Source: Planctomycetota bacterium (GTDB taxonomy: Bacteria > Planctomycetota > UBA1135 > JAKEFM01). Taken from it: DNA of 64,000 nucleotides. How positions within the stretch are numbered: the first letter of the stretch is position 1; each line of letters opens with the position of its first letter. The position numbers and the translations under genes were made by a program. Positions 1 through 64,000 of this stretch are shown here, in pieces. The notes beneath the pieces were generated by a model. It was not told the DNA's origin. It saw only the letters and a list, made by a program, of their open reading frames with translations, and ran no database searches. The stretch is taken from NCBI GenBank assembly GCA_022616055.1, contig JAKEFM010000115.1, positions 1 through 64,000 of the forward strand, in the 5' to 3' direction.

Positions 1-3000
1 ATTGAGGAAGTGACCCCGGACGCGGCGCAGGCCGCTCATCGTCTCCAGCGCGGCCTCGAGGCGCTCCACCGCTTCCAGGGTTCCGATCCAGCCCAGATCG
101 CGGGCGACCATCGTGCTGAGCAGCGAGAGCCCCAGGTTCGTCGGCGAGGTGCGGCGGGCTTCGACGGGAGAGGGATCCTCCTGGAAGTTGTCCGGCGGGA
201 GTCCGTGGTTGCGCGCGTCGACGAAGGTCTCGAAGAAGCGCCAGGTCCGCCGGGCGATGAGCCGCAGGGCGCGCGTCTCCTCGGAGGAGAGGACCTGGGA
301 CCTCGCGATCCTCGGGGGGGCGCTGATCCACCAGGCGAGGACGGGGGACGACGCCCAGAGGAGGACGAACGGCGCGGCGACGGGCCAGGCGCCCGGTCGG
401 AGCGCGACGAGGAGCGCGCCGGCTCCGGCGGCCAGCAGGACGCCGCCGCGGAGGTGCCAGGCGAAGACGCGGAGCCGCAGGTCGGCGCCGTAGTCCGCCT
501 GCGCGGCCGTCACCCACTCGAGGAGGTTCCGCTTCGTGACGTAGAGCCGGCCCAGGGTGCGGATCACGGCGTCCACCATGAGCCCGGCCTGGTGGGCGAG
601 CATGGCGACGGCGAGGAGCGTCTGCGACACGGCCGCGTGCACGTCGTGACCCACGGCGCGAAGGTGGCTCCGCTTGGAGATCCCCCGTCGCCGCGGGACG
701 AGGCCGTCGAGGACCGGGAGCACGGCCGGCAAGACGAGGGATCCGACGGACAGGCCGGTCCAGAGGAGAGGGGGAACGGCCGGCAGGATCCAGGCGCACA
801 CCGCCACCAGGAACGCCGCGGGCGCGGCGAGGCTTCGCCGGAGGTTGTCCACCATCTTCCATCGCCCATGCGGCGGGATGCGCGCCGACCGTCTCGCTCC
901 CGAGGCGTCGCGCGCGTGGCCCAGGATCCAGGGCAAGAGCTGCCAGTCCCCCCGTACCCATCGATGGTGGCGGCGGGCGGCCACCTCGTAATTCGTGGGG
1001 AATTCCTCGAACAGCTCCACGTCGGTCGCCAGGCCTGCGCGCGCGAACGAGCTCTCGAAGAGGTCGTGGCTGAGGAGCGCGTTCTCCGGCACCTTGCCCT
1101 CGAGGGCCGCCTCGAACGCGTCGACGTCGTAGATCCCCTTCCCCGTGTACGACCCCTCGCCGAAGAGGTCCTGATACACGTCGGAGACCGCGGCCGCGTA
1201 GGGGTCCACGCCTCCGGGACCGGAGAGGATCCGCTGATAGGTCGTGCTTCCGGGTCCCGTCGGCAAGGACGGCGTGAGCCGGGGCTGCAGGATCCCGTAG
1301 CCCTCGACGACGCGTCCCCTCCGGGGATCGAAGCGCGGCCGGTTCAGGGGGTGCGCCATCGCGCCGACCAGGCGGCGGGCGGTCCCCATGGGAAGCCGGG
1401 TGTCGGAATCCAGGGTGAGCACGTACCGGACGCCCGCCGGAACCGCGGGCGGCCGGCCTCGGATGGGAACGAACGTGGTGTCCCCGGCGCCGCGCAGGAG
1501 CCGGTTCAGCTCGTGGAGCTTGCCGCGCTTCCTCTCCCAGCCGATCCACTTGCCTTCCTTGTCGTTCCAGAGACGCCGACGATGCAGCAGGAGGAACCGC
1601 TCCCCGCCGCCCGGCGCGCTCCCGTACCGCGCGTTGAGGCGCGCGACGCCGTCGGCCAGCGTGGCGAGGAGTTCCGCGTCCCCGGGCGTGCTCTCCTCGG
1701 TCGCGTCCGCCCAGTCCGTGAGGAGGGCGAAGTGGAGGTGCCCCTCGGAGTTTGCGAGGTAGTGCACCTCGAGCCGCTCGAGCCGCCCCTCGATGTCGGT
1801 CCGGCGCGTGAGCAGCGTGGGCACGACGACCAGGGTCCGGAGCTCCGGGGGCACGCCCTCCGGAAGCTCGAGCTTGGGGAGCAGCCTGGGTGGGACGAGG
1901 AACGGAACCAGGCGGTGGACGAGCGACACCGCAAGGTCCGAGGCGGGCACCAGGCCGAGGATCCCCAGCAGGACGAGGATCCAGGGGGCCGCCCCCGCGG
2001 TCCCGGTCCCATACAGGAGGCCGGCGAGCAGGAGGGCGGTGAGGGCCGCGATCCCTCCCAGGTACCCGGTCATCGCGTGGGCGCGATAGGCGCGGCGGAG
2101 CCGGATGCGCAGGGGGACGCGGAACCCGAGGCGCCTCTCGAAGGCCCTCCGGCCCCCGGCCACGAGGTAGTACCCGGGGTCCTCCTCGGCGCGCCCGGGA
2201 ACGCCGGGAAGCGTCCGCGCTCGCGCGTTCTCCTGGCCCGCGCTCCGGGCGAGGAGCACCGCTTGCCGCGCCACCTCGATCTCGGATCGCCCCGAGCCCC
2301 GGGAGAGCAGCTCGATCCGCGCCCGGTACTCGTCCCGTGTCGTGAAGTCCATGGCGGCGAACCCGGGCGCGGTGCGGAGGACCTCGTCCGCCAGGCTGAC
2401 GCTCTCGAAGAGCCCGGGCCAGTCGACGGAGGACATCCATCGCATGCTGGTGATGATGTTCCGGACGGTGACGTTGGCCGCGGCCTGGGCATGGTGCTCC
2501 TCCGCGACCGCCTCGTCCGCGGAGGTCCCCTGGGCGCCGAGCTTCCCTTCGAGCCAGGCGAGGACCGGCATCGTCGAGGGGTCCTGGCCGCGAAGCCACT
2601 GGACGAGCTGCACGGCGAACGCGCGGGTCAGGAGGGCGTCGCTGAGACTGCTCAGGATCGCGTCCGGGCGCTCCACCGGCCGCTCGCTGAGACCGAGCAG
2701 GCGGTCCGCCAGCTCGTCGGCCCGGGCCCGCTCCTCGCGGGACTGGAGGATCTGCTGCGACAGCCGCCGCAGGTTCTCCACGAGAGCCACGCGGAGGTGG
2801 ATGGCGACCGCCCAGAGCTCCCCGATCGTCAGCGGCTGGATGCGCTGGTAGGCCCGGACGAATCGCTGGAGCGTCTCCATCTCGAAGCGACTGTCGGTGT
2901 GGGCGACGTAGGCCCAGGCCAGCCCGTAGACGCGCGGGTATCCCGCGAGGTGGCCCGCGCCGATCTTCGGCAGCAGGCGGTAGTAGCTCCCCGGGAGGTG

Positions 3001-3306
3001 ATCCCGGATCCCCCGGAGCTGCTCGTCCACGACGTGGAAGTTGTCGAGGATCCACTCCGCGGCGGGCGTGATCTCGCGCCTCGCCAGGGCGGTTTCGGCG
3101 ATGTTCCGATACCCCGCGAGGAGCACCCGCGCGTTCTCGCGAACCCGGAGGAGGAGATTCCGTCCCCGGGGGGCCTTCCCGGTCCCCCGATGGGCCGCAG
3201 CCAGGCTCTCCGCGTGCTGCTCCAGGCGCTCGATGCCGAAGAGCTCGGCACGGATCGGTTCCTCCACCGGGGAAGGACGGTCGAGGACGGCGATCGCGGC
3301 CCTCAT
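1..3306 (-). CDS. ndvB: Cyclic beta-1,2-glucan synthase-like protein (NdvB/ChvB type), C-terminus beyond window edge
   Basis: The frame from the ATG at 3306 stays open for 1102 codons to the window edge, so the C-terminal part (including any GH94 phosphorylase domain) is missing. NdvB-family enzymes polymerise glucose from UDP-glucose at the inner membrane and trim it into cyclic periplasmic glucans. The N-terminus (residues 15-35, ELFGIERLEQHAESLAAA) is typical of the family. Membrane segments lie near 412-434 and 440-465, with a second cluster near 828-870 and 950-1000. The GT84-like core between them shows D633-S-D635, the motif LLSHDLFE around D748, and RWVRGDWQ at 782-789. Residues 1033-1075 match the glucoamylase-like block (LPPDNFQEDP, RTSPTNLGL). 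The gene is divergent from the kinase gene at 3666. The start is supported by homology to the family N-terminus; the ribosome binding site is weak. Confidence 0.85.
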   Translation of the reverse strand, partial: MRAAIAVLDRPSPVEEPIRAELFGIERLEQHAESLAAAHRGTGKAPRGRNLLLRVRENARVLLAGYRNIAETALARREITPAAEWILDNFHVVDEQLRGIRDHLPGSYYRLLPKIGAGHLAGYPRVYGLAWAYVAHTDSRFEMETLQRFVRAYQRIQPLTIGELWAVAIHLRVALVENLRRLSQQILQSREERARADELADRLLGLSERPVERPDAILSSLSDALLTRAFAVQLVQWLRGQDPSTMPVLAWLEGKLGAQGTSADEAVAEEHHAQAAANVTVRNIITSMRWMSSVDWPGLFESVSLADEVLRTAPGFAAMDFTTRDEYRARIELLSRGSGRSEIEVARQAVLLARSAGQENARARTLPGVPGRAEEDPGYYLVAGGRRAFERRLGFRVPLRIRLRRAYRAHAMTGYLGGIAALTALLLAGLLYGTGTAGAAPWILVLLGILGLVPASDLAVSLVHRLVPFLVPPRLLPKLELPEGVPPELRTLVVVPTLLTRRTDIEGRLERLEVHYLANSEGHLHFALLTDWADATEESTPGDAELLATLADGVARLNARYGSAPGGGERFLLLHRRRLWNDKEGKWIGWERKRGKLHELNRLLRGAGDTTFVPIRGRPPAVPAGVRYVLTLDSDTRLPMGTARRLVGAMAHPLNRPRFDPRRGRVVEGYGILQPRLTPSLPTGPGSTTYQRILSGPGGVDPYAAAVSDVYQDLFGEGSYTGKGIYDVDAFEAALEGKVPENALLSHDLFESSFARAGLATDVELFEEFPTNYEVAARRHHRWVRGDWQLLPWILGHARDASGARRSARIPPHGRWKMVDNLRRSLAAPAAFLVAVCAWILPAVPPLLWTGLSVGSLVLPAVLPVLDGLVPRRRGISKRSHLRAVGHDVHAAVSQTLLAVAMLAHQAGLMVDAVIRTLGRLYVTKRNLLEWVTAAQADYGADLRLRVFAWHLRGGVLLAAGAGALLVALRPGAWPVAAPFVLLWASSPVLAWWISAPPRIARSQVLSSEETRALRLIARRTWRFFETFVDARNHGLPPDNFQEDPSPVEARRTSPTNLGLSLLSTMVARDLGWIGTLEAVERLEAALETMSGLRRVRGHFLN

Positions 3307-3665
3307 CTCGAGCGATCGTCCCCGGATGCCGGCAGGGTGGCCTCCTCCCCTTCTCCGGGCCAGTCGCTCGGTGCGTTCGACGGGGGAGAGGTCGGGAAGG
3401 GGGACGATGCTAGCGGGGAGTCCTCCATGCTGCCCAGAGGCATGGGGGGCATGGACGCGCGCGCCGACGAGGGAGGGAGCCGCTCCCCCTCCCCGGGGAA
3501 AGCGTCGCCCGCGCCTCGTCGGCGACGGCCGTCGATCGCGCGAGCGGGCCGCCCGCGAGGGGCTCCTGCGGGATCGCTGAATGGGGAGGCTCCCCGCCGG
3601 TCGGGGAAGGATTCCGGAATCTTCGTTTCCCAGGGGACGGAGGCCCGCTTATCCTCGAACGGGAA
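3307..3665. other. Divergent intergenic region, possible promoter and operator
   Basis: This 359-base gap separates the divergent ndvB-like and kinase genes. No coding frame is convincing. It holds a perfect 12-base palindrome GATTCCGGAATC (3610-3621), a short hairpin GGGGA-GGC-TCCCC (3583-3595), and a -10-like TATCCT (3650-3655). The palindrome lies where an operator just upstream of a -35 element could be. Function is inference. Confidence 0.35.
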
Positions 3666-6600
3666 GTGGAGAACCCGACCCCGATGCCCGCGTCCGCGGG
3701 GGGGTCGAGGCACCCTCTCGACCCGCCCCTGCGGACGACCCCCTCCGAGCGCGCCTGGGAGGAGTACCTCGAGGGCCTCCTCGCCGGCCGGCCGGAGGAC
3801 CTCGAGGCGTTCTGCGCGCGCCATCCGGAGGCCGGGCCGGAGGTCCGGCGGCGGCTCGAGGCCTTCCGGCGGATGCTCGCCCCGCCGCCGCGGGGCGAGG
3901 GGACCGGCGGGCCCTCCCCGGAGCCGGCCCTCCCCTTCGAGCGCCTCGGGGACTTCCGCCTCCTCCGGCGGCTCGGCGAGGGGGGGATGGGGGTCGTCTA
4001 CATCGCCCGGCAGGAATCGCTCGGTCGGCTCGTCGCGCTGAAGATCGTGCGCCCCGATCGGATGGGGAACCCGGAGGCGGCCGCGCGGTTCGAGCGCGAG
4101 GCGAAGTCCGTCGCCCGCCTCCGCCACCCGAACATCATCACCGTCTTCGCGACGGGAGAGGAAGGGGGGGTGCTCTACCTGGCGATGGAGCTCGTCCCCG
4201 GCCGAAGCCTCGAGGAGGTCCTTCGCGAGGAGGGAGGGGAGGAGATCCCGATCCCGGTCCGCGTCCGGTGGATCGCGGAGATCGCCCGCGCGCTCGGCTG
4301 CGTCCACCGCGCGGGCCTCATCCACCGGGACGTCAAACCCTCCAACATCCGCATCACGCCGGAGGGGCTGGCGCTCCTCGTCGACTTCGGCCTCGTCCGG
4401 CCGGCGAACGCCCGCGCGCTGACGCTCTCCGGGGAGTTCCGCGGGACCCCCTGCTACGCCTCCCCCGAGCAGGTGGCCGGCAAGGGGCTGCCGATCGGCC
4501 CGGCGACGGACCTCTACTCCCTCGGCTGCACCCTCTACGAGGCGGTGACGGGGAGCGTCCCGTTCCGGGCCGAGTCGACCGCGCAGCTCTTCGGCCAGAT
4601 CCTCACGAGGGATCCCCCCTCGCCGAGGCGGGCGAACCCCTCGATCTCCCGCGACCTCGAGACGGTGATCCTGAAGGCCCTCGAGAAGGACCCGGGCCGA
4701 CGCTACCGCACGGCGGAGGAGTTCGCCGAGGACCTCGACGCGCTCCTCGAGATCCGGCCGATCCGCGCCCGCCCGTCCGGGCCGGCGACCCGCTTCGCGC
4801 GCTGGATCCGGCGCCGCCCCGAGCCCGCCCTCGCAGTCGGGGCGATCCTGGCCGCCGTGGGGTTCGCGGGGATCTCCGCCCTCGTGAGCCGCCGCTCCGC
4901 GGAGCGGGCGTTCCAGAGCGACCTCGCCGCGGCGGAGGGCTCCCTGGAGGAGGGGGACTTCGAGGGCGCGCTCGCGGCGATCGACCACGCCCTCGGGAAG
5001 AGGCCCGCCGATCCGGAGGCGACGCGCCGGCGCGACGAGGTCGTGCAGGCGCGCCGGCGGGAGGGGGCCCGGCGGGCGCTCGGGGAGGCCCGCCGCGCCC
5101 TCGAGGACTACGGCCGGCTCCGCGCGGAGCTCGGCCCGATCCACCGGCGGATCGACGAGCTCCGGGCGAGGGCCGAGACCTCCCGTCTCTCCCCGGGGGA
5201 GCGCGAGGATCTCCAGGGGGACCTCGCCCGGCTTCGCCGCATCGGCGCGGAGTCGGAGGAGCACGGGTTGACGATCCTCGAGGCGCTGAAGCGCGCCGCC
5301 CGCGACGATCCGGAGGACCCCGAGGTCCGCGCCGCGTTCGCGAGCCTCTACCTCGAGAAGTGGCGCGAGGCCCACGCGGCGGGGGACCGCGTCGCGGAGG
5401 AGATGTACAGAGGGAAGGTGGTCGAGTTCGACGGGAGGGGCGCGCTCCGGGAGGAGATCGAGGGGGGAGGAACCCTCGCGATCGACGGGGTGCCGCAGGG
5501 GGCGGAGGCCTTCCTCTTCCGCTACGAGCCGCAGGCGGCGGTCCGGGCGGGCGGGGAGACGCGGCTCGTCCCCGTCCCCTTCCACCCCGCCCGCGGCCTC
5601 CTCCGCGGGGAAGAGGGAAGCGGGGGAGGCGCGAAGGAGGAGCCCTCCCCGCCCGGCCCCGGCAGCGTCGTGCTCCGCGTCGAGCGCGTCGCGCCGGACT
5701 CTCCGGCCGAACGGGCGGGGATCCGTCCGGAGGAGCTCGTCCTCTCCGTCGCCGGCGTGGAGGTGGAGGAGGGGGTCTTCGCCGTCCACCCGCAGCCGAA
5801 CGGCCCCGCGGCGCAGGCGGGCGTCCGGTCCTTCGACCGGATCGCGAGGATCGCCGGACAGCGCGTGCAGGGGGTGCACACGCTCGAGCAGGCCTACGAG
5901 GACCTCCCCGCGGGGGAGAACTTCAAGGTCGTCTTCCAGCGGGGAGGCGCCGAGCTCCGCGTCGCGGCGACGAAGAGCGGCTCGGGCCTGCCGGCCGACC
6001 TCGGGACCTCCCTCCTCCCGGCCGAGGAGGCGCTGCGGGCCGATCCGTTCCCCGAGGATCTGGTCGAGGTCCGCTGGTGGTCGGGGGGGCGGATCCGCAG
6101 GACTTCGTTCGCGGGCCCGCCGCCGATCGGGCTGCGCCTCGCGCGCACGGCCTACCCGCTCCTCCTCTCCCCCGACAATTCCGTCGGCTTCCTCCCGGTC
6201 TCGCCCCTTCGAGCCCCCCCCGGCTCCTACCTCCTCGTCCTGCGCCACTGGGGGCACGAGACGCTGCGCCGGCCGGTCGTCCTCCGGCGGGGGGAGGAGG
6301 TCCGCGTCCGCGTGGAGATGCTCGCCGAGGGCTCCACACCCGAGGGTCTCGTCTGGATCCCGCCGGGACCGTTCCTCTCGGGAGGCGGGCTCGGCGCGAT
6401 CGGCTCGGTCGAGGAGAGCGTGCGCGAGATGCCCGGCTTCTGGATCTCCCGCAACGAGGTGACGGTCGGGGAATACGCCGAGTTCCTGAACGACCCCTCG
6501 ACCCTCGCGGAGGTGAAGGAGTCCGTGGGCCGGGGATCGGCGATCCGGGTGCCGCGGGGCGAGGACCTCCCGGGAGGGCTCTGGAGGCTCGAGGGGGGCC

Positions 6601-7103
6601 GCTACGTCCCCGCGCAGGACCCGCGCTGGCCCGTCCTCGGCGTCTCGTGGGAGGACGCGGACGCCTATTGCCGGTGGAGACAGTCGACGGAGCGGGCGGG
6701 CGATCGGGACCAGGTCTACGACCTCCCCGCCGAGGAGGAGTGGTGCAAGGCGGCCCGCGGCGTCGACGGCCGCGACTTCCCCTGGGGGAGCGAGTTCGAC
6801 TGGAGCTTCTGCCTCGGCGGCTGGTTCCCCCCCGAATCGAAGCACCCCGAGCCGGTCGGCCGTCACGTGCGGGGGGCCTCCGTGTGGGAGGTGATGGACC
6901 TCGAGGCGGGCGCCCGAGAGTGGTGCTCGGGCTGGACGGACGAGGGGCGGACCCACCACCCGAGCCGCGGAGCGTCCTGGGCCCACCGCAGCCCGCTCGC
7001 CTTCCACGTCGAGCATCGCTCCGGCTCGCCTCCCTCCGAGGCCACGCGCTACACGGGATTCCGCGTGGTCCTCCGCCCGGCCCCGCCGACCCCGCCGCGC
7101 TGA
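3666..7103 (+). CDS. Transmembrane Ser/Thr protein kinase with PDZ-like and C-terminal FGE-sulfatase-type domains
   Basis: The order is a Hanks-type kinase (about residues 95-370), one transmembrane helix (about 385-405), a charged helical region (410-620), two PDZ-like segments (about 665-775) and a C-terminal formylglycine-generating-enzyme-like domain (about 890-1143). Kinase motifs are intact: the glycine-rich loop [11 protein letters not shown]126, HRDVKPSN with catalytic D222, DFG at D240, and the activation segment [10 protein letters not shown]. The FGE part shows [34 protein letters not shown] and the closing TGFRVVLRP. The kinase should face the cytoplasm and the PDZ/FGE part the periplasm, implying signalling from envelope to cytoplasm. 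The longest frame starts at GTG 3666; ATG 3684 with an upstream GGAG is an equally likely start. It ends 7 bases from the convergent sigma-factor gene. Confidence 0.9.
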
Positions 7104-7110
7104 CGCTCCC

Positions 7111-7710
7111 CTATCCCGACGAGCGCCCGCTCCGCCTGGAGATCGCCTCGAAGGCCGCCCGGAAGCGCTCGAGCGCCCGCAGTCTCACCCGGCCGGCCGA
7201 CTCCCGCGAGAGCCCGAGGCGACGCGCGACCTCCTCGACGGGGATCCCCTCGCTCGACCACTGGAGGAGGACCCGGTCCCTCGGGAGGAGGACGGCGATC
7301 GCCTGCCCGACCTGGCCCAGCTCCTCCCTCCGGAGGAGCTCCGTCCGGGGCCCCGCCCCCAGCGCAGTCGGCTCCCGGACCGGCGACCCGCCTCCGAGGG
7401 TCGTCGCGGTGAGCCGGCTCGGGTTCCCGGCCCGGCGGCCCCGCACGGACCAGTAGCGGCGGCGCCTGGCGAGGTGGCCGCGCGCCACGCGCACGATCCA
7501 CCCCTGGAATTCCCTTTCCCCCCCGTAGACGAACCGGTCCTCCTCCATCAGCGCGCGCAGGTGGATTCCCTGGACGAGGTCCTCGTCGCTCTCGTAGCGC
7601 AGCAGCCCGGCGGCGCGGCGGCGGACGAACCGGAGCAGCCTCCCCCGGTGGGCATCCAGGAGGGAGGCGAGGGGGGGGACGCCTCCAGGGGTCGGTTCGG
7701 TCCGTTGCAA
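7111..7710 (-). CDS. ECF-type RNA polymerase sigma factor
   Basis: This protein of about 199 residues would direct RNA polymerase to a specific promoter set. Region 2 is seen early (LLDAHRGRLLRFVRRR, then ESDEDLVQGIHLRAL, then GWIVRVARGHLARRRR). Region 4 lies near the C-terminus (LPRDRVLLQWSSEGIPVEEV, then ARRLGLSRESAGRVRLRALE), a typical helix-turn-helix. The open frame continues far upstream, but homology begins only here. The TTG at 7710 has a GGAG eight bases upstream, which decides the start. No anti-sigma gene is adjacent; the convergent kinase gene is the nearest possible regulator, which would be inference. Confidence 0.85.
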   Translation of the reverse strand: MQRTEPTPGGVPPLASLLDAHRGRLLRFVRRRAAGLLRYESDEDLVQGIHLRALMEEDRFVYGGEREFQGWIVRVARGHLARRRRYWSVRGRRAGNPSRLTATTLGGGSPVREPTALGAGPRTELLRREELGQVGQAIAVLLPRDRVLLQWSSEGIPVEEVARRLGLSRESAGRVRLRALERFRAAFEAISRRSGRSSG

Positions 7711-8006
7711 GGATCGGGCTCCGGGGCCGCCGCCGCGACGAGGCGGGCACGCGGCCCCTCCATCATCCGCGACGTTCCGGAGGCCGGCCAGCCCGGGGGG
7801 TGTTGCGCTCGGGGCTGGAAGAAGCCTGTCCGATTTCGGGGTCCAAGGGTCATCTAAGGGGTAGGCAGGGCGACGGACCTCGGGCCGAGGCACTGCAGGG
7901 CGGTTGGCCTCCCCCGTTGTGAGGGGCTGTTCGTCGCCTTGCTGATCCCCGCGGGGCCGCCCGGGTCCGATCCGCCCCGGCGGCTCGGCGGGGAGCCTTC
8001 TCGCGT
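7711..8006. other. Intergenic region upstream of the sigma-factor gene
   Basis: About 296 bases lie between the thioredoxin/propeller gene and the sigma-factor start. The sigma frame happens to be open through this stretch, but the translation is low-complexity and has no recognisable domain. It probably holds the sigma gene's promoter. I see no clear hairpin or RNA gene. Confidence 0.3.
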
Positions 8007-9152
8007 TCAGGGGCGCTTGGGGAGGGTGAGGCGATGAATCGGCGTGCCCCCGGAACCCACCTGGACGAGCCGATGGTAGCGGTCGTAGTCGTGGAGCGGC
8101 CGTTCGAGGATCCAGTAGGAGCCCGAGCCGAATGCGAGCGACCGGACGCCGAGCTTCACGGGAGTCTTCGCGACGATCCCGCCGGCCTCGGGATCGACGA
8201 AGAGGAGGAAGGTGTCGCTCCCGACGACGAAGGAGCGGCCGTCGAACTCGAGTCCCGTGAGCCACCTCGCGCCGCAGTCGATCTCCTTCACCTGCTTCCC
8301 CGTGTGTGGATCGAGCCCGTGGATCGTCCCCGAGGGACCGTGGAGCACCCAGAGCTTCCCCTCGCCCCAGGCGATGCCCATCGCGGCGCTCCCGGAGCCC
8401 GGGTCGTTCTCCGCCGTCGCGATCGTGCGCGTCACGTTCCCCGTCCCGGGATCGAGCTGGCGGATCGGCTCGCCCTTGGTCCACCCGTACGGGACTGCGT
8501 AGAGGACCTTCCCGTCCGTGCACAGGTCGGTGATCCCCCACTCGAGAGGGTACGACCCTCGCCGCTCCCCCGACCCCGGATCGAGGCGGAAGAGGGTCGT
8601 CCCCTGGACGACCCAGAGGTCCTCGCCGAGGAGGGCGATGCCGTTCGGCATCTCCTTCGACGGGGAGGGGATCGTCGCGACCTCCCCTTCCTCGCAGATC
8701 CGGACGGGCCTCGGCGCGGGGGCGTCCCACTCCTCCCCCTTGCGGTAGAGGTCGAACCGCCGGAGCGCCTCCCCGAGCTCGGAGGCCAGATCCACGCCCG
8801 TCTTGAACCCGGCCCAGCGGTGGATCCTCTCCTGTTTCGAACTGACGACGAGGAGGGTCGGGGTGGAGGTGACGTTGAACGTCTTCGTCAGCTCCGGGGC
8901 GCGCCCCCGGTCCGCCTCGACCCAGACGAACCGCTTCGCGAGCGCCGCGACCGCGGCGTCGGGGAAGCTCTCCTTCTCGAGCTTCCGGCACCAGGGTCAG
9001 CCATCGGACGTGAAGTAGAGGAGGACGGGCCGGCCGTCCCGCTCGGACCGCGCGGCCGCGCTCGGGAGGTCCTTCTCCCAGGAGATCCCGTGCTTCTACT
9101 CCTCGCCGCGGAGCCCCGCGCCGAGGATCAGGAGAAGGGAGGTCGCGATCAT
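8007..9152 (-). CDS. Secreted thioredoxin-fold plus beta-propeller protein with in-frame UAG and UGA; candidate selenoprotein
   Basis: From ATG 9152 the frame gives a short signal peptide (MIATSLLLILGAGLRGEE), a UAG at codon 19, a thioredoxin-like domain (RPVLLYFTSDG-UGA-PWCRKLE, with the UGA as codon 52) and a propeller of about 250 residues with repeated DPG/DPHTGK-type strands, ending at 8007. The UGA occupies the first position of a CxxC redox motif, giving UGA-P-W-C55. A hairpin follows it (8963-8986). Homology is continuous across both stops, with no frameshift. Gene callers would probably report only 8007-8795 from a GTG. Readings: a selenoprotein with a separate amber mutation or sequencing error, or a recent pseudogene. 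The HTH gene at 9193-9459 is 40 bases upstream on the same strand. Confidence 0.6.
8963..8986 (-). promoter_or_regulatory. SECIS-like hairpin after in-frame UGA
   Basis: On the minus strand the UGA at 8999-8997 is followed by 10 bases, then a perfect 8-bp stem GGAAGCTC/GAGCTTCC with an 8-base loop GAGAAGGA. The loop starts 18 bases after the UGA and begins with G. This fits the general bacterial SECIS layout: a hairpin immediately downstream, loop about 16-37 nt after the UGA, G in the first two loop positions. Hairpins are common in GC-rich DNA, so function is inference. Confidence 0.5.
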
Positions 9153-9192
9153 GGGCCGGGCGGCATCCTACCTCCCCGCGGCCCTCCCCCCC

Positions 9193-9459
9193 TCACTCGA
9201 CGACGTAGATCTCCTCGGCGGTCCTCGCGAGCGCCGGCCGCGGGGGGCGACGCGGAGGGCGCGGCGGAGGCGGGGCGGACCTCGCTCGCCTGCGCGGCGC
9301 TGCCGCCCGGGCCTTCCTCCCTCCAGCCAGGAACCGGTCGAGCTCCTCCTTCAGGAACCGGAAGGAGCGCCCCACCTTGACCCCGGGGAGCCTCCCCACG
9401 CGGACCATCGCCGCGATCGTCTTGCGCGTCACGCGGAGGTAGCGCTCGACCTCCTCCAT
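9193..9459 (-). CDS. Small excisionase-type (MerR/HTH_17-like) DNA-binding protein
   Basis: This 88-residue protein is one winged-helix domain (residues 1-45: MEEVERYLRV, then VGRLPGVKVGRSFRF, then KEELDRFL) followed by an Arg/Pro/Ala-rich tail. The sequence matches the excisionase/helix-turn-helix 17 family, which binds DNA as a small regulator or recombination factor. The start at ATG 9459 is favoured by AGGAGG eight bases upstream. ATG 9465 and GTG 9513 are in-frame alternatives that would add 2 or 18 residues. No integrase is nearby, so a regulatory role for the divergent 9749 gene or the downstream thioredoxin gene is more likely than excision; this is inference. Confidence 0.75.
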   Translation of the reverse strand: MEEVERYLRVTRKTIAAMVRVGRLPGVKVGRSFRFLKEELDRFLAGGRKARAAAPRRRARSAPPPPRPPRRPPRPALARTAEEIYVVE

Positions 9460-9748
9460 GGTCATCACCTCCTCCCAGCGAGGGGACCGCTTCTTGATCC
9501 GGGGGTTCTTCACGGGGGACGGTCCCTTTCTCGGCCGAATCGCCCCGGCACCTTCTCCCCCTCGGCCGGGCGGAGGACCCCCCCGAGGTCCGTCTGGCCT
9601 CCCGCGATCGGGGCGGGCAGAATGGAGCCCGTCCGAGTCGGGTCGGAGCGCGCGCGGAATCCTGCAGGGCCGCGGGCGGGAGTCCGTCCCGAGCGAACGG
9701 GGAGGGGGTCGCGAATCCCGGTCCCGTCCCGCGAGGAGCCTGCCCCCC
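9460..9748. other. Divergent promoter region
   Basis: About 289 bases separate the minus-strand HTH gene from the plus-strand secreted-protein gene. The frame of the latter stays open through the gap, but no signal peptide or domain is visible before 9749. The HTH protein could bind here and regulate itself; that is inference. No repeat or RNA gene is evident. Confidence 0.3.
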
Positions 9749-11545
9749 ATGGCGAAGATGGGAAGAACGCTGCGGCGCTGCGCCCCCCTGGCGCTCGTCC
9801 TGTCCCCCCTCTCCACGACCCCGGCGCAGCCCTGCCCCTCGGGGCCGGCCGTCGGGACCTACGTCGCGATCCCCGTGGAGCCCGCCTTCTGGTCGATCGC
9901 CGACAGCCCCTCGGCCGTCACGATCTTCGGCGCCGGCCTCGACAACCCGACCTCCGGGGCCATCCCGCTCCCGTTCCCCTTCTCCTTCTTCGGGTCCGCG
10001 AAGACCTCCTTCCGCGTCAACGTGAACGGGTTCATCGTCTTCAACCAGTCCCCGGGGAGCGGCTTCTCGAGCAACGCCCAGATCCCCTCGACCGCCGCGC
10101 CGAACGACATGATCGCCGCCTGGTGGGACGACCTCCACACGGGCCCCGCCGGAAGCGTCGTCTACGACGTGACGGCCGACGGGGAGCTGGTCATCCAGTG
10201 GACGGGGGTCGAGTACGACACCGGGAACCAGAGCGGGGAGAGCGCGACCTTCCAGATCGGGCTCCACCCGAGCCCGGGCAACGAGATCGAGCTCTACTAC
10301 GACCGGGCGACCTTCGCGACGGGCCCCGCCCCGTGGACCGCGACGATCGGGGTCGAGAACGCGGCCGGGACGATCGGGCTCAATCCGACCGGGGTCGGCT
10401 CCCCCGGGACCTCGACCGATCCCAACTCCAACCACCAGTTCCCGGAGGCCGACTTCATCCTCGCCTTCGACAGCCTCCCCGCCGCCTCCTACGCGGTGAG
10501 CGCCGGCGCCGGTCCCTACGCGTCCATCACCGGGCTCCCCGGGGAGTCCCTCCTTTGGACGGGGCCGATCCCCTCCCCCGCCGACTGCGGACCCTGCCCG
10601 AACGCGACGGACGACGCCTCGGCGACCTTCCCGATGCCCTTCCCGTTCAGCTACTTCCTCGTCGGGGCCGTCTCCTTCACCGTCGACTCGAACGGGTTCC
10701 TCTCGATCAACGGCGGAGGCTGCGGCGCGTCCGCGAACCTCGCCGCCGGCAACGCGGGGGCGAGGGGGAAGATCGCCCCCTTCTGGGACGACCTGGCGCT
10801 CGTCGCGCCGACCGCGCGGACCTCGTTCCGGGTCTCGGGCCCTCCCGGGAACCGCGTCCTCGTCGTCCAGTGGGAGAACCTCTCGCCCCGGGTGACGAGC
10901 GGCGCCCTCTGCGTCGATCCCGGCAACCGGGTCTCCTTCCAGGCGGTCCTCTCGGAGGGATCGAACGCGATCGACTTCCGGTACGCCTCCCCGGTGGCGG
11001 GAACCGCCTCCTACTCGGCCTCCGTCGGCATCTCCGGCCCCGTCGGGCCCGGCTACGACGCGACCGGCGGGGGCGCGTCGAACGCCTCCGTCCCGGCGAG
11101 CGGCTTCCACTTCGATCCGTGCGAGTGCGGGGCGATGGCCACGTTCGGCCCCTCCTGCGGGCCGCGGCTGCGATCGACGGGAGGGCCGCCCGCCTCCCCC
11201 AATCCGGGCTTCGCCATCGTCGAGTCCGCCGCTCCTCCCGGCTCCGACGCGCAGCTCGCGATCGGCTTCTCGAACACCTTCTACTCGGGAGCCCTCCCCC
11301 TCCCGGTCTCGATCTCCGACGCCTTCGCCTACGACCCGGGCTGCCAGATCCTGATCGACCTCTACATCGTGCTCCCCAGCGCGCCGGTGGGCCCGACCGG
11401 CACCGTGACCTTCCCGGTCCCGATCCCCCCCGGCTTCGCCTCGTGCCTCGGCCCGGTCTACTTCCAGGCGTTCAACATCCTCTGGGAAGTCCCGCTCCCC
11501 GAGACGGACATCCTCTCGAGCAACGCCGGGGCGATCTTCCTCTAG
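9749..11545 (+). CDS. Large secreted protein with two nidogen-like beta-sandwich domains
   Basis: This protein of about 598 residues has an N-terminal signal peptide (RTLRRCAPLALVLSPLSTTPAQ). Two related domains follow, each opening with a PFPF aromatic block (SGAIPLPFPFSFFG; FPMPFPFSYF), then an NGF motif (VNVNGFIVFNQ; VDSNGFLSINGG) and a WDDL segment (AAWWDDLHTG; APFWDDLAL). This resembles extracellular NIDO-like sandwiches. The last 100 residues are hydrophobic strands ending LSSNAGAIFL, reminiscent of C-terminal domains on secreted planctomycete proteins (memory-based). ATG 9749 has GAGGAG about 11 bases upstream; ATG 9758 is an alternative. The role is unknown; a surface or matrix protein is plausible. 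Confidence 0.75.
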   Translation: MAKMGRTLRRCAPLALVLSPLSTTPAQPCPSGPAVGTYVAIPVEPAFWSIADSPSAVTIFGAGLDNPTSGAIPLPFPFSFFGSAKTSFRVNVNGFIVFNQSPGSGFSSNAQIPSTAAPNDMIAAWWDDLHTGPAGSVVYDVTADGELVIQWTGVEYDTGNQSGESATFQIGLHPSPGNEIELYYDRATFATGPAPWTATIGVENAAGTIGLNPTGVGSPGTSTDPNSNHQFPEADFILAFDSLPAASYAVSAGAGPYASITGLPGESLLWTGPIPSPADCGPCPNATDDASATFPMPFPFSYFLVGAVSFTVDSNGFLSINGGGCGASANLAAGNAGARGKIAPFWDDLALVAPTARTSFRVSGPPGNRVLVVQWENLSPRVTSGALCVDPGNRVSFQAVLSEGSNAIDFRYASPVAGTASYSASVGISGPVGPGYDATGGGASNASVPASGFHFDPCECGAMATFGPSCGPRLRSTGGPPASPNPGFAIVESAAPPGSDAQLAIGFSNTFYSGALPLPVSISDAFAYDPGCQILIDLYIVLPSAPVGPTGTVTFPVPIPPGFASCLGPVYFQAFNILWEVPLPETDILSSNAGAIFL

Positions 11546-11608
11546 GACTACCTCGTCCCGCGGGTCTCGGGCGCGGAGGATGGCGGACCTCCCCTCCCGT
11601 CCACCGCC

Positions 11609-12655
11609 TTGAGCCACGCACCGATCCACGCCCGCCGCGTCCTCGTCGTCGGGGGGACGCGCTTCATCGGGTACGCGCTCGTCTGGCGGCTCCTCGCCCG
11701 CGGCGATCGGGTGACCCTCTTCAACCGAGGACAGACCCCCGATCCCTTCGGCGACCGCGTCGAGCGCATCCTCGGGGACCGGACGGGTCCGGACTTCGCG
11801 GAGCGGCTCTCCGGAAGGAGCTTCGACGCCGTCGTCGACTTCCTCGCCTTCGAGGCGCGGGACGTCGAAGCGATCCTCGCGGCGTTCGGGGACGGGCGCG
11901 CGGGCCACTACGTCTTCGTCGGGACCGGCCAGGTCTACCTCGTGCGGAAGGACTGCCCGATTCCGGCTGCCGAGACCGACTACGAGGGTCCGGTCCTCCC
12001 CGAGCCGGCCGATCCCTCCGACCGCGAGCAGTGGGCGTACGGGATCGGCAAGCGCGCGTGCGAGGACCTCCTCGCCGCGCACCCGGAATTCCCCTCGACG
12101 CGGATCCGGATCCCGATGGTGAACGGGGAGCGGGACCACCGGCGGCGGCTCGAGGGATACGTGCGGCGGATCCTCGACGGTGGGCCCCTTCTCCTCCCCG
12201 ACGGCGGGGGAACCCGGACGCGCCACGTCTACTCCGGCGCCGTCGCCCGGGCGATCGTCGATCTCCTCGGGAAGAAGGAGACCTTCGGCGAGGCCTTCAA
12301 CCTCTGCCAGGAGGAGATGCCGACGCTCGCGGAGCTCGTCCGCATGGTCGCCGGCCTCCTCGGCGCGCGGCCGCGGCTCCTCGCCGCGCCCCGCGAGGCG
12401 ATCCGGGACGCGGGCCTCGATCCGGCGAGGGTCTCCCCGTTCAGCACGACCTGGATGTCCTTCCTCGACCCGGGGAAGGCGAAGCGCAGCCTCGCCTTCC
12501 GGCACGAGCCCCTCCGGGAGTACCTCGGCTCGATCGTCGCCTCGCTCCTCGCCCACCCCGCCGACGCTCCCCCCGAGGAGGTCGCGACCCGGGAGACGGA
12601 GCTCTCCCTCGCCGCTCGACTCGGCCCCGGCGCGCTCCTGCCGGAGCCCCGGTAG
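11609..12655 (+). CDS. NAD(P)-dependent epimerase/dehydratase family protein (extended SDR)
   Basis: This 348-residue protein has a Rossmann fold at the N-terminus (VLVVGGTRFIGYALVWRLL, a GxxxxG nucleotide-binding loop), VDFLAFEARDVEAIL at the end of the fold, and a YxxxK catalytic pair (WAYGIGKRACEDLL). The sequence resembles the sugar-nucleotide epimerase/mRNA-binding-like subgroup of extended SDRs. Substrate is unknown. The TTG at 11609 is the first start after a stop and lacks a good ribosome binding site, so the exact N-terminus is uncertain by a few residues. It lies 63 bases after the secreted-protein gene and 69 bases before a membrane-protein gene. Confidence 0.85.
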   Translation: MSHAPIHARRVLVVGGTRFIGYALVWRLLARGDRVTLFNRGQTPDPFGDRVERILGDRTGPDFAERLSGRSFDAVVDFLAFEARDVEAILAAFGDGRAGHYVFVGTGQVYLVRKDCPIPAAETDYEGPVLPEPADPSDREQWAYGIGKRACEDLLAAHPEFPSTRIRIPMVNGERDHRRRLEGYVRRILDGGPLLLPDGGGTRTRHVYSGAVARAIVDLLGKKETFGEAFNLCQEEMPTLAELVRMVAGLLGARPRLLAAPREAIRDAGLDPARVSPFSTTWMSFLDPGKAKRSLAFRHEPLREYLGSIVASLLAHPADAPPEEVATRETELSLAARLGPGALLPEPR

Positions 12656-12724
12656 CGCGAAATCCTCCGGCTCCTCCCCGTATCCCGCCCCCGCTGTCCC
12701 CGCCAAGACGGGCGAGAGATCCCC

Positions 12725-13249
12725 ATGCGACTCCTCCTAGCGATCGGCCTCACCTCCTTCCTCGGGCTCGTCGGGGGCGCCGCGCTGGGCGCGGTCGGAT
12801 CCGGGCTCACCCACGATTTCCTGACCGACCGGGCCGCCACCCTCGACGACGCGGCGGTCCGGTTCGCCCTCGCCCGGGGGGCCTCCCTCGGCCTCCTCGC
12901 GGGGCTCGTCCTCGGCGCCTTCCACTGGACGGTGCGCTCGGCGGCCGCCGCGCGGGCGGGAGGGAAGGTCGGGCTCGGGCGCATCCTCGCGGGGACGGTC
13001 GGCTTCGCCTTCTCGTCCGCGCTCGGCGCGCTGGCGGGGGGCGGGCTCGGCCTCCTCTTCGCGGGCGTGAGCCCCGAGTGGACCGGCCACGCCCTCGACC
13101 TCCCCGCGGGATCGGACCTCGCCTACGCCGCCGCCGCGATCGGGACCGCGCGAGGCGCCCTCCTTAGCGCCGGGCTCTACGCCCTCTCCGGGCTCGGTTC
13201 GGTCTTCCACCGGCCCCGGCCCGTCGAGGGGACCCCGGCCGCGAGCTGA
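12725..13249 (+). CDS. Small integral membrane protein of unknown function
   Basis: This 174-residue protein has about four hydrophobic glycine/alanine-rich segments (near residues 3-25, 48-70, 83-112 and 128-155) and no recognised domain. The start at ATG 12725 follows a GAGAGA stretch. It sits between the SDR gene and an M48 peptidase gene on the same strand. Coding is supported by strong GC third-position bias and clean hydrophobic periodicity. I do not recognise the family. Confidence 0.7.
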   Translation: MRLLLAIGLTSFLGLVGGAALGAVGSGLTHDFLTDRAATLDDAAVRFALARGASLGLLAGLVLGAFHWTVRSAAAARAGGKVGLGRILAGTVGFAFSSALGALAGGGLGLLFAGVSPEWTGHALDLPAGSDLAYAAAAIGTARGALLSAGLYALSGLGSVFHRPRPVEGTPAAS

Positions 13250-13327
13250 CCCGAGCCCCTCAACGGGCCCACCTCCCCCCGTCGATAGGGACCCTCCGAT
13301 CGGCGCGGGGCCGTCGGGGGGAGGCCG

Positions 13328-15214
13328 GTGCGGTTCTACGAGCACGAGGAGAGGCGAAGGCGGAGGACGGCCGTCCTCCTCTGCCTCCTCGCCGCCTCCG
13401 TCGCGGGGACGGTCCTCGGGACCTACCTCGGCTTCGCCCTCCTCCTCGACTGGAGCGGCCTGGGGGACCCCTTCGAATGGTGGCAGCCCCGCCTCTTCGT
13501 GTGGATCGGCCTCGGCACGTCCGTCCTGATCCTCTTCGGGACGGTCCACATGTACCGGGTCCTCTCCCTCGGGGGCGGGGCGCTCGCCCGGCGCCTGGGG
13601 GGGAGGGAGGTTCCGGACGACCCGGGCGAGGGGCCCGAGAAGCGGCTGCGCAACGTCGTCGAGGAGGTCGCGATCGCCTCGGGGGTCCCGGTCCCCGTGC
13701 TCTTCGTCCTCGAGAGGGAAGGGGGGATCAACGCCTTCGCCGCGGGGCTCCACGCCGACGACGCCGCGATCGCCGTCACGCGCGGCTCCCTCGCCCTCCT
13801 CGACCGGGACGAGCTGCAGGGGGTCGTCGCGCACGAGGTGAGCCACGTCCGCAACGGCGACACCCGCCTCAACGCGCAGCTCCTCGCCGTCCTCCACGGC
13901 GTCCTCCTCGTCGGGGAGACGGGGCGCGAGATGCTCGACCTCGCCTTCAACCGTCACGGGGAGCGCGGAAGGCGCCCTCCCATCCTCCTCGCCGTTCCCG
14001 GCGCGATCCTCGCCGGCGTGGGCTCCCTCGGCCTCCTCTTCGCGAGGATGCTCAAGAGCGCGGCCTGCCGGGAACGGGAGTTCCTCGCCGACGCCTCGGC
14101 CGTCCGGATGACCCGCAACCCCCGCGGCCTCGCGGGGGCATTGAAGAAGATCGGGGGCCTCGAGGCCGGCTCGCACCTCCTCGGCCCGCGCGCCGAGGAG
14201 GTGAGCCACATGTCCTTCGGGCAGGCGGTCCCCCGCTCCTTCTTCGGGGCGCTCTCGACCCATCCGCCGGTGCGCGACCGGATCCTCGCGATCGAGCCCG
14301 CCTTCTCCGGGCGCTTCCCGAAGGTGGAGCCCCTCCCTCTCCCGCCCGAGGAGAAGGCGCCGCTCGTCCCCTCGAAGCCTCGCGCGGAGCCCGCGACCTT
14401 CCGCGCCGCCGAGTTCGTGCGCGCGGAGGAGGGGCCCCGCCCGGAGCAGCTCGCCTTCGCCCGGTCCCTCCTCGAGTCGATCCCTCCCGAGGTCGCCGCC
14501 GCCGCCCGCGATCCCCACGGCGCGCGCTCCCTCGCCTGCGCGCTCCTCCTCGATCCCGACGCCGAGGTCCGCCGGCGCCAGGTCGCGACCCTCGAGAGCC
14601 TCCTCGATCGCGAGACGGTCCGCCGCGCGCTCGACCTCCACCCGAGGGTCGCCTCCCTCGGGAGCGCGGCGCGCCTCCCCCTCCTCGACCTCGCGCTGCC
14701 GGCCCTGCGGAAGATGTCGGGGAGCGAGTTCGCCAAGTTCGCTCCGGCGCTCGAGGGGCTCTCCCGCGCCGACGGCCGGACCGACCTCTTCGAGCTCGCC
14801 CTCGGGGCGATGCTCGAGCGCCGGCTCGGGCGCTCCCACGGCCCCGTCACGAGGAGGCCCGTCCAGTTCTACGCCCTGACGGGGCTCCTCCCCGACGTCC
14901 GGATCCTCCTCTCCGCCCTCTCCCGCGCCGGTTCCCCTGAGGCCGGGGAGGGCGAGGCCTCCTTCGCGGCCGGGGTCGCCCGGCTCACGGAGGCCGACCT
15001 CGTCCCCGCCTCCCGGGAGGAGTGCCGGGCCGATGCCCTCGCGCACTCCCTCGACCGGATCGCCCGGTCCGTCCCCCGCATCCGCGAGCGCGTCCTCGAT
15101 GCCTGCGCCTTCGCGGCGGGCAGGGACGGCCGTCTCACGGAGGAGGAGGCCGACCTCCTCCGGGCGGTCGCGGCCGCGGTCGATCTCCCCCTTCCCCCGC
15201 ACGTGCGGACCTGA
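13328..15214 (+). CDS. Membrane-anchored M48 family zinc metalloprotease with TerB-like C-terminus
   Basis: This 628-residue HtpX/Ste24-type peptidase has two N-terminal membrane segments (about 14-42 and 52-75), the zinc motif HEVSH (H169, E170, H173) and a likely third ligand in EFLADASA (E251). Further hydrophobic segments lie around 180-245. Residues 290-330 give the THPPVRDRI block seen at the end of M48 domains. The remaining 300 residues are helical and end in RDGRLTEEEADLLRAVAAAV, resembling a TerB-like helical domain. It probably performs membrane protein quality control. GTG 13328 has GGAGG just upstream. Confidence 0.88.
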   Translation: MRFYEHEERRRRRTAVLLCLLAASVAGTVLGTYLGFALLLDWSGLGDPFEWWQPRLFVWIGLGTSVLILFGTVHMYRVLSLGGGALARRLGGREVPDDPGEGPEKRLRNVVEEVAIASGVPVPVLFVLEREGGINAFAAGLHADDAAIAVTRGSLALLDRDELQGVVAHEVSHVRNGDTRLNAQLLAVLHGVLLVGETGREMLDLAFNRHGERGRRPPILLAVPGAILAGVGSLGLLFARMLKSAACREREFLADASAVRMTRNPRGLAGALKKIGGLEAGSHLLGPRAEEVSHMSFGQAVPRSFFGALSTHPPVRDRILAIEPAFSGRFPKVEPLPLPPEEKAPLVPSKPRAEPATFRAAEFVRAEEGPRPEQLAFARSLLESIPPEVAAAARDPHGARSLACALLLDPDAEVRRRQVATLESLLDRETVRRALDLHPRVASLGSAARLPLLDLALPALRKMSGSEFAKFAPALEGLSRADGRTDLFELALGAMLERRLGRSHGPVTRRPVQFYALTGLLPDVRILLSALSRAGSPEAGEGEASFAAGVARLTEADLVPASREECRADALAHSLDRIARSVPRIRERVLDACAFAAGRDGRLTEEEADLLRAVAAAVDLPLPPHVRT

Positions 15215-15270
15215 GAGCGTCGCGGCTCCCCGGGCCGCCCGCTATCCTCCCGCTCCTCAGCCCGACCCGC

Positions 15271-16302
15271 ATGCTCCGAGCCCTTCTTCCCCTCCTTCCC
15301 CTCCTCGCCCAGGACTCCCGGCCCGCGGGGGGCGAGCCCCGCATGAAGAACCTCCGGCGCCTCACGAGCGAGGGGGCGAACGCGGAGGCCTACTGGTCCG
15401 CCGACGGGAAGCGGCTGATCTTCCAGTCGACCCGCCCCCCCTACGCCTGCGACCAGATCTTCTCGATCGACGCGGACGGCTCGAACCTCCGCCTCCTCTC
15501 GACGGGGAAGGGGAGGACCACCTGCGGCTGGTTCCTCCCCGACGGGCGCCGCTTCCTCTACTCCTCGACCCACCTCGCCTCGCCCGACTGCCCGACGATC
15601 CCGCCCCGGTCGCACGACCCGAAGCAGTACACGTGGCCGATCCTCCCGACCTACGACCTCTTCGTCGCGGACCTCGCCTATCCCTCCAAGATCACCCGCC
15701 TGACGGAAGCGAAGGGGTACGACGCCGAGGCGACGATGGATCCCTCCGGCGCCCGGATCGTCTTCACGTCCACCCGGGACGGGGACATCGAGATCTACTC
15801 GATGGCGTCCGACGGCTCCGACCTGAAGCGCCTGACGACCTCCCGGGGCTACGACGGCGGCGCCGTCTTCTCCCCCGACGGGAAGCGGCTCGTCTTCCGC
15901 GCCGACGAGCCGGCGGACGCCGCCGAGATCGCCGACTACGAGGGCCTCCTCGCGAAGGACCTCGTCCGGCCGACCCGCGTCGAGATCTACACGATGAACG
16001 CCGACGGGACGGCCCGGCGGCGGCTCACGCGGAACGGCGCGGCGAACTTCGCGCCCTGCTTCTTCCCCGACGGGAAGCGCATCCTCTTCTCCTCGAACTT
16101 CGAGGACCCCGAGCGGCGCCGCTTCCACCTCTACGCGATGAAGGACGACGGGACGGGCCTCGAGAGACTGACGAGCGAGGGGAGCTTCAACTCCTTCCCG
16201 ATGTTCAGCCCCGACGGCCGCCGGCTCGCCTTCATCTCGAACCGCTTCGCGGCCGCCGGGATGCGGCTCTACGACGTCTGCGTAGCGGACTGGGCGGAGT
16301 AG
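15271..16302 (+). CDS. Secreted TolB-like six-bladed beta-propeller protein
   Basis: This protein of about 343 residues begins with a short signal peptide (MLRALLPLLPLLAQ) and carries six PD40-type repeats: SADGKRLIF, LPDGRRFLYSS, DPSGARIVFTS, SPDGKRLVF, FPDGKRILFSS and SPDGRRLAFIS. Such propellers act in the periplasm as protein-binding scaffolds, as in TolB, or as peptidase-associated domains. No Tol-Pal genes or peptidase domain are adjacent. A TATCCT hexamer lies 22 bases before the ATG. It converges with the SGNH hydrolase gene, leaving 6 bases between stops. Confidence 0.85.
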   Translation: MLRALLPLLPLLAQDSRPAGGEPRMKNLRRLTSEGANAEAYWSADGKRLIFQSTRPPYACDQIFSIDADGSNLRLLSTGKGRTTCGWFLPDGRRFLYSSTHLASPDCPTIPPRSHDPKQYTWPILPTYDLFVADLAYPSKITRLTEAKGYDAEATMDPSGARIVFTSTRDGDIEIYSMASDGSDLKRLTTSRGYDGGAVFSPDGKRLVFRADEPADAAEIADYEGLLAKDLVRPTRVEIYTMNADGTARRRLTRNGAANFAPCFFPDGKRILFSSNFEDPERRRFHLYAMKDDGTGLERLTSEGSFNSFPMFSPDGRRLAFISNRFAAAGMRLYDVCVADWAE

Positions 16303-16308
16303 CCCCCC

Positions 16309-17262
16309 TCACCGCAGGAGCCCCTCCTCCCGGGCGTACGCGGCCACCGCCTCCGCCACCGCCGCGTGCCCGCGGGCGTTCCAGTGCCCGTCTCGGGGGA
16401 ACGTGACCCCCGCCGTCTCCCCGGCGCGATGCAGCGCGCCGGAGACGTCGAGCCGCCGAAGGCGCACCCCGTCCTCGAACGGCTCGTCGAGCCACGGCTC
16501 GCCGTCCGCCAGGACGAGCAGGGTCGCGCCCGCCTCTCTCGCGGCCCCGTCCATCCGGCGCAGCAGCCGCCGGACGAGCCTTCGCCCTTCCGGGATCTCG
16601 GCCGGCCCCGGCTTGGACGACACGGCCTCGAGGAGGTGGCGCTTGATGGAGCGGAACAGGAACGAATGGCGCTCCCAGAACGGGAAGGGGACCGGGACGT
16701 TCGTCAGCTCCAGGTCGTCCCCGAGGAGGCGGAACCGCGGCTTCCCCTTGCCGTGGGCGGTCGAGGAGAGGACCTCCTCGACGTCGTTCCGCCAGTACGC
16801 GAGGAGCACGAGCCGCGGCCGGCGGGCGATCCTCTCCTGCTCGAACAGGAGGAGTTCCTGGTCGGTCGCGTATCCGCTGACGCCGAGGTTCGAGACCTCC
16901 GCCCCGAGGAGCGGCGCGAGCCGGGCGAGGAAGGTCTCCCCTCCCTCCACGCCCCAACCGAACGTGATCGAGTCCCCGAGGGCGAGGATCCGCGGCCCCG
17001 CGCTCCCTCCCGTCGGCGCCGCGCGGAACCCCCGCTCGTCGATCCGGACCTCGACGTCGAACTCCCGGCTCCGGTGCCGCACGACCGTCCCCGGCCGGTA
17101 TCTCCAGCCGAGGAGGTCGTCGTGGACGACGTAGTGGGGGTTCGTCGTCGGCCCGTAGCCGCGGGAGCGCCACATCCGCCACGCCCCCTCGCCGAGGAGG
17201 AGGGAGCCCGCGGTGGCGGCGAGGGCAAGGAGGATCCTCCTCCGCAGGAGTGGCCCGGCCAT
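16309..17262 (-). CDS. SGNH/GDSL-family hydrolase with N-terminal membrane anchor
   Basis: This 317-residue protein has one N-terminal hydrophobic helix (residues 8-24), so the enzyme is likely anchored and periplasmic. Block I is ILALGDSITFGWG with nucleophile S98; the Asn block is LAYWRNDVEE; the C-terminal Asp-His block is FPRDGHWNARGHAAVAEAV. These enzymes cleave ester or acetyl groups from lipids or polysaccharides. ATG 17262 follows the patatin stop codon by 5 bases (TGA-CAGGA-ATG), indicating one transcript. It is the last gene of the MNIO-containing minus-strand run. Confidence 0.88.
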   Translation of the reverse strand: MAGPLLRRRILLALAATAGSLLLGEGAWRMWRSRGYGPTTNPHYVVHDDLLGWRYRPGTVVRHRSREFDVEVRIDERGFRAAPTGGSAGPRILALGDSITFGWGVEGGETFLARLAPLLGAEVSNLGVSGYATDQELLLFEQERIARRPRLVLLAYWRNDVEEVLSSTAHGKGKPRFRLLGDDLELTNVPVPFPFWERHSFLFRSIKRHLLEAVSSKPGPAEIPEGRRLVRRLLRRMDGAAREAGATLLVLADGEPWLDEPFEDGVRLRRLDVSGALHRAGETAGVTFPRDGHWNARGHAAVAEAVAAYAREEGLLR

Positions 17263-17267
17263 TCCTG

Positions 17268-18407
17268 TCACTCGGCGAGGAACGCCTCGATCTCGGCGCT
17301 CCGCTCCCGGGCGTCCTTCTCCCCCAGCTCGACCAGCCGCGCGAGATAGTCGGGCTGGAACATCAGGAGGGAGAGGAGGTCGTTCGAGCGGGTCTGCTTC
17401 GTCCCGAGGCCCCGCGTCATGAACCGGAAGGCCGAGGGGAGGCGAGCCTCGTATTCGTTCGCGAGGAGGCCGAGGTCCCGCGAGGGGCGGAGCATCAGGA
17501 GACGCACCGGCCGCATCCCCATCCGTCGCTCCTCGGGCATCCGCTCGATCAGCCGGTTCACCCGCTCGAGGGAGAGCGCGTCCGCGTCGAACAGGTCGAG
17601 GAAGATCGAGTTCAGGAGGACGCCGACGATCTGGGCCGGGGGTGGGTACCCGAGGATGGCGGGGCGGTCCGCCTCCTCGAACGTCCGCGCGTAGCGCGTC
17701 GAGATCGCGAGGATCCTCTCCGCCCCGAGGTGGATCGCCGGGGAGAAGGGGCTCGTCAGCCGGATCCCGCCGTCGCCGTACCACGCCCCGTCGATCCGAA
17801 CCGCCGGGAAGAGGATGGGGAGCGCGGCCGAGGCCATGACATGCGCGACGGTGAGGGTGCAGGCGCGGCTCCGTCGGTGCGCCCTCTCCCAGTCCGTCAC
17901 GTGCTCCCCCTGGATCCACGTGATCGACTGCCCCGTGGAGTAGGACGAGGTGGTGATCGCCACCGCCTCGAGCTTCCCGCTCCGGAGGTTCGCCCCGATC
18001 CCCGGCAGCCCGCCTCCGTCGCTCCCGAGCATCTCCTCGAGGAACCGCCCCAGCGGCGTCGTGTCGAGGAAAGCGTGCGACCGGGAGAGCCGGATGAGCC
18101 CGCCGGAGACGAGCTTGAGCCCGAGCCTCACCACGTTCCGGACGAGAGCGCCCCGCCCGACGTGGAAGACCTGGTCGGGGGTCAGCGCGGCCCAGACCTT
18201 CGTCAGGCGCTCGACCTTCTCCCCGAACCGCTCCGGGCGTGCGGCGAGGTACGCCGCGTTGATCCCGCCGGCCGAGACGCCCGTGAGGATCGGGATCGCG
18301 AGGTCGGGCCGCTTCTCCGCCAGATAGCGGAGGAAGCCCACCTGGTAGGCGGCGCGAGCGCCGCCGCCGCTCATGACGAGGGCGAGCCCTCCGTTGTTCC
18401 CGCTCAT
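17268..18407 (-). CDS. Patatin-like phospholipase
   Basis: This 379-residue protein contains the oxyanion loop VMSGGGARAAYQVG (residues 11-24), the nucleophile motif GVSAG (S45) and the second dyad residue in YGDGGIR (D212). All catalytic elements are therefore present. Patatins hydrolyse phospholipid acyl chains. Residues 1-215 form the catalytic domain; the rest is a helical extension. It is followed by the SGNH hydrolase at a 5-base gap, so the two probably act together on lipids. It follows the small MNIO partner-like gene by 55 bases. Confidence 0.9.
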   Translation of the reverse strand: MSGNNGGLALVMSGGGARAAYQVGFLRYLAEKRPDLAIPILTGVSAGGINAAYLAARPERFGEKVERLTKVWAALTPDQVFHVGRGALVRNVVRLGLKLVSGGLIRLSRSHAFLDTTPLGRFLEEMLGSDGGGLPGIGANLRSGKLEAVAITTSSYSTGQSITWIQGEHVTDWERAHRRSRACTLTVAHVMASAALPILFPAVRIDGAWYGDGGIRLTSPFSPAIHLGAERILAISTRYARTFEEADRPAILGYPPPAQIVGVLLNSIFLDLFDADALSLERVNRLIERMPEERRMGMRPVRLLMLRPSRDLGLLANEYEARLPSAFRFMTRGLGTKQTRSNDLLSLLMFQPDYLARLVELGEKDARERSAEIEAFLAE

Positions 18408-18462
18408 CGTTCCCGGGGTGCGGGTATTGGAAGGGATGCGGGATCCGGATTCGAGGGGGGCG

Positions 18463-18837
18463 TCAGGGCCCCGCGGCCTGGATCCCGCGCTCGGCGAGCC
18501 ACGCCTCGAAGAGCCTCTTCTCCGCCCTCGGCTCCGAGGTCGTCGGGACCACCTCCGCGTGGTAGCGACGGAACGCCTCGGTGAACCCCCGCGGGTCCCG
18601 GTCGAACCACTCCCCGGCGTTCGAGGAGCCCCGAACCAATCTCTCGAACCGGAGCTTCGCGACGAGGAGGGCCGTGAGGCGCAGCCCGTCGGGGTCCGCG
18701 GCGGCGAGGGCTTCCTTCAGCGCGGGCGCGAGATCGGGGTCCTCCCTCGCCTTCTCGAAGAGGGGGACCGGATCGCGCGAGACGAGGGCGTCCGCGATCC
18801 AGACCTCGAACCGGCGGTGGGCCTCGGGCGAGTCCAA
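18463..18837 (-). CDS. Small helical protein downstream of MNIO; possible partner protein
   Basis: This 124-residue protein, from TTG 18837, starts four bases after the MNIO stop codon. It is predicted mainly helical (RRFEVWIADAL, KLRFERLVRG, FTEAFRRYHAEV, KRLFEAWLAERG) with no signal peptide and no cysteine. MNIO enzymes usually work with a second small protein that recruits the substrate (MbnC, TglI, or DUF2063/HvfC-like). Size, position and helical content suit that role, but I cannot show homology. The function stays open. Confidence 0.65.
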   Translation of the reverse strand: MDSPEAHRRFEVWIADALVSRDPVPLFEKAREDPDLAPALKEALAAADPDGLRLTALLVAKLRFERLVRGSSNAGEWFDRDPRGFTEAFRRYHAEVVPTTSEPRAEKRLFEAWLAERGIQAAGP

Positions 18838-18841
18838 CGCC

Positions 18842-19714
18842 TCACCCGACCGTTCGTCGAACGCGCGCGAGCTCCTCGCGCAGAAGCGGCACGTCCCCCT
18901 CCCCCACCGTCCCCTCCATCCTCTCGAGCGTCACACCCCGCAGGTTCGGGCACCGCGGCGCGGTCCGCTCGAGGAGCCTCCACACCTCCTCCGGAACCGG
19001 CGCGTCGTGGCTGTCGAGCCGCATCACGCGCCTCGAGGGGAGCCACTCGGGCTCGCTCGCGCTCCCCCCCGAGACGTGGATCTCGATCACGCGGGTGAGG
19101 TCGAGTCGTTCGAGCCAGGCCTCCGCGTCGAACCCCAGGTTCACGGCGTTCGTGAAGAGGTTGTGCAGGTCGAGGAGGAGGTGCGTCCGCGGCCGCTCGA
19201 GGATCCGCCCGAAGAAGGCGGGCTCCTCGAGCGGCTTCCCGAGGAGGTAGTAGAAGGCGGAGTTCTCGAAGCCGACGTCGGGGACGATCTCCTGCAACGC
19301 CCCGAGGCGATCCCGCACCGCCGCCGCGGCCTCGCTCGTCATCGGCAGAGGGACGGGGATCGTCACCGCCCGCCCGTCGAGGACCGTCGCGCCGAGGTGG
19401 TCCGTGTACCAGAGGAACCGAAACGCCTCCTGCGACATCCGGATCGCCTCGAGGCACCGCGCGAGTCGGGCGCCGTCCTCGGCGAACGTGCCGAGCGAGA
19501 GCCCGACTCCATGCGCGATGAAGGGTTTCCCCGTCCGCTCCCCGAGTTCTCGGAAGAGTCGCCAGAAGCCGTTCGGTCGGAAGAGCTCGTCCCCGTCGCG
19601 GACCCAGGTCGTCTCCGGCGTCACCTCGAAGTAGTCGGCGTCCTCGACGAGGAGCGGCTCGAGGAGGCCGCAGTATTCGCGCTCCGGTTGGAGGGTGAAG
19701 CCGACGAGGACCAA
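18842..19714 (-). CDS. DUF692 multinuclear non-heme iron-dependent oxidase (MNIO)
   Basis: This 290-residue TIM-barrel enzyme belongs to DUF692, the family of MbnB and TglH, which use two or three iron ions to oxidatively modify cysteine or other residues in ribosomal peptides. The metal-ligand pattern is complete: H68 (IAHGVGLSLG), H106 (YTDHLG), E150 (VGFENSAFYY), D182 and H184 (LLLDLHNLFTNAVN), H213 (EIHVSGG), D234 and H236 (LDSHDAPVPEEVW) and E264. The TTG start at 19714 is four bases after the stop of the upstream Tat-exported protein gene. Its position between two putative substrates and a small partner-like gene argues for a RiPP-type or protein-maturation pathway. Confidence 0.9.
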   Translation of the reverse strand: MVLVGFTLQPEREYCGLLEPLLVEDADYFEVTPETTWVRDGDELFRPNGFWRLFRELGERTGKPFIAHGVGLSLGTFAEDGARLARCLEAIRMSQEAFRFLWYTDHLGATVLDGRAVTIPVPLPMTSEAAAAVRDRLGALQEIVPDVGFENSAFYYLLGKPLEEPAFFGRILERPRTHLLLDLHNLFTNAVNLGFDAEAWLERLDLTRVIEIHVSGGSASEPEWLPSRRVMRLDSHDAPVPEEVWRLLERTAPRCPNLRGVTLERMEGTVGEGDVPLLREELARVRRTVG

Positions 19715-19718
19715 GTGT

Positions 19719-20612
19719 TCAGCGATCCGTGAAGAACCAGAGGAACCGCTGGCTCGCCTCGGGGACGTATCCCATCCCGCAGCCGATCACCCCGCCGGTG
19801 TCGTCCCCCTCGACGCGGGTCCCGCACCCCTTGCTGTACGCCCACTTCGCGCCGGGTGGCGCCTTCCACCGCAGTCTCGCCAGTGCGGCCGGGCGCAGCG
19901 CCTGGAGCACGCGCGGGCGACGGGTGGGTTCGACCTCCGCCAGGAGCCGGAGGATCGCCGCTCCGCGGTCGGCAAGGGCGACGTCGACTTCCCCTTCGAC
20001 CATCGCGGTCAGCGCGACCTTCTGCTCGGGAGTGAGTCCAACTTCAGCGGCCGCGGCGAGGGCCGCTATGGCGGTCCGGTCCGGGGCGACCGCGGCGCGG
20101 ATCGCCTCCGCGAGCCGGGCGATCCGGTTCGAGGCGGACCTCTCGGCCTCCCCCCGCTGCCCCAGTTCCCGCCCACGCGTCGAAACCTCCGGCGGAAGTT
20201 CCGGGTCGATCGCCCGCGCACGCAGGCCTCCTCCGCTCGTCTCGACGAGGACGGCGAGGGGTTCGCCGGAGAGTCCCTCGACCTTCAGCGCATCGCGAAG
20301 CGTCTCGACCGGAGCGCAGGCGATCTCACAGAGGGCGAGGTCGGCGAGGATCTCGTCGCCAGTCCAATTGAGCAGCCCACCGAATAGCCGGCCGCGTTCC
20401 CGTTTCTCCTTGTCCTTCACCGGGATCACGAGCACCAGGAGCGGCTTTCCCGCCTCCCGCGCGCGCTTCAGCGCCGCCTCGGGTTCTCCCTGGCCTTCCC
20501 CCTCGGGGGCGAACGGGACGCCGGGCCCCAGGAACCACCGCTCGATTCCGCCGGGGAGGACGAGGCCGACGGTTCCCGCGCCCGCGAGCTTGAGGACGTC
20601 GCGTCGTTTCAA
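19719..20612 (-). CDS. Tat-signal protein B with conserved C-terminal cysteine motif; putative MNIO substrate
   Basis: This 297-residue protein begins with a Tat-type signal (KRRDVLKLAGAGTVGLVLPG). The middle resembles a thioredoxin-like fold (AALKRAREAGKPLLVLVIP) without a CxxC. C95 and C99 (ALCEIACA) and C263 and C278 are conserved in the neighbouring paralogue. The C-terminus is the most conserved part: KGCGTRVEGDD, then GCGMGYVPEAS, then RFLWFFTDR. The TTG start has AGAAGG five bases upstream. It directly precedes the MNIO gene by four bases, which suggests it is the MNIO's substrate. That is inference; the modification, if any, is unknown. Confidence 0.8.
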   Translation of the reverse strand: MKRRDVLKLAGAGTVGLVLPGGIERWFLGPGVPFAPEGEGQGEPEAALKRAREAGKPLLVLVIPVKDKEKRERGRLFGGLLNWTGDEILADLALCEIACAPVETLRDALKVEGLSGEPLAVLVETSGGGLRARAIDPELPPEVSTRGRELGQRGEAERSASNRIARLAEAIRAAVAPDRTAIAALAAAAEVGLTPEQKVALTAMVEGEVDVALADRGAAILRLLAEVEPTRRPRVLQALRPAALARLRWKAPPGAKWAYSKGCGTRVEGDDTGGVIGCGMGYVPEASQRFLWFFTDR

Positions 20613-20696
20613 GTCGACCTTCTCACAGAGGGATGCCCCAGCATACGCCGGGAATCGCGCTCGACCGGAATGGCAGGGTCGACCCCGGTCCCCGGC

Positions 20697-21590
20697 TCAG
20701 CGATCCGCGAAGAGGTAGAGGAACCGCGCGCTCGCCTCGGGGACGTAACCCATCCCGCAGCCGACGACCATGCCGGTGTCGTCTCCCTCGACGTCGGGCC
20801 CGCAGCCGGTGTCGCGGGCCCACTTCGCTCCCGCGGGAGACTTCACGCGGAGCCTCTCGACGGCGGCCTGCTTGAGCGCCCCGACCACGCGCTCGCGTCG
20901 GGAAGGGTCCTCCTCGGCCAGCTTCCGGAGGACGACGGCTCCGCGGTCCGCGAGGGAGACGTCGACCTTCGCCTTACCGTCGGCGATGGCGAGGAGGGTG
21001 CTCGCCTCCGCCGGAGTGAGCCCCTTCTCGGCCTCGACGACTCGCTCGAGGAGGGCCTTGCCGTCGGGCGCGACCGCCGCGCGGACCGCCTCGCCGAACT
21101 GCGCGACGCGATCGCGGGCGGCCTGCTCGGCGCGTTTCCTCGCCTCCTTCCAGTCCTCTCCGCCGCGGAGGGGGTCGGTTTGAGGGGGAAGGATGGGATC
21201 GATCCCCAGGGCCCGAAGATTCGGGCCGGCCGTCTCGACCAGCACCGCGAGGGGCTCGCCCGGGGGCGAAGCCTTCTCGAGGAGGCCCCGGATGCCGTCC
21301 ATGTCCGCGCAGGCGACCTCGCAGAGAGCGAGGTCCGCGAGGGTCTCGTCCCCTGCCGTGTTGAGGAGCCCCCCGAAGAGGCGACCGCGCTCCCACTTTT
21401 GCGCGTCGTCCCGGGGGATCACGAGGAGGAGAAGCGGCTTCCCCCGCTCGCGAGCCCGCTTCAGCGCCTCATCGAGGTCGCCTCCCGCCGCGCGCGCCAG
21501 GAACGCGAGGCGGGAGGAGAGGGCGAAGCCGGGGAGAACGATCCCCGCGGCTCCCGCCCCCGCGAGCTTGAGAAGGGTGCGTCGATCCAT
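20697..21590 (-). CDS. Tat-signal protein A, paralogue of the adjacent protein; putative MNIO substrate
   Basis: This is also exactly 297 residues when started at ATG 21590, which has GGAGG five bases upstream; a longer frame starts 16 codons earlier but would hide the signal. The signal is DRRTLLKLAGAGAAGIVLPG. Conserved cysteines are C90, C94, C263 and C278. The C-terminus reads TGCGPDVEGDD, then GCGMGYVPEAS, then RFLYLFADR, nearly identical to protein B although the middle has diverged. This points to selection on the C-terminal motif. The two genes are 84 bases apart and arose by tandem duplication. The biochemical role is unknown. Confidence 0.8.
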   Translation of the reverse strand: MDRRTLLKLAGAGAAGIVLPGFALSSRLAFLARAAGGDLDEALKRARERGKPLLLLVIPRDDAQKWERGRLFGGLLNTAGDETLADLALCEVACADMDGIRGLLEKASPPGEPLAVLVETAGPNLRALGIDPILPPQTDPLRGGEDWKEARKRAEQAARDRVAQFGEAVRAAVAPDGKALLERVVEAEKGLTPAEASTLLAIADGKAKVDVSLADRGAVVLRKLAEEDPSRRERVVGALKQAAVERLRVKSPAGAKWARDTGCGPDVEGDDTGMVVGCGMGYVPEASARFLYLFADR

Positions 21591-21682
21591 GCCGGCCTCC
21601 CTTCGGTCCGCGGTCGCGTTCGTCGTCCGTTCGCGCATGGGCCTTGAGACGCGGGGGGAGGGTCTCGGTTCTCGACCCGGGA

Positions 21683-21700
21683 GCGACCCACGTGGGTCGC
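21683..21700. repeat. Copy 1 of an 18-base perfect palindrome
   Basis: The sequence GCGACCCACGTGGGTCGC is a perfect palindrome that begins two bases after the stop codon of the M16 peptidase gene. An identical copy lies at 38877-38894, 19 bases after another stop codon. It could fold as a short hairpin after transcription or bind a dimeric protein. It lacks a U-tract. Confidence 0.7.
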
Positions 21701-21702
21701 GA

Positions 21703-24531
21703 CTAGCGGGAGGAGGAGCCGCCCCCGGGGGGTTCCTTCTCGAAGACCTCGTCGACGGGAAGGATCTTCACCCGGTCGCGGCCGATCCTCAGGGGATAGC
21801 GCTCGATCTCCCTGTCCTCGGCGAGGACCTCGGGAGGCTTCTGGTCGGCCCCGTAGTCGATCGGGCTCGGGGCGTCGGAGACGAGCGCGTCGGCGAGGCT
21901 CTTCGCGTCGGCCGTCACGATCGCGATCCAGAGGTTGGCGGTCGAGAAGTGCTTGCGGATGGCCGCGTTCACCTCGTCGCGCGTCACCTCGTCGAGGAAG
22001 GAGCGGAGGCTCTTCAGGTGTCCCTTCTCGATCCCGTAGAACCGGTCGTCGACCGCGTAGCCGAGCCGCTCGGAGCTCGTCTCCGCGTAGTGGAGGGAGT
22101 ACTTCTTCAGGAAGCGCCGGGCCTCCTCGAACTGCTCCTGGGTGAGCCCCTTCTCGACGAGCCGGTCGACCTCCCGCAGGGCCCCGCGCAGGGCGAAGAT
22201 CGCCCGCTCGCGCGGGACGGGGCGGATCCAGAGCTCGAAGAGCTGGCGGCGACGGCCGACGCCGGTCGGAAGCATGATCCGCCGCCCGCCGTTCGGGAAG
22301 GCCTCGATGTAGGCGTAGTCGCCGTAGTTCAGGCCGCGGGCCTCGCGCAGGACCTGGTAGAGGCGCCCCGCGCTGTTGCGGTGGACCCCGAGCCAGTTGG
22401 ACGCGATCGCGAGCGCGGCGAACTCGCGGGTCCCCCGGAGGAGGTCGATCTGGACGCCCATGCTGATCGCCGTCGACGGGCCGGGCTTGTCGACGAGGAA
22501 GACCTCGCGCCCCTGGGGCCTCCGGAGGGGCGGGGCGGCCGGTGCATCCGGTCGGCCCGAAGGGAGGGCGGAGAGTTCCCGGGCCATCCGATCGGCGAGG
22601 CCCTCGGGGTAGGCGCCGCCCAGCCCGAGGACGAGCCTCTCCCGGGTGAAGCGGGCCTTGTGGAACGCGAGGACGTCCTCGCGCGTGATCGAGCGCAGCC
22701 CGGCGACGGTCCCCACGATCGGGTGGGCGTACCGCGATCCCTCGAAGGCCCGGGAGTAGAGCGCCGCCTTCCCGAGCTCCTCGTCGGAGGTGTAGCGCAG
22801 CGTCTTCTCGATCCCGACGAGGGCCTGGTCGCGCACCCGCTCGAGGTCCTCGCCCTTGAAGGCGGGGCGGACGAGGGCGTCGAGGAGGAGCGGGAGGAAC
22901 CCCTCGACGTGGTCGCGGTGGACCTGGCCCGTGACGACGGTCATCTCCCGGTCGACCGAGGCGCCGTAGGAGGCCGCCATCGGGTAGAGCTTCTCGAGGA
23001 TCGCGTCGTAGGCGTTGCGCTCCGTCGCCCCCTCGGAGATCAGGTCCGCGGTCAGGGCGGCGAGGCCCTCCTTCCCGGGCGGGTCGTCCTGGCTCCCCGC
23101 CTTGAACCAGACCTTGAAGGTCACGTTCGGGTCCTCGGGGACCGGGAGGAGGACGGGAGGCTCGGCGAGGGGGGCGGCGGAGGCGACCGCGGGCGCCGGG
23201 GCCGCGGTCGGGATCGTCTCCCCCGCCGCATGGACGACCGCGACCGTGCAGCGCTTGCGGTCGAGGAACCGCTCCGCGGCGCGCCGTACGTCCTCGGGCT
23301 CGAGCGCGTCGAGCGTCGCGAAGTACCCCTCGATCGCGGAGATGTCCCCCGTGATCGCCGCGATCGGCGCGAGCGCGCCGCAGACGCGGCCGGGGGTCGT
23401 GAGCCCCGAGAGGAATCCGTACTTCGAGCGGGACCGGACGGCGTCGAGGCGCTCGCGGGAGACCGGCTTCCGGCGGACCTCCTCCGCGGCGGCCCAGAGG
23501 TCGTGCTCGACGGCGGGGACGTCGGCGGGATCCTTCACCCGCGCGAGGACCTGCCAGAGTCCCGGATCCCGCTGGAACGGGAAGAGCGTCGCGAGGGAGT
23601 CGAGCCGCTGCTCCTCGAGGACGAGCCGGCGGTACACGGGGGAGGTCTCGCCGAAGGCCAGGTCGCCGAGGATGTCCCCGGCCACCATCGTCCGGTCCCC
23701 CGGGAGGAAGCGCTCCCCCCGGAAGGCGAGCATGAGGGTCGGGAGCGTCTTCCCGTCGAAGGGGACGTCGATCCGCTTCTCCCCCGCCTGCGGGGGCTCC
23801 TCCTCGACCTTCGGCGCCTCGTACCCCTTCCTCCAGCCGGCGTAGGCGCTCCGCAGCAGGGCGAACGTCGGCTGCGGCTCGACGTCCCCCGCGACGAGGA
23901 GGACGACGTTCTCCGGGCGGTAGAAGCGGCGCAGGAAGTCCTTCGAGTAGGCGTACCGCTCCGGCATCTTCTGGATGTCGGCCTCGAACCCGATCGTCGT
24001 GTGGCGGTAGGTGTGCCGCTCGAACGCCGCGGCGCGCACGGCCTCGTCGAGGACCTCCTCGGGGTCGGTGCGGTTCTTCCGGTATTCCCCGTACACGGCG
24101 CCCGCCTCCGTCCGGAACTCCGGCTCGGCGTACTTCAGGTTCTGGAAGCGGTCGGCCTCGATCTCGACCACCTTCGGGAGGTCCTCCTTCGAGAAGGAGA
24201 GGTGGTAGGCCGTGATGTCGTCGCTCGTGTAGGCGTTCGAGTCCGCGCCGATGGAGGCGACGATCCGGTCGTACTCGACGTTCGGGAACTTCTCCGTCCC
24301 CTTGAACATCAGGTGCTCGAAGAAGTGGGCGAAGCCGGTGCACCCCTCCTCCACCTCGTCGCGGCTGCCGGTGCGGACGACCGTCCAGTAGGCGACGAGA
24401 CCCTCGGACGGCATGGGGATCACGATCAGCCGCAGGCCGTTCTCGAGCGTCTCGCGGTGGATCGGGTAGGGGATGACGCCGCGGTCGGGTGGAAGGGAGA
24501 GGGTGGAGGCGAGGGCCAGGAGGAGGAGCAT
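21703..24531 (-). CDS. M16 family zinc peptidase (two-domain insulinase/pitrilysin type)
   Basis: This 942-residue secreted peptidase has a short signal peptide (MLLLLALASTLS). The first M16 domain has the inverted zinc motif HFFEH (H69, E72, H73) in GFAHFFEHLMFKGTEKFPN, with the downstream glutamate region EFRTEAGAVYGEYRKNRTDP. A second, inactive M16-type domain follows from about residue 480. These enzymes degrade peptides in the periplasm. A TAGCCT hexamer lies 35 bases before the ATG. It precedes the Tat proteins and MNIO on the same strand with a 112-base gap, so a shared transcript or a role in peptide processing is possible but not shown. Confidence 0.9.
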   Translation of the reverse strand: MLLLLALASTLSLPPDRGVIPYPIHRETLENGLRLIVIPMPSEGLVAYWTVVRTGSRDEVEEGCTGFAHFFEHLMFKGTEKFPNVEYDRIVASIGADSNAYTSDDITAYHLSFSKEDLPKVVEIEADRFQNLKYAEPEFRTEAGAVYGEYRKNRTDPEEVLDEAVRAAAFERHTYRHTTIGFEADIQKMPERYAYSKDFLRRFYRPENVVLLVAGDVEPQPTFALLRSAYAGWRKGYEAPKVEEEPPQAGEKRIDVPFDGKTLPTLMLAFRGERFLPGDRTMVAGDILGDLAFGETSPVYRRLVLEEQRLDSLATLFPFQRDPGLWQVLARVKDPADVPAVEHDLWAAAEEVRRKPVSRERLDAVRSRSKYGFLSGLTTPGRVCGALAPIAAITGDISAIEGYFATLDALEPEDVRRAAERFLDRKRCTVAVVHAAGETIPTAAPAPAVASAAPLAEPPVLLPVPEDPNVTFKVWFKAGSQDDPPGKEGLAALTADLISEGATERNAYDAILEKLYPMAASYGASVDREMTVVTGQVHRDHVEGFLPLLLDALVRPAFKGEDLERVRDQALVGIEKTLRYTSDEELGKAALYSRAFEGSRYAHPIVGTVAGLRSITREDVLAFHKARFTRERLVLGLGGAYPEGLADRMARELSALPSGRPDAPAAPPLRRPQGREVFLVDKPGPSTAISMGVQIDLLRGTREFAALAIASNWLGVHRNSAGRLYQVLREARGLNYGDYAYIEAFPNGGRRIMLPTGVGRRRQLFELWIRPVPRERAIFALRGALREVDRLVEKGLTQEQFEEARRFLKKYSLHYAETSSERLGYAVDDRFYGIEKGHLKSLRSFLDEVTRDEVNAAIRKHFSTANLWIAIVTADAKSLADALVSDAPSPIDYGADQKPPEVLAEDREIERYPLRIGRDRVKILPVDEVFEKEPPGGGSSSR

Positions 24532-24671
24532 GGGGAAGGACCGTTCCCTTCTCGGAGGGGGCGAGAAGGCTAACGGCCGGAGGCCCGGGTTGCCCCTGCC
24601 GCCTTCCCGGGTCGCCCCCCGTCGCCCCTCTCCCCGGGGGCCGCTAGGCTCGCCCCCGCGAGCGATCGCCC

Positions 24672-26360
24672 ATGCCCCGAGCCCTCGGTCCGTCCGCCTC
24701 GCTCCTCCTCCTCGCGATCCTCCTCCCCCCCGCCGGCGCGCAGGAGAAGGACGACCGGCTCGCGGGAGCCTGGGAGGCGATCGACCGGTTCGTCGAGCGC
24801 TCGATGAAGGAGGAGCGCACCCCCGGCCTCGCCCTCGCCGTCACCTCGAAGGAGGGGCTGCTGCGCGCCGCGAACTACGGCTGGGCGGACCTGAAGACGC
24901 GCGCGCCGGTTCGGCCCGACACCCTCTTCCAGATCGGCTCGACCTCGAAGTCCTTCACGGCGATCGTCCTCCTCCAGCTGCGCGAGGAGGGGAAGCTCGA
25001 CCTGCGCAAGCCCGTCTCGACCTACCTCCCCTGGTTCAGGGTCCGCTCCCGGTTCGAGCCGGCCACGGTCCACGACCTCCTCACGCACCGGTCCGGACTC
25101 CCGCGCGACCGGGACGACATCCCCTCCTCCCTCTTCCAGGCCGCCGCGCTCGAGGAACGGGAGACGGGAAGCCCCCCCGGGAAGACCTTCGCCTACTCGA
25201 ACGTCGGCTACCAGGTGCTCGGGTATGTCGCCGAGGCGGTGGGGAAGGAGCCGTACCCTCAGGCACTCCGTCGCCGCATCCTCGAGCCGCTCGGGATGGC
25301 CTCGAGCGTCCCCATCTTCACCCACGAGACGCGCCCGCGGCTCGCCGTCGGCTACACGACCCTCTACGACGACCGGCCGGCGCACGTCTCCCACCCCCTC
25401 GTCGAGGCGACCTGGCTCGAGTACGGCGCCGGGGACGGCTCGATCGCGGCCACGGCCGCGGACCTCGCCGCCTACCTGAGGACGCTCCTGAACCGCGGCG
25501 CCGGGCCGGAGCGGAGGATCCTCTCGAAGGAGAGCTTCGACCTCTTCCTGTCGCGCCCCGTCCCCGGAGAGGACGAGGAGTACTACGCCTACGGGATGAG
25601 CGTCGGGAAGAAGGAGGGGAGGACCCTGATCGCCCACGGCGGCGGGATGGTCGGCTACGCCTGCGGATTCACCGGCGACCTCGACGCGGGGGTCGGAGCG
25701 GTCGCCCTCGTGAACGGCCCGGGCGATCCCGGCGCCATCGCGAAGTTCGCCCGGGAGGCGGTGATCGCGGCGATCGCGGGGAAGGCGCTTCCCCCCCTCC
25801 CGAATTCACCCTCGCCGACGCGGGTCGAGAAGGCGAGCGAGTACGCGGGACGCTTCCGGAGCGCGGAGGGGAAGACCCTGGCGCTCGAGGCGAAGGGAGA
25901 GGAGATGTTCCTCCTCGCCGGCGCCGAGCGGATCGCGCTGGAGCCGAGGGGGAAGGACGCCTTCCTGGCGAACCACCCCGACTTCGCCCTCTTCCTCCTC
26001 CGGTTCGTCCGCGAAGGCGAGAAAGTCGTCCGCGCGACGCACGGCCCGGAGACGTTCGAGCGCGAAGGGGGAACTCCGCCTCCCTCCCCCGCTCCTCCCG
26101 AGGCGTGGCACGCGTACCAGGGGCACTACCGGTCCTACTCCCCCTGGATGAGCAACTTCCGCGTCGTCCTGCGCCGCGGCCGGCTCTTCCTCGTCTACCC
26201 GCACGGGGCGGAGGTCCTCCTCGTCGAGGCCTCGCCCGGCCTCTTCCGGGCCGCGGACGAGGACTCCGCCGAGGAGGTGAGGTTCGACTCGATCGTCGAG
26301 GGGCGCGCGCTGCGGGCCGCGGTCTCGGGCGCGGTGTTCTACCGGACCTTCACGCCCTGA
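24672..26360 (+). CDS. Serine hydrolase of the class C beta-lactamase/DD-peptidase fold
   Basis: This 562-residue protein has a signal peptide (ASLLLLAILLPPAGAQ). The catalytic motifs are STSK (S90, K93), the Y175-S-N177 motif, and an HGGG segment (IAHGGGMVG) in the KTG position. The domain spans about residues 28-385. A C-terminal domain (about 395-560) contains beta strands resembling the lipocalin-like extension of such esterases. Likely substrates are peptides, esters or D-amino-acid compounds; true beta-lactamase activity is unlikely to be primary. It is divergent from the M16 gene with a 140-base promoter region. Confidence 0.88.
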   Translation: MPRALGPSASLLLLAILLPPAGAQEKDDRLAGAWEAIDRFVERSMKEERTPGLALAVTSKEGLLRAANYGWADLKTRAPVRPDTLFQIGSTSKSFTAIVLLQLREEGKLDLRKPVSTYLPWFRVRSRFEPATVHDLLTHRSGLPRDRDDIPSSLFQAAALEERETGSPPGKTFAYSNVGYQVLGYVAEAVGKEPYPQALRRRILEPLGMASSVPIFTHETRPRLAVGYTTLYDDRPAHVSHPLVEATWLEYGAGDGSIAATAADLAAYLRTLLNRGAGPERRILSKESFDLFLSRPVPGEDEEYYAYGMSVGKKEGRTLIAHGGGMVGYACGFTGDLDAGVGAVALVNGPGDPGAIAKFAREAVIAAIAGKALPPLPNSPSPTRVEKASEYAGRFRSAEGKTLALEAKGEEMFLLAGAERIALEPRGKDAFLANHPDFALFLLRFVREGEKVVRATHGPETFEREGGTPPPSPAPPEAWHAYQGHYRSYSPWMSNFRVVLRRGRLFLVYPHGAEVLLVEASPGLFRAADEDSAEEVRFDSIVEGRALRAAVSGAVFYRTFTP

Positions 26361-26424
26361 ACCGCGCCCGGCCGGCGGGGCGCGGACTCTGTGACCTCCG
26401 AGACCCCCCGGACTAGGGGGCAGC

Positions 26425-27147
26425 ATGGGGAAGGAGCGGAGCCGGTCCCTCGTTTCGGGCGACCTCCCGGTCGCGACCATCTCCCGGAAGATCGCCGTCC
26501 TCCGGGGTCGGAAGGTGATGCTCGACGCCGACCTCGCCGGCCTCTACGGGGTGAGGACGAGAGTCCTCAATCAGGCGGTGAAGCGGAATCGCCATCGCTT
26601 TCCCCCGGACTTCATGTTCCGCCTCAGTCGATCCGAGGTCGCAGCCTTGAACCGGTCACAGGTTGTGACCGGTTCACAGAAGCACCGGGATCCGCGGTTC
26701 CTCCCCTACGCCTTCACGGAACACGGCGCCGTGATGCTGGCGACCGTCCTCAACACTCGGATCGCCGTCCGGGCGAGCGTCATGGTGGTGCGGGCCTTCG
26801 TGCACTTGCGGCAGGCTGCCCTCTCCACCGCCGCCGTCGCGCACCGGCTGGAGGAACTCGAGCGGAAGCACGCCGCGCACGACCTGCGAATCGAGGAGAT
26901 CGTCGAGGCGATCCGGGAGCTCGCGGCACCTCCTCCCGAGCCCCCCGACGAGGACCCCATCGGGTTCCGTCCGCCAAGGGCGGCGCATGAGGTTGCAGAC
27001 GTTTTCACCCCCTGTCAAAAAAACAAGCGAGTTTTTTCGACCGGAGTCGAGAATCCCGGCCGGGGGAATCCGGCGGAGGTCCCGGCGCGGCGGAGGGGGA
27101 GAGGGCCCAGCCCCCCTACCAGCCCCCGCCGCGGCGGCCGAGGGTGA
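26425..27147 (+). CDS. ORF6N (KilA-N-like) DNA-binding domain protein with atypical tail
   Basis: The first 120 residues are a clear ORF6N domain (KIAVLRGRKVMLDADLAGLY, VLNQAVKRNRHRFPPDFMF, RFLPYAFTEHGAVMLATVL). A helical region follows (RLEELERKHAAHDLRIEEI). Family members usually end near a GFRP-like motif, here PIGFRPP at about residue 190. The frame instead continues through AT-rich DNA (near 27010-27045, including a run of seven A) and overlaps the convergent peptidase gene by 32 bases. The last 45 residues look non-coding, so a frameshift or lost stop is likely. The domain occurs in phage and chromosomal accessory genes. Confidence 0.8.
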   Translation: MGKERSRSLVSGDLPVATISRKIAVLRGRKVMLDADLAGLYGVRTRVLNQAVKRNRHRFPPDFMFRLSRSEVAALNRSQVVTGSQKHRDPRFLPYAFTEHGAVMLATVLNTRIAVRASVMVVRAFVHLRQAALSTAAVAHRLEELERKHAAHDLRIEEIVEAIRELAAPPPEPPDEDPIGFRPPRAAHEVADVFTPCQKNKRVFSTGVENPGRGNPAEVPARRRGRGPSPPTSPRRGGRG

Positions 27148-28900
27148 TCTTGATCGTTCGCGCCTCCCCGCCGCGGTCGAAGTCGACCTCGACCTCCTCG
27201 CCGGGCCGGTACTTCCCCAGCGCGAAGGTGAGGTCGTGCACGTTCTCGACCTTGACCTCCCCGATCCGCTTCACGACGTCGCCGGCCGCGAGGCCCGCCT
27301 TCTCGGCCGGGCTCCCCGCGCTGGTGCCGGAGAGGCGCACCCCCTTGTCGGAGGCGCCGTAGTCCGGGACGGTCCCGAGCCACGCCCGCATCCCCCCTCC
27401 CGAGACGGGCTTCGGGTCCTCCGTCTTCGAGAAGGGGACCGGCTCCGCGCTCGAGGCGATGGTCCAGGCGACGCGCGCGCAGAGAGTCGCGATGCGAGCG
27501 GCGTCGGCGGCGTTCACCTTCGAGGCGTCGTCCGAGGGCTTGTGGTAGTCCTCGTGCGCCCCCGTGAAGAAGAAGAGGACCGGGATCCCCTTCCCGTAGA
27601 ACGACTCGTGGTCGCTCCCGCCGAAGGAGGTCCGTGCGCTCTCGGAGAGGCGCGCCTGGAGCCCGAGGTCGGCCCCGGCCGCGTCGATCGCGGGCTTCCA
27701 GCGCGGGGAGGTGCCCACGCCTCCGACGTCCACCTGCCCGCCGCGGCTGCGTCCGACCATGTCGAGGTTGAGCATCGCGGCGAAGGGGCCGACGCCGGCG
27801 GGCGTCTCCTCGACGAGCCGCTTCGATCCGAGGAGCCCCTCCTCCTCGCCCGAGAAGGCGGCGAAGAGGAGGCTGCGGGTCGGCCTCGTCCCCCGCGAGG
27901 CGAGGGAACGGGCGATCTCGAGGAGCGCGGCGGTCCCGGAGGCGTTGTCGTCCGCGCCGTTGTGGATCTCCCCGGCCGCCTTCGGGTCGATGGAATCCCT
28001 CCCTCCCATCCCGAGATGGTCGTAGTGCGCCCCGACGACGACCCCTCCCGCGGAGGGGTCGGTCCCGCGGAGCAGGCCGAGGACGTTGCGCGCCTTCCCC
28101 TTCCGGCGGATCACGTCGGCCTTGAGGGCGACGCGGACGCCCGGGAGCGGAGCGGAGCGCGGCTTGCGCTCCGCGTCGATCGCGGCCTGCGCCGCGCGCA
28201 GGTCGAATCCGGCCGCCGAGGCGATCGCCAGGGCCGCCTCGTTCGAGACCTGCAGGGCGGGGATCCCGCCGTCGCTCTCCGCGCCGCGGAAGGGATCGAA
28301 GGCGTCGTCGGGCGGGGCGGCGGGCGACCAGCCGTTGAGGAGGAGGAGCCCCGCCGCGCCGTGCTGGCGGGCGTTGAGGACCTTGTCGCGCAGGTCGGCC
28401 CCACGGACGGGCGCGTGGGGGTCTTCCCGCGCCTGCATCGCCGGGGCGAAGCGCAGGACGAGGACGACCCGGTCCTTGGCGTCGAGCCCCGCGAAGTCGT
28501 CGTGCCCCGACTCGGAGTCGGTGATCCCGTATCCCGCGAAGACGACCTCGCCGTCCGCCTCGGCGGAGGCGGAGAGGGGAAGGGGCTGGAGGCGGCCGGC
28601 GAGCGGGGCGACGGGACCTCCCGGCGGTTTCAGGGCGAGGGACGAGGAGTTCCCGGCGCTCGTCTCAAGCGGGACCTCGAACTCCTGGAACCAGCCTCCC
28701 CCCTCCCCCGCGGGCTCGAGGCCGAGGGCGCGGAACCGCGACTCGACGTAGCGCGCCGCGCGGTCCGCCCCGCGGGTCCCCGACCGTCGCCCCTCGAGGG
28801 CGTCGTCGGCGAGGAACTCGACGTGTGCGAAGAGGTCGGGGACGGCGATCGGCGGCCCGTCGCCCGGGGGGGAGAGCGCGAGGAGGAGGAGGAGTCTCAT
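27116..28900 (-). CDS. Secreted M28 family zinc aminopeptidase with PA and PDZ domains
   Basis: This 594-residue protein has a signal peptide (RLLLLLALS). A protease-associated domain is inserted at about 115-260. The M28 core shows H292-Y-D (GAHYDHLGMGG), the bridging Asp at 317-318 (NGADDNASGTAALLE), catalytic and metal Glu in FSGEEEGLLGS (352-353), D380 and H453 (HEDYHKPSDD). A PDZ domain occupies about 500-585 (GTSAGSPAEKAGLAAGDVV). The full ligand set indicates an active exopeptidase in the envelope. It is divergent from the membrane-protein gene at 29006. Confidence 0.92.
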   Translation of the reverse strand: MRLLLLLALSPPGDGPPIAVPDLFAHVEFLADDALEGRRSGTRGADRAARYVESRFRALGLEPAGEGGGWFQEFEVPLETSAGNSSSLALKPPGGPVAPLAGRLQPLPLSASAEADGEVVFAGYGITDSESGHDDFAGLDAKDRVVLVLRFAPAMQAREDPHAPVRGADLRDKVLNARQHGAAGLLLLNGWSPAAPPDDAFDPFRGAESDGGIPALQVSNEAALAIASAAGFDLRAAQAAIDAERKPRSAPLPGVRVALKADVIRRKGKARNVLGLLRGTDPSAGGVVVGAHYDHLGMGGRDSIDPKAAGEIHNGADDNASGTAALLEIARSLASRGTRPTRSLLFAAFSGEEEGLLGSKRLVEETPAGVGPFAAMLNLDMVGRSRGGQVDVGGVGTSPRWKPAIDAAGADLGLQARLSESARTSFGGSDHESFYGKGIPVLFFFTGAHEDYHKPSDDASKVNAADAARIATLCARVAWTIASSAEPVPFSKTEDPKPVSGGGMRAWLGTVPDYGASDKGVRLSGTSAGSPAEKAGLAAGDVVKRIGEVKVENVHDLTFALGKYRPGEEVEVDFDRGGEARTIKITLGRRGGGW

Positions 28901-29005
28901 CGAGGGGGAGCAGGCGGCGGCCAGTCTACGGGAGCCCCTCTCGCGCCGTGAGTCCGACGCCGGGAACTGGGAGCGGGAGGGGCGCTTCCCTATCGTTCAC
29001 CCGCG

Positions 29006-30847
29006 ATGGGCGCGGCGCGGATCCCCTTCTCCCACCGCCTCGGGCTCCTCCTCGCCCTCCTCTCGGCCGCGGTCATCTTCGAGTGGGTTCCCTACTTCCA
29101 CGGAAGGCTCGGGCTGCCCCTCGACGACGCCTGGATCCACTCCGCCCTCGCCCGCAACGTCGCGGAGGGGCACTCCCTCGCCCCCAACCCCGGCGATCCG
29201 GTCGTCCCCTCCTCGACCGCGCCGCTCTGGACGCTCCTCGAAGCGGGGCTCCTCGCGGGGGCGGACCTCCTCGGGGCGGGGAGCGATCCGGACGGGACGG
29301 CGGCGATCGTCTCCGCGAAGGTCCTCGGCCTCGCCTCCGGCTATCTCGCCGCCCTCCTCCTCTGGCGACTGGTCCGGACCGTCACGGGCTCGCTCCCGCT
29401 CGCCTTCCTCGGCGGCGCGCTCCTCGCGACCCAGGCCCGGTTCGTGTGGGGGGTCCTTTCCGGCCTCGAGGTCCCCCTCTACACGTGCCTCGTCCTCCTC
29501 GGGCTCGACCTCCATCTCCGCTACCGGGACGAAGCGGGGTGGAGGCGCCACCTCCCCCTCCCGGTCTTCGCGGCTGCCGTGTTCTCCCGGCCCGAGTGCC
29601 TCCTCTTCTTCCCGATCCTCTGGCTCGACCGGGTCCTCTTCGGGAAGCGGGAGGGGCGCTCGCCGGGGCGGCTCGCGGCGGACGCGGCGACGACCCTCGG
29701 CTTCCTCCTCCTCTTCCCCGCCGTCAACCTCCTCCTCTGGGGCCGCCCGTTCCCGACGACCTTCTACGTGAAGGCCGAGCCGACGAGCGTCTTCGCCGTC
29801 CTCGCCGCGGAGGAGCCAGGCGTGGCGGTCCGCTACCTCGGGATGACGCTCGTCCAGCAGGCGCTCTTCTGGTTCTCCTTCTTCCCGGCCCTCTTCCTCC
29901 CCCTCGCCTTCTTCGCCGGGCGGGGGGGCGTCGCGCTCCTCTCGGAGCCGGGCCGGCGCGCCACCGTCCTCCCGCTCGCGTTCCTCGCCTTCCCCTTCCT
30001 CCACGGGCTCCTCGCCGGCACGAACCCGGCGCTCCAGTCGGGAAGGCGCTTCTTCATGATCCCCCCCCTCTTCCTGGCAACCGCGCTCGCGGGCCTCGGC
30101 GCCCTCCGCCTGCCCCGGGCTGGGAGGATCGCCGCCGCCGCGACGGCCCTCCTCGCCTCCGCGGTGGCGGTGGCGATCCTCGCGGGATTCGATCCGGGGA
30201 TCGCCGGGTTGTTCGCGCGCTACTTCTACCTCGGCGAGTCGGCGCTCGCGGAGCCCGCGCTGCGCCAGCTCCAGCCGATGGCCCTCGCGGGCTTCGGCCT
30301 GCGGTTCGCCGCGGGCCTCGCCTTCCTCCACGTCGCGGTGGCCGCGGCGGGGATCGCCGCGGGCGGGACGCCCGGGAGGCGCCTCCTCCTCGCCGCCGTC
30401 GGCCTCTCCCTCCTCCAGGGGCTGGGGGCGCTGGCGGACCACGCGCGAGCGTACGCGCGCAACGTGCGGGACACCTTCGAGCTCAACGTCGCCTCCGGCG
30501 TCTGGGTCCGCGACCACCTCCCGACGGGGGCGCTGGTCGCGGTCCACGATTTCGGGGCGATCGCCTACTTCGGCCGACGGCGCGTCCTCGACCTCGAGGG
30601 GATCGGGAGCCCGGAGGCGATCGAGGCGAGGGGGAAAGGGGCGGAGGGGCTCGTGGCGCTGATCCGCAGCCGCCGGCCCACCCACTACGTCGGCTCCCCC
30701 GGCGGGCTCCGGTCCGCGTACGGACCCGCGCTCAAGCAGCTCGTCGACGCGGGTCAGCTCGAGAGCAAGCCGCTCCACGAGATCGACTTCCCCGAGAACG
30801 TGACCGTCGCCGGGGGGAAGATCTCGATCGGCCGGTTCAGCTGGTAG
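29006..30847 (+). CDS. Multi-pass GT-C-type glycosyltransferase-like membrane protein
   Basis: This 613-residue protein has about 10-12 hydrophobic helices. The first periplasmic loop carries an acidic pair (LPLDDAWIH, D40-D41), the usual catalytic or metal site of GT-C enzymes such as ArnT/GT39. The C-terminal 120 residues form a soluble domain (VRDHLPTGALVAVHDFGAIA, FGRRRVLDLEGIG). These proteins transfer sugars from polyprenyl-phosphate donors outside the membrane. The acceptor is unknown. Its 3' end overlaps the convergent gene by 11 bases. TATCGT lies 9 bases before the start. Confidence 0.75.
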   Translation: MGAARIPFSHRLGLLLALLSAAVIFEWVPYFHGRLGLPLDDAWIHSALARNVAEGHSLAPNPGDPVVPSSTAPLWTLLEAGLLAGADLLGAGSDPDGTAAIVSAKVLGLASGYLAALLLWRLVRTVTGSLPLAFLGGALLATQARFVWGVLSGLEVPLYTCLVLLGLDLHLRYRDEAGWRRHLPLPVFAAAVFSRPECLLFFPILWLDRVLFGKREGRSPGRLAADAATTLGFLLLFPAVNLLLWGRPFPTTFYVKAEPTSVFAVLAAEEPGVAVRYLGMTLVQQALFWFSFFPALFLPLAFFAGRGGVALLSEPGRRATVLPLAFLAFPFLHGLLAGTNPALQSGRRFFMIPPLFLATALAGLGALRLPRAGRIAAAATALLASAVAVAILAGFDPGIAGLFARYFYLGESALAEPALRQLQPMALAGFGLRFAAGLAFLHVAVAAAGIAAGGTPGRRLLLAAVGLSLLQGLGALADHARAYARNVRDTFELNVASGVWVRDHLPTGALVAVHDFGAIAYFGRRRVLDLEGIGSPEAIEARGKGAEGLVALIRSRRPTHYVGSPGGLRSAYGPALKQLVDAGQLESKPLHEIDFPENVTVAGGKISIGRFSW

Positions 30848-33047
30848 GCCGGACCCGGAAGGTCCCCAGCGCGCTCCGCGCGGTCGCCGAGTGCACCGCG
30901 CCCCGGCGCCCCAGCTCCTCGAAGAAGTAGTGGACGACCGGGGTGTTCGAGAACCGGGGGAGGAGGCCGAGCACGCGGCGGGCGTACGCGTCGAGCGGGA
31001 CGCGCCCCCCCGCGGCCTCCTCCGCCTCGAAGAAGAACGATCCCGTCTCCCCCGGCGAGATCCAGGCCAGGCGGTAGGACCCCCGCTCGGACGGGAGGAA
31101 GGGGACGGTCCAGTCGGCGAGCTCCTCCCCCCGCAGCAGAGGAGTCTCGAGCCGGTCCAGGCTCCCCCGCAGCCGCAGCGCCCGGACCTCCATCCCGGCG
31201 CCCTCGAACTTGAGCTCGAGCCGGGAGATCCCCCCTTCCGTGAGGCCGCGGAGGTACCAGCCGAGGTGGTTGCCGAGGGCGAGGGAGAAGCGGCGCGCCC
31301 CTTCGCGGAGGCCGACCTCCGCGAGGGGGGCGCGGTCGAACTGCTCGGTCGCGCCCCGCGCCCCGAACCAGCGGGCGAGGATCCTCACCGGGCCGTCGGC
31401 CCGCACGAGGACCTCGAGCGCGGCGCTTCGCCTCGGATCGAGCCCCGCCAGCGGCCACTCGATCGTCGCCTGCTCCCCCTCGAGCGCCAGCCCCTCGGCG
31501 GGGATCTCGTACTCGAGGTCTTCCCCCGGCAACGGGGGATAGTCGAGGAGGCCGCGGCGGGAGGGGTCCCAGCCGATGACGAAGGGCGTGGCCTCCCCGA
31601 CCGCGGCGAGCGGGGCCGCGTCGAGCGCCTCGCGATCGAGCACGCACTGGATCAGGTTGAGGACGGGGAGATCGCGGTCGAGGTAGGGGCGCTGGAGCGC
31701 GCACTCGACCGTGTTCGAGTCGAGGACCGGGACCCCCTGCTCGAGGACCGGGAAATTGAACAGGGCGATCGGCCGGCCATCCCCCTGCTCGGTCGCGAAC
31801 CGGTCGACCGCGCGGACGAACTCGGTCGCCTCGATCGACCCGGCCCGCCACCTCGCCTGCTCCTCCGCGAGGAGGCGCAGCGGCGCCGCGACGAGGAGGG
31901 CCTCCGCGACGAGGAGGGCGGTCGCGCTCGCGAATCCTCCCCGGCGGCCGGGGGAAGGGAGGAGCCAGGCGAGGAGGACGGAGACCGGGACGGAGGCGAA
32001 GTAGAGCGTCCGGGCCCCGCTCAAGTCCGGGCGGACCTCGACGGGGAAGGTGGGGAGGAGCCCTGCCGCGAGCCACGCCGCGGCGGCGAGGACGGTCCCG
32101 CGCGAGCCGCGCCGGAGGAGGAGGACGAGGAGCGAGGCGAGGGGGACGAGGAGGTGGAGGGCCGCGAACGGGCGCAGGCCGGGGAGGAGCCCCTCCCGGA
32201 AGGGGAAGAAGAGGGCCTTGACCTTCCCGGGGAGCGTCGAGACGAAGCCGGCCACCGGGGTTCCGATCGCCCCCTCCTCCCCTCCGGTCACGCCGCCCAG
32301 GATGAGGAGGCGCGCGAGGAGGTAGAGGAGAAAGAGGGCCCCATGGGGCGCGACGAACAGGAGGGATCGCCGCAATCGGGACCGCAAGTCCCCGTCCCCT
32401 TCCGCCATCAGGAGCGCGCCGACGAGGGCGAACGGGACCGCGGCCGCCTCCTCCTTCGAAAGGAGGGCGGCGCCGTAGAGGGCGACCGAGCCGGCCCGCA
32501 GGCCACCCGAGCCGCGACGCCACGCCGCGACCCCGAGGGCGAGGGAGCCGAGGGCGAGGCAACCCGAGGTGGAGGAGACCCGCCCGGGGATCCAGGTGAC
32601 GGCCTCCGCGCGGGCGGGGTGGAGGGCGAAGGCGGCGGTCGCGACGAAGGCGACGATCCAGCCGCGGGAGGGGAGGAGGAGACGGATCGCGCCGAGGAGG
32701 AGGAGGGAGGCGGCGGCGTGCGTCAGGAAGTTCGCGAGGTGGTACCCGAAGGCGACCCGTCCGAAGAGGGTCCAGTCGAGGGCGTACTGGAGCGTGAGGA
32801 GAGGTCGCCAGACGGCGTGTCCCTCGAGACCGAGCCAGGGGGACGTCCACTCGTCGAGGAGGCGCGGGAGGTCGAGTGCCCCGTCGCGCAGGAGGAGGTT
32901 CGCCTCGAAGGCGTCCGAGAGGAACCATCCGCCGAGACCTCCCCCGAACCCGAGGAGGAGGAGGGCGAGGAGGCCCGCGAATGCGATCGCTCCCTCCCGT
33001 CCCGGCGAGGCCGCCCGCTCCGGATCCCGCGCGCTCGCCGGCGCCAC
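30837..33047 (-). CDS. Large GT-C/GT39-like integral membrane protein
   Basis: This 736-residue protein from GTG 33047 has about ten membrane helices in the first 440 residues, with an acidic residue in the first loop (WFLSDAFEANLL) and an arginine-rich ALHPARAEAVTWIPGR segment typical of the GT39-like family with Pro/His/Arg loop motifs. The remaining 300 residues are a soluble beta-rich domain. It probably acts in cell-surface glycan assembly. It is divergent from the YfhO gene with only 58 bases between starts, so both promoters must overlap there. Confidence 0.75.
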   Translation of the reverse strand: MAPASARDPERAASPGREGAIAFAGLLALLLLGFGGGLGGWFLSDAFEANLLLRDGALDLPRLLDEWTSPWLGLEGHAVWRPLLTLQYALDWTLFGRVAFGYHLANFLTHAAASLLLLGAIRLLLPSRGWIVAFVATAAFALHPARAEAVTWIPGRVSSTSGCLALGSLALGVAAWRRGSGGLRAGSVALYGAALLSKEEAAAVPFALVGALLMAEGDGDLRSRLRRSLLFVAPHGALFLLYLLARLLILGGVTGGEEGAIGTPVAGFVSTLPGKVKALFFPFREGLLPGLRPFAALHLLVPLASLLVLLLRRGSRGTVLAAAAWLAAGLLPTFPVEVRPDLSGARTLYFASVPVSVLLAWLLPSPGRRGGFASATALLVAEALLVAAPLRLLAEEQARWRAGSIEATEFVRAVDRFATEQGDGRPIALFNFPVLEQGVPVLDSNTVECALQRPYLDRDLPVLNLIQCVLDREALDAAPLAAVGEATPFVIGWDPSRRGLLDYPPLPGEDLEYEIPAEGLALEGEQATIEWPLAGLDPRRSAALEVLVRADGPVRILARWFGARGATEQFDRAPLAEVGLREGARRFSLALGNHLGWYLRGLTEGGISRLELKFEGAGMEVRALRLRGSLDRLETPLLRGEELADWTVPFLPSERGSYRLAWISPGETGSFFFEAEEAAGGRVPLDAYARRVLGLLPRFSNTPVVHYFFEELGRRGAVHSATARSALGTFRVRPTS

Positions 33048-33105
33048 CGGATCACTATATCCCCCGCCCTCCCACGGCTATCTTCCCGCGTCGACCGCCG
33101 GCCGG

Positions 33106-35571
33106 ATGAGGAATCCCCGCGATCTCCCCGCGCTCCTCCTCTACGCCGCGGCGGCGGTCCTCCTCTACGGCGGGACCTTCGGCGGGGGGAGGGTCTTCTT
33201 CCCCATCCACTCCGACGAGTTCCCTCCCTGGTCGGCCGCCGTCCCCGAGGAGCGCCTCGCCTCCCTGCGCGCGACCTCGATCCGCGGCCTCACGGACAAG
33301 CCCTGGTCCTTCCATCCCCAGTTCGTCGAGGCGGGGAGGGCGCTGCGGTCCGGGGAGCTCCCCCTCTGGAATCCGCACTTCTTCTGCGGGTACCCCCAGC
33401 ACGGCGCGCAGCTCACGGGGCTCTTCTACCCCTTCAACCTCCCCCTCCTCCTCGGAGACCCCTTCCGCTGGTACGGCTTCCTCGCCGCGTTCCACGCCTT
33501 CGCGGCGGCCTCCCTCACCTACGCGTTCCTTGCCCGCCTCGGGGTCGGGCGCGCGGGAGCGGGCCTCGCCGGCCTCGCCTTCGGATTCGGCGGCTGGCAC
33601 CTGCTGCGAGCGCACTACCCGATGGTCGCGGCGGCGGGGACCTGGGTGCCGCTCGTCCTCCTCTCGATCGAATCGCTCTCGCGGGGGAAGGGCCCCCGAT
33701 GGATCGCCGCCGGGGCGATCGCCCTCGCCCTCTCCTTCTGCGCGGGCTTCCCGCAGGTCGGGATCCTCACGGCGGAACTCGCCCTCGCGTACGGGGCCTG
33801 GCGATTCCTCGCCCTGCGACGGGATCCGGCGGGGCCGGCCCCGCGGGCGTTCGTCATCTCCTGCGCGGCCCTCCTCCTCCTCGGCGGGATCCTCGCCGCG
33901 CCGCAGATCCTCCCCGGAGTGGAGTTCGGCTACCTCGCGCAGCGGAGCGAGGTCTCGGTCGAGGACCTGCGGATCCGCGCCCTGCATCCCGCGCACTACC
34001 TCTCCCTCCTCGTCCCCGACCTCTTCGGGGATCCCCTCCGCGACGCTTCGGGCCCGCCGCTCCTCGCGGGGCTCCTCGTCCCGCCGAGCGACGTCGCCTT
34101 CAACGTCTTCGAGAACGGCGCCTACTTCGGCGTCCTCCCGCTCCTCGTCGCCTTCCTCGGCCTGCGCCGCCGCGGGCCGGCCGCGTTCTTCGCGGTGGCG
34201 GCGGCGGCCCTCGCCGCCCTTTCCCTCGCGAGCCCCCTCCTCTCCGTGGGCCGCGCCCTCCTCCCCGGCTTCCGGGTCGGAGCGCCCGCGCGCGCTCTCT
34301 TCGGCGTCGCGTTCTGCGGCGCGGCCCTCGCGGGCTTCGGTCTCGACGCGCTCCTCCGGGAGGGCCTCCCCCGCCGGCGGACGGCGGTCGCCGCCCTCCT
34401 CCTCGTCGCCGCGGGCTGGGCCGCGGCCATCCTCTCCTTCGGGGACGCCTCCTTCGCGGGGAAGCGCCTCTTCACGAGCCGTCCGGCCCTGGCGCGGGTG
34501 AAGGCCCTCACCGGGGTCGAGGTGACGCGCGAGGAGGTCCTCCGTCGCTATCCCGAGGCGGTCCTCGGCGCCCACGTCGACCGCGCCCGCGACCAGGCCG
34601 CCCGGCTCCTCCTCTTCCTCGGAGGCGCCCTCGGCGCGCTCCTCTTCGCCGGGAGATGGCGGCCGGCGTGGGCGATCGGACTGACGGCGGCGGACCTCCT
34701 CGCCTACGGGAGTCCCCTGGCGAACTCCGTCCCGCGGGAGGGGTTGTTCGAACCTCCCGCGCTCGTGCGACCGCTCCTCGGGCGGCGCGAGGAAGGGAGG
34801 ATCTTCCGCGTCGGCGACCGTTTCGTTCTCCCGCCGAACCTCCTCGCCTACTGGGGGCTCGAGGAGGCGAGCGGCTACTCCCCCTCGCTGCGGTCCTACG
34901 AGAAGTTCCTCGGGCTCGTCGACCGCAACGCCCCTTCGGGAGGCGTCGGGGCCTCCTCCCTCTCCGGGCCCGACCCGACCCGGGATCCTCTCTTCCCGCT
35001 GCTCGGGATCCGGTGGCTCCTGGCGCCCCTCGACCTGGCGGAGAGGTGGCCGGCGGCCCGCGGGGAGACGATCGCGCGCGAGGGAGGCTTCGCGCTCCTG
35101 CGACTGCGGGAGACGCCCCTGCGGGCCTTCGTCGTCCGGCGCGCCCGGCGGGTCCTCGACGAAGAGGCTGTCCTCCGCCGGCTGCGCGAGCCCGACTTCG
35201 ATCCGCGGAGCGAGGTCGTCCTCCTCGATCCGGACGTCTCGGGTCCCGACTCGACGCCCGGCGAGGGGGAGGGGATCCCCGCGCGGATCGTCGAGGGCAC
35301 CTTCGACCGCCTCGTCGTCGACTCGCCCGAGGAGGGCTGGCTCGTCCTCCTCGACGCCTGGTATCCCGGATGGGTGGCGCGGAACGGGAAGGGGGAGAAG
35401 AAGGAGATCCTGCGCGCCGACCTCCTCTTCCGCGCCGTGCAGGTCTCGAAGGGGGAGAGGATCGAGTTCTCCTTCGAGCCCGCGAGCTTCCGCTGGGGCG
35501 TCGCGCTCGGGGTCGCCGGCCTCCTCGGGGTGGCCGGGGCCCTGTTCCTGGGTCGGAGGAGGGGCTCGTGA
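33106..35571 (+). CDS. YfhO family membrane protein (first of two)
   Basis: This 821-residue protein has a long multi-helix membrane domain and a C-terminal soluble domain of beta strands (ARIVEGTFDRLVVDSPEEGW, then LVLLDAWYPGWVARNGK). The WYPGW motif with the N-terminal pattern PLWNPHFFCGYPQHGAQLTG is characteristic of YfhO-type GT-C-fold proteins, which glycosylate cell-surface polymers such as lipoteichoic acid in Gram-positives. Here the substrate is unknown. ATG 33106 has TATCTT 21 bases upstream. It overlaps the next YfhO gene by four bases (GTGA), so the two are translationally coupled. Confidence 0.85.
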   Translation: MRNPRDLPALLLYAAAAVLLYGGTFGGGRVFFPIHSDEFPPWSAAVPEERLASLRATSIRGLTDKPWSFHPQFVEAGRALRSGELPLWNPHFFCGYPQHGAQLTGLFYPFNLPLLLGDPFRWYGFLAAFHAFAAASLTYAFLARLGVGRAGAGLAGLAFGFGGWHLLRAHYPMVAAAGTWVPLVLLSIESLSRGKGPRWIAAGAIALALSFCAGFPQVGILTAELALAYGAWRFLALRRDPAGPAPRAFVISCAALLLLGGILAAPQILPGVEFGYLAQRSEVSVEDLRIRALHPAHYLSLLVPDLFGDPLRDASGPPLLAGLLVPPSDVAFNVFENGAYFGVLPLLVAFLGLRRRGPAAFFAVAAAALAALSLASPLLSVGRALLPGFRVGAPARALFGVAFCGAALAGFGLDALLREGLPRRRTAVAALLLVAAGWAAAILSFGDASFAGKRLFTSRPALARVKALTGVEVTREEVLRRYPEAVLGAHVDRARDQAARLLLFLGGALGALLFAGRWRPAWAIGLTAADLLAYGSPLANSVPREGLFEPPALVRPLLGRREEGRIFRVGDRFVLPPNLLAYWGLEEASGYSPSLRSYEKFLGLVDRNAPSGGVGASSLSGPDPTRDPLFPLLGIRWLLAPLDLAERWPAARGETIAREGGFALLRLRETPLRAFVVRRARRVLDEEAVLRRLREPDFDPRSEVVLLDPDVSGPDSTPGEGEGIPARIVEGTFDRLVVDSPEEGWLVLLDAWYPGWVARNGKGEKKEILRADLLFRAVQVSKGERIEFSFEPASFRWGVALGVAGLLGVAGALFLGRRRGS

Positions 35572-38078
35572 CCGCCCGCGCGGGCGATCGCCTCGCCCTC
35601 CTCGTCCTCTTCCTCGTCCCTCTCCTGCTCCTCGGCCGGGCCTGCGCCCCGGGCCAGGTCCTCCTCCCCCGCCATCCGGTCCGGTTCGCGCCGCTCGACC
35701 GGCATGTCGATCCGGCGTTCCTCGAGGAGGTCTCGCGGGGGGAGAACCCGGTGATGATCGACAAGGTCCTCCCGATCCTCACCGACGCGCGCGCCTTCGT
35801 CCGCGGGATCCGGGAGGGGAGGGTCCCCCTCTGGGACCCTCGCGACGCGGGAGGCTCGCCTCTCCTCGCGCAGAGCGTCGCCGGCTCCCTCTATCCGCCG
35901 AACCTCCTCGGGCACCTCCTCCTCGGTCCCGAGAAGGCCTTCGCGCCCCTGGCGATCCTCTCCCTGTTCCTCGCCGGCGGGTTCGCGTTCCTCTTCCTTC
36001 GCGCGCGCGCGCTCCCGGCCGCGCCCGCCCTCCTCGGCGCCCTCGCCTTCGCCCTCTCCGGCCACTGCCTCGCGAACCTCCACTACCCCTGCAAGGTCGA
36101 CGCGCTCGTGTGGCTGCCGGCCGCCTTCCTCGCCGTCGAGCGCCTCGCGCAGGGGCCGCGGCCCGGGCCGGCGGCGGGGCTCGCCGCCTCCCTCGGCCTC
36201 TCGGGGCTCGCGGGTTTCCCGCAGGTCAGCGCCTACGTGGTCCTCGCGACCGCCGCCTACGCGGCCGTCCGGCTGACCCGCGTCGCGCCGGAAGCCCGCG
36301 CGAGGACCCTCCTTCTCGCGGGGGGCGCGGGGATCGCCGGGCTCGCCCTCGCGGGTGTCCAGCTCCTCCCGGCGGCGGAGGCCTCCCGCGAGTCCCTCCG
36401 TTCCCTCCAGACGGTCGAGTCGTTCCGCTCCTCCTCCCTCGAGACGCCCCTCCTCACCCACTTCCTCCTCCCCCATGCCTTCGCCTCCCCGACGGAGCCC
36501 CCGTCGGGCCGGCTCGAGCCCTTCGCCTGGCTCCTCCTCCAGCGGCCCACGGTCGCCGACTCGCGCTTCCTCTTCACGGAGGGAGCGCTCTACCTCGGCA
36601 TCGCCCCCCTCCTCCTCCTCCTCGCGGGCCTCCTCCGGCGGGAGGGACGCTTCCCGGCGGCCGGCTTCATCGCCTCCCTCCTCTTCGCCTTCGGATCCCC
36701 CCTCCTCGCCCCCCTCACCTGGACTCCGATCGCGAGGGTCGGCGTCCCGGCGAGGGCCTTCGCCGTCGGCACCTTCTTCGCCGCCTGGCTGGTCGCCCTC
36801 GGGGTGGATCGGGTCCTCCGTCCCGAGAACTCGGCGCTCCGGCGGAGCCTCGCCGGCTGCGCGCTCCTCCTCGTCCTCTTCGGGGGGGCGGGGGCCCTCG
36901 CGATCCGCCCCGCCCGCATCGAGGCGGGGGCGGTCCCCCGGCTCGTCGAGCGATGGAGGGGATCGCCCGAGGCGGCGAGGATCGAGCCCCTCGACGAGGC
37001 GAAGGTCCGCTCCCTCTTCCCCCCGGCCGTCTTCGAGCAGGCCGGCCGGAGACTGCGCGGCGACCTGCTGCGGCTCGCGATCTTCGCCGCCCTCTCGGGC
37101 GGAGCCTTGCTCGCCGGGAGGAACCGTCCGATCGCGCTCGCCGCGGTCTCGATCGCCGACCTCCTCTCCCTCGGCTGGCCGATCCTCGCCCCGCGCCGCG
37201 CGGGAGCCCTCTTCCCGGAGTGCCCTCCCGTCTCGGCGACGCGGGCGGCGGCGGGAGACCTCCGCGTCGTGCGATGCGACCCGACGCCCGGGGGAGAGCC
37301 GGCCCTGGTCTACAACCTCCTCCGGTCGAACCTCCTCGGCGAGTACGGAATCTCGGACCTCTCCGGCCACATGGCCTTCGCGCCTCGACGCCCCATCGAG
37401 CTCTTCGAGGCGCTCGATCCCGCCACCCGCTACCGGGACTGGCTCGCGCGCCTCACGGATCCCGCCCAGGTCGGCGAGCCGCTCCTCGACGCGGCCGGCG
37501 TCGGCGCGGTCCTCTCGGCGGAGGCGATCGGGGATCCGCGGCTCGAGGAGACCTACCGGGAGGAAGGCTTCCACGTCTACCGGCGCAGGGACGCCCTCCC
37601 CCGCGCCTGGGTCGTGCCGAGGGGCCGGTTCGTCCGCGACGACGGGCGACCCGGCCCGGGGAACGAGGCCATTCCCGCGGTCCTCTCGCGGTCCTTTCAC
37701 CCCCGCGAGGAGGTCGTCCTCCCCGAGTCCGCCTCGCGCTCCACCGGGACCGGCGGGGGGGAGGTCCGGCTCCGCGCGGTCTCCGCCGAGCGCCTCGAGG
37801 TCGCCGTCCGCGGGACGGGAGGCGGCTACCTGGTGACGAGCGAGGTCTTCTATCCCGGATGGACCGCGACCCTCGACGGGAAGCCCGTGGCGGTCGAGCG
37901 GGCGAACTACGCCTGGCGCGCGGTGGCGCTCCCTCCCGGGGATCACGACGTCGTCTTCTTCTACAGCCCGCGCTCCCTCTCGATCGGGCTCGCGGCGAGC
38001 GCGGCGGGAGGGCTCTTCGTCCTCGCCTGCCTCGGCCTGCGCCTGCGCCCTCGACGATCCCGCTCCTCCGCCGCATAG
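35568..38078 (+). CDS. YfhO family membrane protein (second of two)
   Basis: This 836-residue paralogue starts at GTG 35568 inside the stop of the preceding gene, with GGAGG upstream. It shares the N-terminal VPLWDPRDAGGSPLLAQS pattern, many membrane helices, the SGHCLANLHYPCKVDALVWL segment and the C-terminal EVFYPGWTATLDGKPV block, the YfhO hallmark. Two coupled, divergent YfhO proteins suggest successive glycosylation steps or a heterodimer. It overlaps the MBL-fold gene by one base (TAGTG). A longer frame continues far upstream but is antisense or non-coding. Confidence 0.85.
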   Translation: MTARAGDRLALLVLFLVPLLLLGRACAPGQVLLPRHPVRFAPLDRHVDPAFLEEVSRGENPVMIDKVLPILTDARAFVRGIREGRVPLWDPRDAGGSPLLAQSVAGSLYPPNLLGHLLLGPEKAFAPLAILSLFLAGGFAFLFLRARALPAAPALLGALAFALSGHCLANLHYPCKVDALVWLPAAFLAVERLAQGPRPGPAAGLAASLGLSGLAGFPQVSAYVVLATAAYAAVRLTRVAPEARARTLLLAGGAGIAGLALAGVQLLPAAEASRESLRSLQTVESFRSSSLETPLLTHFLLPHAFASPTEPPSGRLEPFAWLLLQRPTVADSRFLFTEGALYLGIAPLLLLLAGLLRREGRFPAAGFIASLLFAFGSPLLAPLTWTPIARVGVPARAFAVGTFFAAWLVALGVDRVLRPENSALRRSLAGCALLLVLFGGAGALAIRPARIEAGAVPRLVERWRGSPEAARIEPLDEAKVRSLFPPAVFEQAGRRLRGDLLRLAIFAALSGGALLAGRNRPIALAAVSIADLLSLGWPILAPRRAGALFPECPPVSATRAAAGDLRVVRCDPTPGGEPALVYNLLRSNLLGEYGISDLSGHMAFAPRRPIELFEALDPATRYRDWLARLTDPAQVGEPLLDAAGVGAVLSAEAIGDPRLEETYREEGFHVYRRRDALPRAWVVPRGRFVRDDGRPGPGNEAIPAVLSRSFHPREEVVLPESASRSTGTGGGEVRLRAVSAERLEVAVRGTGGGYLVTSEVFYPGWTATLDGKPVAVERANYAWRAVALPPGDHDVVFFYSPRSLSIGLAASAAGGLFVLACLGLRLRPRRSRSSAA

Positions 38079-38857
38079 TGGAGCGGCCCGTGGAGCTCCA
38101 CTTCCTCGGAAGCGGGTCGAAGGGGAACGCGCTCGCCGTCACCGGCGGGCGCACGCGGATCCTGCTCGACGCCGGGCTTCCCGCCGAGACGCTCCAGGCG
38201 CGGCTCCTCGCCGTCGGGATCCTCCCCTCCTCGATCGACGCGATCGCCGTCACGCACGGCCATCACGACCACGTCGCGGCCGCGCCGATCCTGAGCCGCG
38301 ACCTCGGCATCGTCGTCCACGCCGCGCGGACGACCTTCCGCGATCCGGGGAGGCGCCCCGCCAACCTCTCGATCCTCGAGCCGGGACGCCCCTTCGAGAT
38401 CGGGGACCTCCGCCTCCGCCCTTTCCGGATCCCCCACGACGCCGAGCCGACCGTCGGCTACGTCGTCGAAGGGAGCGACGGCGCCTCCTTCGGCTATGTC
38501 ACCGATTGCGGGCATCCCCGCCCGGACGTGATCGAGGCCCTGCAGGGGGTCCGGGCCCTCGTCCTGGAGTTCAACCACGACGAGGCGATGCTGCGCGACG
38601 GACCCTATCCCCGGCCGTTGAAGGACCGCATCGCGGGGCCCGACGGGCACCTCTCGAACGGCCAGGCCGCCGAGATCCTGGGGAGGGTCGCCCACGCCGG
38701 CCTCTCGAGGGTCTTCCTGGCCCACCTCTCCGAGACGAACAACCGGCCCGCCCTCGCCCTCGCCGCGGCGCACGCGGCCCTCGAGCGGGCGTGCCTGCGG
38801 AACGTCGCGGTCGACGCTCTCGCTCAGGCGACCACCTTCGGACCGCTCTCCATCTGA
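38078..38857 (+). CDS. MBL-fold metallohydrolase of the YycJ/WalJ type
   Basis: This 259-residue protein opens with LHFLGSGSKGNALAV, typical of YycJ/WalJ proteins, and has the metallo-beta-lactamase motif THGHHDHV (H60, H62, D64, H65). Further ligands are in IPHDAEPTVGY, VTDCGH and the final AHLSETNN segment. Such proteins are double-strand exonucleases implicated in repair. GTG 38078 overlaps the YfhO stop; a second GTG at 38090 is possible. It is the last gene of the plus-strand YfhO run, and a palindromic repeat follows 19 bases after its stop. Confidence 0.85.
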   Translation: MERPVELHFLGSGSKGNALAVTGGRTRILLDAGLPAETLQARLLAVGILPSSIDAIAVTHGHHDHVAAAPILSRDLGIVVHAARTTFRDPGRRPANLSILEPGRPFEIGDLRLRPFRIPHDAEPTVGYVVEGSDGASFGYVTDCGHPRPDVIEALQGVRALVLEFNHDEAMLRDGPYPRPLKDRIAGPDGHLSNGQAAEILGRVAHAGLSRVFLAHLSETNNRPALALAAAHAALERACLRNVAVDALAQATTFGPLSI

Positions 38858-38876
38858 CTCCCCCCTCCTCGGACGG

Positions 38877-38894
38877 GCGACCCACGTGGGTCGC
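38877..38894. repeat. Copy 2 of the 18-base perfect palindrome
   Basis: GCGACCCACGTGGGTCGC is identical to 21683-21700, here 19 bases after the MBL-fold gene stop and 32 bases before the end of the minus-strand lipoprotein gene. Both copies are at 3' ends of genes, which fits a transcription-end hairpin, but there is no U-tract. A protein-binding site is the alternative. Confidence 0.7.
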
Positions 38895-38926
38895 TGCTCC
38901 GCGAGGGCCGCGCGTCGAAGGTGGCC

Positions 38927-39583
38927 TCAGTCCCCGTAACGGTCCTGGAGGACCTTCAGGACGCGCTCGGCCTTCGCGGGGGACAGGAAGGAGGAGAGCT
39001 TGCCCGGCAAGCCCTCGAGAGCGACGGCGAGCTGGTCGTGCAGCCGTTCGACGTCCCCTCCCGCCTCGTGCGCCCGCTCGAATGCGCGGGCCAGCTCCTC
39101 CCGCATGAGAGCGCCCAGGCGTTCGGTCTCCGCCTCGTCGAGCCCCGCGTCCCTCGCGACCTGCTCGGTGATTCGGCCCGAGAGGACCTCCGACTCGCGG
39201 CGCGACATCCGCGAGGACTCCCCCGCGCGCATCCACGGCTCTCCCTTCCGGTAGGCCTCGACCTGGGATGCCTCGTCCCGGGCCGGGAGGCGGCGGACCG
39301 GCTCGCCGAGCACGGCCGTCGCCTTCCGGACGGCGCGGGAGGCGTCCGCCTCCGGCTCCAGCTCGAGGAGCACGTACCGGCCGGACCAGTCGACGCGGCT
39401 CGCCTTCACCCCCTCGACCTCGTCGAGTCGCGCCAGCACGGGCGCGAGCCGCAGGCCTCAGCCGAGGCCCGAGACCGCCCCTCAACCGAACCCGGAGACC
39501 TGGAGGACGGCGAACCCCTCGACGCGCGGGGCGCTGGCGCAGCCCGCGAGGGCGAGGACCAGGGCGGTCAAGAGGGGTCGCAC
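38927..39583 (-). CDS. HMA-like lipoprotein with two in-frame UGA codons; candidate selenoprotein
   Basis: From GTG 39583 the frame gives a lipoprotein signal (RPLLTALVLALAGC, lipobox LAGC, C15), then FAVLQVSGFG-UGA-GAVSGLG-UGA-GLRL and LARLDEVEGVKASRVDWSGR, then a helical C-terminal domain ending at 38927. The region matches heavy-metal-associated ferredoxin-like folds: VSGFGx aligns with VxGMxC, and the second UGA lies 17 residues before the GV of the HMA pattern, where its first Cys normally sits. The UGAs are codons 34 and 42. Each is followed by a hairpin. A gene caller would report only 38927-39439. GTG 39583 directly follows GGAGGAG, and the upstream lipoprotein stop is eight bases away, so the two form an operon. 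Alternative: a nonsense-mutated pseudogene. Confidence 0.65.
39428..39447 (-). promoter_or_regulatory. SECIS-like hairpin after the second in-frame UGA
   Basis: After the UGA at 39460-39458 come 10 bases and then a perfect 7-bp stem TCGCGCC/GGCGCGA with loop CGTGCT. The loop starts 17 bases after the UGA and has G at position 2. The geometry fits bacterial SECIS elements. It also lies within coding sequence, as bacterial SECIS elements do. Confidence 0.5.
39454..39469 (-). promoter_or_regulatory. SECIS-like hairpin after the first in-frame UGA
   Basis: After the UGA at 39484-39482 come 12 bases, then a 6-bp stem GGCCTC/GAGGCC, extendable by one G-U pair, with loop GGCT. The loop starts 18 bases downstream and begins with GG. 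The second UGA lies across the loop and 3' stem, so the two elements would have to be read in turn. Confidence 0.45.
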
Positions 39584-39590
39584 CTCCTCC

Positions 39591-39935
39591 TCAGCGAGGC
39601 GCCGGTCGGCTCGCGGGAGCCGGCGTGTCGAGGTGGAGCATGTCCTCGATCACGACAAGCAGCGTCCCGTCCAGGAGGTATCTCCAGTCCTCGCGGACCC
39701 GGCCTTCTCCGTCGCGGATGACGATGCGGCCCCCGTCGCCCTGGCAACGGAAGGTCTCCGCGCCGTTGACGTTCCCGACGTACGACCAGGATCCCCCCTT
39801 CTCGTGAGTCAGGTCCGAGTTTCCACCGGCCGGCAGGCGGTAGGTGAGGTCCCCCACCGTCGGCTCGGGGCGACCGGGAACCTTGCAGGACGAGAAGAGC
39901 AAGGGGAGGAGCAGGAGCCGGCCGGAACGCTTCAA
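39591..39935 (-). CDS. Small lipoprotein of unknown function
   Basis: This 114-residue protein from TTG 39935 has a lipoprotein signal (RLLLLPLLFSSC, cysteine 17). The mature part is beta-rich (GDLTYRLPAGG, GSWSYVGNVNGAETFRCQGD, DWRYLLDGTLLVVIED) with no known domain. The stop codon TGA runs into the ribosome binding site of the UGA-containing HMA lipoprotein, so the two are co-transcribed and probably act at the same membrane. No good ribosome binding site precedes the TTG, so the start is not certain. Confidence 0.7.
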   Translation of the reverse strand: MKRSGRLLLLPLLFSSCKVPGRPEPTVGDLTYRLPAGGNSDLTHEKGGSWSYVGNVNGAETFRCQGDGGRIVIRDGEGRVREDWRYLLDGTLLVVIEDMLHLDTPAPASRPAPR

Positions 39936-40057
39936 GGCGACGAGCCTAGCGAGAGCGAGCCCGCGGGGAAGGGGCTCAAGTCGCCGTCGACCCGCGGTCG
40001 ATCCCCCCGTCCGTCCCCGTTTCCCCGTCTCCGAAGGAGGAGCCGCGAGAAGAGGAG

Positions 40058-41995
40058 TTGAGAAGGATCTGTCTCGGGCTCGCCGCGCTGGCAGGCGCGT
40101 GCGGTCGTGGCGGCGGCGGAGGGCGCGGCTTCGCGGTGCTCGCCACCGATCCGCCGGCGGGCGCCGCCGGCGTCGCGCTCGACGCCGTCGTGCGGGTCCG
40201 GTTCACCGATCCCCTCGATCCGGCCTCGATCGGGCCCGGGGCGCTCCTCGTCAGGTCCGAGTCGGGTCTCCCGCTCGCGGGGTCCGTCGCGCTCGAGGGC
40301 GACGGACGGACGATCTCCTACCTCCCCTCCGTTCCCCTGGAGCCGGCGCGCTCCTACACCGCGACGGTCGGGACGGAGGTCCTCTCCGCGGACGGCCGGA
40401 CCCTGCGCGCTCCCTTCGCCGGCGACTTCCTCACCGTCGAGGACGAGGAACCGCCGGGCGTCCTCCTCGCCCCCGCCGCCGGGTCGAGCGACGTCCCGAC
40501 GAACGCCCGGATCGCCGCCGTCTTCTCCGAGCCGATCGACCCCTCCTCCGTGATCGCCTCGACGCTGGCGGTCGAGGGACCGGACGGACCCCTCGCCGGA
40601 TCGACGTCCCTCCTCAAGGGGAGCCGCGTGCTGCGGTTCACGCCGGAGGGCGAGCTGCCGGCGGGCGCGACGATCGCGGTCGCGGTCTCCGGCGCCACCG
40701 ACCTCGCGGGGAACGCGCTCCCCGCGCGCGCGGTCGCCACCTTCACGGTCGGGACGAGCCCCGACTTCACCCCTCCCGCCGTCTCGCTCGCGGTGAACGC
40801 GATCCCGGCGTCGATGAGCTCCGGCCTCCACCTCCCCCGGAGCGGCTTCTCCCTCGACGTCACGTTCTCGGACGACCGGGCGGTCGACCCGGGCTCCCTC
40901 CTCCTCGCCGCGGCGAGCCCCCTCGGGCCCGAGGAGCTTCCGGCGACCGGAGCGGGCGTAGACCTCTTCCGGGAGACGTCCGTCGGAGGATCGGGGGCCT
41001 CCCTCGCCGTCCCGGATCGGCTCGCCTTCCCGCTCGGCGCGACGGCGGCGACCGCGAGGATCGAGGATCTGGCGGGGAACGCCTCGGCGGAGACCTCGCT
41101 CCCGTTCGACGTCGTCGCGTTCCCGGACTCGCTCCGCCCCTTCGACGAGATCCAGCGCGTCCACGTCGACTTCGGGCTCGACCGCGGGCCCGACTCGGGC
41201 GGGAACGGGATCCCCGACTTCGAGGACGACCTCCTCGCCCACGGCCTGCTGGCGGAAGGGGATCCCGCGGGGACGAACGCCGGCATGCGGGACCGATGTC
41301 GCGACGCGGTCCTCGCCGTCGCCTCCGGGCTCCTGCTCGGCGTCCGGGTCGAGCTGCACGCCTCCCCGCCCGCCGCCCCCTTCACCCGGATCGCGCTCGG
41401 CGGGATCGATCCGGCCGACCCCGGTCGCGCGATCGGCGAGCCGACGACGGGGGTCGTGGGGCGCGCCTGGTTCGACTCCCACAACGCCGACCTCGCCGAC
41501 GACGACACGCTGCTCGACCCCCCGCTCGGCGTCTTCCCGGGGGAGCTGTTCATCGCGCTCGGCAACGCCTATCTCGCCTCCGGGCCCGGGAGCCTCTCGC
41601 TCTTCGGCCAGACGTTCGGCCCGCTCGCCCCGGACTTCGGCGGGACTCCCGCGGGGGCGGACCCGCTCGACCCGGCGGTCCTCGGCCCGGGCTTCGATCC
41701 GTCGACGGCGAGCCCCGAGGAGATGGCCCGGTTCCTCGCGATCGGGCTCGCGGTGGAGCGCTTCTCCCGCTCGACGGGGGTGATCCTCGCGCACGAGCTG
41801 GGCCACTCCTTCGGCCTCGTGGAGACCGGCGTTCCCCCGGACGGTCTCCACGGGACCGCCTCCAAGCACAACCTCAACGGCGCGGCGCTCGACGTGATGG
41901 TCTCGGGCTTCTCCTGGACCAACCTGGCCCTCCTGCCGCTGCGCTTCCGTCCGATCAACCGGGCCTACCTGCGCGAGGCGGTCGTCCTCGAATGA
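40058..41995 (+). CDS. Lipoprotein with SbsA-type Ig-like repeats and HELGH metalloprotease-like domain
   Basis: This 645-residue protein has an N-terminal lipoprotein-like signal (RRICLGLAALAGAC). Two or three Ig-like domains follow (DPPAGAAGVALDAVVRVRFT, then AAGSSDVPTNARIAAVFSEP), each in the pattern of Big_5/SbsA repeats. The C-terminal domain contains ILAHELGHSFGLVETG (H579, E580, H583), a zincin helix. The usual metzincin third His position is E589, so a different third ligand, or loss of one, is possible. The TTG start lies right after AGAGGAG. It overlaps the next gene by four bases (ATGA). Confidence 0.82.
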   Translation: MRRICLGLAALAGACGRGGGGGRGFAVLATDPPAGAAGVALDAVVRVRFTDPLDPASIGPGALLVRSESGLPLAGSVALEGDGRTISYLPSVPLEPARSYTATVGTEVLSADGRTLRAPFAGDFLTVEDEEPPGVLLAPAAGSSDVPTNARIAAVFSEPIDPSSVIASTLAVEGPDGPLAGSTSLLKGSRVLRFTPEGELPAGATIAVAVSGATDLAGNALPARAVATFTVGTSPDFTPPAVSLAVNAIPASMSSGLHLPRSGFSLDVTFSDDRAVDPGSLLLAAASPLGPEELPATGAGVDLFRETSVGGSGASLAVPDRLAFPLGATAATARIEDLAGNASAETSLPFDVVAFPDSLRPFDEIQRVHVDFGLDRGPDSGGNGIPDFEDDLLAHGLLAEGDPAGTNAGMRDRCRDAVLAVASGLLLGVRVELHASPPAAPFTRIALGGIDPADPGRAIGEPTTGVVGRAWFDSHNADLADDDTLLDPPLGVFPGELFIALGNAYLASGPGSLSLFGQTFGPLAPDFGGTPAGADPLDPAVLGPGFDPSTASPEEMARFLAIGLAVERFSRSTGVILAHELGHSFGLVETGVPPDGLHGTASKHNLNGAALDVMVSGFSWTNLALLPLRFRPINRAYLREAVVLE

Positions 41996-43068
41996 GGCGC
42001 GCCGTCGTCTGCGCCGCCGCCGCGCTCCTGGCGACTCGGGCGCCGGGAGGCGAGATGGGATCGACGACCCTCGCGGAGCTCACGCGCCGGGCGGAGGCGG
42101 TCTTCGTCGGCCGGGCCGTCGGGTCCCCCTCCCCCGGGACCATCCGATTCCATATCGAGGAGGGGATCCGCGGGTGGTCCCCCTTCGCCGACGTCCGGGC
42201 CTTCCCCGGAGTCGCCGACGAGTTCGATCCCTCCGGCGCGCGGACTTGGCTCCTCTACCTCGGACGCCCGACGGGAGACTCGCTGAGGGTCCTCGGGGGG
42301 GAGCGGGGCGCCGTCCCCTTGGTGGGCGATGCCGGGCTCGCCGCCCTCGAGGCGGCGCGGGCCCTCGCTCCCCTGGCGGACCTTCCCGACGAGAGGCTGA
42401 GGGACGCGCTGGCGGCCCAGCTCCGCTCCGCCTCGGCAAGGGTCCGGGAGGACGCGGGCGAGGCGCTCTCGCGCCTCCCGCGTGCGCTCCTCCGGGGAGT
42501 CGCCCCCTCCCTGCTCGCCGAGGCGCTGGAGCGGGAAGAGGGTCCGACGCCGTCGAGGGCGGCGATCCTCCGCGTGCTCGCGGCCCGGGCCGAGGCGGGG
42601 GACCTCCCGGCGCTCCGTCGCGAGGTGGAGGAAGGACCCGAGGATCTCTTCCCCCTCCTCGCCGAGCCCCTCCGTTCGATCGAGGGGGGCGTGTCGACCC
42701 TCGCCCTCGCCTTCCGCGGGCTTCCGCGCTCCCGGCGACTGGCCGCGATCCGCCTGCTCGGAGAGGTCGGCGGCTCGTCCGCCGCGGAGACCCTGCGCGC
42801 CGTCCTTGCCGGATCGGACCCCGAGGCGCGCCTTGCGGCGATCGAGGCGATGGGCGCTTTCCCGGGGAACGGGGAGGATCTCCTCCACGCCCTCTCGACC
42901 GGCGACGAGGCGGAGGCGCGCGCCGCCGTCCGCGCGATCCTCCTCGCGGGGAACGGCGAGGACCGGGCCCTCCTGCGGGGGCTGTCGGGGTCGGTCCCCG
43001 GCGCGGCGGAGGCGCTGGAGTCGGCCGCGGCCGACCCGTTCTCCCTCCTTCAGTCGAGGAACCGGTAG
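41992..43068 (+). CDS. Secreted HEAT-repeat-like protein
   Basis: This 358-residue protein has a short signal peptide (RRAVVCAAAALLATRAPG). Residues 30-100 form a beta-type segment (AEAVFVGRAVGSP, GARTWLLYLGRP). Residues 120-350 carry alpha-helical repeats with the alternating pattern of HEAT/PBS-lyase-type units (LRDALAAQLRSASARVREDA, SSAAETLRAVLAGSDPEARL, AAIEAMGAFPG). It probably is a protein-binding scaffold in the periplasm. It is translationally coupled to the Ig-like metalloprotease gene and overlaps the convergent GT2 gene by 19 bases. Confidence 0.8.
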   Translation: MRRAVVCAAAALLATRAPGGEMGSTTLAELTRRAEAVFVGRAVGSPSPGTIRFHIEEGIRGWSPFADVRAFPGVADEFDPSGARTWLLYLGRPTGDSLRVLGGERGAVPLVGDAGLAALEAARALAPLADLPDERLRDALAAQLRSASARVREDAGEALSRLPRALLRGVAPSLLAEALEREEGPTPSRAAILRVLAARAEAGDLPALRREVEEGPEDLFPLLAEPLRSIEGGVSTLALAFRGLPRSRRLAAIRLLGEVGGSSAAETLRAVLAGSDPEARLAAIEAMGAFPGNGEDLLHALSTGDEAEARAAVRAILLAGNGEDRALLRGLSGSVPGAAEALESAAADPFSLLQSRNR

Positions 43069-43739
43069 CGCACGACCGCGAAGAACGCGATCAGCCCGTC
43101 GCGCCAGGTGATCTTCTTCCCCTCGTGGTAGGAGCGGCCGGCGTAGCCGATCGGGACCTCGTAGACGCGCACCTTGAGGCGCGCCAACTTGGCGGTGATC
43201 TCGGGCTCGATCGCGAACCCCTCCGAGCGCAGGCGCATCCGCTCGATCACTCCCCGGCGGAAGACCTTGAACCCCGTCTCCATGTCCGTGAGGTTCAGGT
43301 TCGTCAGCATGTTCGAGAAGAGGGTGACGATGCGGTTGCCGAGGTAGTGCCAGAAGAGGTGCACGCGCGTGTAGGGGCCGCCGAGGAACCGCGACCCGAA
43401 GACGACATCGGCCTTCCCCTCCACGAACGGGCGCAGCAGCACGGGGTAGTCGGCCGGGTCGTACTCGAGGTCGGCGTCCTGCACGAGGACGATGTCCCCG
43501 GTGGCGGCGGCGAAGCCGGTGCGCAGCGCCGCCCCCTTCCCGCGGTTGCGCTCGTGGCCGAGCACGCGCAGGTGCCCGTTCTTCGCCGCGAGGTCGCGGA
43601 GGGTCTCCGTCGTCCCGTCCGTGGAGCCGTCGTCGACGACGAGGATCTCCTTCTCGAAGGGCGTCGCCTCCACGCGGCGCAGGACCTCCGCGATCGTCGC
43701 GCGCTCGTTGTAGACCGGGACGACGACCGAGAGCTTCAC
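43050..43739 (-). CDS. GT2 family glycosyltransferase (DPM1/polyprenyl-phosphate type)
   Basis: This 229-residue protein shows the GT-A fold: SVVVPVYNERATIAEVL, ILVVDDGSTDGT, ERNRGKGAALRTGF, DxD-like VLVQDADLEYDPADYP and GFKVFRRGVIE. It matches the dolichyl/undecaprenyl-phosphate mannose or glucose synthase group without C-terminal membrane helices. It would supply polyprenyl-phosphate sugars to GT-C enzymes such as those encoded nearby. ATG 43739 is the start; a 194-base gap separates it from the divergent small ORF. Confidence 0.92.
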   Translation of the reverse strand: MKLSVVVPVYNERATIAEVLRRVEATPFEKEILVVDDGSTDGTTETLRDLAAKNGHLRVLGHERNRGKGAALRTGFAAATGDIVLVQDADLEYDPADYPVLLRPFVEGKADVVFGSRFLGGPYTRVHLFWHYLGNRIVTLFSNMLTNLNLTDMETGFKVFRRGVIERMRLRSEGFAIEPEITAKLARLKVRVYEVPIGYAGRSYHEGKKITWRDGLIAFFAVVRYRFLD

Positions 43740-43904
43740 GGCCTCACTCTACGCGCGCGGGGGGGTCCACCGGCACGGGCTGGATCGGGGGGTCGTGGGT
43801 CGAAGGCAGTTGCAAATCGCTGACCCCGCATGGAGTTGCGTCACTCGAAACTCCTTCCCCGCTCGAGGCCCCCCCCTCGGATGGACGGGAGTAGGTCAGG
43901 TTTT

Positions 43905-43921
43905 CCAGGGTCTCCCCCTGG
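43905..43921 (+). promoter_or_regulatory. Hairpin overlapping the small ORF's ribosome binding site
   Basis: A perfect 6-bp stem CCAGGG/CCCTGG with loop TCTCC ends at the first base of the GAGGAGG ribosome binding site of the 35-codon ORF. It could modulate access to the site. It may be chance in GC-rich DNA. Confidence 0.35.
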
Positions 43922-43933
43922 AGGAGGATCGCC

Positions 43934-44041
43934 ATGCGCTTCGCGATCGCTCGCTCGCCGGAACGCGTCGCCAACTTCCTCGTACTCGCCCTCGCGTACG
44001 TCGTCCTCGCGGGGGTCTACTTCGGGTCTGTGCTCCGCTAG
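43934..44041 (+). CDS. 35-residue single-span membrane peptide
   Basis: From ATG 43934 the frame encodes MRFAIARSPERVANF followed by a 15-20 residue hydrophobic segment (LVLALAYVVLAGVYFGSV) and ends LR at TAG 44039. GAGGAGG lies six bases upstream of the ATG, one of the best ribosome binding sites in the window. A basic N-terminus with one hydrophobic helix is typical of small membrane regulators. Its TAG is four bases from the convergent nuclease gene. The function is unknown. The gene is too short for ordinary gene calling. Confidence 0.6.
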   Translation: MRFAIARSPERVANFLVLALAYVVLAGVYFGSVLR

Positions 44042-44045
44042 CGGC

Positions 44046-44948
44046 TCACACCCCGCACATCTCGCGGAAGTTGCAGCGCGGGCACGCGCGCGGATAGCCG
44101 CTCATCGGGAATCGCTCCGGATCGAGCGGCACCTCGTCGGGGTCGAAGTGGACCTCCCTCATCGCGGCGAGGCTGCGCCGGATCTCCCCCCGCGCCCCCT
44201 CGAGGTCCTCGTCGCGGATCGAGGTCGCCTCGAGCCGCCCCTCCCCGAGGTAGGCGAGCACCCCGCGCACGCGCGGGGGGCGCGCGCCGAACTTCTCGCC
44301 CGCGTAGAGGGCGTAGACGGCGAGCTGGAGGGGATCGCCCGCGCTCGGCCGCCCCGACTTCCAGTCGAGGAGGACGAGGTCCTCCCCCTCCCGCAGCGCG
44401 AGGTCGGGGACCGCGTGGATCCTCCACCCCTCGAACGAGAAGCCGTCGCGCTCCTCGCAGAGGAGGACCGTCTCGGCCGGAGCCTCGCGCACGCGCGCGA
44501 GGGAGGGGAGGGAGAAGAAGTTGTCGAGGCAGCGCAGCGCCTTCGCCCGGATCCGGTCGGTCCGCCCCTTCGAGAGGTCCCCTCCGTAGTGGTGCTCGTG
44601 GAGCCGCGCGTTGCGCTTGGGGTCCTCCTCCCACCCGCCGGCCTTCGACTGGCGCCAGGTCCGCCGCATCTCCTCGAGAGTGCGCTCGACGACCTCCTCC
44701 CGCCCGGGGCTCCCCCCCTTCCTCCTCTCGAGGAAGTACCACTGCAGCCCGGCGTGGACCGCCGAGCCGGCGAGGATGTCGAGGTTCGTCAGCTGCTTGA
44801 GGAGGTAGGCGCGGCGGACCGGCCCGGGCGCGTCCCGCTCCCACCCGCGCCAGGAGCCGTAGTAGAGGTAGAAGTAGGCGCGCCGGCACTCCCCGAACGA
44901 GCGCGAGCGGCTCGCGGACCAGGAGAGCTCGTGCCGGAGTTCGGCCAC
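44046..44948 (-). CDS. PD-(D/E)XK nuclease family protein with Fe-S cluster cysteines
   Basis: This 300-residue RecB/AddB-like nuclease domain protein has the N-terminal block SWSASRSRSFGECRRAYFY (C21), H65 in GSAVHAGLQW, the acidic residue D182, D195-W-K197 in LVLLDWKSG, and Q208 in DPLQLAVYALY. C289, C292 and C298 (CPRCNFREMC) with C21 form the iron-sulphur staple seen in AddB and Cas4. The catalytic set is complete. It occurs as a single gene without helicase or Cas genes, so it may be a stand-alone repair exonuclease. Confidence 0.9.
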   Translation of the reverse strand: MAELRHELSWSASRSRSFGECRRAYFYLYYGSWRGWERDAPGPVRRAYLLKQLTNLDILAGSAVHAGLQWYFLERRKGGSPGREEVVERTLEEMRRTWRQSKAGGWEEDPKRNARLHEHHYGGDLSKGRTDRIRAKALRCLDNFFSLPSLARVREAPAETVLLCEERDGFSFEGWRIHAVPDLALREGEDLVLLDWKSGRPSAGDPLQLAVYALYAGEKFGARPPRVRGVLAYLGEGRLEATSIRDEDLEGARGEIRRSLAAMREVHFDPDEVPLDPERFPMSGYPRACPRCNFREMCGV

Positions 44949-44979
44949 CGCGCGGAGGATACGGGGGAGGGACGACCGA

Positions 44980-45882
44980 TCAACCGCGGACCGGGCCCAT
45001 CAGCCTCCTCGTCGCGAGGAGCGTCCCGGCGGCGAGCGCCGCCCCCGCCAGGACGTCGACGGCGTAGTGGTAGCGGAGGTAGACCGTCGAGAAGACGAGG
45101 AGGAGGGCGACGGGGCCGAGGAGGAGAAACGCCGGGCGGTGGAACCTCCAGGCGAGCGCCGCCACGAGGACGGAGATCTCCGTGTGCCCGGAGGGGAAGC
45201 AGTCGCGCTTCACCGGCTCGACCCGGTCGATCCAGGCCCTCACCGCGGCCGCCGTCGCGACCCCCTCGAGCGGCGCCCCGTGCGGGAGGAACCGCTCGGG
45301 GCCGCGCGCGGGCACGAGGAAGTAGCCGAGGTAGGAGAGGAGGAAGCCGAGCGCGACGGCCGTCAGCGAGAACTCGAAGGCGCGCCAGTCCCGGGCGCGG
45401 GCGAGGGCCGCCCCGAGCACGACCGGGAGGAGGTAGAAGGAGGCGTAGACGAGCTGGAGGATCTCCGTGAGCCCGGGGTGCGCGATCGATTGGAGCGCGC
45501 GCGTCGGGTCCCCGCCGAAGACCCGCCGGTCGAGGGCGATCAGGTACCACTCCCGGTCGTCGGGGGAGAGGAATTCGACGAGGCGGCCGAGGGCGTTGAA
45601 GGCGACGAGGACGAGGAGGTAGGCCACCGCGAAGCGGATCACGAGCGCGCGGGAGGCGGGGAGCCTCCTCGTCGCGAGGGGGAGGAGGAGCGCGGCGGCG
45701 GCTCCCCCGGCGTGCACGACGAACCACCGGGTCGCCTCCGGGATCTCCCCGGCGAAGGCGGCGATCGCCGCGGCGAGGATCCCGAAGTACCAGGCGAGGA
45801 CGAGGTCGAAGGGGCGGAGCGCCGGCTCAAGGGGGCGCGCGCCGGGGACCTCCCCGGCCGCGGCGCGGGCCGGCCCGGTCAC
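44980..45882 (-). CDS. PAP2-family membrane phosphatase
   Basis: This 300-residue protein has about six membrane helices. The acid-phosphatase motifs are RDCFPSGHTEIS (PSGH) and STVYLRYHYAVDVLAG (SxxxRxHYxxD). These enzymes dephosphorylate lipid phosphates such as undecaprenyl pyrophosphate, or act as inositol-type lipid synthases. GTG 45882 overlaps the rhomboid stop (GTGA), which fixes the start and shows coupling. Confidence 0.9.
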   Translation of the reverse strand: MTGPARAAAGEVPGARPLEPALRPFDLVLAWYFGILAAAIAAFAGEIPEATRWFVVHAGGAAAALLLPLATRRLPASRALVIRFAVAYLLVLVAFNALGRLVEFLSPDDREWYLIALDRRVFGGDPTRALQSIAHPGLTEILQLVYASFYLLPVVLGAALARARDWRAFEFSLTAVALGFLLSYLGYFLVPARGPERFLPHGAPLEGVATAAAVRAWIDRVEPVKRDCFPSGHTEISVLVAALAWRFHRPAFLLLGPVALLLVFSTVYLRYHYAVDVLAGAALAAGTLLATRRLMGPVRG

Positions 45883-46592
45883 CGGACCCCGTAGGTCGCC
45901 GGCGGGCGTCGCGGGGCGAAGACGAGGAGGAGGGCCATCCCCGCGAGGAAGCCGCCGACGTGGGCCCAGTACGCGACCCCCCCGGCGCCCCCGAAGAGGC
46001 TGCTCTGCGCCCCCCACCACTGGAAGAGGAACCAGAGGCCGAGGAACACGTAGGCCGGGATCCACGCGGTCGTGATCAGGATGAAGATCGGGATCAGGGT
46101 GAGGACCTTCGCCCGGGGATAGAGGAGGACGTAGGCCCCGAGGACGCCGGCGATCGCCCCCGAGGCCCCGATCGTCGGGATGTTGCTGTCGAGATTGAAG
46201 AAGACGTGGAGGGCCGAGGCCGCGACGCCGCAGGCGAGGTAGAAGAGGAGGAAGCGCACGCGACCGAGCCGGTCCTCGACGTTGTCCCCGAAGACCCAGA
46301 GGAACCACATGTTCCCGATCAGGTGGAGCCAGCCCCCGTGGAGGAACAGGCACGTGAGGAACGGGAGGAGCCAGCGCCGGACCTGCGCGACCGGGTCCAC
46401 GAGGAGGACCCCCGGATCGTCCAGGACGGCTCGCGTGTAGACCGGGACGACCCCCGCCAGGCGGACGAGCTTCTCCTGCCCCCTCTCGGGAAAGGAGAGC
46501 TCCCAGAGGAAGGCGAGGACGCACGCGGCGACGATCCCGATCGTCACGACGGGAGTTCGCCGGTGGGAGATCGAGTCGCGAAGCGGGATCAA
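45879..46592 (-). CDS. Rhomboid family intramembrane serine protease
   Basis: This 237-residue protein has six predicted helices. The catalytic serine lies in TIGASGAIAGVLGAY (S144) and the histidine in AHVGGFLAG (H211); the oxyanion helix is LHGGWLHLIGNMWFLWVFG (H85, H90, N94). These proteases cleave membrane proteins within the bilayer. TTG 46592 is preceded by GGAG four bases upstream. The leader contains a run of ten G (46608-46599 on the minus strand), which could slip in replication. Confidence 0.92.
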   Translation of the reverse strand: MIPLRDSISHRRTPVVTIGIVAACVLAFLWELSFPERGQEKLVRLAGVVPVYTRAVLDDPGVLLVDPVAQVRRWLLPFLTCLFLHGGWLHLIGNMWFLWVFGDNVEDRLGRVRFLLFYLACGVAASALHVFFNLDSNIPTIGASGAIAGVLGAYVLLYPRAKVLTLIPIFILITTAWIPAYVFLGLWFLFQWWGAQSSLFGGAGGVAYWAHVGGFLAGMALLLVFAPRRPPATYGVR

Positions 46593-46700
46593 CCGGCTCC
46601 CCCCCCCCGCGTCCCCCTAGCGGGGGCGAACCGGCTGCGCCGAGGCGAGCATGGCGCCGCGGATCTTGTCCCACCTGCACCCCGGCGTCGAGGGCCGGGC

Positions 46701-48197
46701 CTAGCCCCCCGACGCGGTGTCCTCGGCCTTCGCCTCCTTGCCGTCGAAGGAGAGGACCTTCCCCTTCCCCTCGACCTGCGTCTCGAGGAGGACCGGCCGC
46801 GTCCAGATCTTGTAGAGGTTCTTCAGGGTCGTGAGGCTCGCCTCGATCTCGAGGTCGACCCCCTCGTGGCGGTGGACGAGGTGGAGCTCGCCGCGGTTGC
46901 GACCGTTGCCGTCGACGACCGTCACATGCGGGCGGCCGAGGTGGGTGAGGGAGCGCAGGACCGCGTCCCGCACCGCCTTCGGGTCGCGATCGGCAATCTC
47001 CCGCTGCCCGGTCCGGGGGTTCGTCCGGTAGACGAAGAGGCGGTGCTCCTCGACGAACTCCGGGGTGAGGAACTCGTCGAGGAAGGTGACGTCGTTGTAG
47101 ATCCGCCGCACCTCGAACATCTTCGACCGGCCGAGCCCCGTCTCCCGGTCCCAGCGCCGCCGCTCCTCGGCGTCCTCGCACGCCTCCCACTCCGGACCGA
47201 AGCACCCGCGGTTCCAGCGCTCCTCGATGTCCCGCCACAGCTCGACGCCGATCTTGTAGGGGTTCAGGCGCCCCGGCGGCATGTGGACGGTCCCCGCGTG
47301 GTGGTCGGCGTAGTCGATCACCTCCGCGTCGTTGAGGACGTGGTGGGTGAGGATCCTCGAGTGCCAGTAGGTCGCCCACCCCTCGTTCATGATCTTCGTC
47401 ATCGCCTGCGGGGCGAAGTAGAGCCCCTCCTCCCGCAGGATCCCGAGGATGTCGGCCTGCCAGCGCTCGAGGGGGGCGTACTCGATCAGGAACTGGAGCA
47501 CGTCCCGCACCGGCTCGGGGGGGAACTTCTTCGCCTTCGCCCGGTCCCGCCCGAGGCGCGCGCGCTGCTCCTCGAGGAAGCCGGGGGGATTGATGTAGCG
47601 GTCCATGTACCCCTTCGCCTTCAGGCGGGGGACCTCGACGCGCGGGGGGGGCTCCTCCTCGGCCGACGGCGCGGGCCGGCGGGCCGTCGTGGGGTAGGAG
47701 GCGTAGGGGTCGAGCAGGTTGTCGAGCGACATCGCCGCGTCGAGGAACTCCTCGACCGGCTCGACCCCGACCGCCTCCATGTAGCGGCGGATCCGGATCC
47801 CGTGGTTCGCCATCTGGTCGACCATCCGGCGGTTCGTCGGGGCGAACCAGAGGTTGTTCTGGAAGAAGTCGGCGTGGCCGTAGACGTGCGCGATGACGAG
47901 CTTCTGGTCGACGGTCGCGTTGCTCTTCATCAGGTAGGCGTAGCAGGGGTCGTTGTTGATGACGAGCTCGTAGATCTTCTGGAGCCCCCACCGGTACCCC
48001 TTCGCCAGCTCCTCGAACTCCATCCCGAAGCGCCAGTGCGGGTAGCGGGTCGGGAAGCCGCCGTACGCGGCCACCTCGTTCAGGTTGTCGTGGTCGAGGG
48101 TCTCGAAGATGGTCCGCGGGAAGACGAGGCCGTAGTCGCGCGCGATCGCCTCGATCCGCGCCCGCTCGTGCTCGAGCTCCGCGGGGAGCGCGCCCAT
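46701..48197 (-). CDS. spoVR: SpoVR family protein
   Basis: This 498-residue protein is close to the usual length for SpoVR/YcgB. The signature segments are present: EIARDYGLVFPRTIFE-like start, AYGGFPTRYPHWRFGMEFEE, KSNATVDQKLVIAHVYGHAD, MNEGWATYWHSRILTHHVLN and NPYKIGVELWRDIEERWNRG. Function is not fully known; in spore formers it supports cortex formation, and in others the operon responds to starvation. ATG 48197 overlaps the preceding DUF444 gene by one base. It is the third gene of the PrkA operon. Confidence 0.95.
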   Translation of the reverse strand: MGALPAELEHERARIEAIARDYGLVFPRTIFETLDHDNLNEVAAYGGFPTRYPHWRFGMEFEELAKGYRWGLQKIYELVINNDPCYAYLMKSNATVDQKLVIAHVYGHADFFQNNLWFAPTNRRMVDQMANHGIRIRRYMEAVGVEPVEEFLDAAMSLDNLLDPYASYPTTARRPAPSAEEEPPPRVEVPRLKAKGYMDRYINPPGFLEEQRARLGRDRAKAKKFPPEPVRDVLQFLIEYAPLERWQADILGILREEGLYFAPQAMTKIMNEGWATYWHSRILTHHVLNDAEVIDYADHHAGTVHMPPGRLNPYKIGVELWRDIEERWNRGCFGPEWEACEDAEERRRWDRETGLGRSKMFEVRRIYNDVTFLDEFLTPEFVEEHRLFVYRTNPRTGQREIADRDPKAVRDAVLRSLTHLGRPHVTVVDGNGRNRGELHLVHRHEGVDLEIEASLTTLKNLYKIWTRPVLLETQVEGKGKVLSFDGKEAKAEDTASGG

Positions 48198-49291
48198 CAG
48201 GTCGCCGCGCCGAGGAACGCGCGGATCGCCTTGGGGATCCCCTCGCGGTCCGGGATGTCGCAGGAGCGGACCCGCTCGTCGTTCCCGAAGGCGGCGTCGA
48301 GGTCCTTCTTGAACTGCCCCGAGCCGTAGGCGCTCTTCACCTGCCCGTAGCAGAAGAGGTTCGCCCGGTTGAGGAACTGGAGCTTCAGGAGCTCCACGCA
48401 CCGCTCCGTGTCCCGCGCGCTCCAGTTGTCCCCGTCCGAGAAGTGGAAGGCGTAGACGTTCCAGGTGTCGGCCGGGAACTTCTCCTCGACGAGGCGCAGC
48501 GCCAGCTCGTAGGCCGAGGAGATCTTCGTCCCCCCCGACTCGCGCAGGTGGAAGAAGGTGTGGGCGTCGACGACGTGGGCGACGGCGTCGTGGACGATGT
48601 AGCGGACCTCGAGGTTGCGGTACTGCGAGCGCAGCCACGTGTCGATCCAGAACGCCGCCAGCCGGACGATCTCCTTCTGCTCCTTCCCCATCGATCCGGA
48701 GACGTCCATCATGTAGAGGATGACGGCGGAGGACTCGGGGGAGTCCGTCACCTTGCGGGAGCGGTAGCGGCGGTCCTCCCGCCACGGGATGACGCGGGGG
48801 CGGACCGGGTCGTAGAGGCCGAGCGAGATCGTGCGCCGCAGCGCGTGCTTGTAGGTCCGCTTGAAGTGGCGAAGGCTCTCGGGCCCGCGGCGGGCGATCC
48901 CGGTGTAGACCCCCGCGGTCGAGCGCAGCCACCGCGTCCCCTTCGGCTGGATCCGCGGCAGCCCGAGCTCCTCCCCGAGGAGAGCGGCGAGCTCCTCGAG
49001 GGTCACCTCGACCTCGAGGACGTGGCTCCCCTCGGCGTCCCCGGCGTTGCCCGACCCCTCCCCCTCGAGGGGGGTCCCGGGCGCCCCCTCCCCCTGGCCG
49101 ACGCCGCTCTTGGGATTGGGGCCGTAGCGGATCCGGGGGAGCTCGATCTGCGGGAGCGGGATCGAGACGGCGTGCTTGCCGAGCCGGCCGAGGAGCTCCC
49201 CGTTCGTGATGTAGCGGTGGAGATCCTTGCGGATCCTCCCCCGCACGATCTCCCGGAATCGGGCGTGGTCGCGGTCGATCTTCCGGACCAT
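48197..49291 (-). CDS. yeaH: DUF444 family protein (YeaH type) with VWA-like domain
   Basis: This 364-residue protein begins [20 protein letters not shown] and has a von Willebrand A-like domain with MIDAS motif MMDVSGSMG, typical of YeaH. The linker (residues 50-90) is Gly/Glu-rich. The companion PrkA and SpoVR genes flank it in the conserved order. YeaH-type proteins are thought to act with the PrkA kinase in a stress signalling complex. It is 15 bases downstream of the PrkA stop. Confidence 0.95.
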
Positions 49292-49306
49292 AGGACCGTC
49301 GCGGCG

Positions 49307-51361
<2,055 letters not shown>

Positions 51362-51420
51362 GCGTCGCCTCTTTCCGGTCCGCCGGAGCCCGTGGCCTAT
51401 CGTCGGTCGGACCGGATCGC

Positions 51421-52425
51421 TTGAGTAGCCCTGAAACGCGCCGGGGGCAAGCCTCCATCCCTTCCCCGCGGCCGGCGCCCCGTGGCAAGATTCCCTCCCC
51501 ACCGGCCCCGGCCATCCCTCCCCGCTCGATCGCCTTTCTCGCCGCCTCCCTCCTCCCCTCCTGCGTGGGAGGCGGGGGGGACGTCGACGGCGTCCGCGCC
51601 TTCGCCCACGTGAAGGCCCTGGTCGACCTCGGCCCTCGTCCCCCCGGCTCCGAGGCGCTCGAGAAGGCGCGCCTCTACCTCCTCGCCGAGCTGAAGAAGG
51701 CCGGGCTCGAGGGGGAGCGGGACCCCTTCGAGGGGGCGACCCCGATCGGCCCGATCCGGTTCGAGAACCTCCTCGCCTCGATCCCCGGCGAGTCCCCACG
51801 CTCGATCCTCCTCGCCGGGCACTACGACACGAAGCTCTTCGAGGAGTTCCGGTTCGTCGGGGCGAACGACGGCGGCTCGAGCGCGGGCCTCCTCCTCGAG
51901 CTCGCCCGCGCCCTCGCCTCCCGGGGGAAGCCCCGGGCGACGATCCGGTTCGCCTTCCTCGACGGGGAGGAGGCGTTCCGGGAGTGGAGCGGGACCGACT
52001 CCCTCTACGGGAGCCGCCACCTCGCCGCCCGCTGGAAGAAGGACGGGACCCTGGCGAACGTCCAGGCGATGGTCCTCCTCGACATGGTCGGGGACCGCGA
52101 CCTCCAGATCGTCGGGGAGACGCGGTCGACCGCTTGGCTCCGGGCCCTCCTCGCGCAGGCCGCGGCCGACCTCGGCCACGGGGCGAAGTTCTTCAAGCGG
52201 CAGCTCGCCCTCGAGGACGACCACGTCCCCTTCCTCGACGCGGGGGTCCCCGCCGCGATCGACCTGATCGACTACTCCTACGGCCCGCCGCAGCCGGGCG
52301 GGGCGGGGGCGTGGTGGCACACGGCCGAGGACACCCTCGACAAGATCTCGGCGGAGAGCCTGGAGGTGGTCGGGGACGTCGTCCTCCGCGCCCTCCCGAG
52401 GATCGAGGAGCGCGTGCTACCCTAG
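51421..52425 (+). CDS. M28-family lipoprotein (glutaminyl-cyclase-like peptidase)
   Basis: The frame encodes up to 334 residues. An N-terminal hydrophobic segment ends in a lipobox ([12 protein letters not shown], cysteine 48). The M28 core shows [29 protein letters not shown] and [11 protein letters not shown], the metal set of the glutaminyl-peptide-cyclotransferase-like group. The only in-frame standard start before the signal is TTG 51421; the long N-terminal stretch before the hydrophobic core suggests the real start may be nonstandard or misjudged. A TATCGT hexamer lies 17 bases upstream. Confidence 0.82.
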
Positions 52426-52461
52426 CGCGGTCCCGGCGGCCACCGCCCGGACCGCGCGGCG

Positions 52462-53880
52462 ATGACCCACGGAGAGCGCCTCGGAGTGGGGCTGGGCGGC
52501 GCGGGCCTCCTCCTCGCCCTCGTCCTCCTCCCCTCCTCCGTCTTCTACGGCGACGGTTGGGGCCTCGTCGAATCCCTGGCGCGCCGCGAGCTCGTCCTCC
52601 CCCATCCCGGCTACGTGACCGCCGGCGCCCTCGTCGGGATCCCGACGGGGTCGAGGCCCGAGACCGCCCTGCGCCTCGTCTCGGCCCTCGGCGGGGCGCT
52701 CCTCGTCGCGGGGACTTTCGCGGGGCTCCGCGGCCTCCGGTTCGCGCGCGGGCCCGCGGCCTTCGGCGCGCTCCTCGTCGCCCTCGCCCCCGCGACCCTC
52801 TTCTTCTCCCGTCACATCGAGGTCCACGCGCTCCACGCCGGGTGCGCCGCCGTCGCCTTCGCCGCGATAGCGAACGCCTCCCGCGGACGGCCCTTCGCGC
52901 TCGCGTCGCTCCTGGTGACCCACGCCTCGGGCGTCCTCTCGGCCCCCTTCCTCCTCTGGATCGGGGCCTCGACATCTCGAGAGCGGAAGGCGCCCTGGCG
53001 TCCCCTCCTCCTCGGTGCCCTCCTCGCGCTCCTCTTCGCCGCGGGGGTTTCGGCCTTCCAGGCGGCCTACGCGCCGGGGGCGCTCGTCCACCCGGGGGAC
53101 TGGTCCCCCGTCCACGCGGCGCTCCGGCTCTTCCGCTGGCTCGGCGGCTCAGGCTCGGAGGGGGGAACCGGCTATCCCGTTCATGCCCTCCTCCTTCCCG
53201 CAGGACTGCTCTCCGCAGCCGGGCTGGTGGGACTGGTCTGCCTCTTCCTCCGCGCACGGTCGCTCGGCGTACCGCTCCTAGCGTGGACCCTCGTCTACCT
53301 CGCCTTCTGGGCCTGGAACGGTTTCGCCGAGCGGGGGGGCTACCTCATGCCGATCTACCCTGCGCTCGCCGCGGGCGCCGCGGAACTGGCGCGCTCGTTC
53401 CTCGCGCGCGCCGGTCGGGTCGGGCTCGCCTGGCGCTGGGTCCCGGCCGGAGCCCTCTCCCTTGTCGTCGTCGGCCAGGGAGCCTTCGGGGTCGCACGGG
53501 GATTCCTTCCGAGCCAGGGGCCGGATCCCTTCCGCTGGGTCGAGGCGCTGCGGGAGGAGACGCGGGACGAGGGGTCCTTCGCCACCCTCGATCCGGCCCA
53601 CGGCTCCCTCGCCCGCCGCTACGCCGGCCTCGAGGTGGTGCACCTCTCCACGATCGTGGCCTTCCGGCCGGCGGACCGCCGGCCCGCCCTGGACGCGGTC
53701 GCGGCCGAGGCTCTGCGCCTGTCTAGGGCCGGCCGAAGGGTCTACTTCGACGGCGACATGCCCGGGGAATACGTCGGACACCCCGAGTTCGAGGGGCTCC
53801 TCGATCGCCTGCGGGAGCAGGGCGAGCTGCGCGAGGTCGCGCGCCCTCCTCTTCACCTCTGGAGGGTCTTCCCCCGGTGA
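52462..53880 (+). CDS. GT-C-like integral membrane protein (paralogue 1)
   Basis: This 472-residue protein has about nine hydrophobic helices. An acidic residue sits in the first loop (VFYGDGWGLVESLARRE, D31), and FFSRHIEVHALHAGC and WNGFAERGGYLMPIYPAL are shared with the next gene. This fits a GT39-like GT-C fold. The substrate is unknown. It overlaps the next gene by four bases (GTGA). Confidence 0.7.
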   Translation: MTHGERLGVGLGGAGLLLALVLLPSSVFYGDGWGLVESLARRELVLPHPGYVTAGALVGIPTGSRPETALRLVSALGGALLVAGTFAGLRGLRFARGPAAFGALLVALAPATLFFSRHIEVHALHAGCAAVAFAAIANASRGRPFALASLLVTHASGVLSAPFLLWIGASTSRERKAPWRPLLLGALLALLFAAGVSAFQAAYAPGALVHPGDWSPVHAALRLFRWLGGSGSEGGTGYPVHALLLPAGLLSAAGLVGLVCLFLRARSLGVPLLAWTLVYLAFWAWNGFAERGGYLMPIYPALAAGAAELARSFLARAGRVGLAWRWVPAGALSLVVVGQGAFGVARGFLPSQGPDPFRWVEALREETRDEGSFATLDPAHGSLARRYAGLEVVHLSTIVAFRPADRRPALDAVAAEALRLSRAGRRVYFDGDMPGEYVGHPEFEGLLDRLREQGELREVARPPLHLWRVFPR

Positions 53881-55364
53881 GCGAAGGGGCCCTCGGCCAG
53901 AGCCGGGAAGGCCCTCCCCGTCCGGCCCTCTCCCGCCGGGAGCGATCCTGCCTCCTCGTCGTCTCCGCCGCTCTCGCCCTGGCCCTCGCGCTCGCGCCTT
54001 CGACGGCGCTCTACGGGGACGGGATCGCGATCGTGGAGGGCCTCGTTCGCCGGCGGTTCGCCGCGCCGCACCCGGGCCTCCTTCCCCCGGCGGCCCTGAT
54101 CGAGGTCTCGACGGGGATGAGGCCCGAGACGGTTCTCCGCCTCCTCTGCGCCGTCGGGGGAGCCCTCTCCGTCGCGGGAACCTACCTCGCCCTGAGGCGG
54201 CTCGGTTTCGGCGTCGAGGCCGGGACCTTCGGAGCCGCACTCGTCGGCCTCGCGCCCGCCTCCCTCTTCTTCTCGCGCCAGATCGAGGTTCACTCCCCGC
54301 ACGCGGGGGCCATGGCCCTGGCCTTCGCCGGGGTCGCGGGGTTCTCCCTCCGGGGAACCGAGGCCTGGCGCGCGGCCTCCGGGATCGGAGCCGTGGTCGT
54401 CACCCACGCGACGGGCGCGCTCTCGGTCCCGTTCCTCCTCGGGCTCGGACATCGTCTCGGGAGGGGAGGGTGGAGCCCCTGGTTCCGGCGGGTCCTCCTC
54501 CCGGGGATCCTCGGCGCCTGCGGCTTCGTCCTCGGGGTCTCCCTCCTCGACTTCCTCCTCTCCCCTCCCCCCCGCCTCTTCTCGACGCCGGTCCACGCTG
54601 CCCTCCGACTCCTCGTCTGGGCTCCGGGCCGGGCGGAGGACGTCGAGGGTCCGATCGCCTTTGTCCTCGAGGCGCTCCTCCTCCCGTCCGGCCTCCTCTC
54701 GATCCTCGGAACCGCGGGCCTGCTTCGCGGGCTCCATCGCCGGGAGAGGTGGGCGCTCCCTCTGACCCTGTGGGTCCTCGTCTACGCCGCGCTCGGGGCG
54801 AAGTGGAAGTTCGTCGAGGAGGGAGGCTACCTCCTCCCCGTCTACCCCGCCCTCGCCGTGGGGGCGGCGTCCCTCGCGGAGAGCCCCGCCGAGGGAGGCG
54901 CTCCCCCTCTCCGGACACGAGGACTCCGGACCGCCCTCCTCGTCGTAGCCCTGTGCCTCCAGGGCTGGCACGGAGTCGCCAGGGGTCTCCTCCCCTCCCT
55001 CGGTCCCGAGCCGTTCGCGTGGGTCGAGGCCGCCCGACTCGGGACGGGAGAACGGGGCTGGTTCGTGAGCGTCAACGCGGTGAACCTCTCCCTCGCCCGC
55101 CGCTACACAGGGCTATCGGTGGCCACCCCCGCCTGGTTCTTCGCGGAGCCTCCGGAAACGCGGGAGGTACTCCTGCGCCGGTTCGCGGAGCCCCTGGTCG
55201 CGCGCTCGGGAGGCGAGGCGGTCTGGATCGACCAGGACGGGCCCCCGGGAGCGGCCGACCGCGCGACCTGGGAGCGCTTCCTCGACCTCGTCCGCAAGGG
55301 GGCGAGCCTGGAGCCGGCCACGAGGGAACCCTTCCGCGCGTGGCGGGTCCTCCCGCGCCGGTAG
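53877..55364 (+). CDS. GT-C-like integral membrane protein (paralogue 2)
   Basis: This 495-residue protein has the same architecture as its neighbour: first-loop acid (ALYGDGIAIVEGLVRR, D48), FFSRQIEVHSPHAG and FVEEGGYLLPVYPAL. The paralogues diverged after duplication and stay coupled by a GTGA overlap. They may form a heterodimer or act on successive acceptors. No other glycan gene is adjacent. Confidence 0.7.
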   Translation: MSEGALGQSREGPPRPALSRRERSCLLVVSAALALALALAPSTALYGDGIAIVEGLVRRRFAAPHPGLLPPAALIEVSTGMRPETVLRLLCAVGGALSVAGTYLALRRLGFGVEAGTFGAALVGLAPASLFFSRQIEVHSPHAGAMALAFAGVAGFSLRGTEAWRAASGIGAVVVTHATGALSVPFLLGLGHRLGRGGWSPWFRRVLLPGILGACGFVLGVSLLDFLLSPPPRLFSTPVHAALRLLVWAPGRAEDVEGPIAFVLEALLLPSGLLSILGTAGLLRGLHRRERWALPLTLWVLVYAALGAKWKFVEEGGYLLPVYPALAVGAASLAESPAEGGAPPLRTRGLRTALLVVALCLQGWHGVARGLLPSLGPEPFAWVEAARLGTGERGWFVSVNAVNLSLARRYTGLSVATPAWFFAEPPETREVLLRRFAEPLVARSGGEAVWIDQDGPPGAADRATWERFLDLVRKGASLEPATREPFRAWRVLPRR

Positions 55365-55470
55365 CCGGCCGGCACCCGGGTCAGGCGCGAGTCCGCCAGG
55401 AGTCCCCCTTCCGGCCCCACGGCCCCTCCGTTTTGCGCGGTCGGGAACCTCAGGCTACCCTGATCTTCCG

Positions 55471-55794
55471 ATGGCGCCGTTCGTCCGAACCGAACATCCG
55501 CACGTGGTCCGGGAGCGCGGACCTGGATTGCGCTCGGCCGTGGTCCGGGGAACGCGCGTCCATGTCCGGGCGATCGTCGGGTACTGGAAGCAGGGGCTTT
55601 CGGTCGAGGGGATCCTCGACGCCCTCCCCCACCTCTCTCCCTCGCAGGTGCTGGACGCGCTCTCCTACTACCACGACCACCGGGCGGACATCGAGCGCGA
55701 GATCCGAGAGAACTCGATCGCGCGCGTCCTGCGCCGTCGCGGGCTGAAGATGGAACGGAACGGGCGCATCGTGAGGAAGCGGGCGGCCCGCTGA
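55471..55794 (+). CDS. DUF433 family antitoxin-like protein
   Basis: This 107-residue protein contains a typical DUF433 helix-turn-helix arrangement: RGTRVHVRAIVGYWKQGLSV, then EGILDALPHLSPSQVLDALS, then YYHDHRADIEREI. DUF433 proteins are VapB-type antitoxins that bind their own promoter. It lies four bases before the DUF5615 gene, which supports a toxin-antitoxin pair. TACCCT lies 10 bases upstream of the ATG. Confidence 0.88.
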   Translation: MAPFVRTEHPHVVRERGPGLRSAVVRGTRVHVRAIVGYWKQGLSVEGILDALPHLSPSQVLDALSYYHDHRADIEREIRENSIARVLRRRGLKMERNGRIVRKRAAR

Positions 55795-55797
55795 CGG

Positions 55798-56160
55798 GTG
55801 CCCCCTCCTCCGTTCGCGCGCTTGGCGCTGGACGAGGACGTCCACGCCCGGCTCGCGAGGGCGCTGCGCGCGCGTGGCCACGACGTCGTCGCGCTCGTCG
55901 AGGAAGATCGACTCGGCTGCTCGGACGAGGAGAACCTGCGATGGGCGGCTCGTGTCGACCGGACGATCGTGACGTTCGACGTCTCCGACTTCGCCACCCT
56001 GCACGACTCCTTTCTCCGGAGGGGGGAACCCCACGCGGGAATCCTCCTCTCGGTTCAGCTGCCGATCGGCGAGTTGAAGGAGCGACTCCTCCGTTTCCTA
56101 CGGCGATGGAGTGCCGAGGATCTCCGTAACCAACTCCTCTGGCTCGGGAGGATCCCCTGA
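55798..56160 (+). CDS. DUF5615 family PIN-like toxin
   Basis: This 120-residue protein, from GTG 55798, starts LALDEDVHARLARALRARGH, the DUF5615 PIN-like pattern with the first acidic pair (DED). Other acids are in DEENLRWAA and TFDVSDFATLHD. PIN-like toxins cleave RNA. The pair with DUF433 is a standard TA operon. It is convergent with smc. Confidence 0.88.
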   Translation: MPPPPFARLALDEDVHARLARALRARGHDVVALVEEDRLGCSDEENLRWAARVDRTIVTFDVSDFATLHDSFLRRGEPHAGILLSVQLPIGELKERLLRFLRRWSAEDLRNQLLWLGRIP

Positions 56161-56224
56161 GGCGCCGGGCTCCCGGGGGCACACTCCATCCGTGGGGTCC
56201 GTGTCGGGACGGGAAGTAACCCGG

Positions 56225-59200
56225 CTATGAGGCGGGCGTCCCGGCTCCCTTCGCCGCGGACTCCTCCGCGCGGGGAGCCGGGACGAGCTCCGCCGCCGGG
56301 GCGGGCTCCTCCGCGAAGCGCTCCGCCTCCTCGAGCTCGACGGCGACGACCTTGCTCACGCCGTTCTCCTCCATCGTGACGCCGAAGAGGGTCGCGCAGT
56401 CGGCCATCGACCGGCGGTTGTGGGTGACGAGGAGGAACTGGGTGTCGGCGGTGTACTCGCGCAGGAGGCCGAGGAAGCGCTCGACGTTCGCGTCGTCGAG
56501 GGCCGCGTCGACCTCGTCGAGGAGGCAGAAGGGGGAGGGCTTCGCGCGGAAGAGGGCGAAGAGGAGGGCGATCGCCGTGAGGGTGCGCTCCCCTCCCGAG
56601 AGGAGCTCGATCGAGCGCAGCTCCTTGCCCGGCGGCCGCGCGACGATCGAGATCCCCGCCTCGAGGAGGTCGACCCCCTCCTCGAGGGAGACCTCCGCCT
56701 TCCCGCCGCGGAAGAGCTGGCGGAAGACCGTGGAGAAGTTCTCCTGCACCGCCTTGAAGGTCTCCTCGAACCGCTCGCGGCTCTCGACGTCGAGCCGGCG
56801 CACCCCCTCGCGGAGCGAGGTGCGCGCCGCCTCGAGGTCGGCCTTCTGCGCGGAGAGCTCCCCGTGCCGGGCCTCGGCCTCCTCGAGCTCGCGGACCGCC
56901 TCGAGGTTCACCGGGCCGAAGCGCTCGATCTTCGCGCGGGCCTCCCCGATCTCCGACTCGACGCGGGGGGCGTCGAACGCGGGGTCGGGGACGAACTCCC
57001 TCGCGCTCGCCTCGAGGTCGACCCCGTAGTCGTCGAGGATCCGGCGGGCGGATTCCCCCCGCTCGAGGGAGAGCTTCTGCTCCCGCAGGCGCGCCTCGCC
57101 GAGGCCGGAGGCCACCTCCTCGAGCTCCTCCGTCCGCCGCTCCGCCCGCGCCCGCGCCTCCTTCGCGTGCTCCCGCGCCTCCGCCTCGCGGGTGGCGAGG
57201 AGCGCCCCCTTCGCCTCGAGGTCCGCCCGGCCCGAGCGCGCGGCCTCCGCGCGGCGCTCGAGGTCGGCCGCCTCGGCGAGGGAGGCCCCCTCCCGCGCGC
57301 GCGCCTCCTCGATCTCGCCGCGGATCCGGTCCGAGTCCTCGCGGGCGCCGGCGAGCGCGGCGCGGGCGGCCTCGAGCCGGCCGGCGAGCGCCCGGCTCTG
57401 CTCGACCTCGCGGGCGAGGGCGACGCGGGCGTCGTTCTCGGCGGAGGTCGCCTCCTCGCGCTCGCGGTCCCGCTCGCGCCGCTCCGCCTCGGCCGTCCTC
57501 GAGGCCTCCTCGAGCGCGACGATCGCCGACTCGCACCGGGTCGACTCGCGCGCGGCCTCCTCGAGGGAGCGCCCGAGCCCGGCCGCTTCCTCCCGCAGCG
57601 CCCGGACCTCCTCCGCGACGGCGGCGCGCTCCCGGCCGATCTCCTCGCGACGGCGCTCCCCCACCTCCTGGCGGGCCTCGAGGCCGACGACCTCGCGGTC
57701 GGCCTCCGTCGCGAGCCCGGAGAGGTGCTCGAGGGAGTCCCGCTCCGCCGCCAGCGCTTCGCCCGCCTCCCGCTCGGCCCGGCGACGGGCCTCGAGATCG
57801 GCGTCGGAGGTACGGAGGGTCGCCTCGAGCTCCTCCCGGGCCGCGCGCCGGACGAGGAGGTCCCCGCCCTTCGGCCCCCCTCCCGAGACGAAGCCGCGTC
57901 CGGCCACGTCCCCCGCCCGCGTCACGAACCGCAGGTGGGGATGGCGGGCCGCGAGGCGCAGGGCGTCGTCGGACGACCGGACGAGGAAGACGTCCCCGAG
58001 GAGGGTCTCGAGGAGGCGCGAGACGGGGGCCTGCGGCCGGACCCGCTCGAGGAGGCGTCCCTCGACCCCTTCCTCCCGCAGCTGCGGCGGGACGGGAGGG
58101 CGCTCGGCCCACTCGGAGACGGCGAGGGTCGCGCGTCCCTGGCCGCGATCGCGCAGCCACTTCAGGGCCGCCGCCGCCCCTTCGGTGCGCTCGACGAGGA
58201 GGGCATGGACGTGGGGCCCGAGGACGGCCTCGAGGGCCGGGGCGAGGGAGGGCTCGACCGCCAGCCGGTCCGCGAGGAGGCCCGGGATCTCCGGGAGCCC
58301 CGCGGCAAGGAGGGCCCGGGCTCCCTCCTCCACCCCTTCCTTCGCCTCCTCGAGCGCCCGCAGCGTCTCGAGGCGCGCCACGTGGGCGGCGCGCTGGGAT
58401 TCCGCGGAGCGGACGGCCTCCTCGAGGGCGAGGAGGGAGGCCTCGAGCTCCTTCACGCGGGCGGCCGCCCCTTCGCGGTCGGCCGCGAGCCCCTCGCGCT
58501 TTCCCGCGGCTCCGGCGACGGCCCCCTCGAGCTCCCTCCCCTCCCGCTCGGCCGCGCCGAGGGTCGCGGCGAGCTCCTCCTCGTGGGAGAGGGCGCGAGT
58601 GAGCAGGGCCTCGCAGGCGCGGCGGTCGGCCTCGGCCTGCGTGAGGCGGTTGCGCGCCGCGGCGCGCTCGTGCATCGCCCCGAGGAGCCTCTCGCTCGAG
58701 GCGGCGCAGGCGCGCTCGGCCTCGCGGAACCGCCGGTGGACCTCGCGCAGCCTCTCCTCGCACGCGGCGAGCGCGGCCTCGGCGGCCTGGCGGCGGAAGG
58801 CGCCCCCGCTCGCCTCCGAGGCGAGGGAGCCCTCCTCCTCCGAGAGAGCGAGGGCGCGCCGCTCCGTCTCCTCGAGGCCCTTGGACCCGGCCGCCGCCGC
58901 GCGCTGCGCGTCCTCTCCGCGCGCCCGCGCGGCGGCGGACCGCTCGAGCCCCACCTTCTCCTCCTCCCGCAAACCCGCGATCTCCTCGGCGAGGCGGGCG
59001 GACTGGGCGGAGGCGTCCTGCGCCTCGGTCTCGCGGGTGCGCGCCTCCCCCTCCGCCTCCGCGCGCAGCGCGCGGCAGGCCTCGGCGCGGGCCTCGAGGT
59101 CGGAGAGCGCCGAGCGGGCGGCGCGGAGGTCCTCCTCCGAGCGGGCGCGCGCGTGGAGGGCGAGGGCGAGGCGCATCTCCCGGAGCGCCTTCACCTGCTC

Positions 59201-59848
59201 CTCGTAGCGGCGCGCCTTCCCCGCCTGGATCTTGAGGGAGCGGACCCGGGTCTCGAGCTCGCCGAGGAGGTCGGCGAGGCGCGTGAGGTCGAGCTCGACC
59301 TGCTCGATCTTCCGCAGCGCTTCGCGGCGGCGCGCGCGGAAGCGCGAGATCCCCGCCGCCTCCTCGAAGACCGAGCGCCTCTCCTGGGGGTCCACGGAGA
59401 GGAGGGCATCGATCCGCCCCTGCTCCATCGCGGAGTAGCCCCGCACCCCGAGCCCCGTGTCGAAGAGGAAGTCGCGGACGTCCTTGAGGCGCACGGCCCG
59501 GCCGTTCAGGAGGTACTCGCTCTCCCCCGTCCGGAAGAGGCGGCGCGTCACGGAGGCCTCGGATCGCCCCTCGGGGAGCCGCCCCCCCTCGTCCTCGAAG
59601 ACGACGCAGACCTCGGCGAGGCCGAGGGGAGGGCGCCCCTCCGTCCCCTTGAAGAGGACGTCGGCCATCTCCTCGCCCCGCAGCGCCCCGGGGCGCTGCT
59701 CGCCGAGGACCCAGCGGACGGCGTCGATGACGTTGCTCTTGCCGCAGCCGTTGGGTCCGACGAGGCCGGTGAGACCCGGTCCGAACCCGAACTCCGCGCG
59801 CTCCGCGAAGGACTTGAAACCGAGAAGATCGAGACGCTTGAGTCGCAT
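56225..59848 (-). CDS. smc: Chromosome segregation ATPase SMC
   Basis: This 1207-residue protein is of usual SMC length. Walker A is GPNGCGKSN (31-39). Two long coiled coils flank a hinge (about 515-660). The signature LSGGE (1083-1087) and Walker B CLLDEVDAALDD (around 1111) are intact. SMC condenses chromosomes with ScpA and ScpB, which are not in the window. ATG 59848 immediately follows the TGA of the NrdD-like gene, so it is translated from the yidC-nrdR transcript. Confidence 0.97.
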   Translation of the reverse strand: MRLKRLDLLGFKSFAERAEFGFGPGLTGLVGPNGCGKSNVIDAVRWVLGEQRPGALRGEEMADVLFKGTEGRPPLGLAEVCVVFEDEGGRLPEGRSEASVTRRLFRTGESEYLLNGRAVRLKDVRDFLFDTGLGVRGYSAMEQGRIDALLSVDPQERRSVFEEAAGISRFRARRREALRKIEQVELDLTRLADLLGELETRVRSLKIQAGKARRYEEQVKALREMRLALALHARARSEEDLRAARSALSDLEARAEACRALRAEAEGEARTRETEAQDASAQSARLAEEIAGLREEEKVGLERSAAARARGEDAQRAAAAGSKGLEETERRALALSEEEGSLASEASGGAFRRQAAEAALAACEERLREVHRRFREAERACAASSERLLGAMHERAAARNRLTQAEADRRACEALLTRALSHEEELAATLGAAEREGRELEGAVAGAAGKREGLAADREGAAARVKELEASLLALEEAVRSAESQRAAHVARLETLRALEEAKEGVEEGARALLAAGLPEIPGLLADRLAVEPSLAPALEAVLGPHVHALLVERTEGAAAALKWLRDRGQGRATLAVSEWAERPPVPPQLREEGVEGRLLERVRPQAPVSRLLETLLGDVFLVRSSDDALRLAARHPHLRFVTRAGDVAGRGFVSGGGPKGGDLLVRRAAREELEATLRTSDADLEARRRAEREAGEALAAERDSLEHLSGLATEADREVVGLEARQEVGERRREEIGRERAAVAEEVRALREEAAGLGRSLEEAARESTRCESAIVALEEASRTAEAERRERDREREEATSAENDARVALAREVEQSRALAGRLEAARAALAGAREDSDRIRGEIEEARAREGASLAEAADLERRAEAARSGRADLEAKGALLATREAEAREHAKEARARAERRTEELEEVASGLGEARLREQKLSLERGESARRILDDYGVDLEASAREFVPDPAFDAPRVESEIGEARAKIERFGPVNLEAVRELEEAEARHGELSAQKADLEAARTSLREGVRRLDVESRERFEETFKAVQENFSTVFRQLFRGGKAEVSLEEGVDLLEAGISIVARPPGKELRSIELLSGGERTLTAIALLFALFRAKPSPFCLLDEVDAALDDANVERFLGLLREYTADTQFLLVTHNRRSMADCATLFGVTMEENGVSKVVAVELEEAERFAEEPAPAAELVPAPRAEESAAKGAGTPAS

Positions 59849-61789
59849 TCAGGGACCGCTCCCCGCGCGCAGGGACTCGTCCCCGCACCGGGAGAGGACC
59901 GCGTCGGGCTCCCGACGGCCGCGGTCGAAGTCCAGGAGGAACCGGGCGGGCGTCCCTCCACGCCCGTCCGGGTAGGGGACGGCGCCCGAGGGGAGGGCGG
60001 AGGCGAGCACCCCCGCTCCGGCCCCCGGGCTCGGCCCCGGGGTCGTCCATCCGTCGCTGTAGCGGACCGCCTCCCCTGAGACGAACTCCGCCGAGGCGGG
60101 GACGTCCTTGGCGTCGATCCCCTCGAAGCGCGCGCGCGCGACGGGGGAGGGGGAGAGGTCGAGGAACGCGGCGAGCCCGCGCTCCCTCCCCTTCGCCCGG
60201 ACGCCGTCGGCCATGGCCCCGACGAGCGTCCGCGCGAGGCGCGGATCGAACTCCCCGCCGCACGCGTAGCGCGCGCACTCGAGGAGCCCCGTCACGCCGA
60301 CGGCGAAGGCCGGCCGTCCCGGCGGGAGGCCCGTCCCCCGCGCCGGGGCGGTCGCCGCGAGGAACTCGCGCGCGGCGCAGGCGGCCTCGAGGGCCCCGTC
60401 GAGGAGGAGGAACGCCTCCTCGAGGATCCCCCCCTCGTTCCACCGCCCGGCCTTGTAGGCGAGGCGCGGGAGATTCAGCACCGCGACGGTCGTCCCGAGG
60501 ACGACGGGCATCCGCCGCTCCTCCCCGAACCGGCGCACGCCCCGCGCCGCGAACCGCTCCTCGGGGGAATCCCAGGCGAGGAGGATCCTCGGGGCGAGGG
60601 AGGCGGGGGGCGCACCCTCTCCCTCCGCGGGCCAGGGCTCCTCGCGGTGCAGGAGGAAGGCGGGGGGATGCGGGATCGGGAGCGCCGCCTCGAGGAGGGC
60701 GCGGCCGAAGCCGACCGAGGGGTCCGCGACGTGGAGCGCGACCTCCCCCCGCGCCGCCGAGGCGACCTGGCCGACCGTGACGAGGAGGGCGCGGGCGACG
60801 GCGGGACGCTCGGAGTCGGCCACCCCCCGGAACGCCTCCTCGAGGTCCTCGACCGCCACGCACCCCGACACCGCGCGCAGGGCGCCGGCGAGGAGGAAGC
60901 CCAGGTCCTCGACGAGGGCGAGCGGGCTCGCCGGCCGCGGGCGATCGCCGAGGGAGGCGAACGCCCCCTCCGCCGCCGCCGTCGCGAGGACCCCCGCGCC
61001 GCCGAAGCGGTGCGGGGAGGCGGCCCCTTCGAGGTGGAGGTCGCCGGCGAGGTGGCGGTCGACGACGGAGGCGGGGAAGACCTCCTCGAGCGCGAAGCGG
61101 GCGAGCACGCTGCCGGCCACGGTCCGCTCGGCCTCCCCCCCCGGGGCGCGGAGCACCCCCTCGTCGCTCGAGAACCCGGTCTTGAGGAACCGGGCGAGGT
61201 CGTACTTCGGCCACCCGACGAGGCTCTGGCGCCGGAGTTTCGCCCCGAGGCCGAGGGAGAAGAGCTCGTTGTCGACCAGCTCGCGCAGGAGCGCGGTCGA
61301 GATCCGCGTGAGGCCCGAGGCGAAGACCCGGTCCTCCACCCGCGAGGCGACGGTCTCGGCGACCTCGCGCGGGAGGTCCGCCTCCATCATCAGGGCGGCC
61401 ACGATCTTCCCCTTGCTCCACGACCGGAGGGCCCCCCCGGTCGGGGGGTGGACGGCGGGGGCGGCGCGCCCCTCCGGGTCCTTGCGGACGGCGAGGGCCT
61501 CGCGCACCTGCGCGCGCTTGTCGCGGTAGAGGATGTAGGCCTTCGCGACGGCCGCGTGCCCCGTCTCCATCAGGACGCGCTCGACGAGGTCCTGGATCTC
61601 CTCGATGTGCGGGGGGCCCGGGCCGCGGCGGGAGAGGGCGACCCCGACGACCTCCGCCAGCTCGGCGGCGAGGCGGCGGTCGCTCCCCCCCGTGGCGCGG
61701 ATCGCCTTGAAGATCGCCTCCGCGATCTTGCGGGCGTCGAACGGGACCTCCCGCCCGTCGCGCTTGCGGACGCGTCGGGGGAGGTTCAC
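59849..61789 (-). CDS. ATP-cone domain protein with divergent NrdD-like (class III RNR) domain
   Basis: This 646-residue protein has an ATP-cone at residues 1-95 ([38 protein letters not shown]), a second cone-like stretch (about 110-190) and a divergent NrdD-like region ([38 protein letters not shown]). The glycyl-radical motif (RVCGYxG type) is missing, as are the C-terminal CxxC zinc pairs; the C-terminus is short and ends in a Gly/Arg tail. It therefore cannot be a normal NrdD, and may be a regulator or a pseudo-enzyme. GTG 61789 overlaps the nrdR stop (GTGA), so it belongs to the NrdR transcript. Confidence 0.7.
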
Positions 61790-62244
61790 GGCCGGCGCTC
61801 GAGCATGGGGCGCAGCTCCTGGAGGAACTGGGTGACGTCCTTGAACTCCCGGTAGACGGAGGCGAACCGCACGTAGGCGACCTGGTCGAGGGTGCGCAGC
61901 TCCTGCATCACGAGGTCCCCGATGAAGGAGGTCGGGACCTCCCGGTCGAACTTCTCCGAGCAGCTCCGCTCGATCCGCGCGACGATCTCCTCGAGCTTCT
62001 CCTCGCTCAGGGGGCGCTTCTCGCAGGCGCGGCGCAGCCCCGCGAGGATCTTCGCCCGGTCGAAGGGCTCGCGGCGCCCGTCCTTCTTCACGACGCGGAG
62101 CGGGCTCTCCTCGAGCCGCTCGTAGGTGGTGTAGCGCCGGGAGCACTCGAGGCACTCCCGGCGACGGCGGATGGCGAATCCGTCGTTCGACGCGCGCGAG
62201 TCGATGACGCGGTCGTTGTCCTGCTTGCAGAAGGGACAGCGCAC
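61786..62244 (-). CDS. nrdR: Transcriptional repressor NrdR
   Basis: This 152-residue protein is canonical. The zinc ribbon has C3, C6, C31 and C34 ([30 protein letters not shown]). An ATP-cone covers about 49-140 ([20 protein letters not shown]). NrdR represses ribonucleotide reductase genes when dATP is high. GTG 62244 is the start. It is co-transcribed with the NrdD-like gene and lies 77 bases after yidC. Confidence 0.97.
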
Positions 62245-62321
62245 CCAGCGGGCGGGGGGAAGGGCGGGGAACCCCGATAGAGCAGGCGGCGGGGCCTGTC
62301 AAACCGAAATCGTGGCGGGAC

Positions 62322-64000
62322 CTAGCTCGTCGGGCGCACGGCGAGGCCCGTCTGCCGGCGGATGATCTTCGACTCGAGGATCCCGAGGGAGCTCGAGACG
62401 AGCCAGTAGAGGGAGAGCCCGGCGGGGTAGGTGTAGAACATGAAGCCGAAGAGGAAGGGGATGAACTGGAGGACCTTCATCTGGGCCGCCATCTGCGGAT
62501 CGGAGGGCTTCGGCGCCATCCGCTGCTGCAGCCACCAGACGACCATCATCGAGAGGGGGAGGACGTTCAGGTGCGTCCAGTGGAGCGGCCACGGGAGCGT
62601 GAAGCCGAAGGCGAGGGTCCGGTCCGGCTGCGAGAGGTCCTCGATCCAGAGGAAGGGGGCGTGCCGGAGGTCGTAGCCCACGCGCAGCGCCGAGAAGAGC
62701 CCGTACCAGACCGGGAGCTGGAGGAACATCAGCAGGCAGCCGAGGAACGGCGGGCGCAGTCCGTGCTCCTTGTAGAGCCTCCCCTGCGCCTCGTTGAACT
62801 TCCGGAAGTCGTTCTTGTACTTCCGCTTCAACTCCTCGAGCTGCGGCTGGAGCTTCCGCGCCTTCTCCGTGAACCGCGCCATCGAGACCTGCTGGTGGCG
62901 GTTCAGGGGGAAGAGGGCCGAGCGGACGAGGCAGGTGAGGAGCACGATCGAGGCCCCCCAGGAGGCCGTGATCGAGTGGAAGAGGCCGAGGATCCAGAGG
63001 ACGAGCCGGCTGATCCAGCCGAACATGCCGTAGTCGAGGGAGAGGACCTCCCGGTAGGTCGACTCGGCCTCGCGCAGGTCGGCGGGGCGCTTGGGGCCGA
63101 AGTAGACCTCGATCCGCTTCTCCTCGACCTCGCCGGGGGGCTTCACGTGGAAGGAGAGCCCGCACTCCGGCGCGAGGAGCCGCCGGGGCGCCTCCCCGGG
63201 CGCGTCGGGATCGACGAGGGGGAGCGCCCGGGCGAAGACGAACCGCGTCGGGGGGAGCGGCTTCGCGAGGACGGCGAAGTACTTGTTCATCGACCCCGCC
63301 CAGAGGACCTCCCCCGCGGGGAAGGGGCGGGGTCGTCCCCCCCCTTTCGGGTCCGCGACCATCTGCTCGGCCTCGAGCGAGTACCCCTCCTTCAGCGCCG
63401 CGACGGCGACCGGATCGGCGTAGAGCGAATCCCCGTAGGGGAAGATCGAGGAGGCGGGCGAGAAGGAGAGGGGGAGGTCCCGGCCGACGGCCGAGCGGTC
63501 CTCGTTCGCGAGGCGCAGGACGACCTCGACGGTGAAGGGCGCCTTCCCGGGCCGGAACTCCTTCTCGAAGGTCAGGCCGTTCGAGAGGGGGCAGCGCGCG
63601 AGGAGCGCCCCGTCGGAGGAGAGGGGGACGAACGCCCAGGGGACGGAGTCGAGCTCGAGGCCGAGCGAGCCCGCGTGGTCGCGCAGGCCGAAGGTCGCCG
63701 ACCCGCCGGCCGGAGCCCGGAGGATCGGGAGCCAGGTCGCGGGTTCCTCCGAGGACGTCCGCTCCGAGGCCGTGTCGGGGTAGAAGCCCTTGAGCCGCGC
63801 GTCCTTCGCGACCGCCCCCGTCCCCGAGAGGACGAGGCGCAGCTCCGGCGACTCGAGGAGGACGTCCCCGGAGGGGGCCTCGAGGGTCGAGCGCAGATAG
63901 GGGGCGCTCGCCGTCCGCGCGCCCTCCGGGGACGGGGCGGGGGCGGTGGCGGGGGCCGATTCGGGGCCCGATTCGACGCCAGGGGGGGCGGTCTGGGGCG
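62322..64000 (-). CDS. yidC: Membrane protein insertase YidC, 5' end beyond window edge
   Basis: The open frame runs from the stop at 62322 past the right edge of the window. The visible part is a periplasmic beta domain (TFGLRDHAGSLGLELDSVPW, LSNGLTFEKEFRPGKAPFT, LYADPVAVAALKEGYSLEAE) and the insertase core (FHSITASWGASIVLLTCLVR, RSALFPLNRHQQVSMA, YKNDFRKFNEAQGRLYKEHG, YTYPAGLSLYWLVSSSL). The P1 periplasmic domain identifies the Gram-negative type. An internal ATG at 63362 would miss most of the domain, so the true start is beyond 64000. YidC is the first gene of the yidC-nrdR-smc run seen here. Confidence 0.95.
   Translation of the reverse strand, partial: PQTAPPGVESGPESAPATAPAPSPEGARTASAPYLRSTLEAPSGDVLLESPELRLVLSGTGAVAKDARLKGFYPDTASERTSSEEPATWLPILRAPAGGSATFGLRDHAGSLGLELDSVPWAFVPLSSDGALLARCPLSNGLTFEKEFRPGKAPFTVEVVLRLANEDRSAVGRDLPLSFSPASSIFPYGDSLYADPVAVAALKEGYSLEAEQMVADPKGGGRPRPFPAGEVLWAGSMNKYFAVLAKPLPPTRFVFARALPLVDPDAPGEAPRRLLAPECGLSFHVKPPGEVEEKRIEVYFGPKRPADLREAESTYREVLSLDYGMFGWISRLVLWILGLFHSITASWGASIVLLTCLVRSALFPLNRHQQVSMARFTEKARKLQPQLEELKRKYKNDFRKFNEAQGRLYKEHGLRPPFLGCLLMFLQLPVWYGLFSALRVGYDLRHAPFLWIEDLSQPDRTLAFGFTLPWPLHWTHLNVLPLSMMVVWWLQQRMAPKPSDPQMAAQMKVLQFIPFLFGFMFYTYPAGLSLYWLVSSSLGILESKIIRRQTGLAVRPTS

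Follow-up and report, generated by a model that had tools for sequence, protein, structure and literature searches.

A putative envelope lipoprotein with an HMA-like domain and two predicted selenocysteines in a U-x7-U loop

The window analysed here, a stretch of 64,000 nucleotides from a Planctomycetota bacterium, carries on its minus strand a gene whose frame runs through two UGA codons. We conclude that its product is probably an HMA/MerP-like lipoprotein of the cell envelope with two selenocysteines (Sec, U) in a U-x7-U arrangement, two SECIS elements and a role as a soft-metal clamp; Sec insertion, the identity of the metal and the direction of its flow are inferred. That both UGAs are read as Sec we hold with very high confidence, and this has about the most support that sequence alone permits. 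The explanation as a whole rests on the recoded UGAs, their replacement by Cys, the Sec machinery, the HMA-like fold, the lipoprotein signal and, in two relatives, mer-like neighbours, and is limited by the absence of protein or expression data.

The double-UGA gene and its orthologues

The first-pass annotation had described a lipobox, LAGC, in a frame broken only by two UGAs. The coordinates proved to be as read: a minus-strand frame of 218 residues, including two Sec, is interrupted at codons 34 and 42 only, in both cases by UGA. It starts with GTG, codes over 39583..38930 and stops at TGA 38929-38927, and its predicted product begins MRPLLTALVLALAGC-ASAPRVEGFAVLQVSGFG-U-GAVSGLG-U-GLRLAPVLARLDEVEGVKASRVDWSGRYVLLELEPEAD... 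The features of the locus are as follows.

39583..38927, minus strand: double-UGA lipoprotein gene; a single frame through two UGAs, aligning over its length with six orthologues
39539..39583, minus strand: predicted lipoprotein signal peptide, lipobox LAGC with Cys15, read from the sequence; all six other full-length orthologues also begin with a signal peptide and a lipobox-like Cys
39482..39484, minus strand: UGA codon 34 (predicted Sec1) in SGFG-UGA-GAV; UGA in six orthologues (window counted), TGC in L003
39458..39460, minus strand: UGA codon 42 (predicted Sec2) in SGLG-UGA-GLR; UGA in the same six, TGC in L003
39452..39471, minus strand: bSECIS-like hairpin 1, loop GGCT at 39460-39463, with UGA42 in its loop and 3' arm; raised synonymous-codon conservation
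39428..39447, minus strand: bSECIS-like hairpin 2, loop CGTGCT at 39435-39440; raised synonymous-codon conservation
39281..39520, minus strand: HMA-like (beta-alpha-beta-beta-alpha-beta) domain, residues 22-101, from AF2, Foldseek, hhalign and the PDB profile search
38930..39271, minus strand: C-terminal domain, residues 105-218, mainly helices in the AF2 model, conserved in orthologues, with no Pfam or NCBIfam match
39591..39935, minus strand: small ORF for a predicted lipoprotein, with its end 7 bases upstream of the gene; read from the sequence, no Pfam family

The small lipoprotein ORF is a possible operon partner of the double-UGA gene. An Rfam scan of the locus returned no RNA family. 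Standard annotation would be expected to miss the gene, or to place its start past both UGAs.

Orthologues were sought with profile and pattern searches across approximately 500 genomes of the phylum, class-wide and then phylum-wide (392 genomes). The class-wide search returned one stop-free protein (G027:C656, locus L003), 41% identical over 206 aa, with TGC at both UGA positions. Weak class-wide matches (L004-L006) were rejected as orthologues, being HMA ATPases or chance. The phylum-wide profile search identified members in G154, G365, G334, G309 and G171; in each of them the frame contains two TGAs and no more, in the same alignment columns. The loop reads UGAVSGLGUG in the window, UAAVPGLGUG, UGAVAGLGUG or UGPVPGLGUG (three times) in the other double-UGA orthologues and CGAADGLGCG in L003; the double-UGA motif is summarised as UGxVxGLGUG. 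A DNA pattern for the motif (TGAGSNNNNGTNNNNGGNYTNGGNTGAGG; the family profile is A2) matched five of the 392 genomes, exactly those five, and its reversed control matched none. Alignment of orthologues had been proposed as the check on the first reading, and the check was met: in every member both positions are occupied by UGA or by Cys (Sec/Sec in six members, counting the window, and Cys/Cys in one). That five diverged orthologues repeat both UGAs at these positions, and that a sixth has Cys/Cys there, is beyond chance as judged from the alignment.

The six double-UGA genomes, counting that of the window, represent four families. Repeating the searches with a seven-row profile gave zero additional full-length members, indicating that the U-x7-U family is rare and patchy. 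A genome-contig scan with the protein alone as query produced a single match, a chance one in Streptomyces, so no named organism was seen to carry the protein, and a plasmid search found no match to the double-UGA family. One further genome, G355 (L014), was left out because only the C-terminal domain is in frame and the lipobox lies in a different frame. This locus (L014/L052, G355:C10) holds a relative of the C-terminal helical domain in which the UGA motif was not seen, and may represent a frameshift or a domain-only relative.

An HMA-like domain and its possible function

For every protein comparison and for the fold, U was written as C, which may favour Cys-bearing matches. The AF2 model, built from a single sequence over residues 19-105, has the ferredoxin-like order beta-alpha-beta-beta-alpha-beta with a pLDDT of 78. 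Its best Foldseek match in the PDB is MerP (1osd_A, E=4.1e-4, prob 1.0), and nearly all the other leading matches are HMA domains. Comparison by hhalign with six HMA sequences, four of them typed in as references, gave P 81% and E 1.2e-5. When the family profile was run against PDB sequences, the top three matches were all HMA proteins (NmerA of mercuric reductase, CopA and CopZ), each of them weak (E 0.68-0.89). The HMA-like core proposed in the first-pass annotation is borne out by these comparisons, and on the strength of the model we regard an HMA-like fold of the N-terminal domain as highly likely. Membership of HMA nevertheless stays under every Pfam and NCBIfam cut-off: Pfam HMA (PF00403) had no match above cut-off in any of the seven members, no Pfam family was found for any member, and no NCBIfam model (June 2026) covers the domain. 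The U-x7-U motif is also absent from all 119 families of a 2026 review (PMC13188914).

The placing of the UGAs at the cysteines of the HMA loop was upheld only in part: the loop is GxxU-x7-U, with the chalcogens eight residues apart, not GMxCxxC or CxxC, and it is ambiguous which one is the counterpart of the first Cys in HMA. From GLGU to GV there are 21 residues, the same spacing as from GMxC to GV in HMA domains, by which Sec42 would be that counterpart. Alternatively, Sec34 may be the first Cys, followed by an expanded loop, as its strand and G-x-x-U (SGFGU, TGLTU) resemble VxGMTC. The sequences leave this undecided.

The neighbourhood of the window gene contained no recognised metal genes. 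The double-UGA genes of G334 and G309 each lie divergently to a MerR-like regulator, which is followed by a lipoprotein in which an HMA domain with a double-UGA motif, GMTU-x3-U, is fused to thioredoxin. The regulator was scored in G334 alone (TIGR02051: 139.6 bits, cut-off 150.85), and only there does a 2Fe-2S metallochaperone/MerTP fusion also follow it. In G171 an arsenate reductase-like (ArsC-like) gene adjoins the double-UGA gene. The orthologue of G365 (L012:1096-2088, plus strand) has at its N terminus, fused to the U-x7-U domain, a DF-family (seleno)protein domain that scores 85.4 bits (cut-off 70) and contains a UGA of its own (FTURIYG); the protein is thus predicted to contain three Sec. 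These neighbourhoods, known from sequence, would point to soft metals and to mercury first, although none of it proves a metal.

Several other candidate selenoproteins were encountered. A second double-UGA family (L049:5111-5836, minus; L050:1535-2269, plus; L061, in G334:C1241) consists of lipoproteins with an HMA GMTU-x3-U motif and a C-terminal thioredoxin (AVGU, SVGU, PSGU); the L049 and L050 genes adjoin MerR-like regulators and score 51 and 39 bits against NF041115, whose cut-off is 95. HMA-thioredoxin genes with the UxxU motif ATUMAUP and two UGAs each occur in G171 (L057:1303-1998, plus) and G154 (L058:1606-2241, minus). The window genome itself encodes, on contig C105, a small HMA lipoprotein (L059:1528-1851, minus) with one in-frame UGA (VPUGGCV, UxxC).

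The affinity of selenolates for Hg(II) far exceeds that of thiolates. A trap for soft metals, mercury in particular, is the best functional reading and one towards which we lean; metal binding has not been shown, and both metal and chemistry are inferred. The lipoprotein would be exported, lipidated and anchored in the envelope, where a soft metal, with Hg(II) the likeliest, would probably be clamped between its two selenolates; the pair would serve as a trap of high affinity, or as a point of hand-over to a transporter or thioredoxin-coupled partner. We know of no characterised resistance protein that uses two selenocysteines as a metal clamp. Since the domain is small and foldable and has a natural Cys/Cys counterpart, a diselenolate metal clamp could be measured directly.

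The main rival accepts a true double-Sec protein and takes the selenols as an envelope redox pair, in a diselenide or selenenyl-sulfide oxidoreductase. Selenoproteins are mostly redox enzymes (PMC13188914), a DF-family seleno domain is fused to one orthologue, and thioredoxin is fused to the related double-UGA HMA lipoproteins. The fold, however, is that of HMA and not of thioredoxin, mer-like genes adjoin two of the orthologues, and a thioredoxin partner could merely hold a metal site reduced. We therefore consider a redox pair unlikely, while keeping it as a serious competitor to the metal trap.

Decoding of the two UGA codons

A complete set of Sec genes, on which the di-selenocysteine reading depended, was found in the host genome: selA (536 bits), selD (364 bits) and tRNA-Sec (RF01852, 79.9 bits) adjoin one another on contig C322, and selB lies on C375. 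The host selD (L008:6773-7810, minus strand) itself has an in-frame UGA, in SDCAG-U-AAK, at the canonical Sec site, for which a UxxK motif has been described (PMC13188914); the mechanical ORF begins past this codon. The selD gene thus provides an internal positive control for UGA being read as Sec in this genome. Among the six other genomes with full-length orthologues, selA was found in five (G027, G154, G365, G334 and G171). It was not found in G309, which is 84% complete and whose gene has both UGAs, nor in G355 (67% complete). The proposal of a di-selenocysteine protein is in this way supported by the relatives and by the Sec machinery; incorporation of Sec has not been shown experimentally.

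Hairpins had been reported after both UGAs, with loops 18 and 17 nt downstream, and were found exactly there. Hairpin 1, GGCCTC[GGCT]GAGGCC, has its loop 18 nt past UGA34, and hairpin 2, CGCGCC[CGTGCT]GGCGCG, has its loop 17 nt past UGA42. The second UGA overlaps hairpin 1, which the first-pass annotation had not mentioned: it starts on the final base of the loop and extends into the 3' arm. The bSECIS model (PMC13188914) places the loop 16-37 nt downstream, with G in the first two loop positions and a folding energy of <= -7.5 kcal/mol. Both sites satisfy it, but the model does not discriminate at this base composition (the genome has roughly 70% G+C): for the window, 100% of synonymous shuffles were also within the limit of -7.5 kcal/mol, so the predicted SECIS elements fit without being individually diagnostic. 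Only in L011 were the hairpins clearly more stable than synonymous shuffles, and pair covariation in the hairpins was not significant among seven sequences.

Codon choice is stronger evidence for SECIS elements than hairpin energy. In the 20 codons past UGA34, identical residues were encoded by identical codons in 69% of cases between the two Sec sub-clades, compared with 45% elsewhere (Fisher p=6e-6, a nominal value, as the sequence pairs are not independent). The same test against the Cys orthologue gave 50% and 48% (p=0.89). As far as alignments can tell, the raised synonymous-codon conservation at the hairpins supports an RNA constraint. SelB and tRNA-Sec would decode UGA34 by means of hairpin 1, whose loop and 3' arm hold UGA42, which would then be decoded by means of hairpin 2. 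With UGA42 falling within the predicted SECIS element of UGA34, the gene offers a test case for how SelB copes with closely spaced, consecutive recoding.

A UGA-reading tRNA other than tRNA-Sec might instead insert cysteine or another residue at these codons; such tRNAs are known in some bacteria, and a Cys/Cys orthologue does exist. This we consider very improbable, given that the host has a canonical tRNA-Sec, selA, selB and a Sec-type selD, that codons downstream of the UGAs are under synonymous constraint, and that TGA is the ordinary terminator of the double-UGA gene and of neighbouring ORFs, so the genetic code of the host is not globally altered. That the UGAs are ordinary stops, in a decayed gene or one truly starting at the GTG of Val50 past both of them, where a 170-aa mechanical ORF begins, is barely credible and already contradicted by the orthologues: conservation extends to the lipobox, first strand and loop, which lie upstream of the UGAs, the two UGAs stand at identical sites in six genomes, the Cys orthologue is open throughout and lacks a start codon at the Val50 position, and G+C by codon position resembles that of coding sequence ahead of the UGAs (0.79/0.55/0.94), between them (0.86/0.71/1.0) and past them (0.81/0.48/0.94).

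Relation to known systems

Four known groups come nearest to the protein. The metal-binding double selenoprotein MbdU (NF045648) is listed as metal-binding with two Sec (PMC13188914), whereas its motif is CU and the window family does not match its model. The DF family (seleno)protein (NF049942) supplies the partner domain in the G365 orthologue, is distinct from the U-x7-U domain and is absent from the window protein. The UxxU metal-binding (seleno)protein NF041115 (putative mercuric reductase HMA) shares an HMA-type domain, two Sec in the loop and a metal context. Its motif is UxxU and not the U-x7-U of the window protein, which also carries a lipoprotein signal and, at its C terminus, a helical domain; no member of the seven-protein window family matched the NF041115 model (cut-off 95 bits) at E<=1. 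The periplasmic mercury-binding protein MerP (TIGR02052; PDB 1osd, 1afi) is the best fold match and also an exported small HMA domain, and relatives of the window gene lie near mer-like genes. MerP, however, has GMTCxxC and no lipid anchor, whereas in the window family CxxC gives way to Sec and an expanded loop, and the sequence match between them is below detection.

As far as the Pfam and NCBIfam libraries show, HMA selenoproteins with UxxU are already catalogued, whereas the U-x7-U loop, the combination of lipoprotein and helical domain, and the overlapping SECIS elements are not. We propose, with only slight preference over doubt, a new selenoprotein family of envelope HMA-like lipoproteins with an expanded U-x7-U loop and overlapping SECIS elements, belonging to a broader and for the most part uncatalogued group of HMA lipoproteins with two Sec (U-x7-U, UxxxU-Trx and UxxU-Trx) that would act as diselenolate mercury traps in Sec-decoding bacteria.
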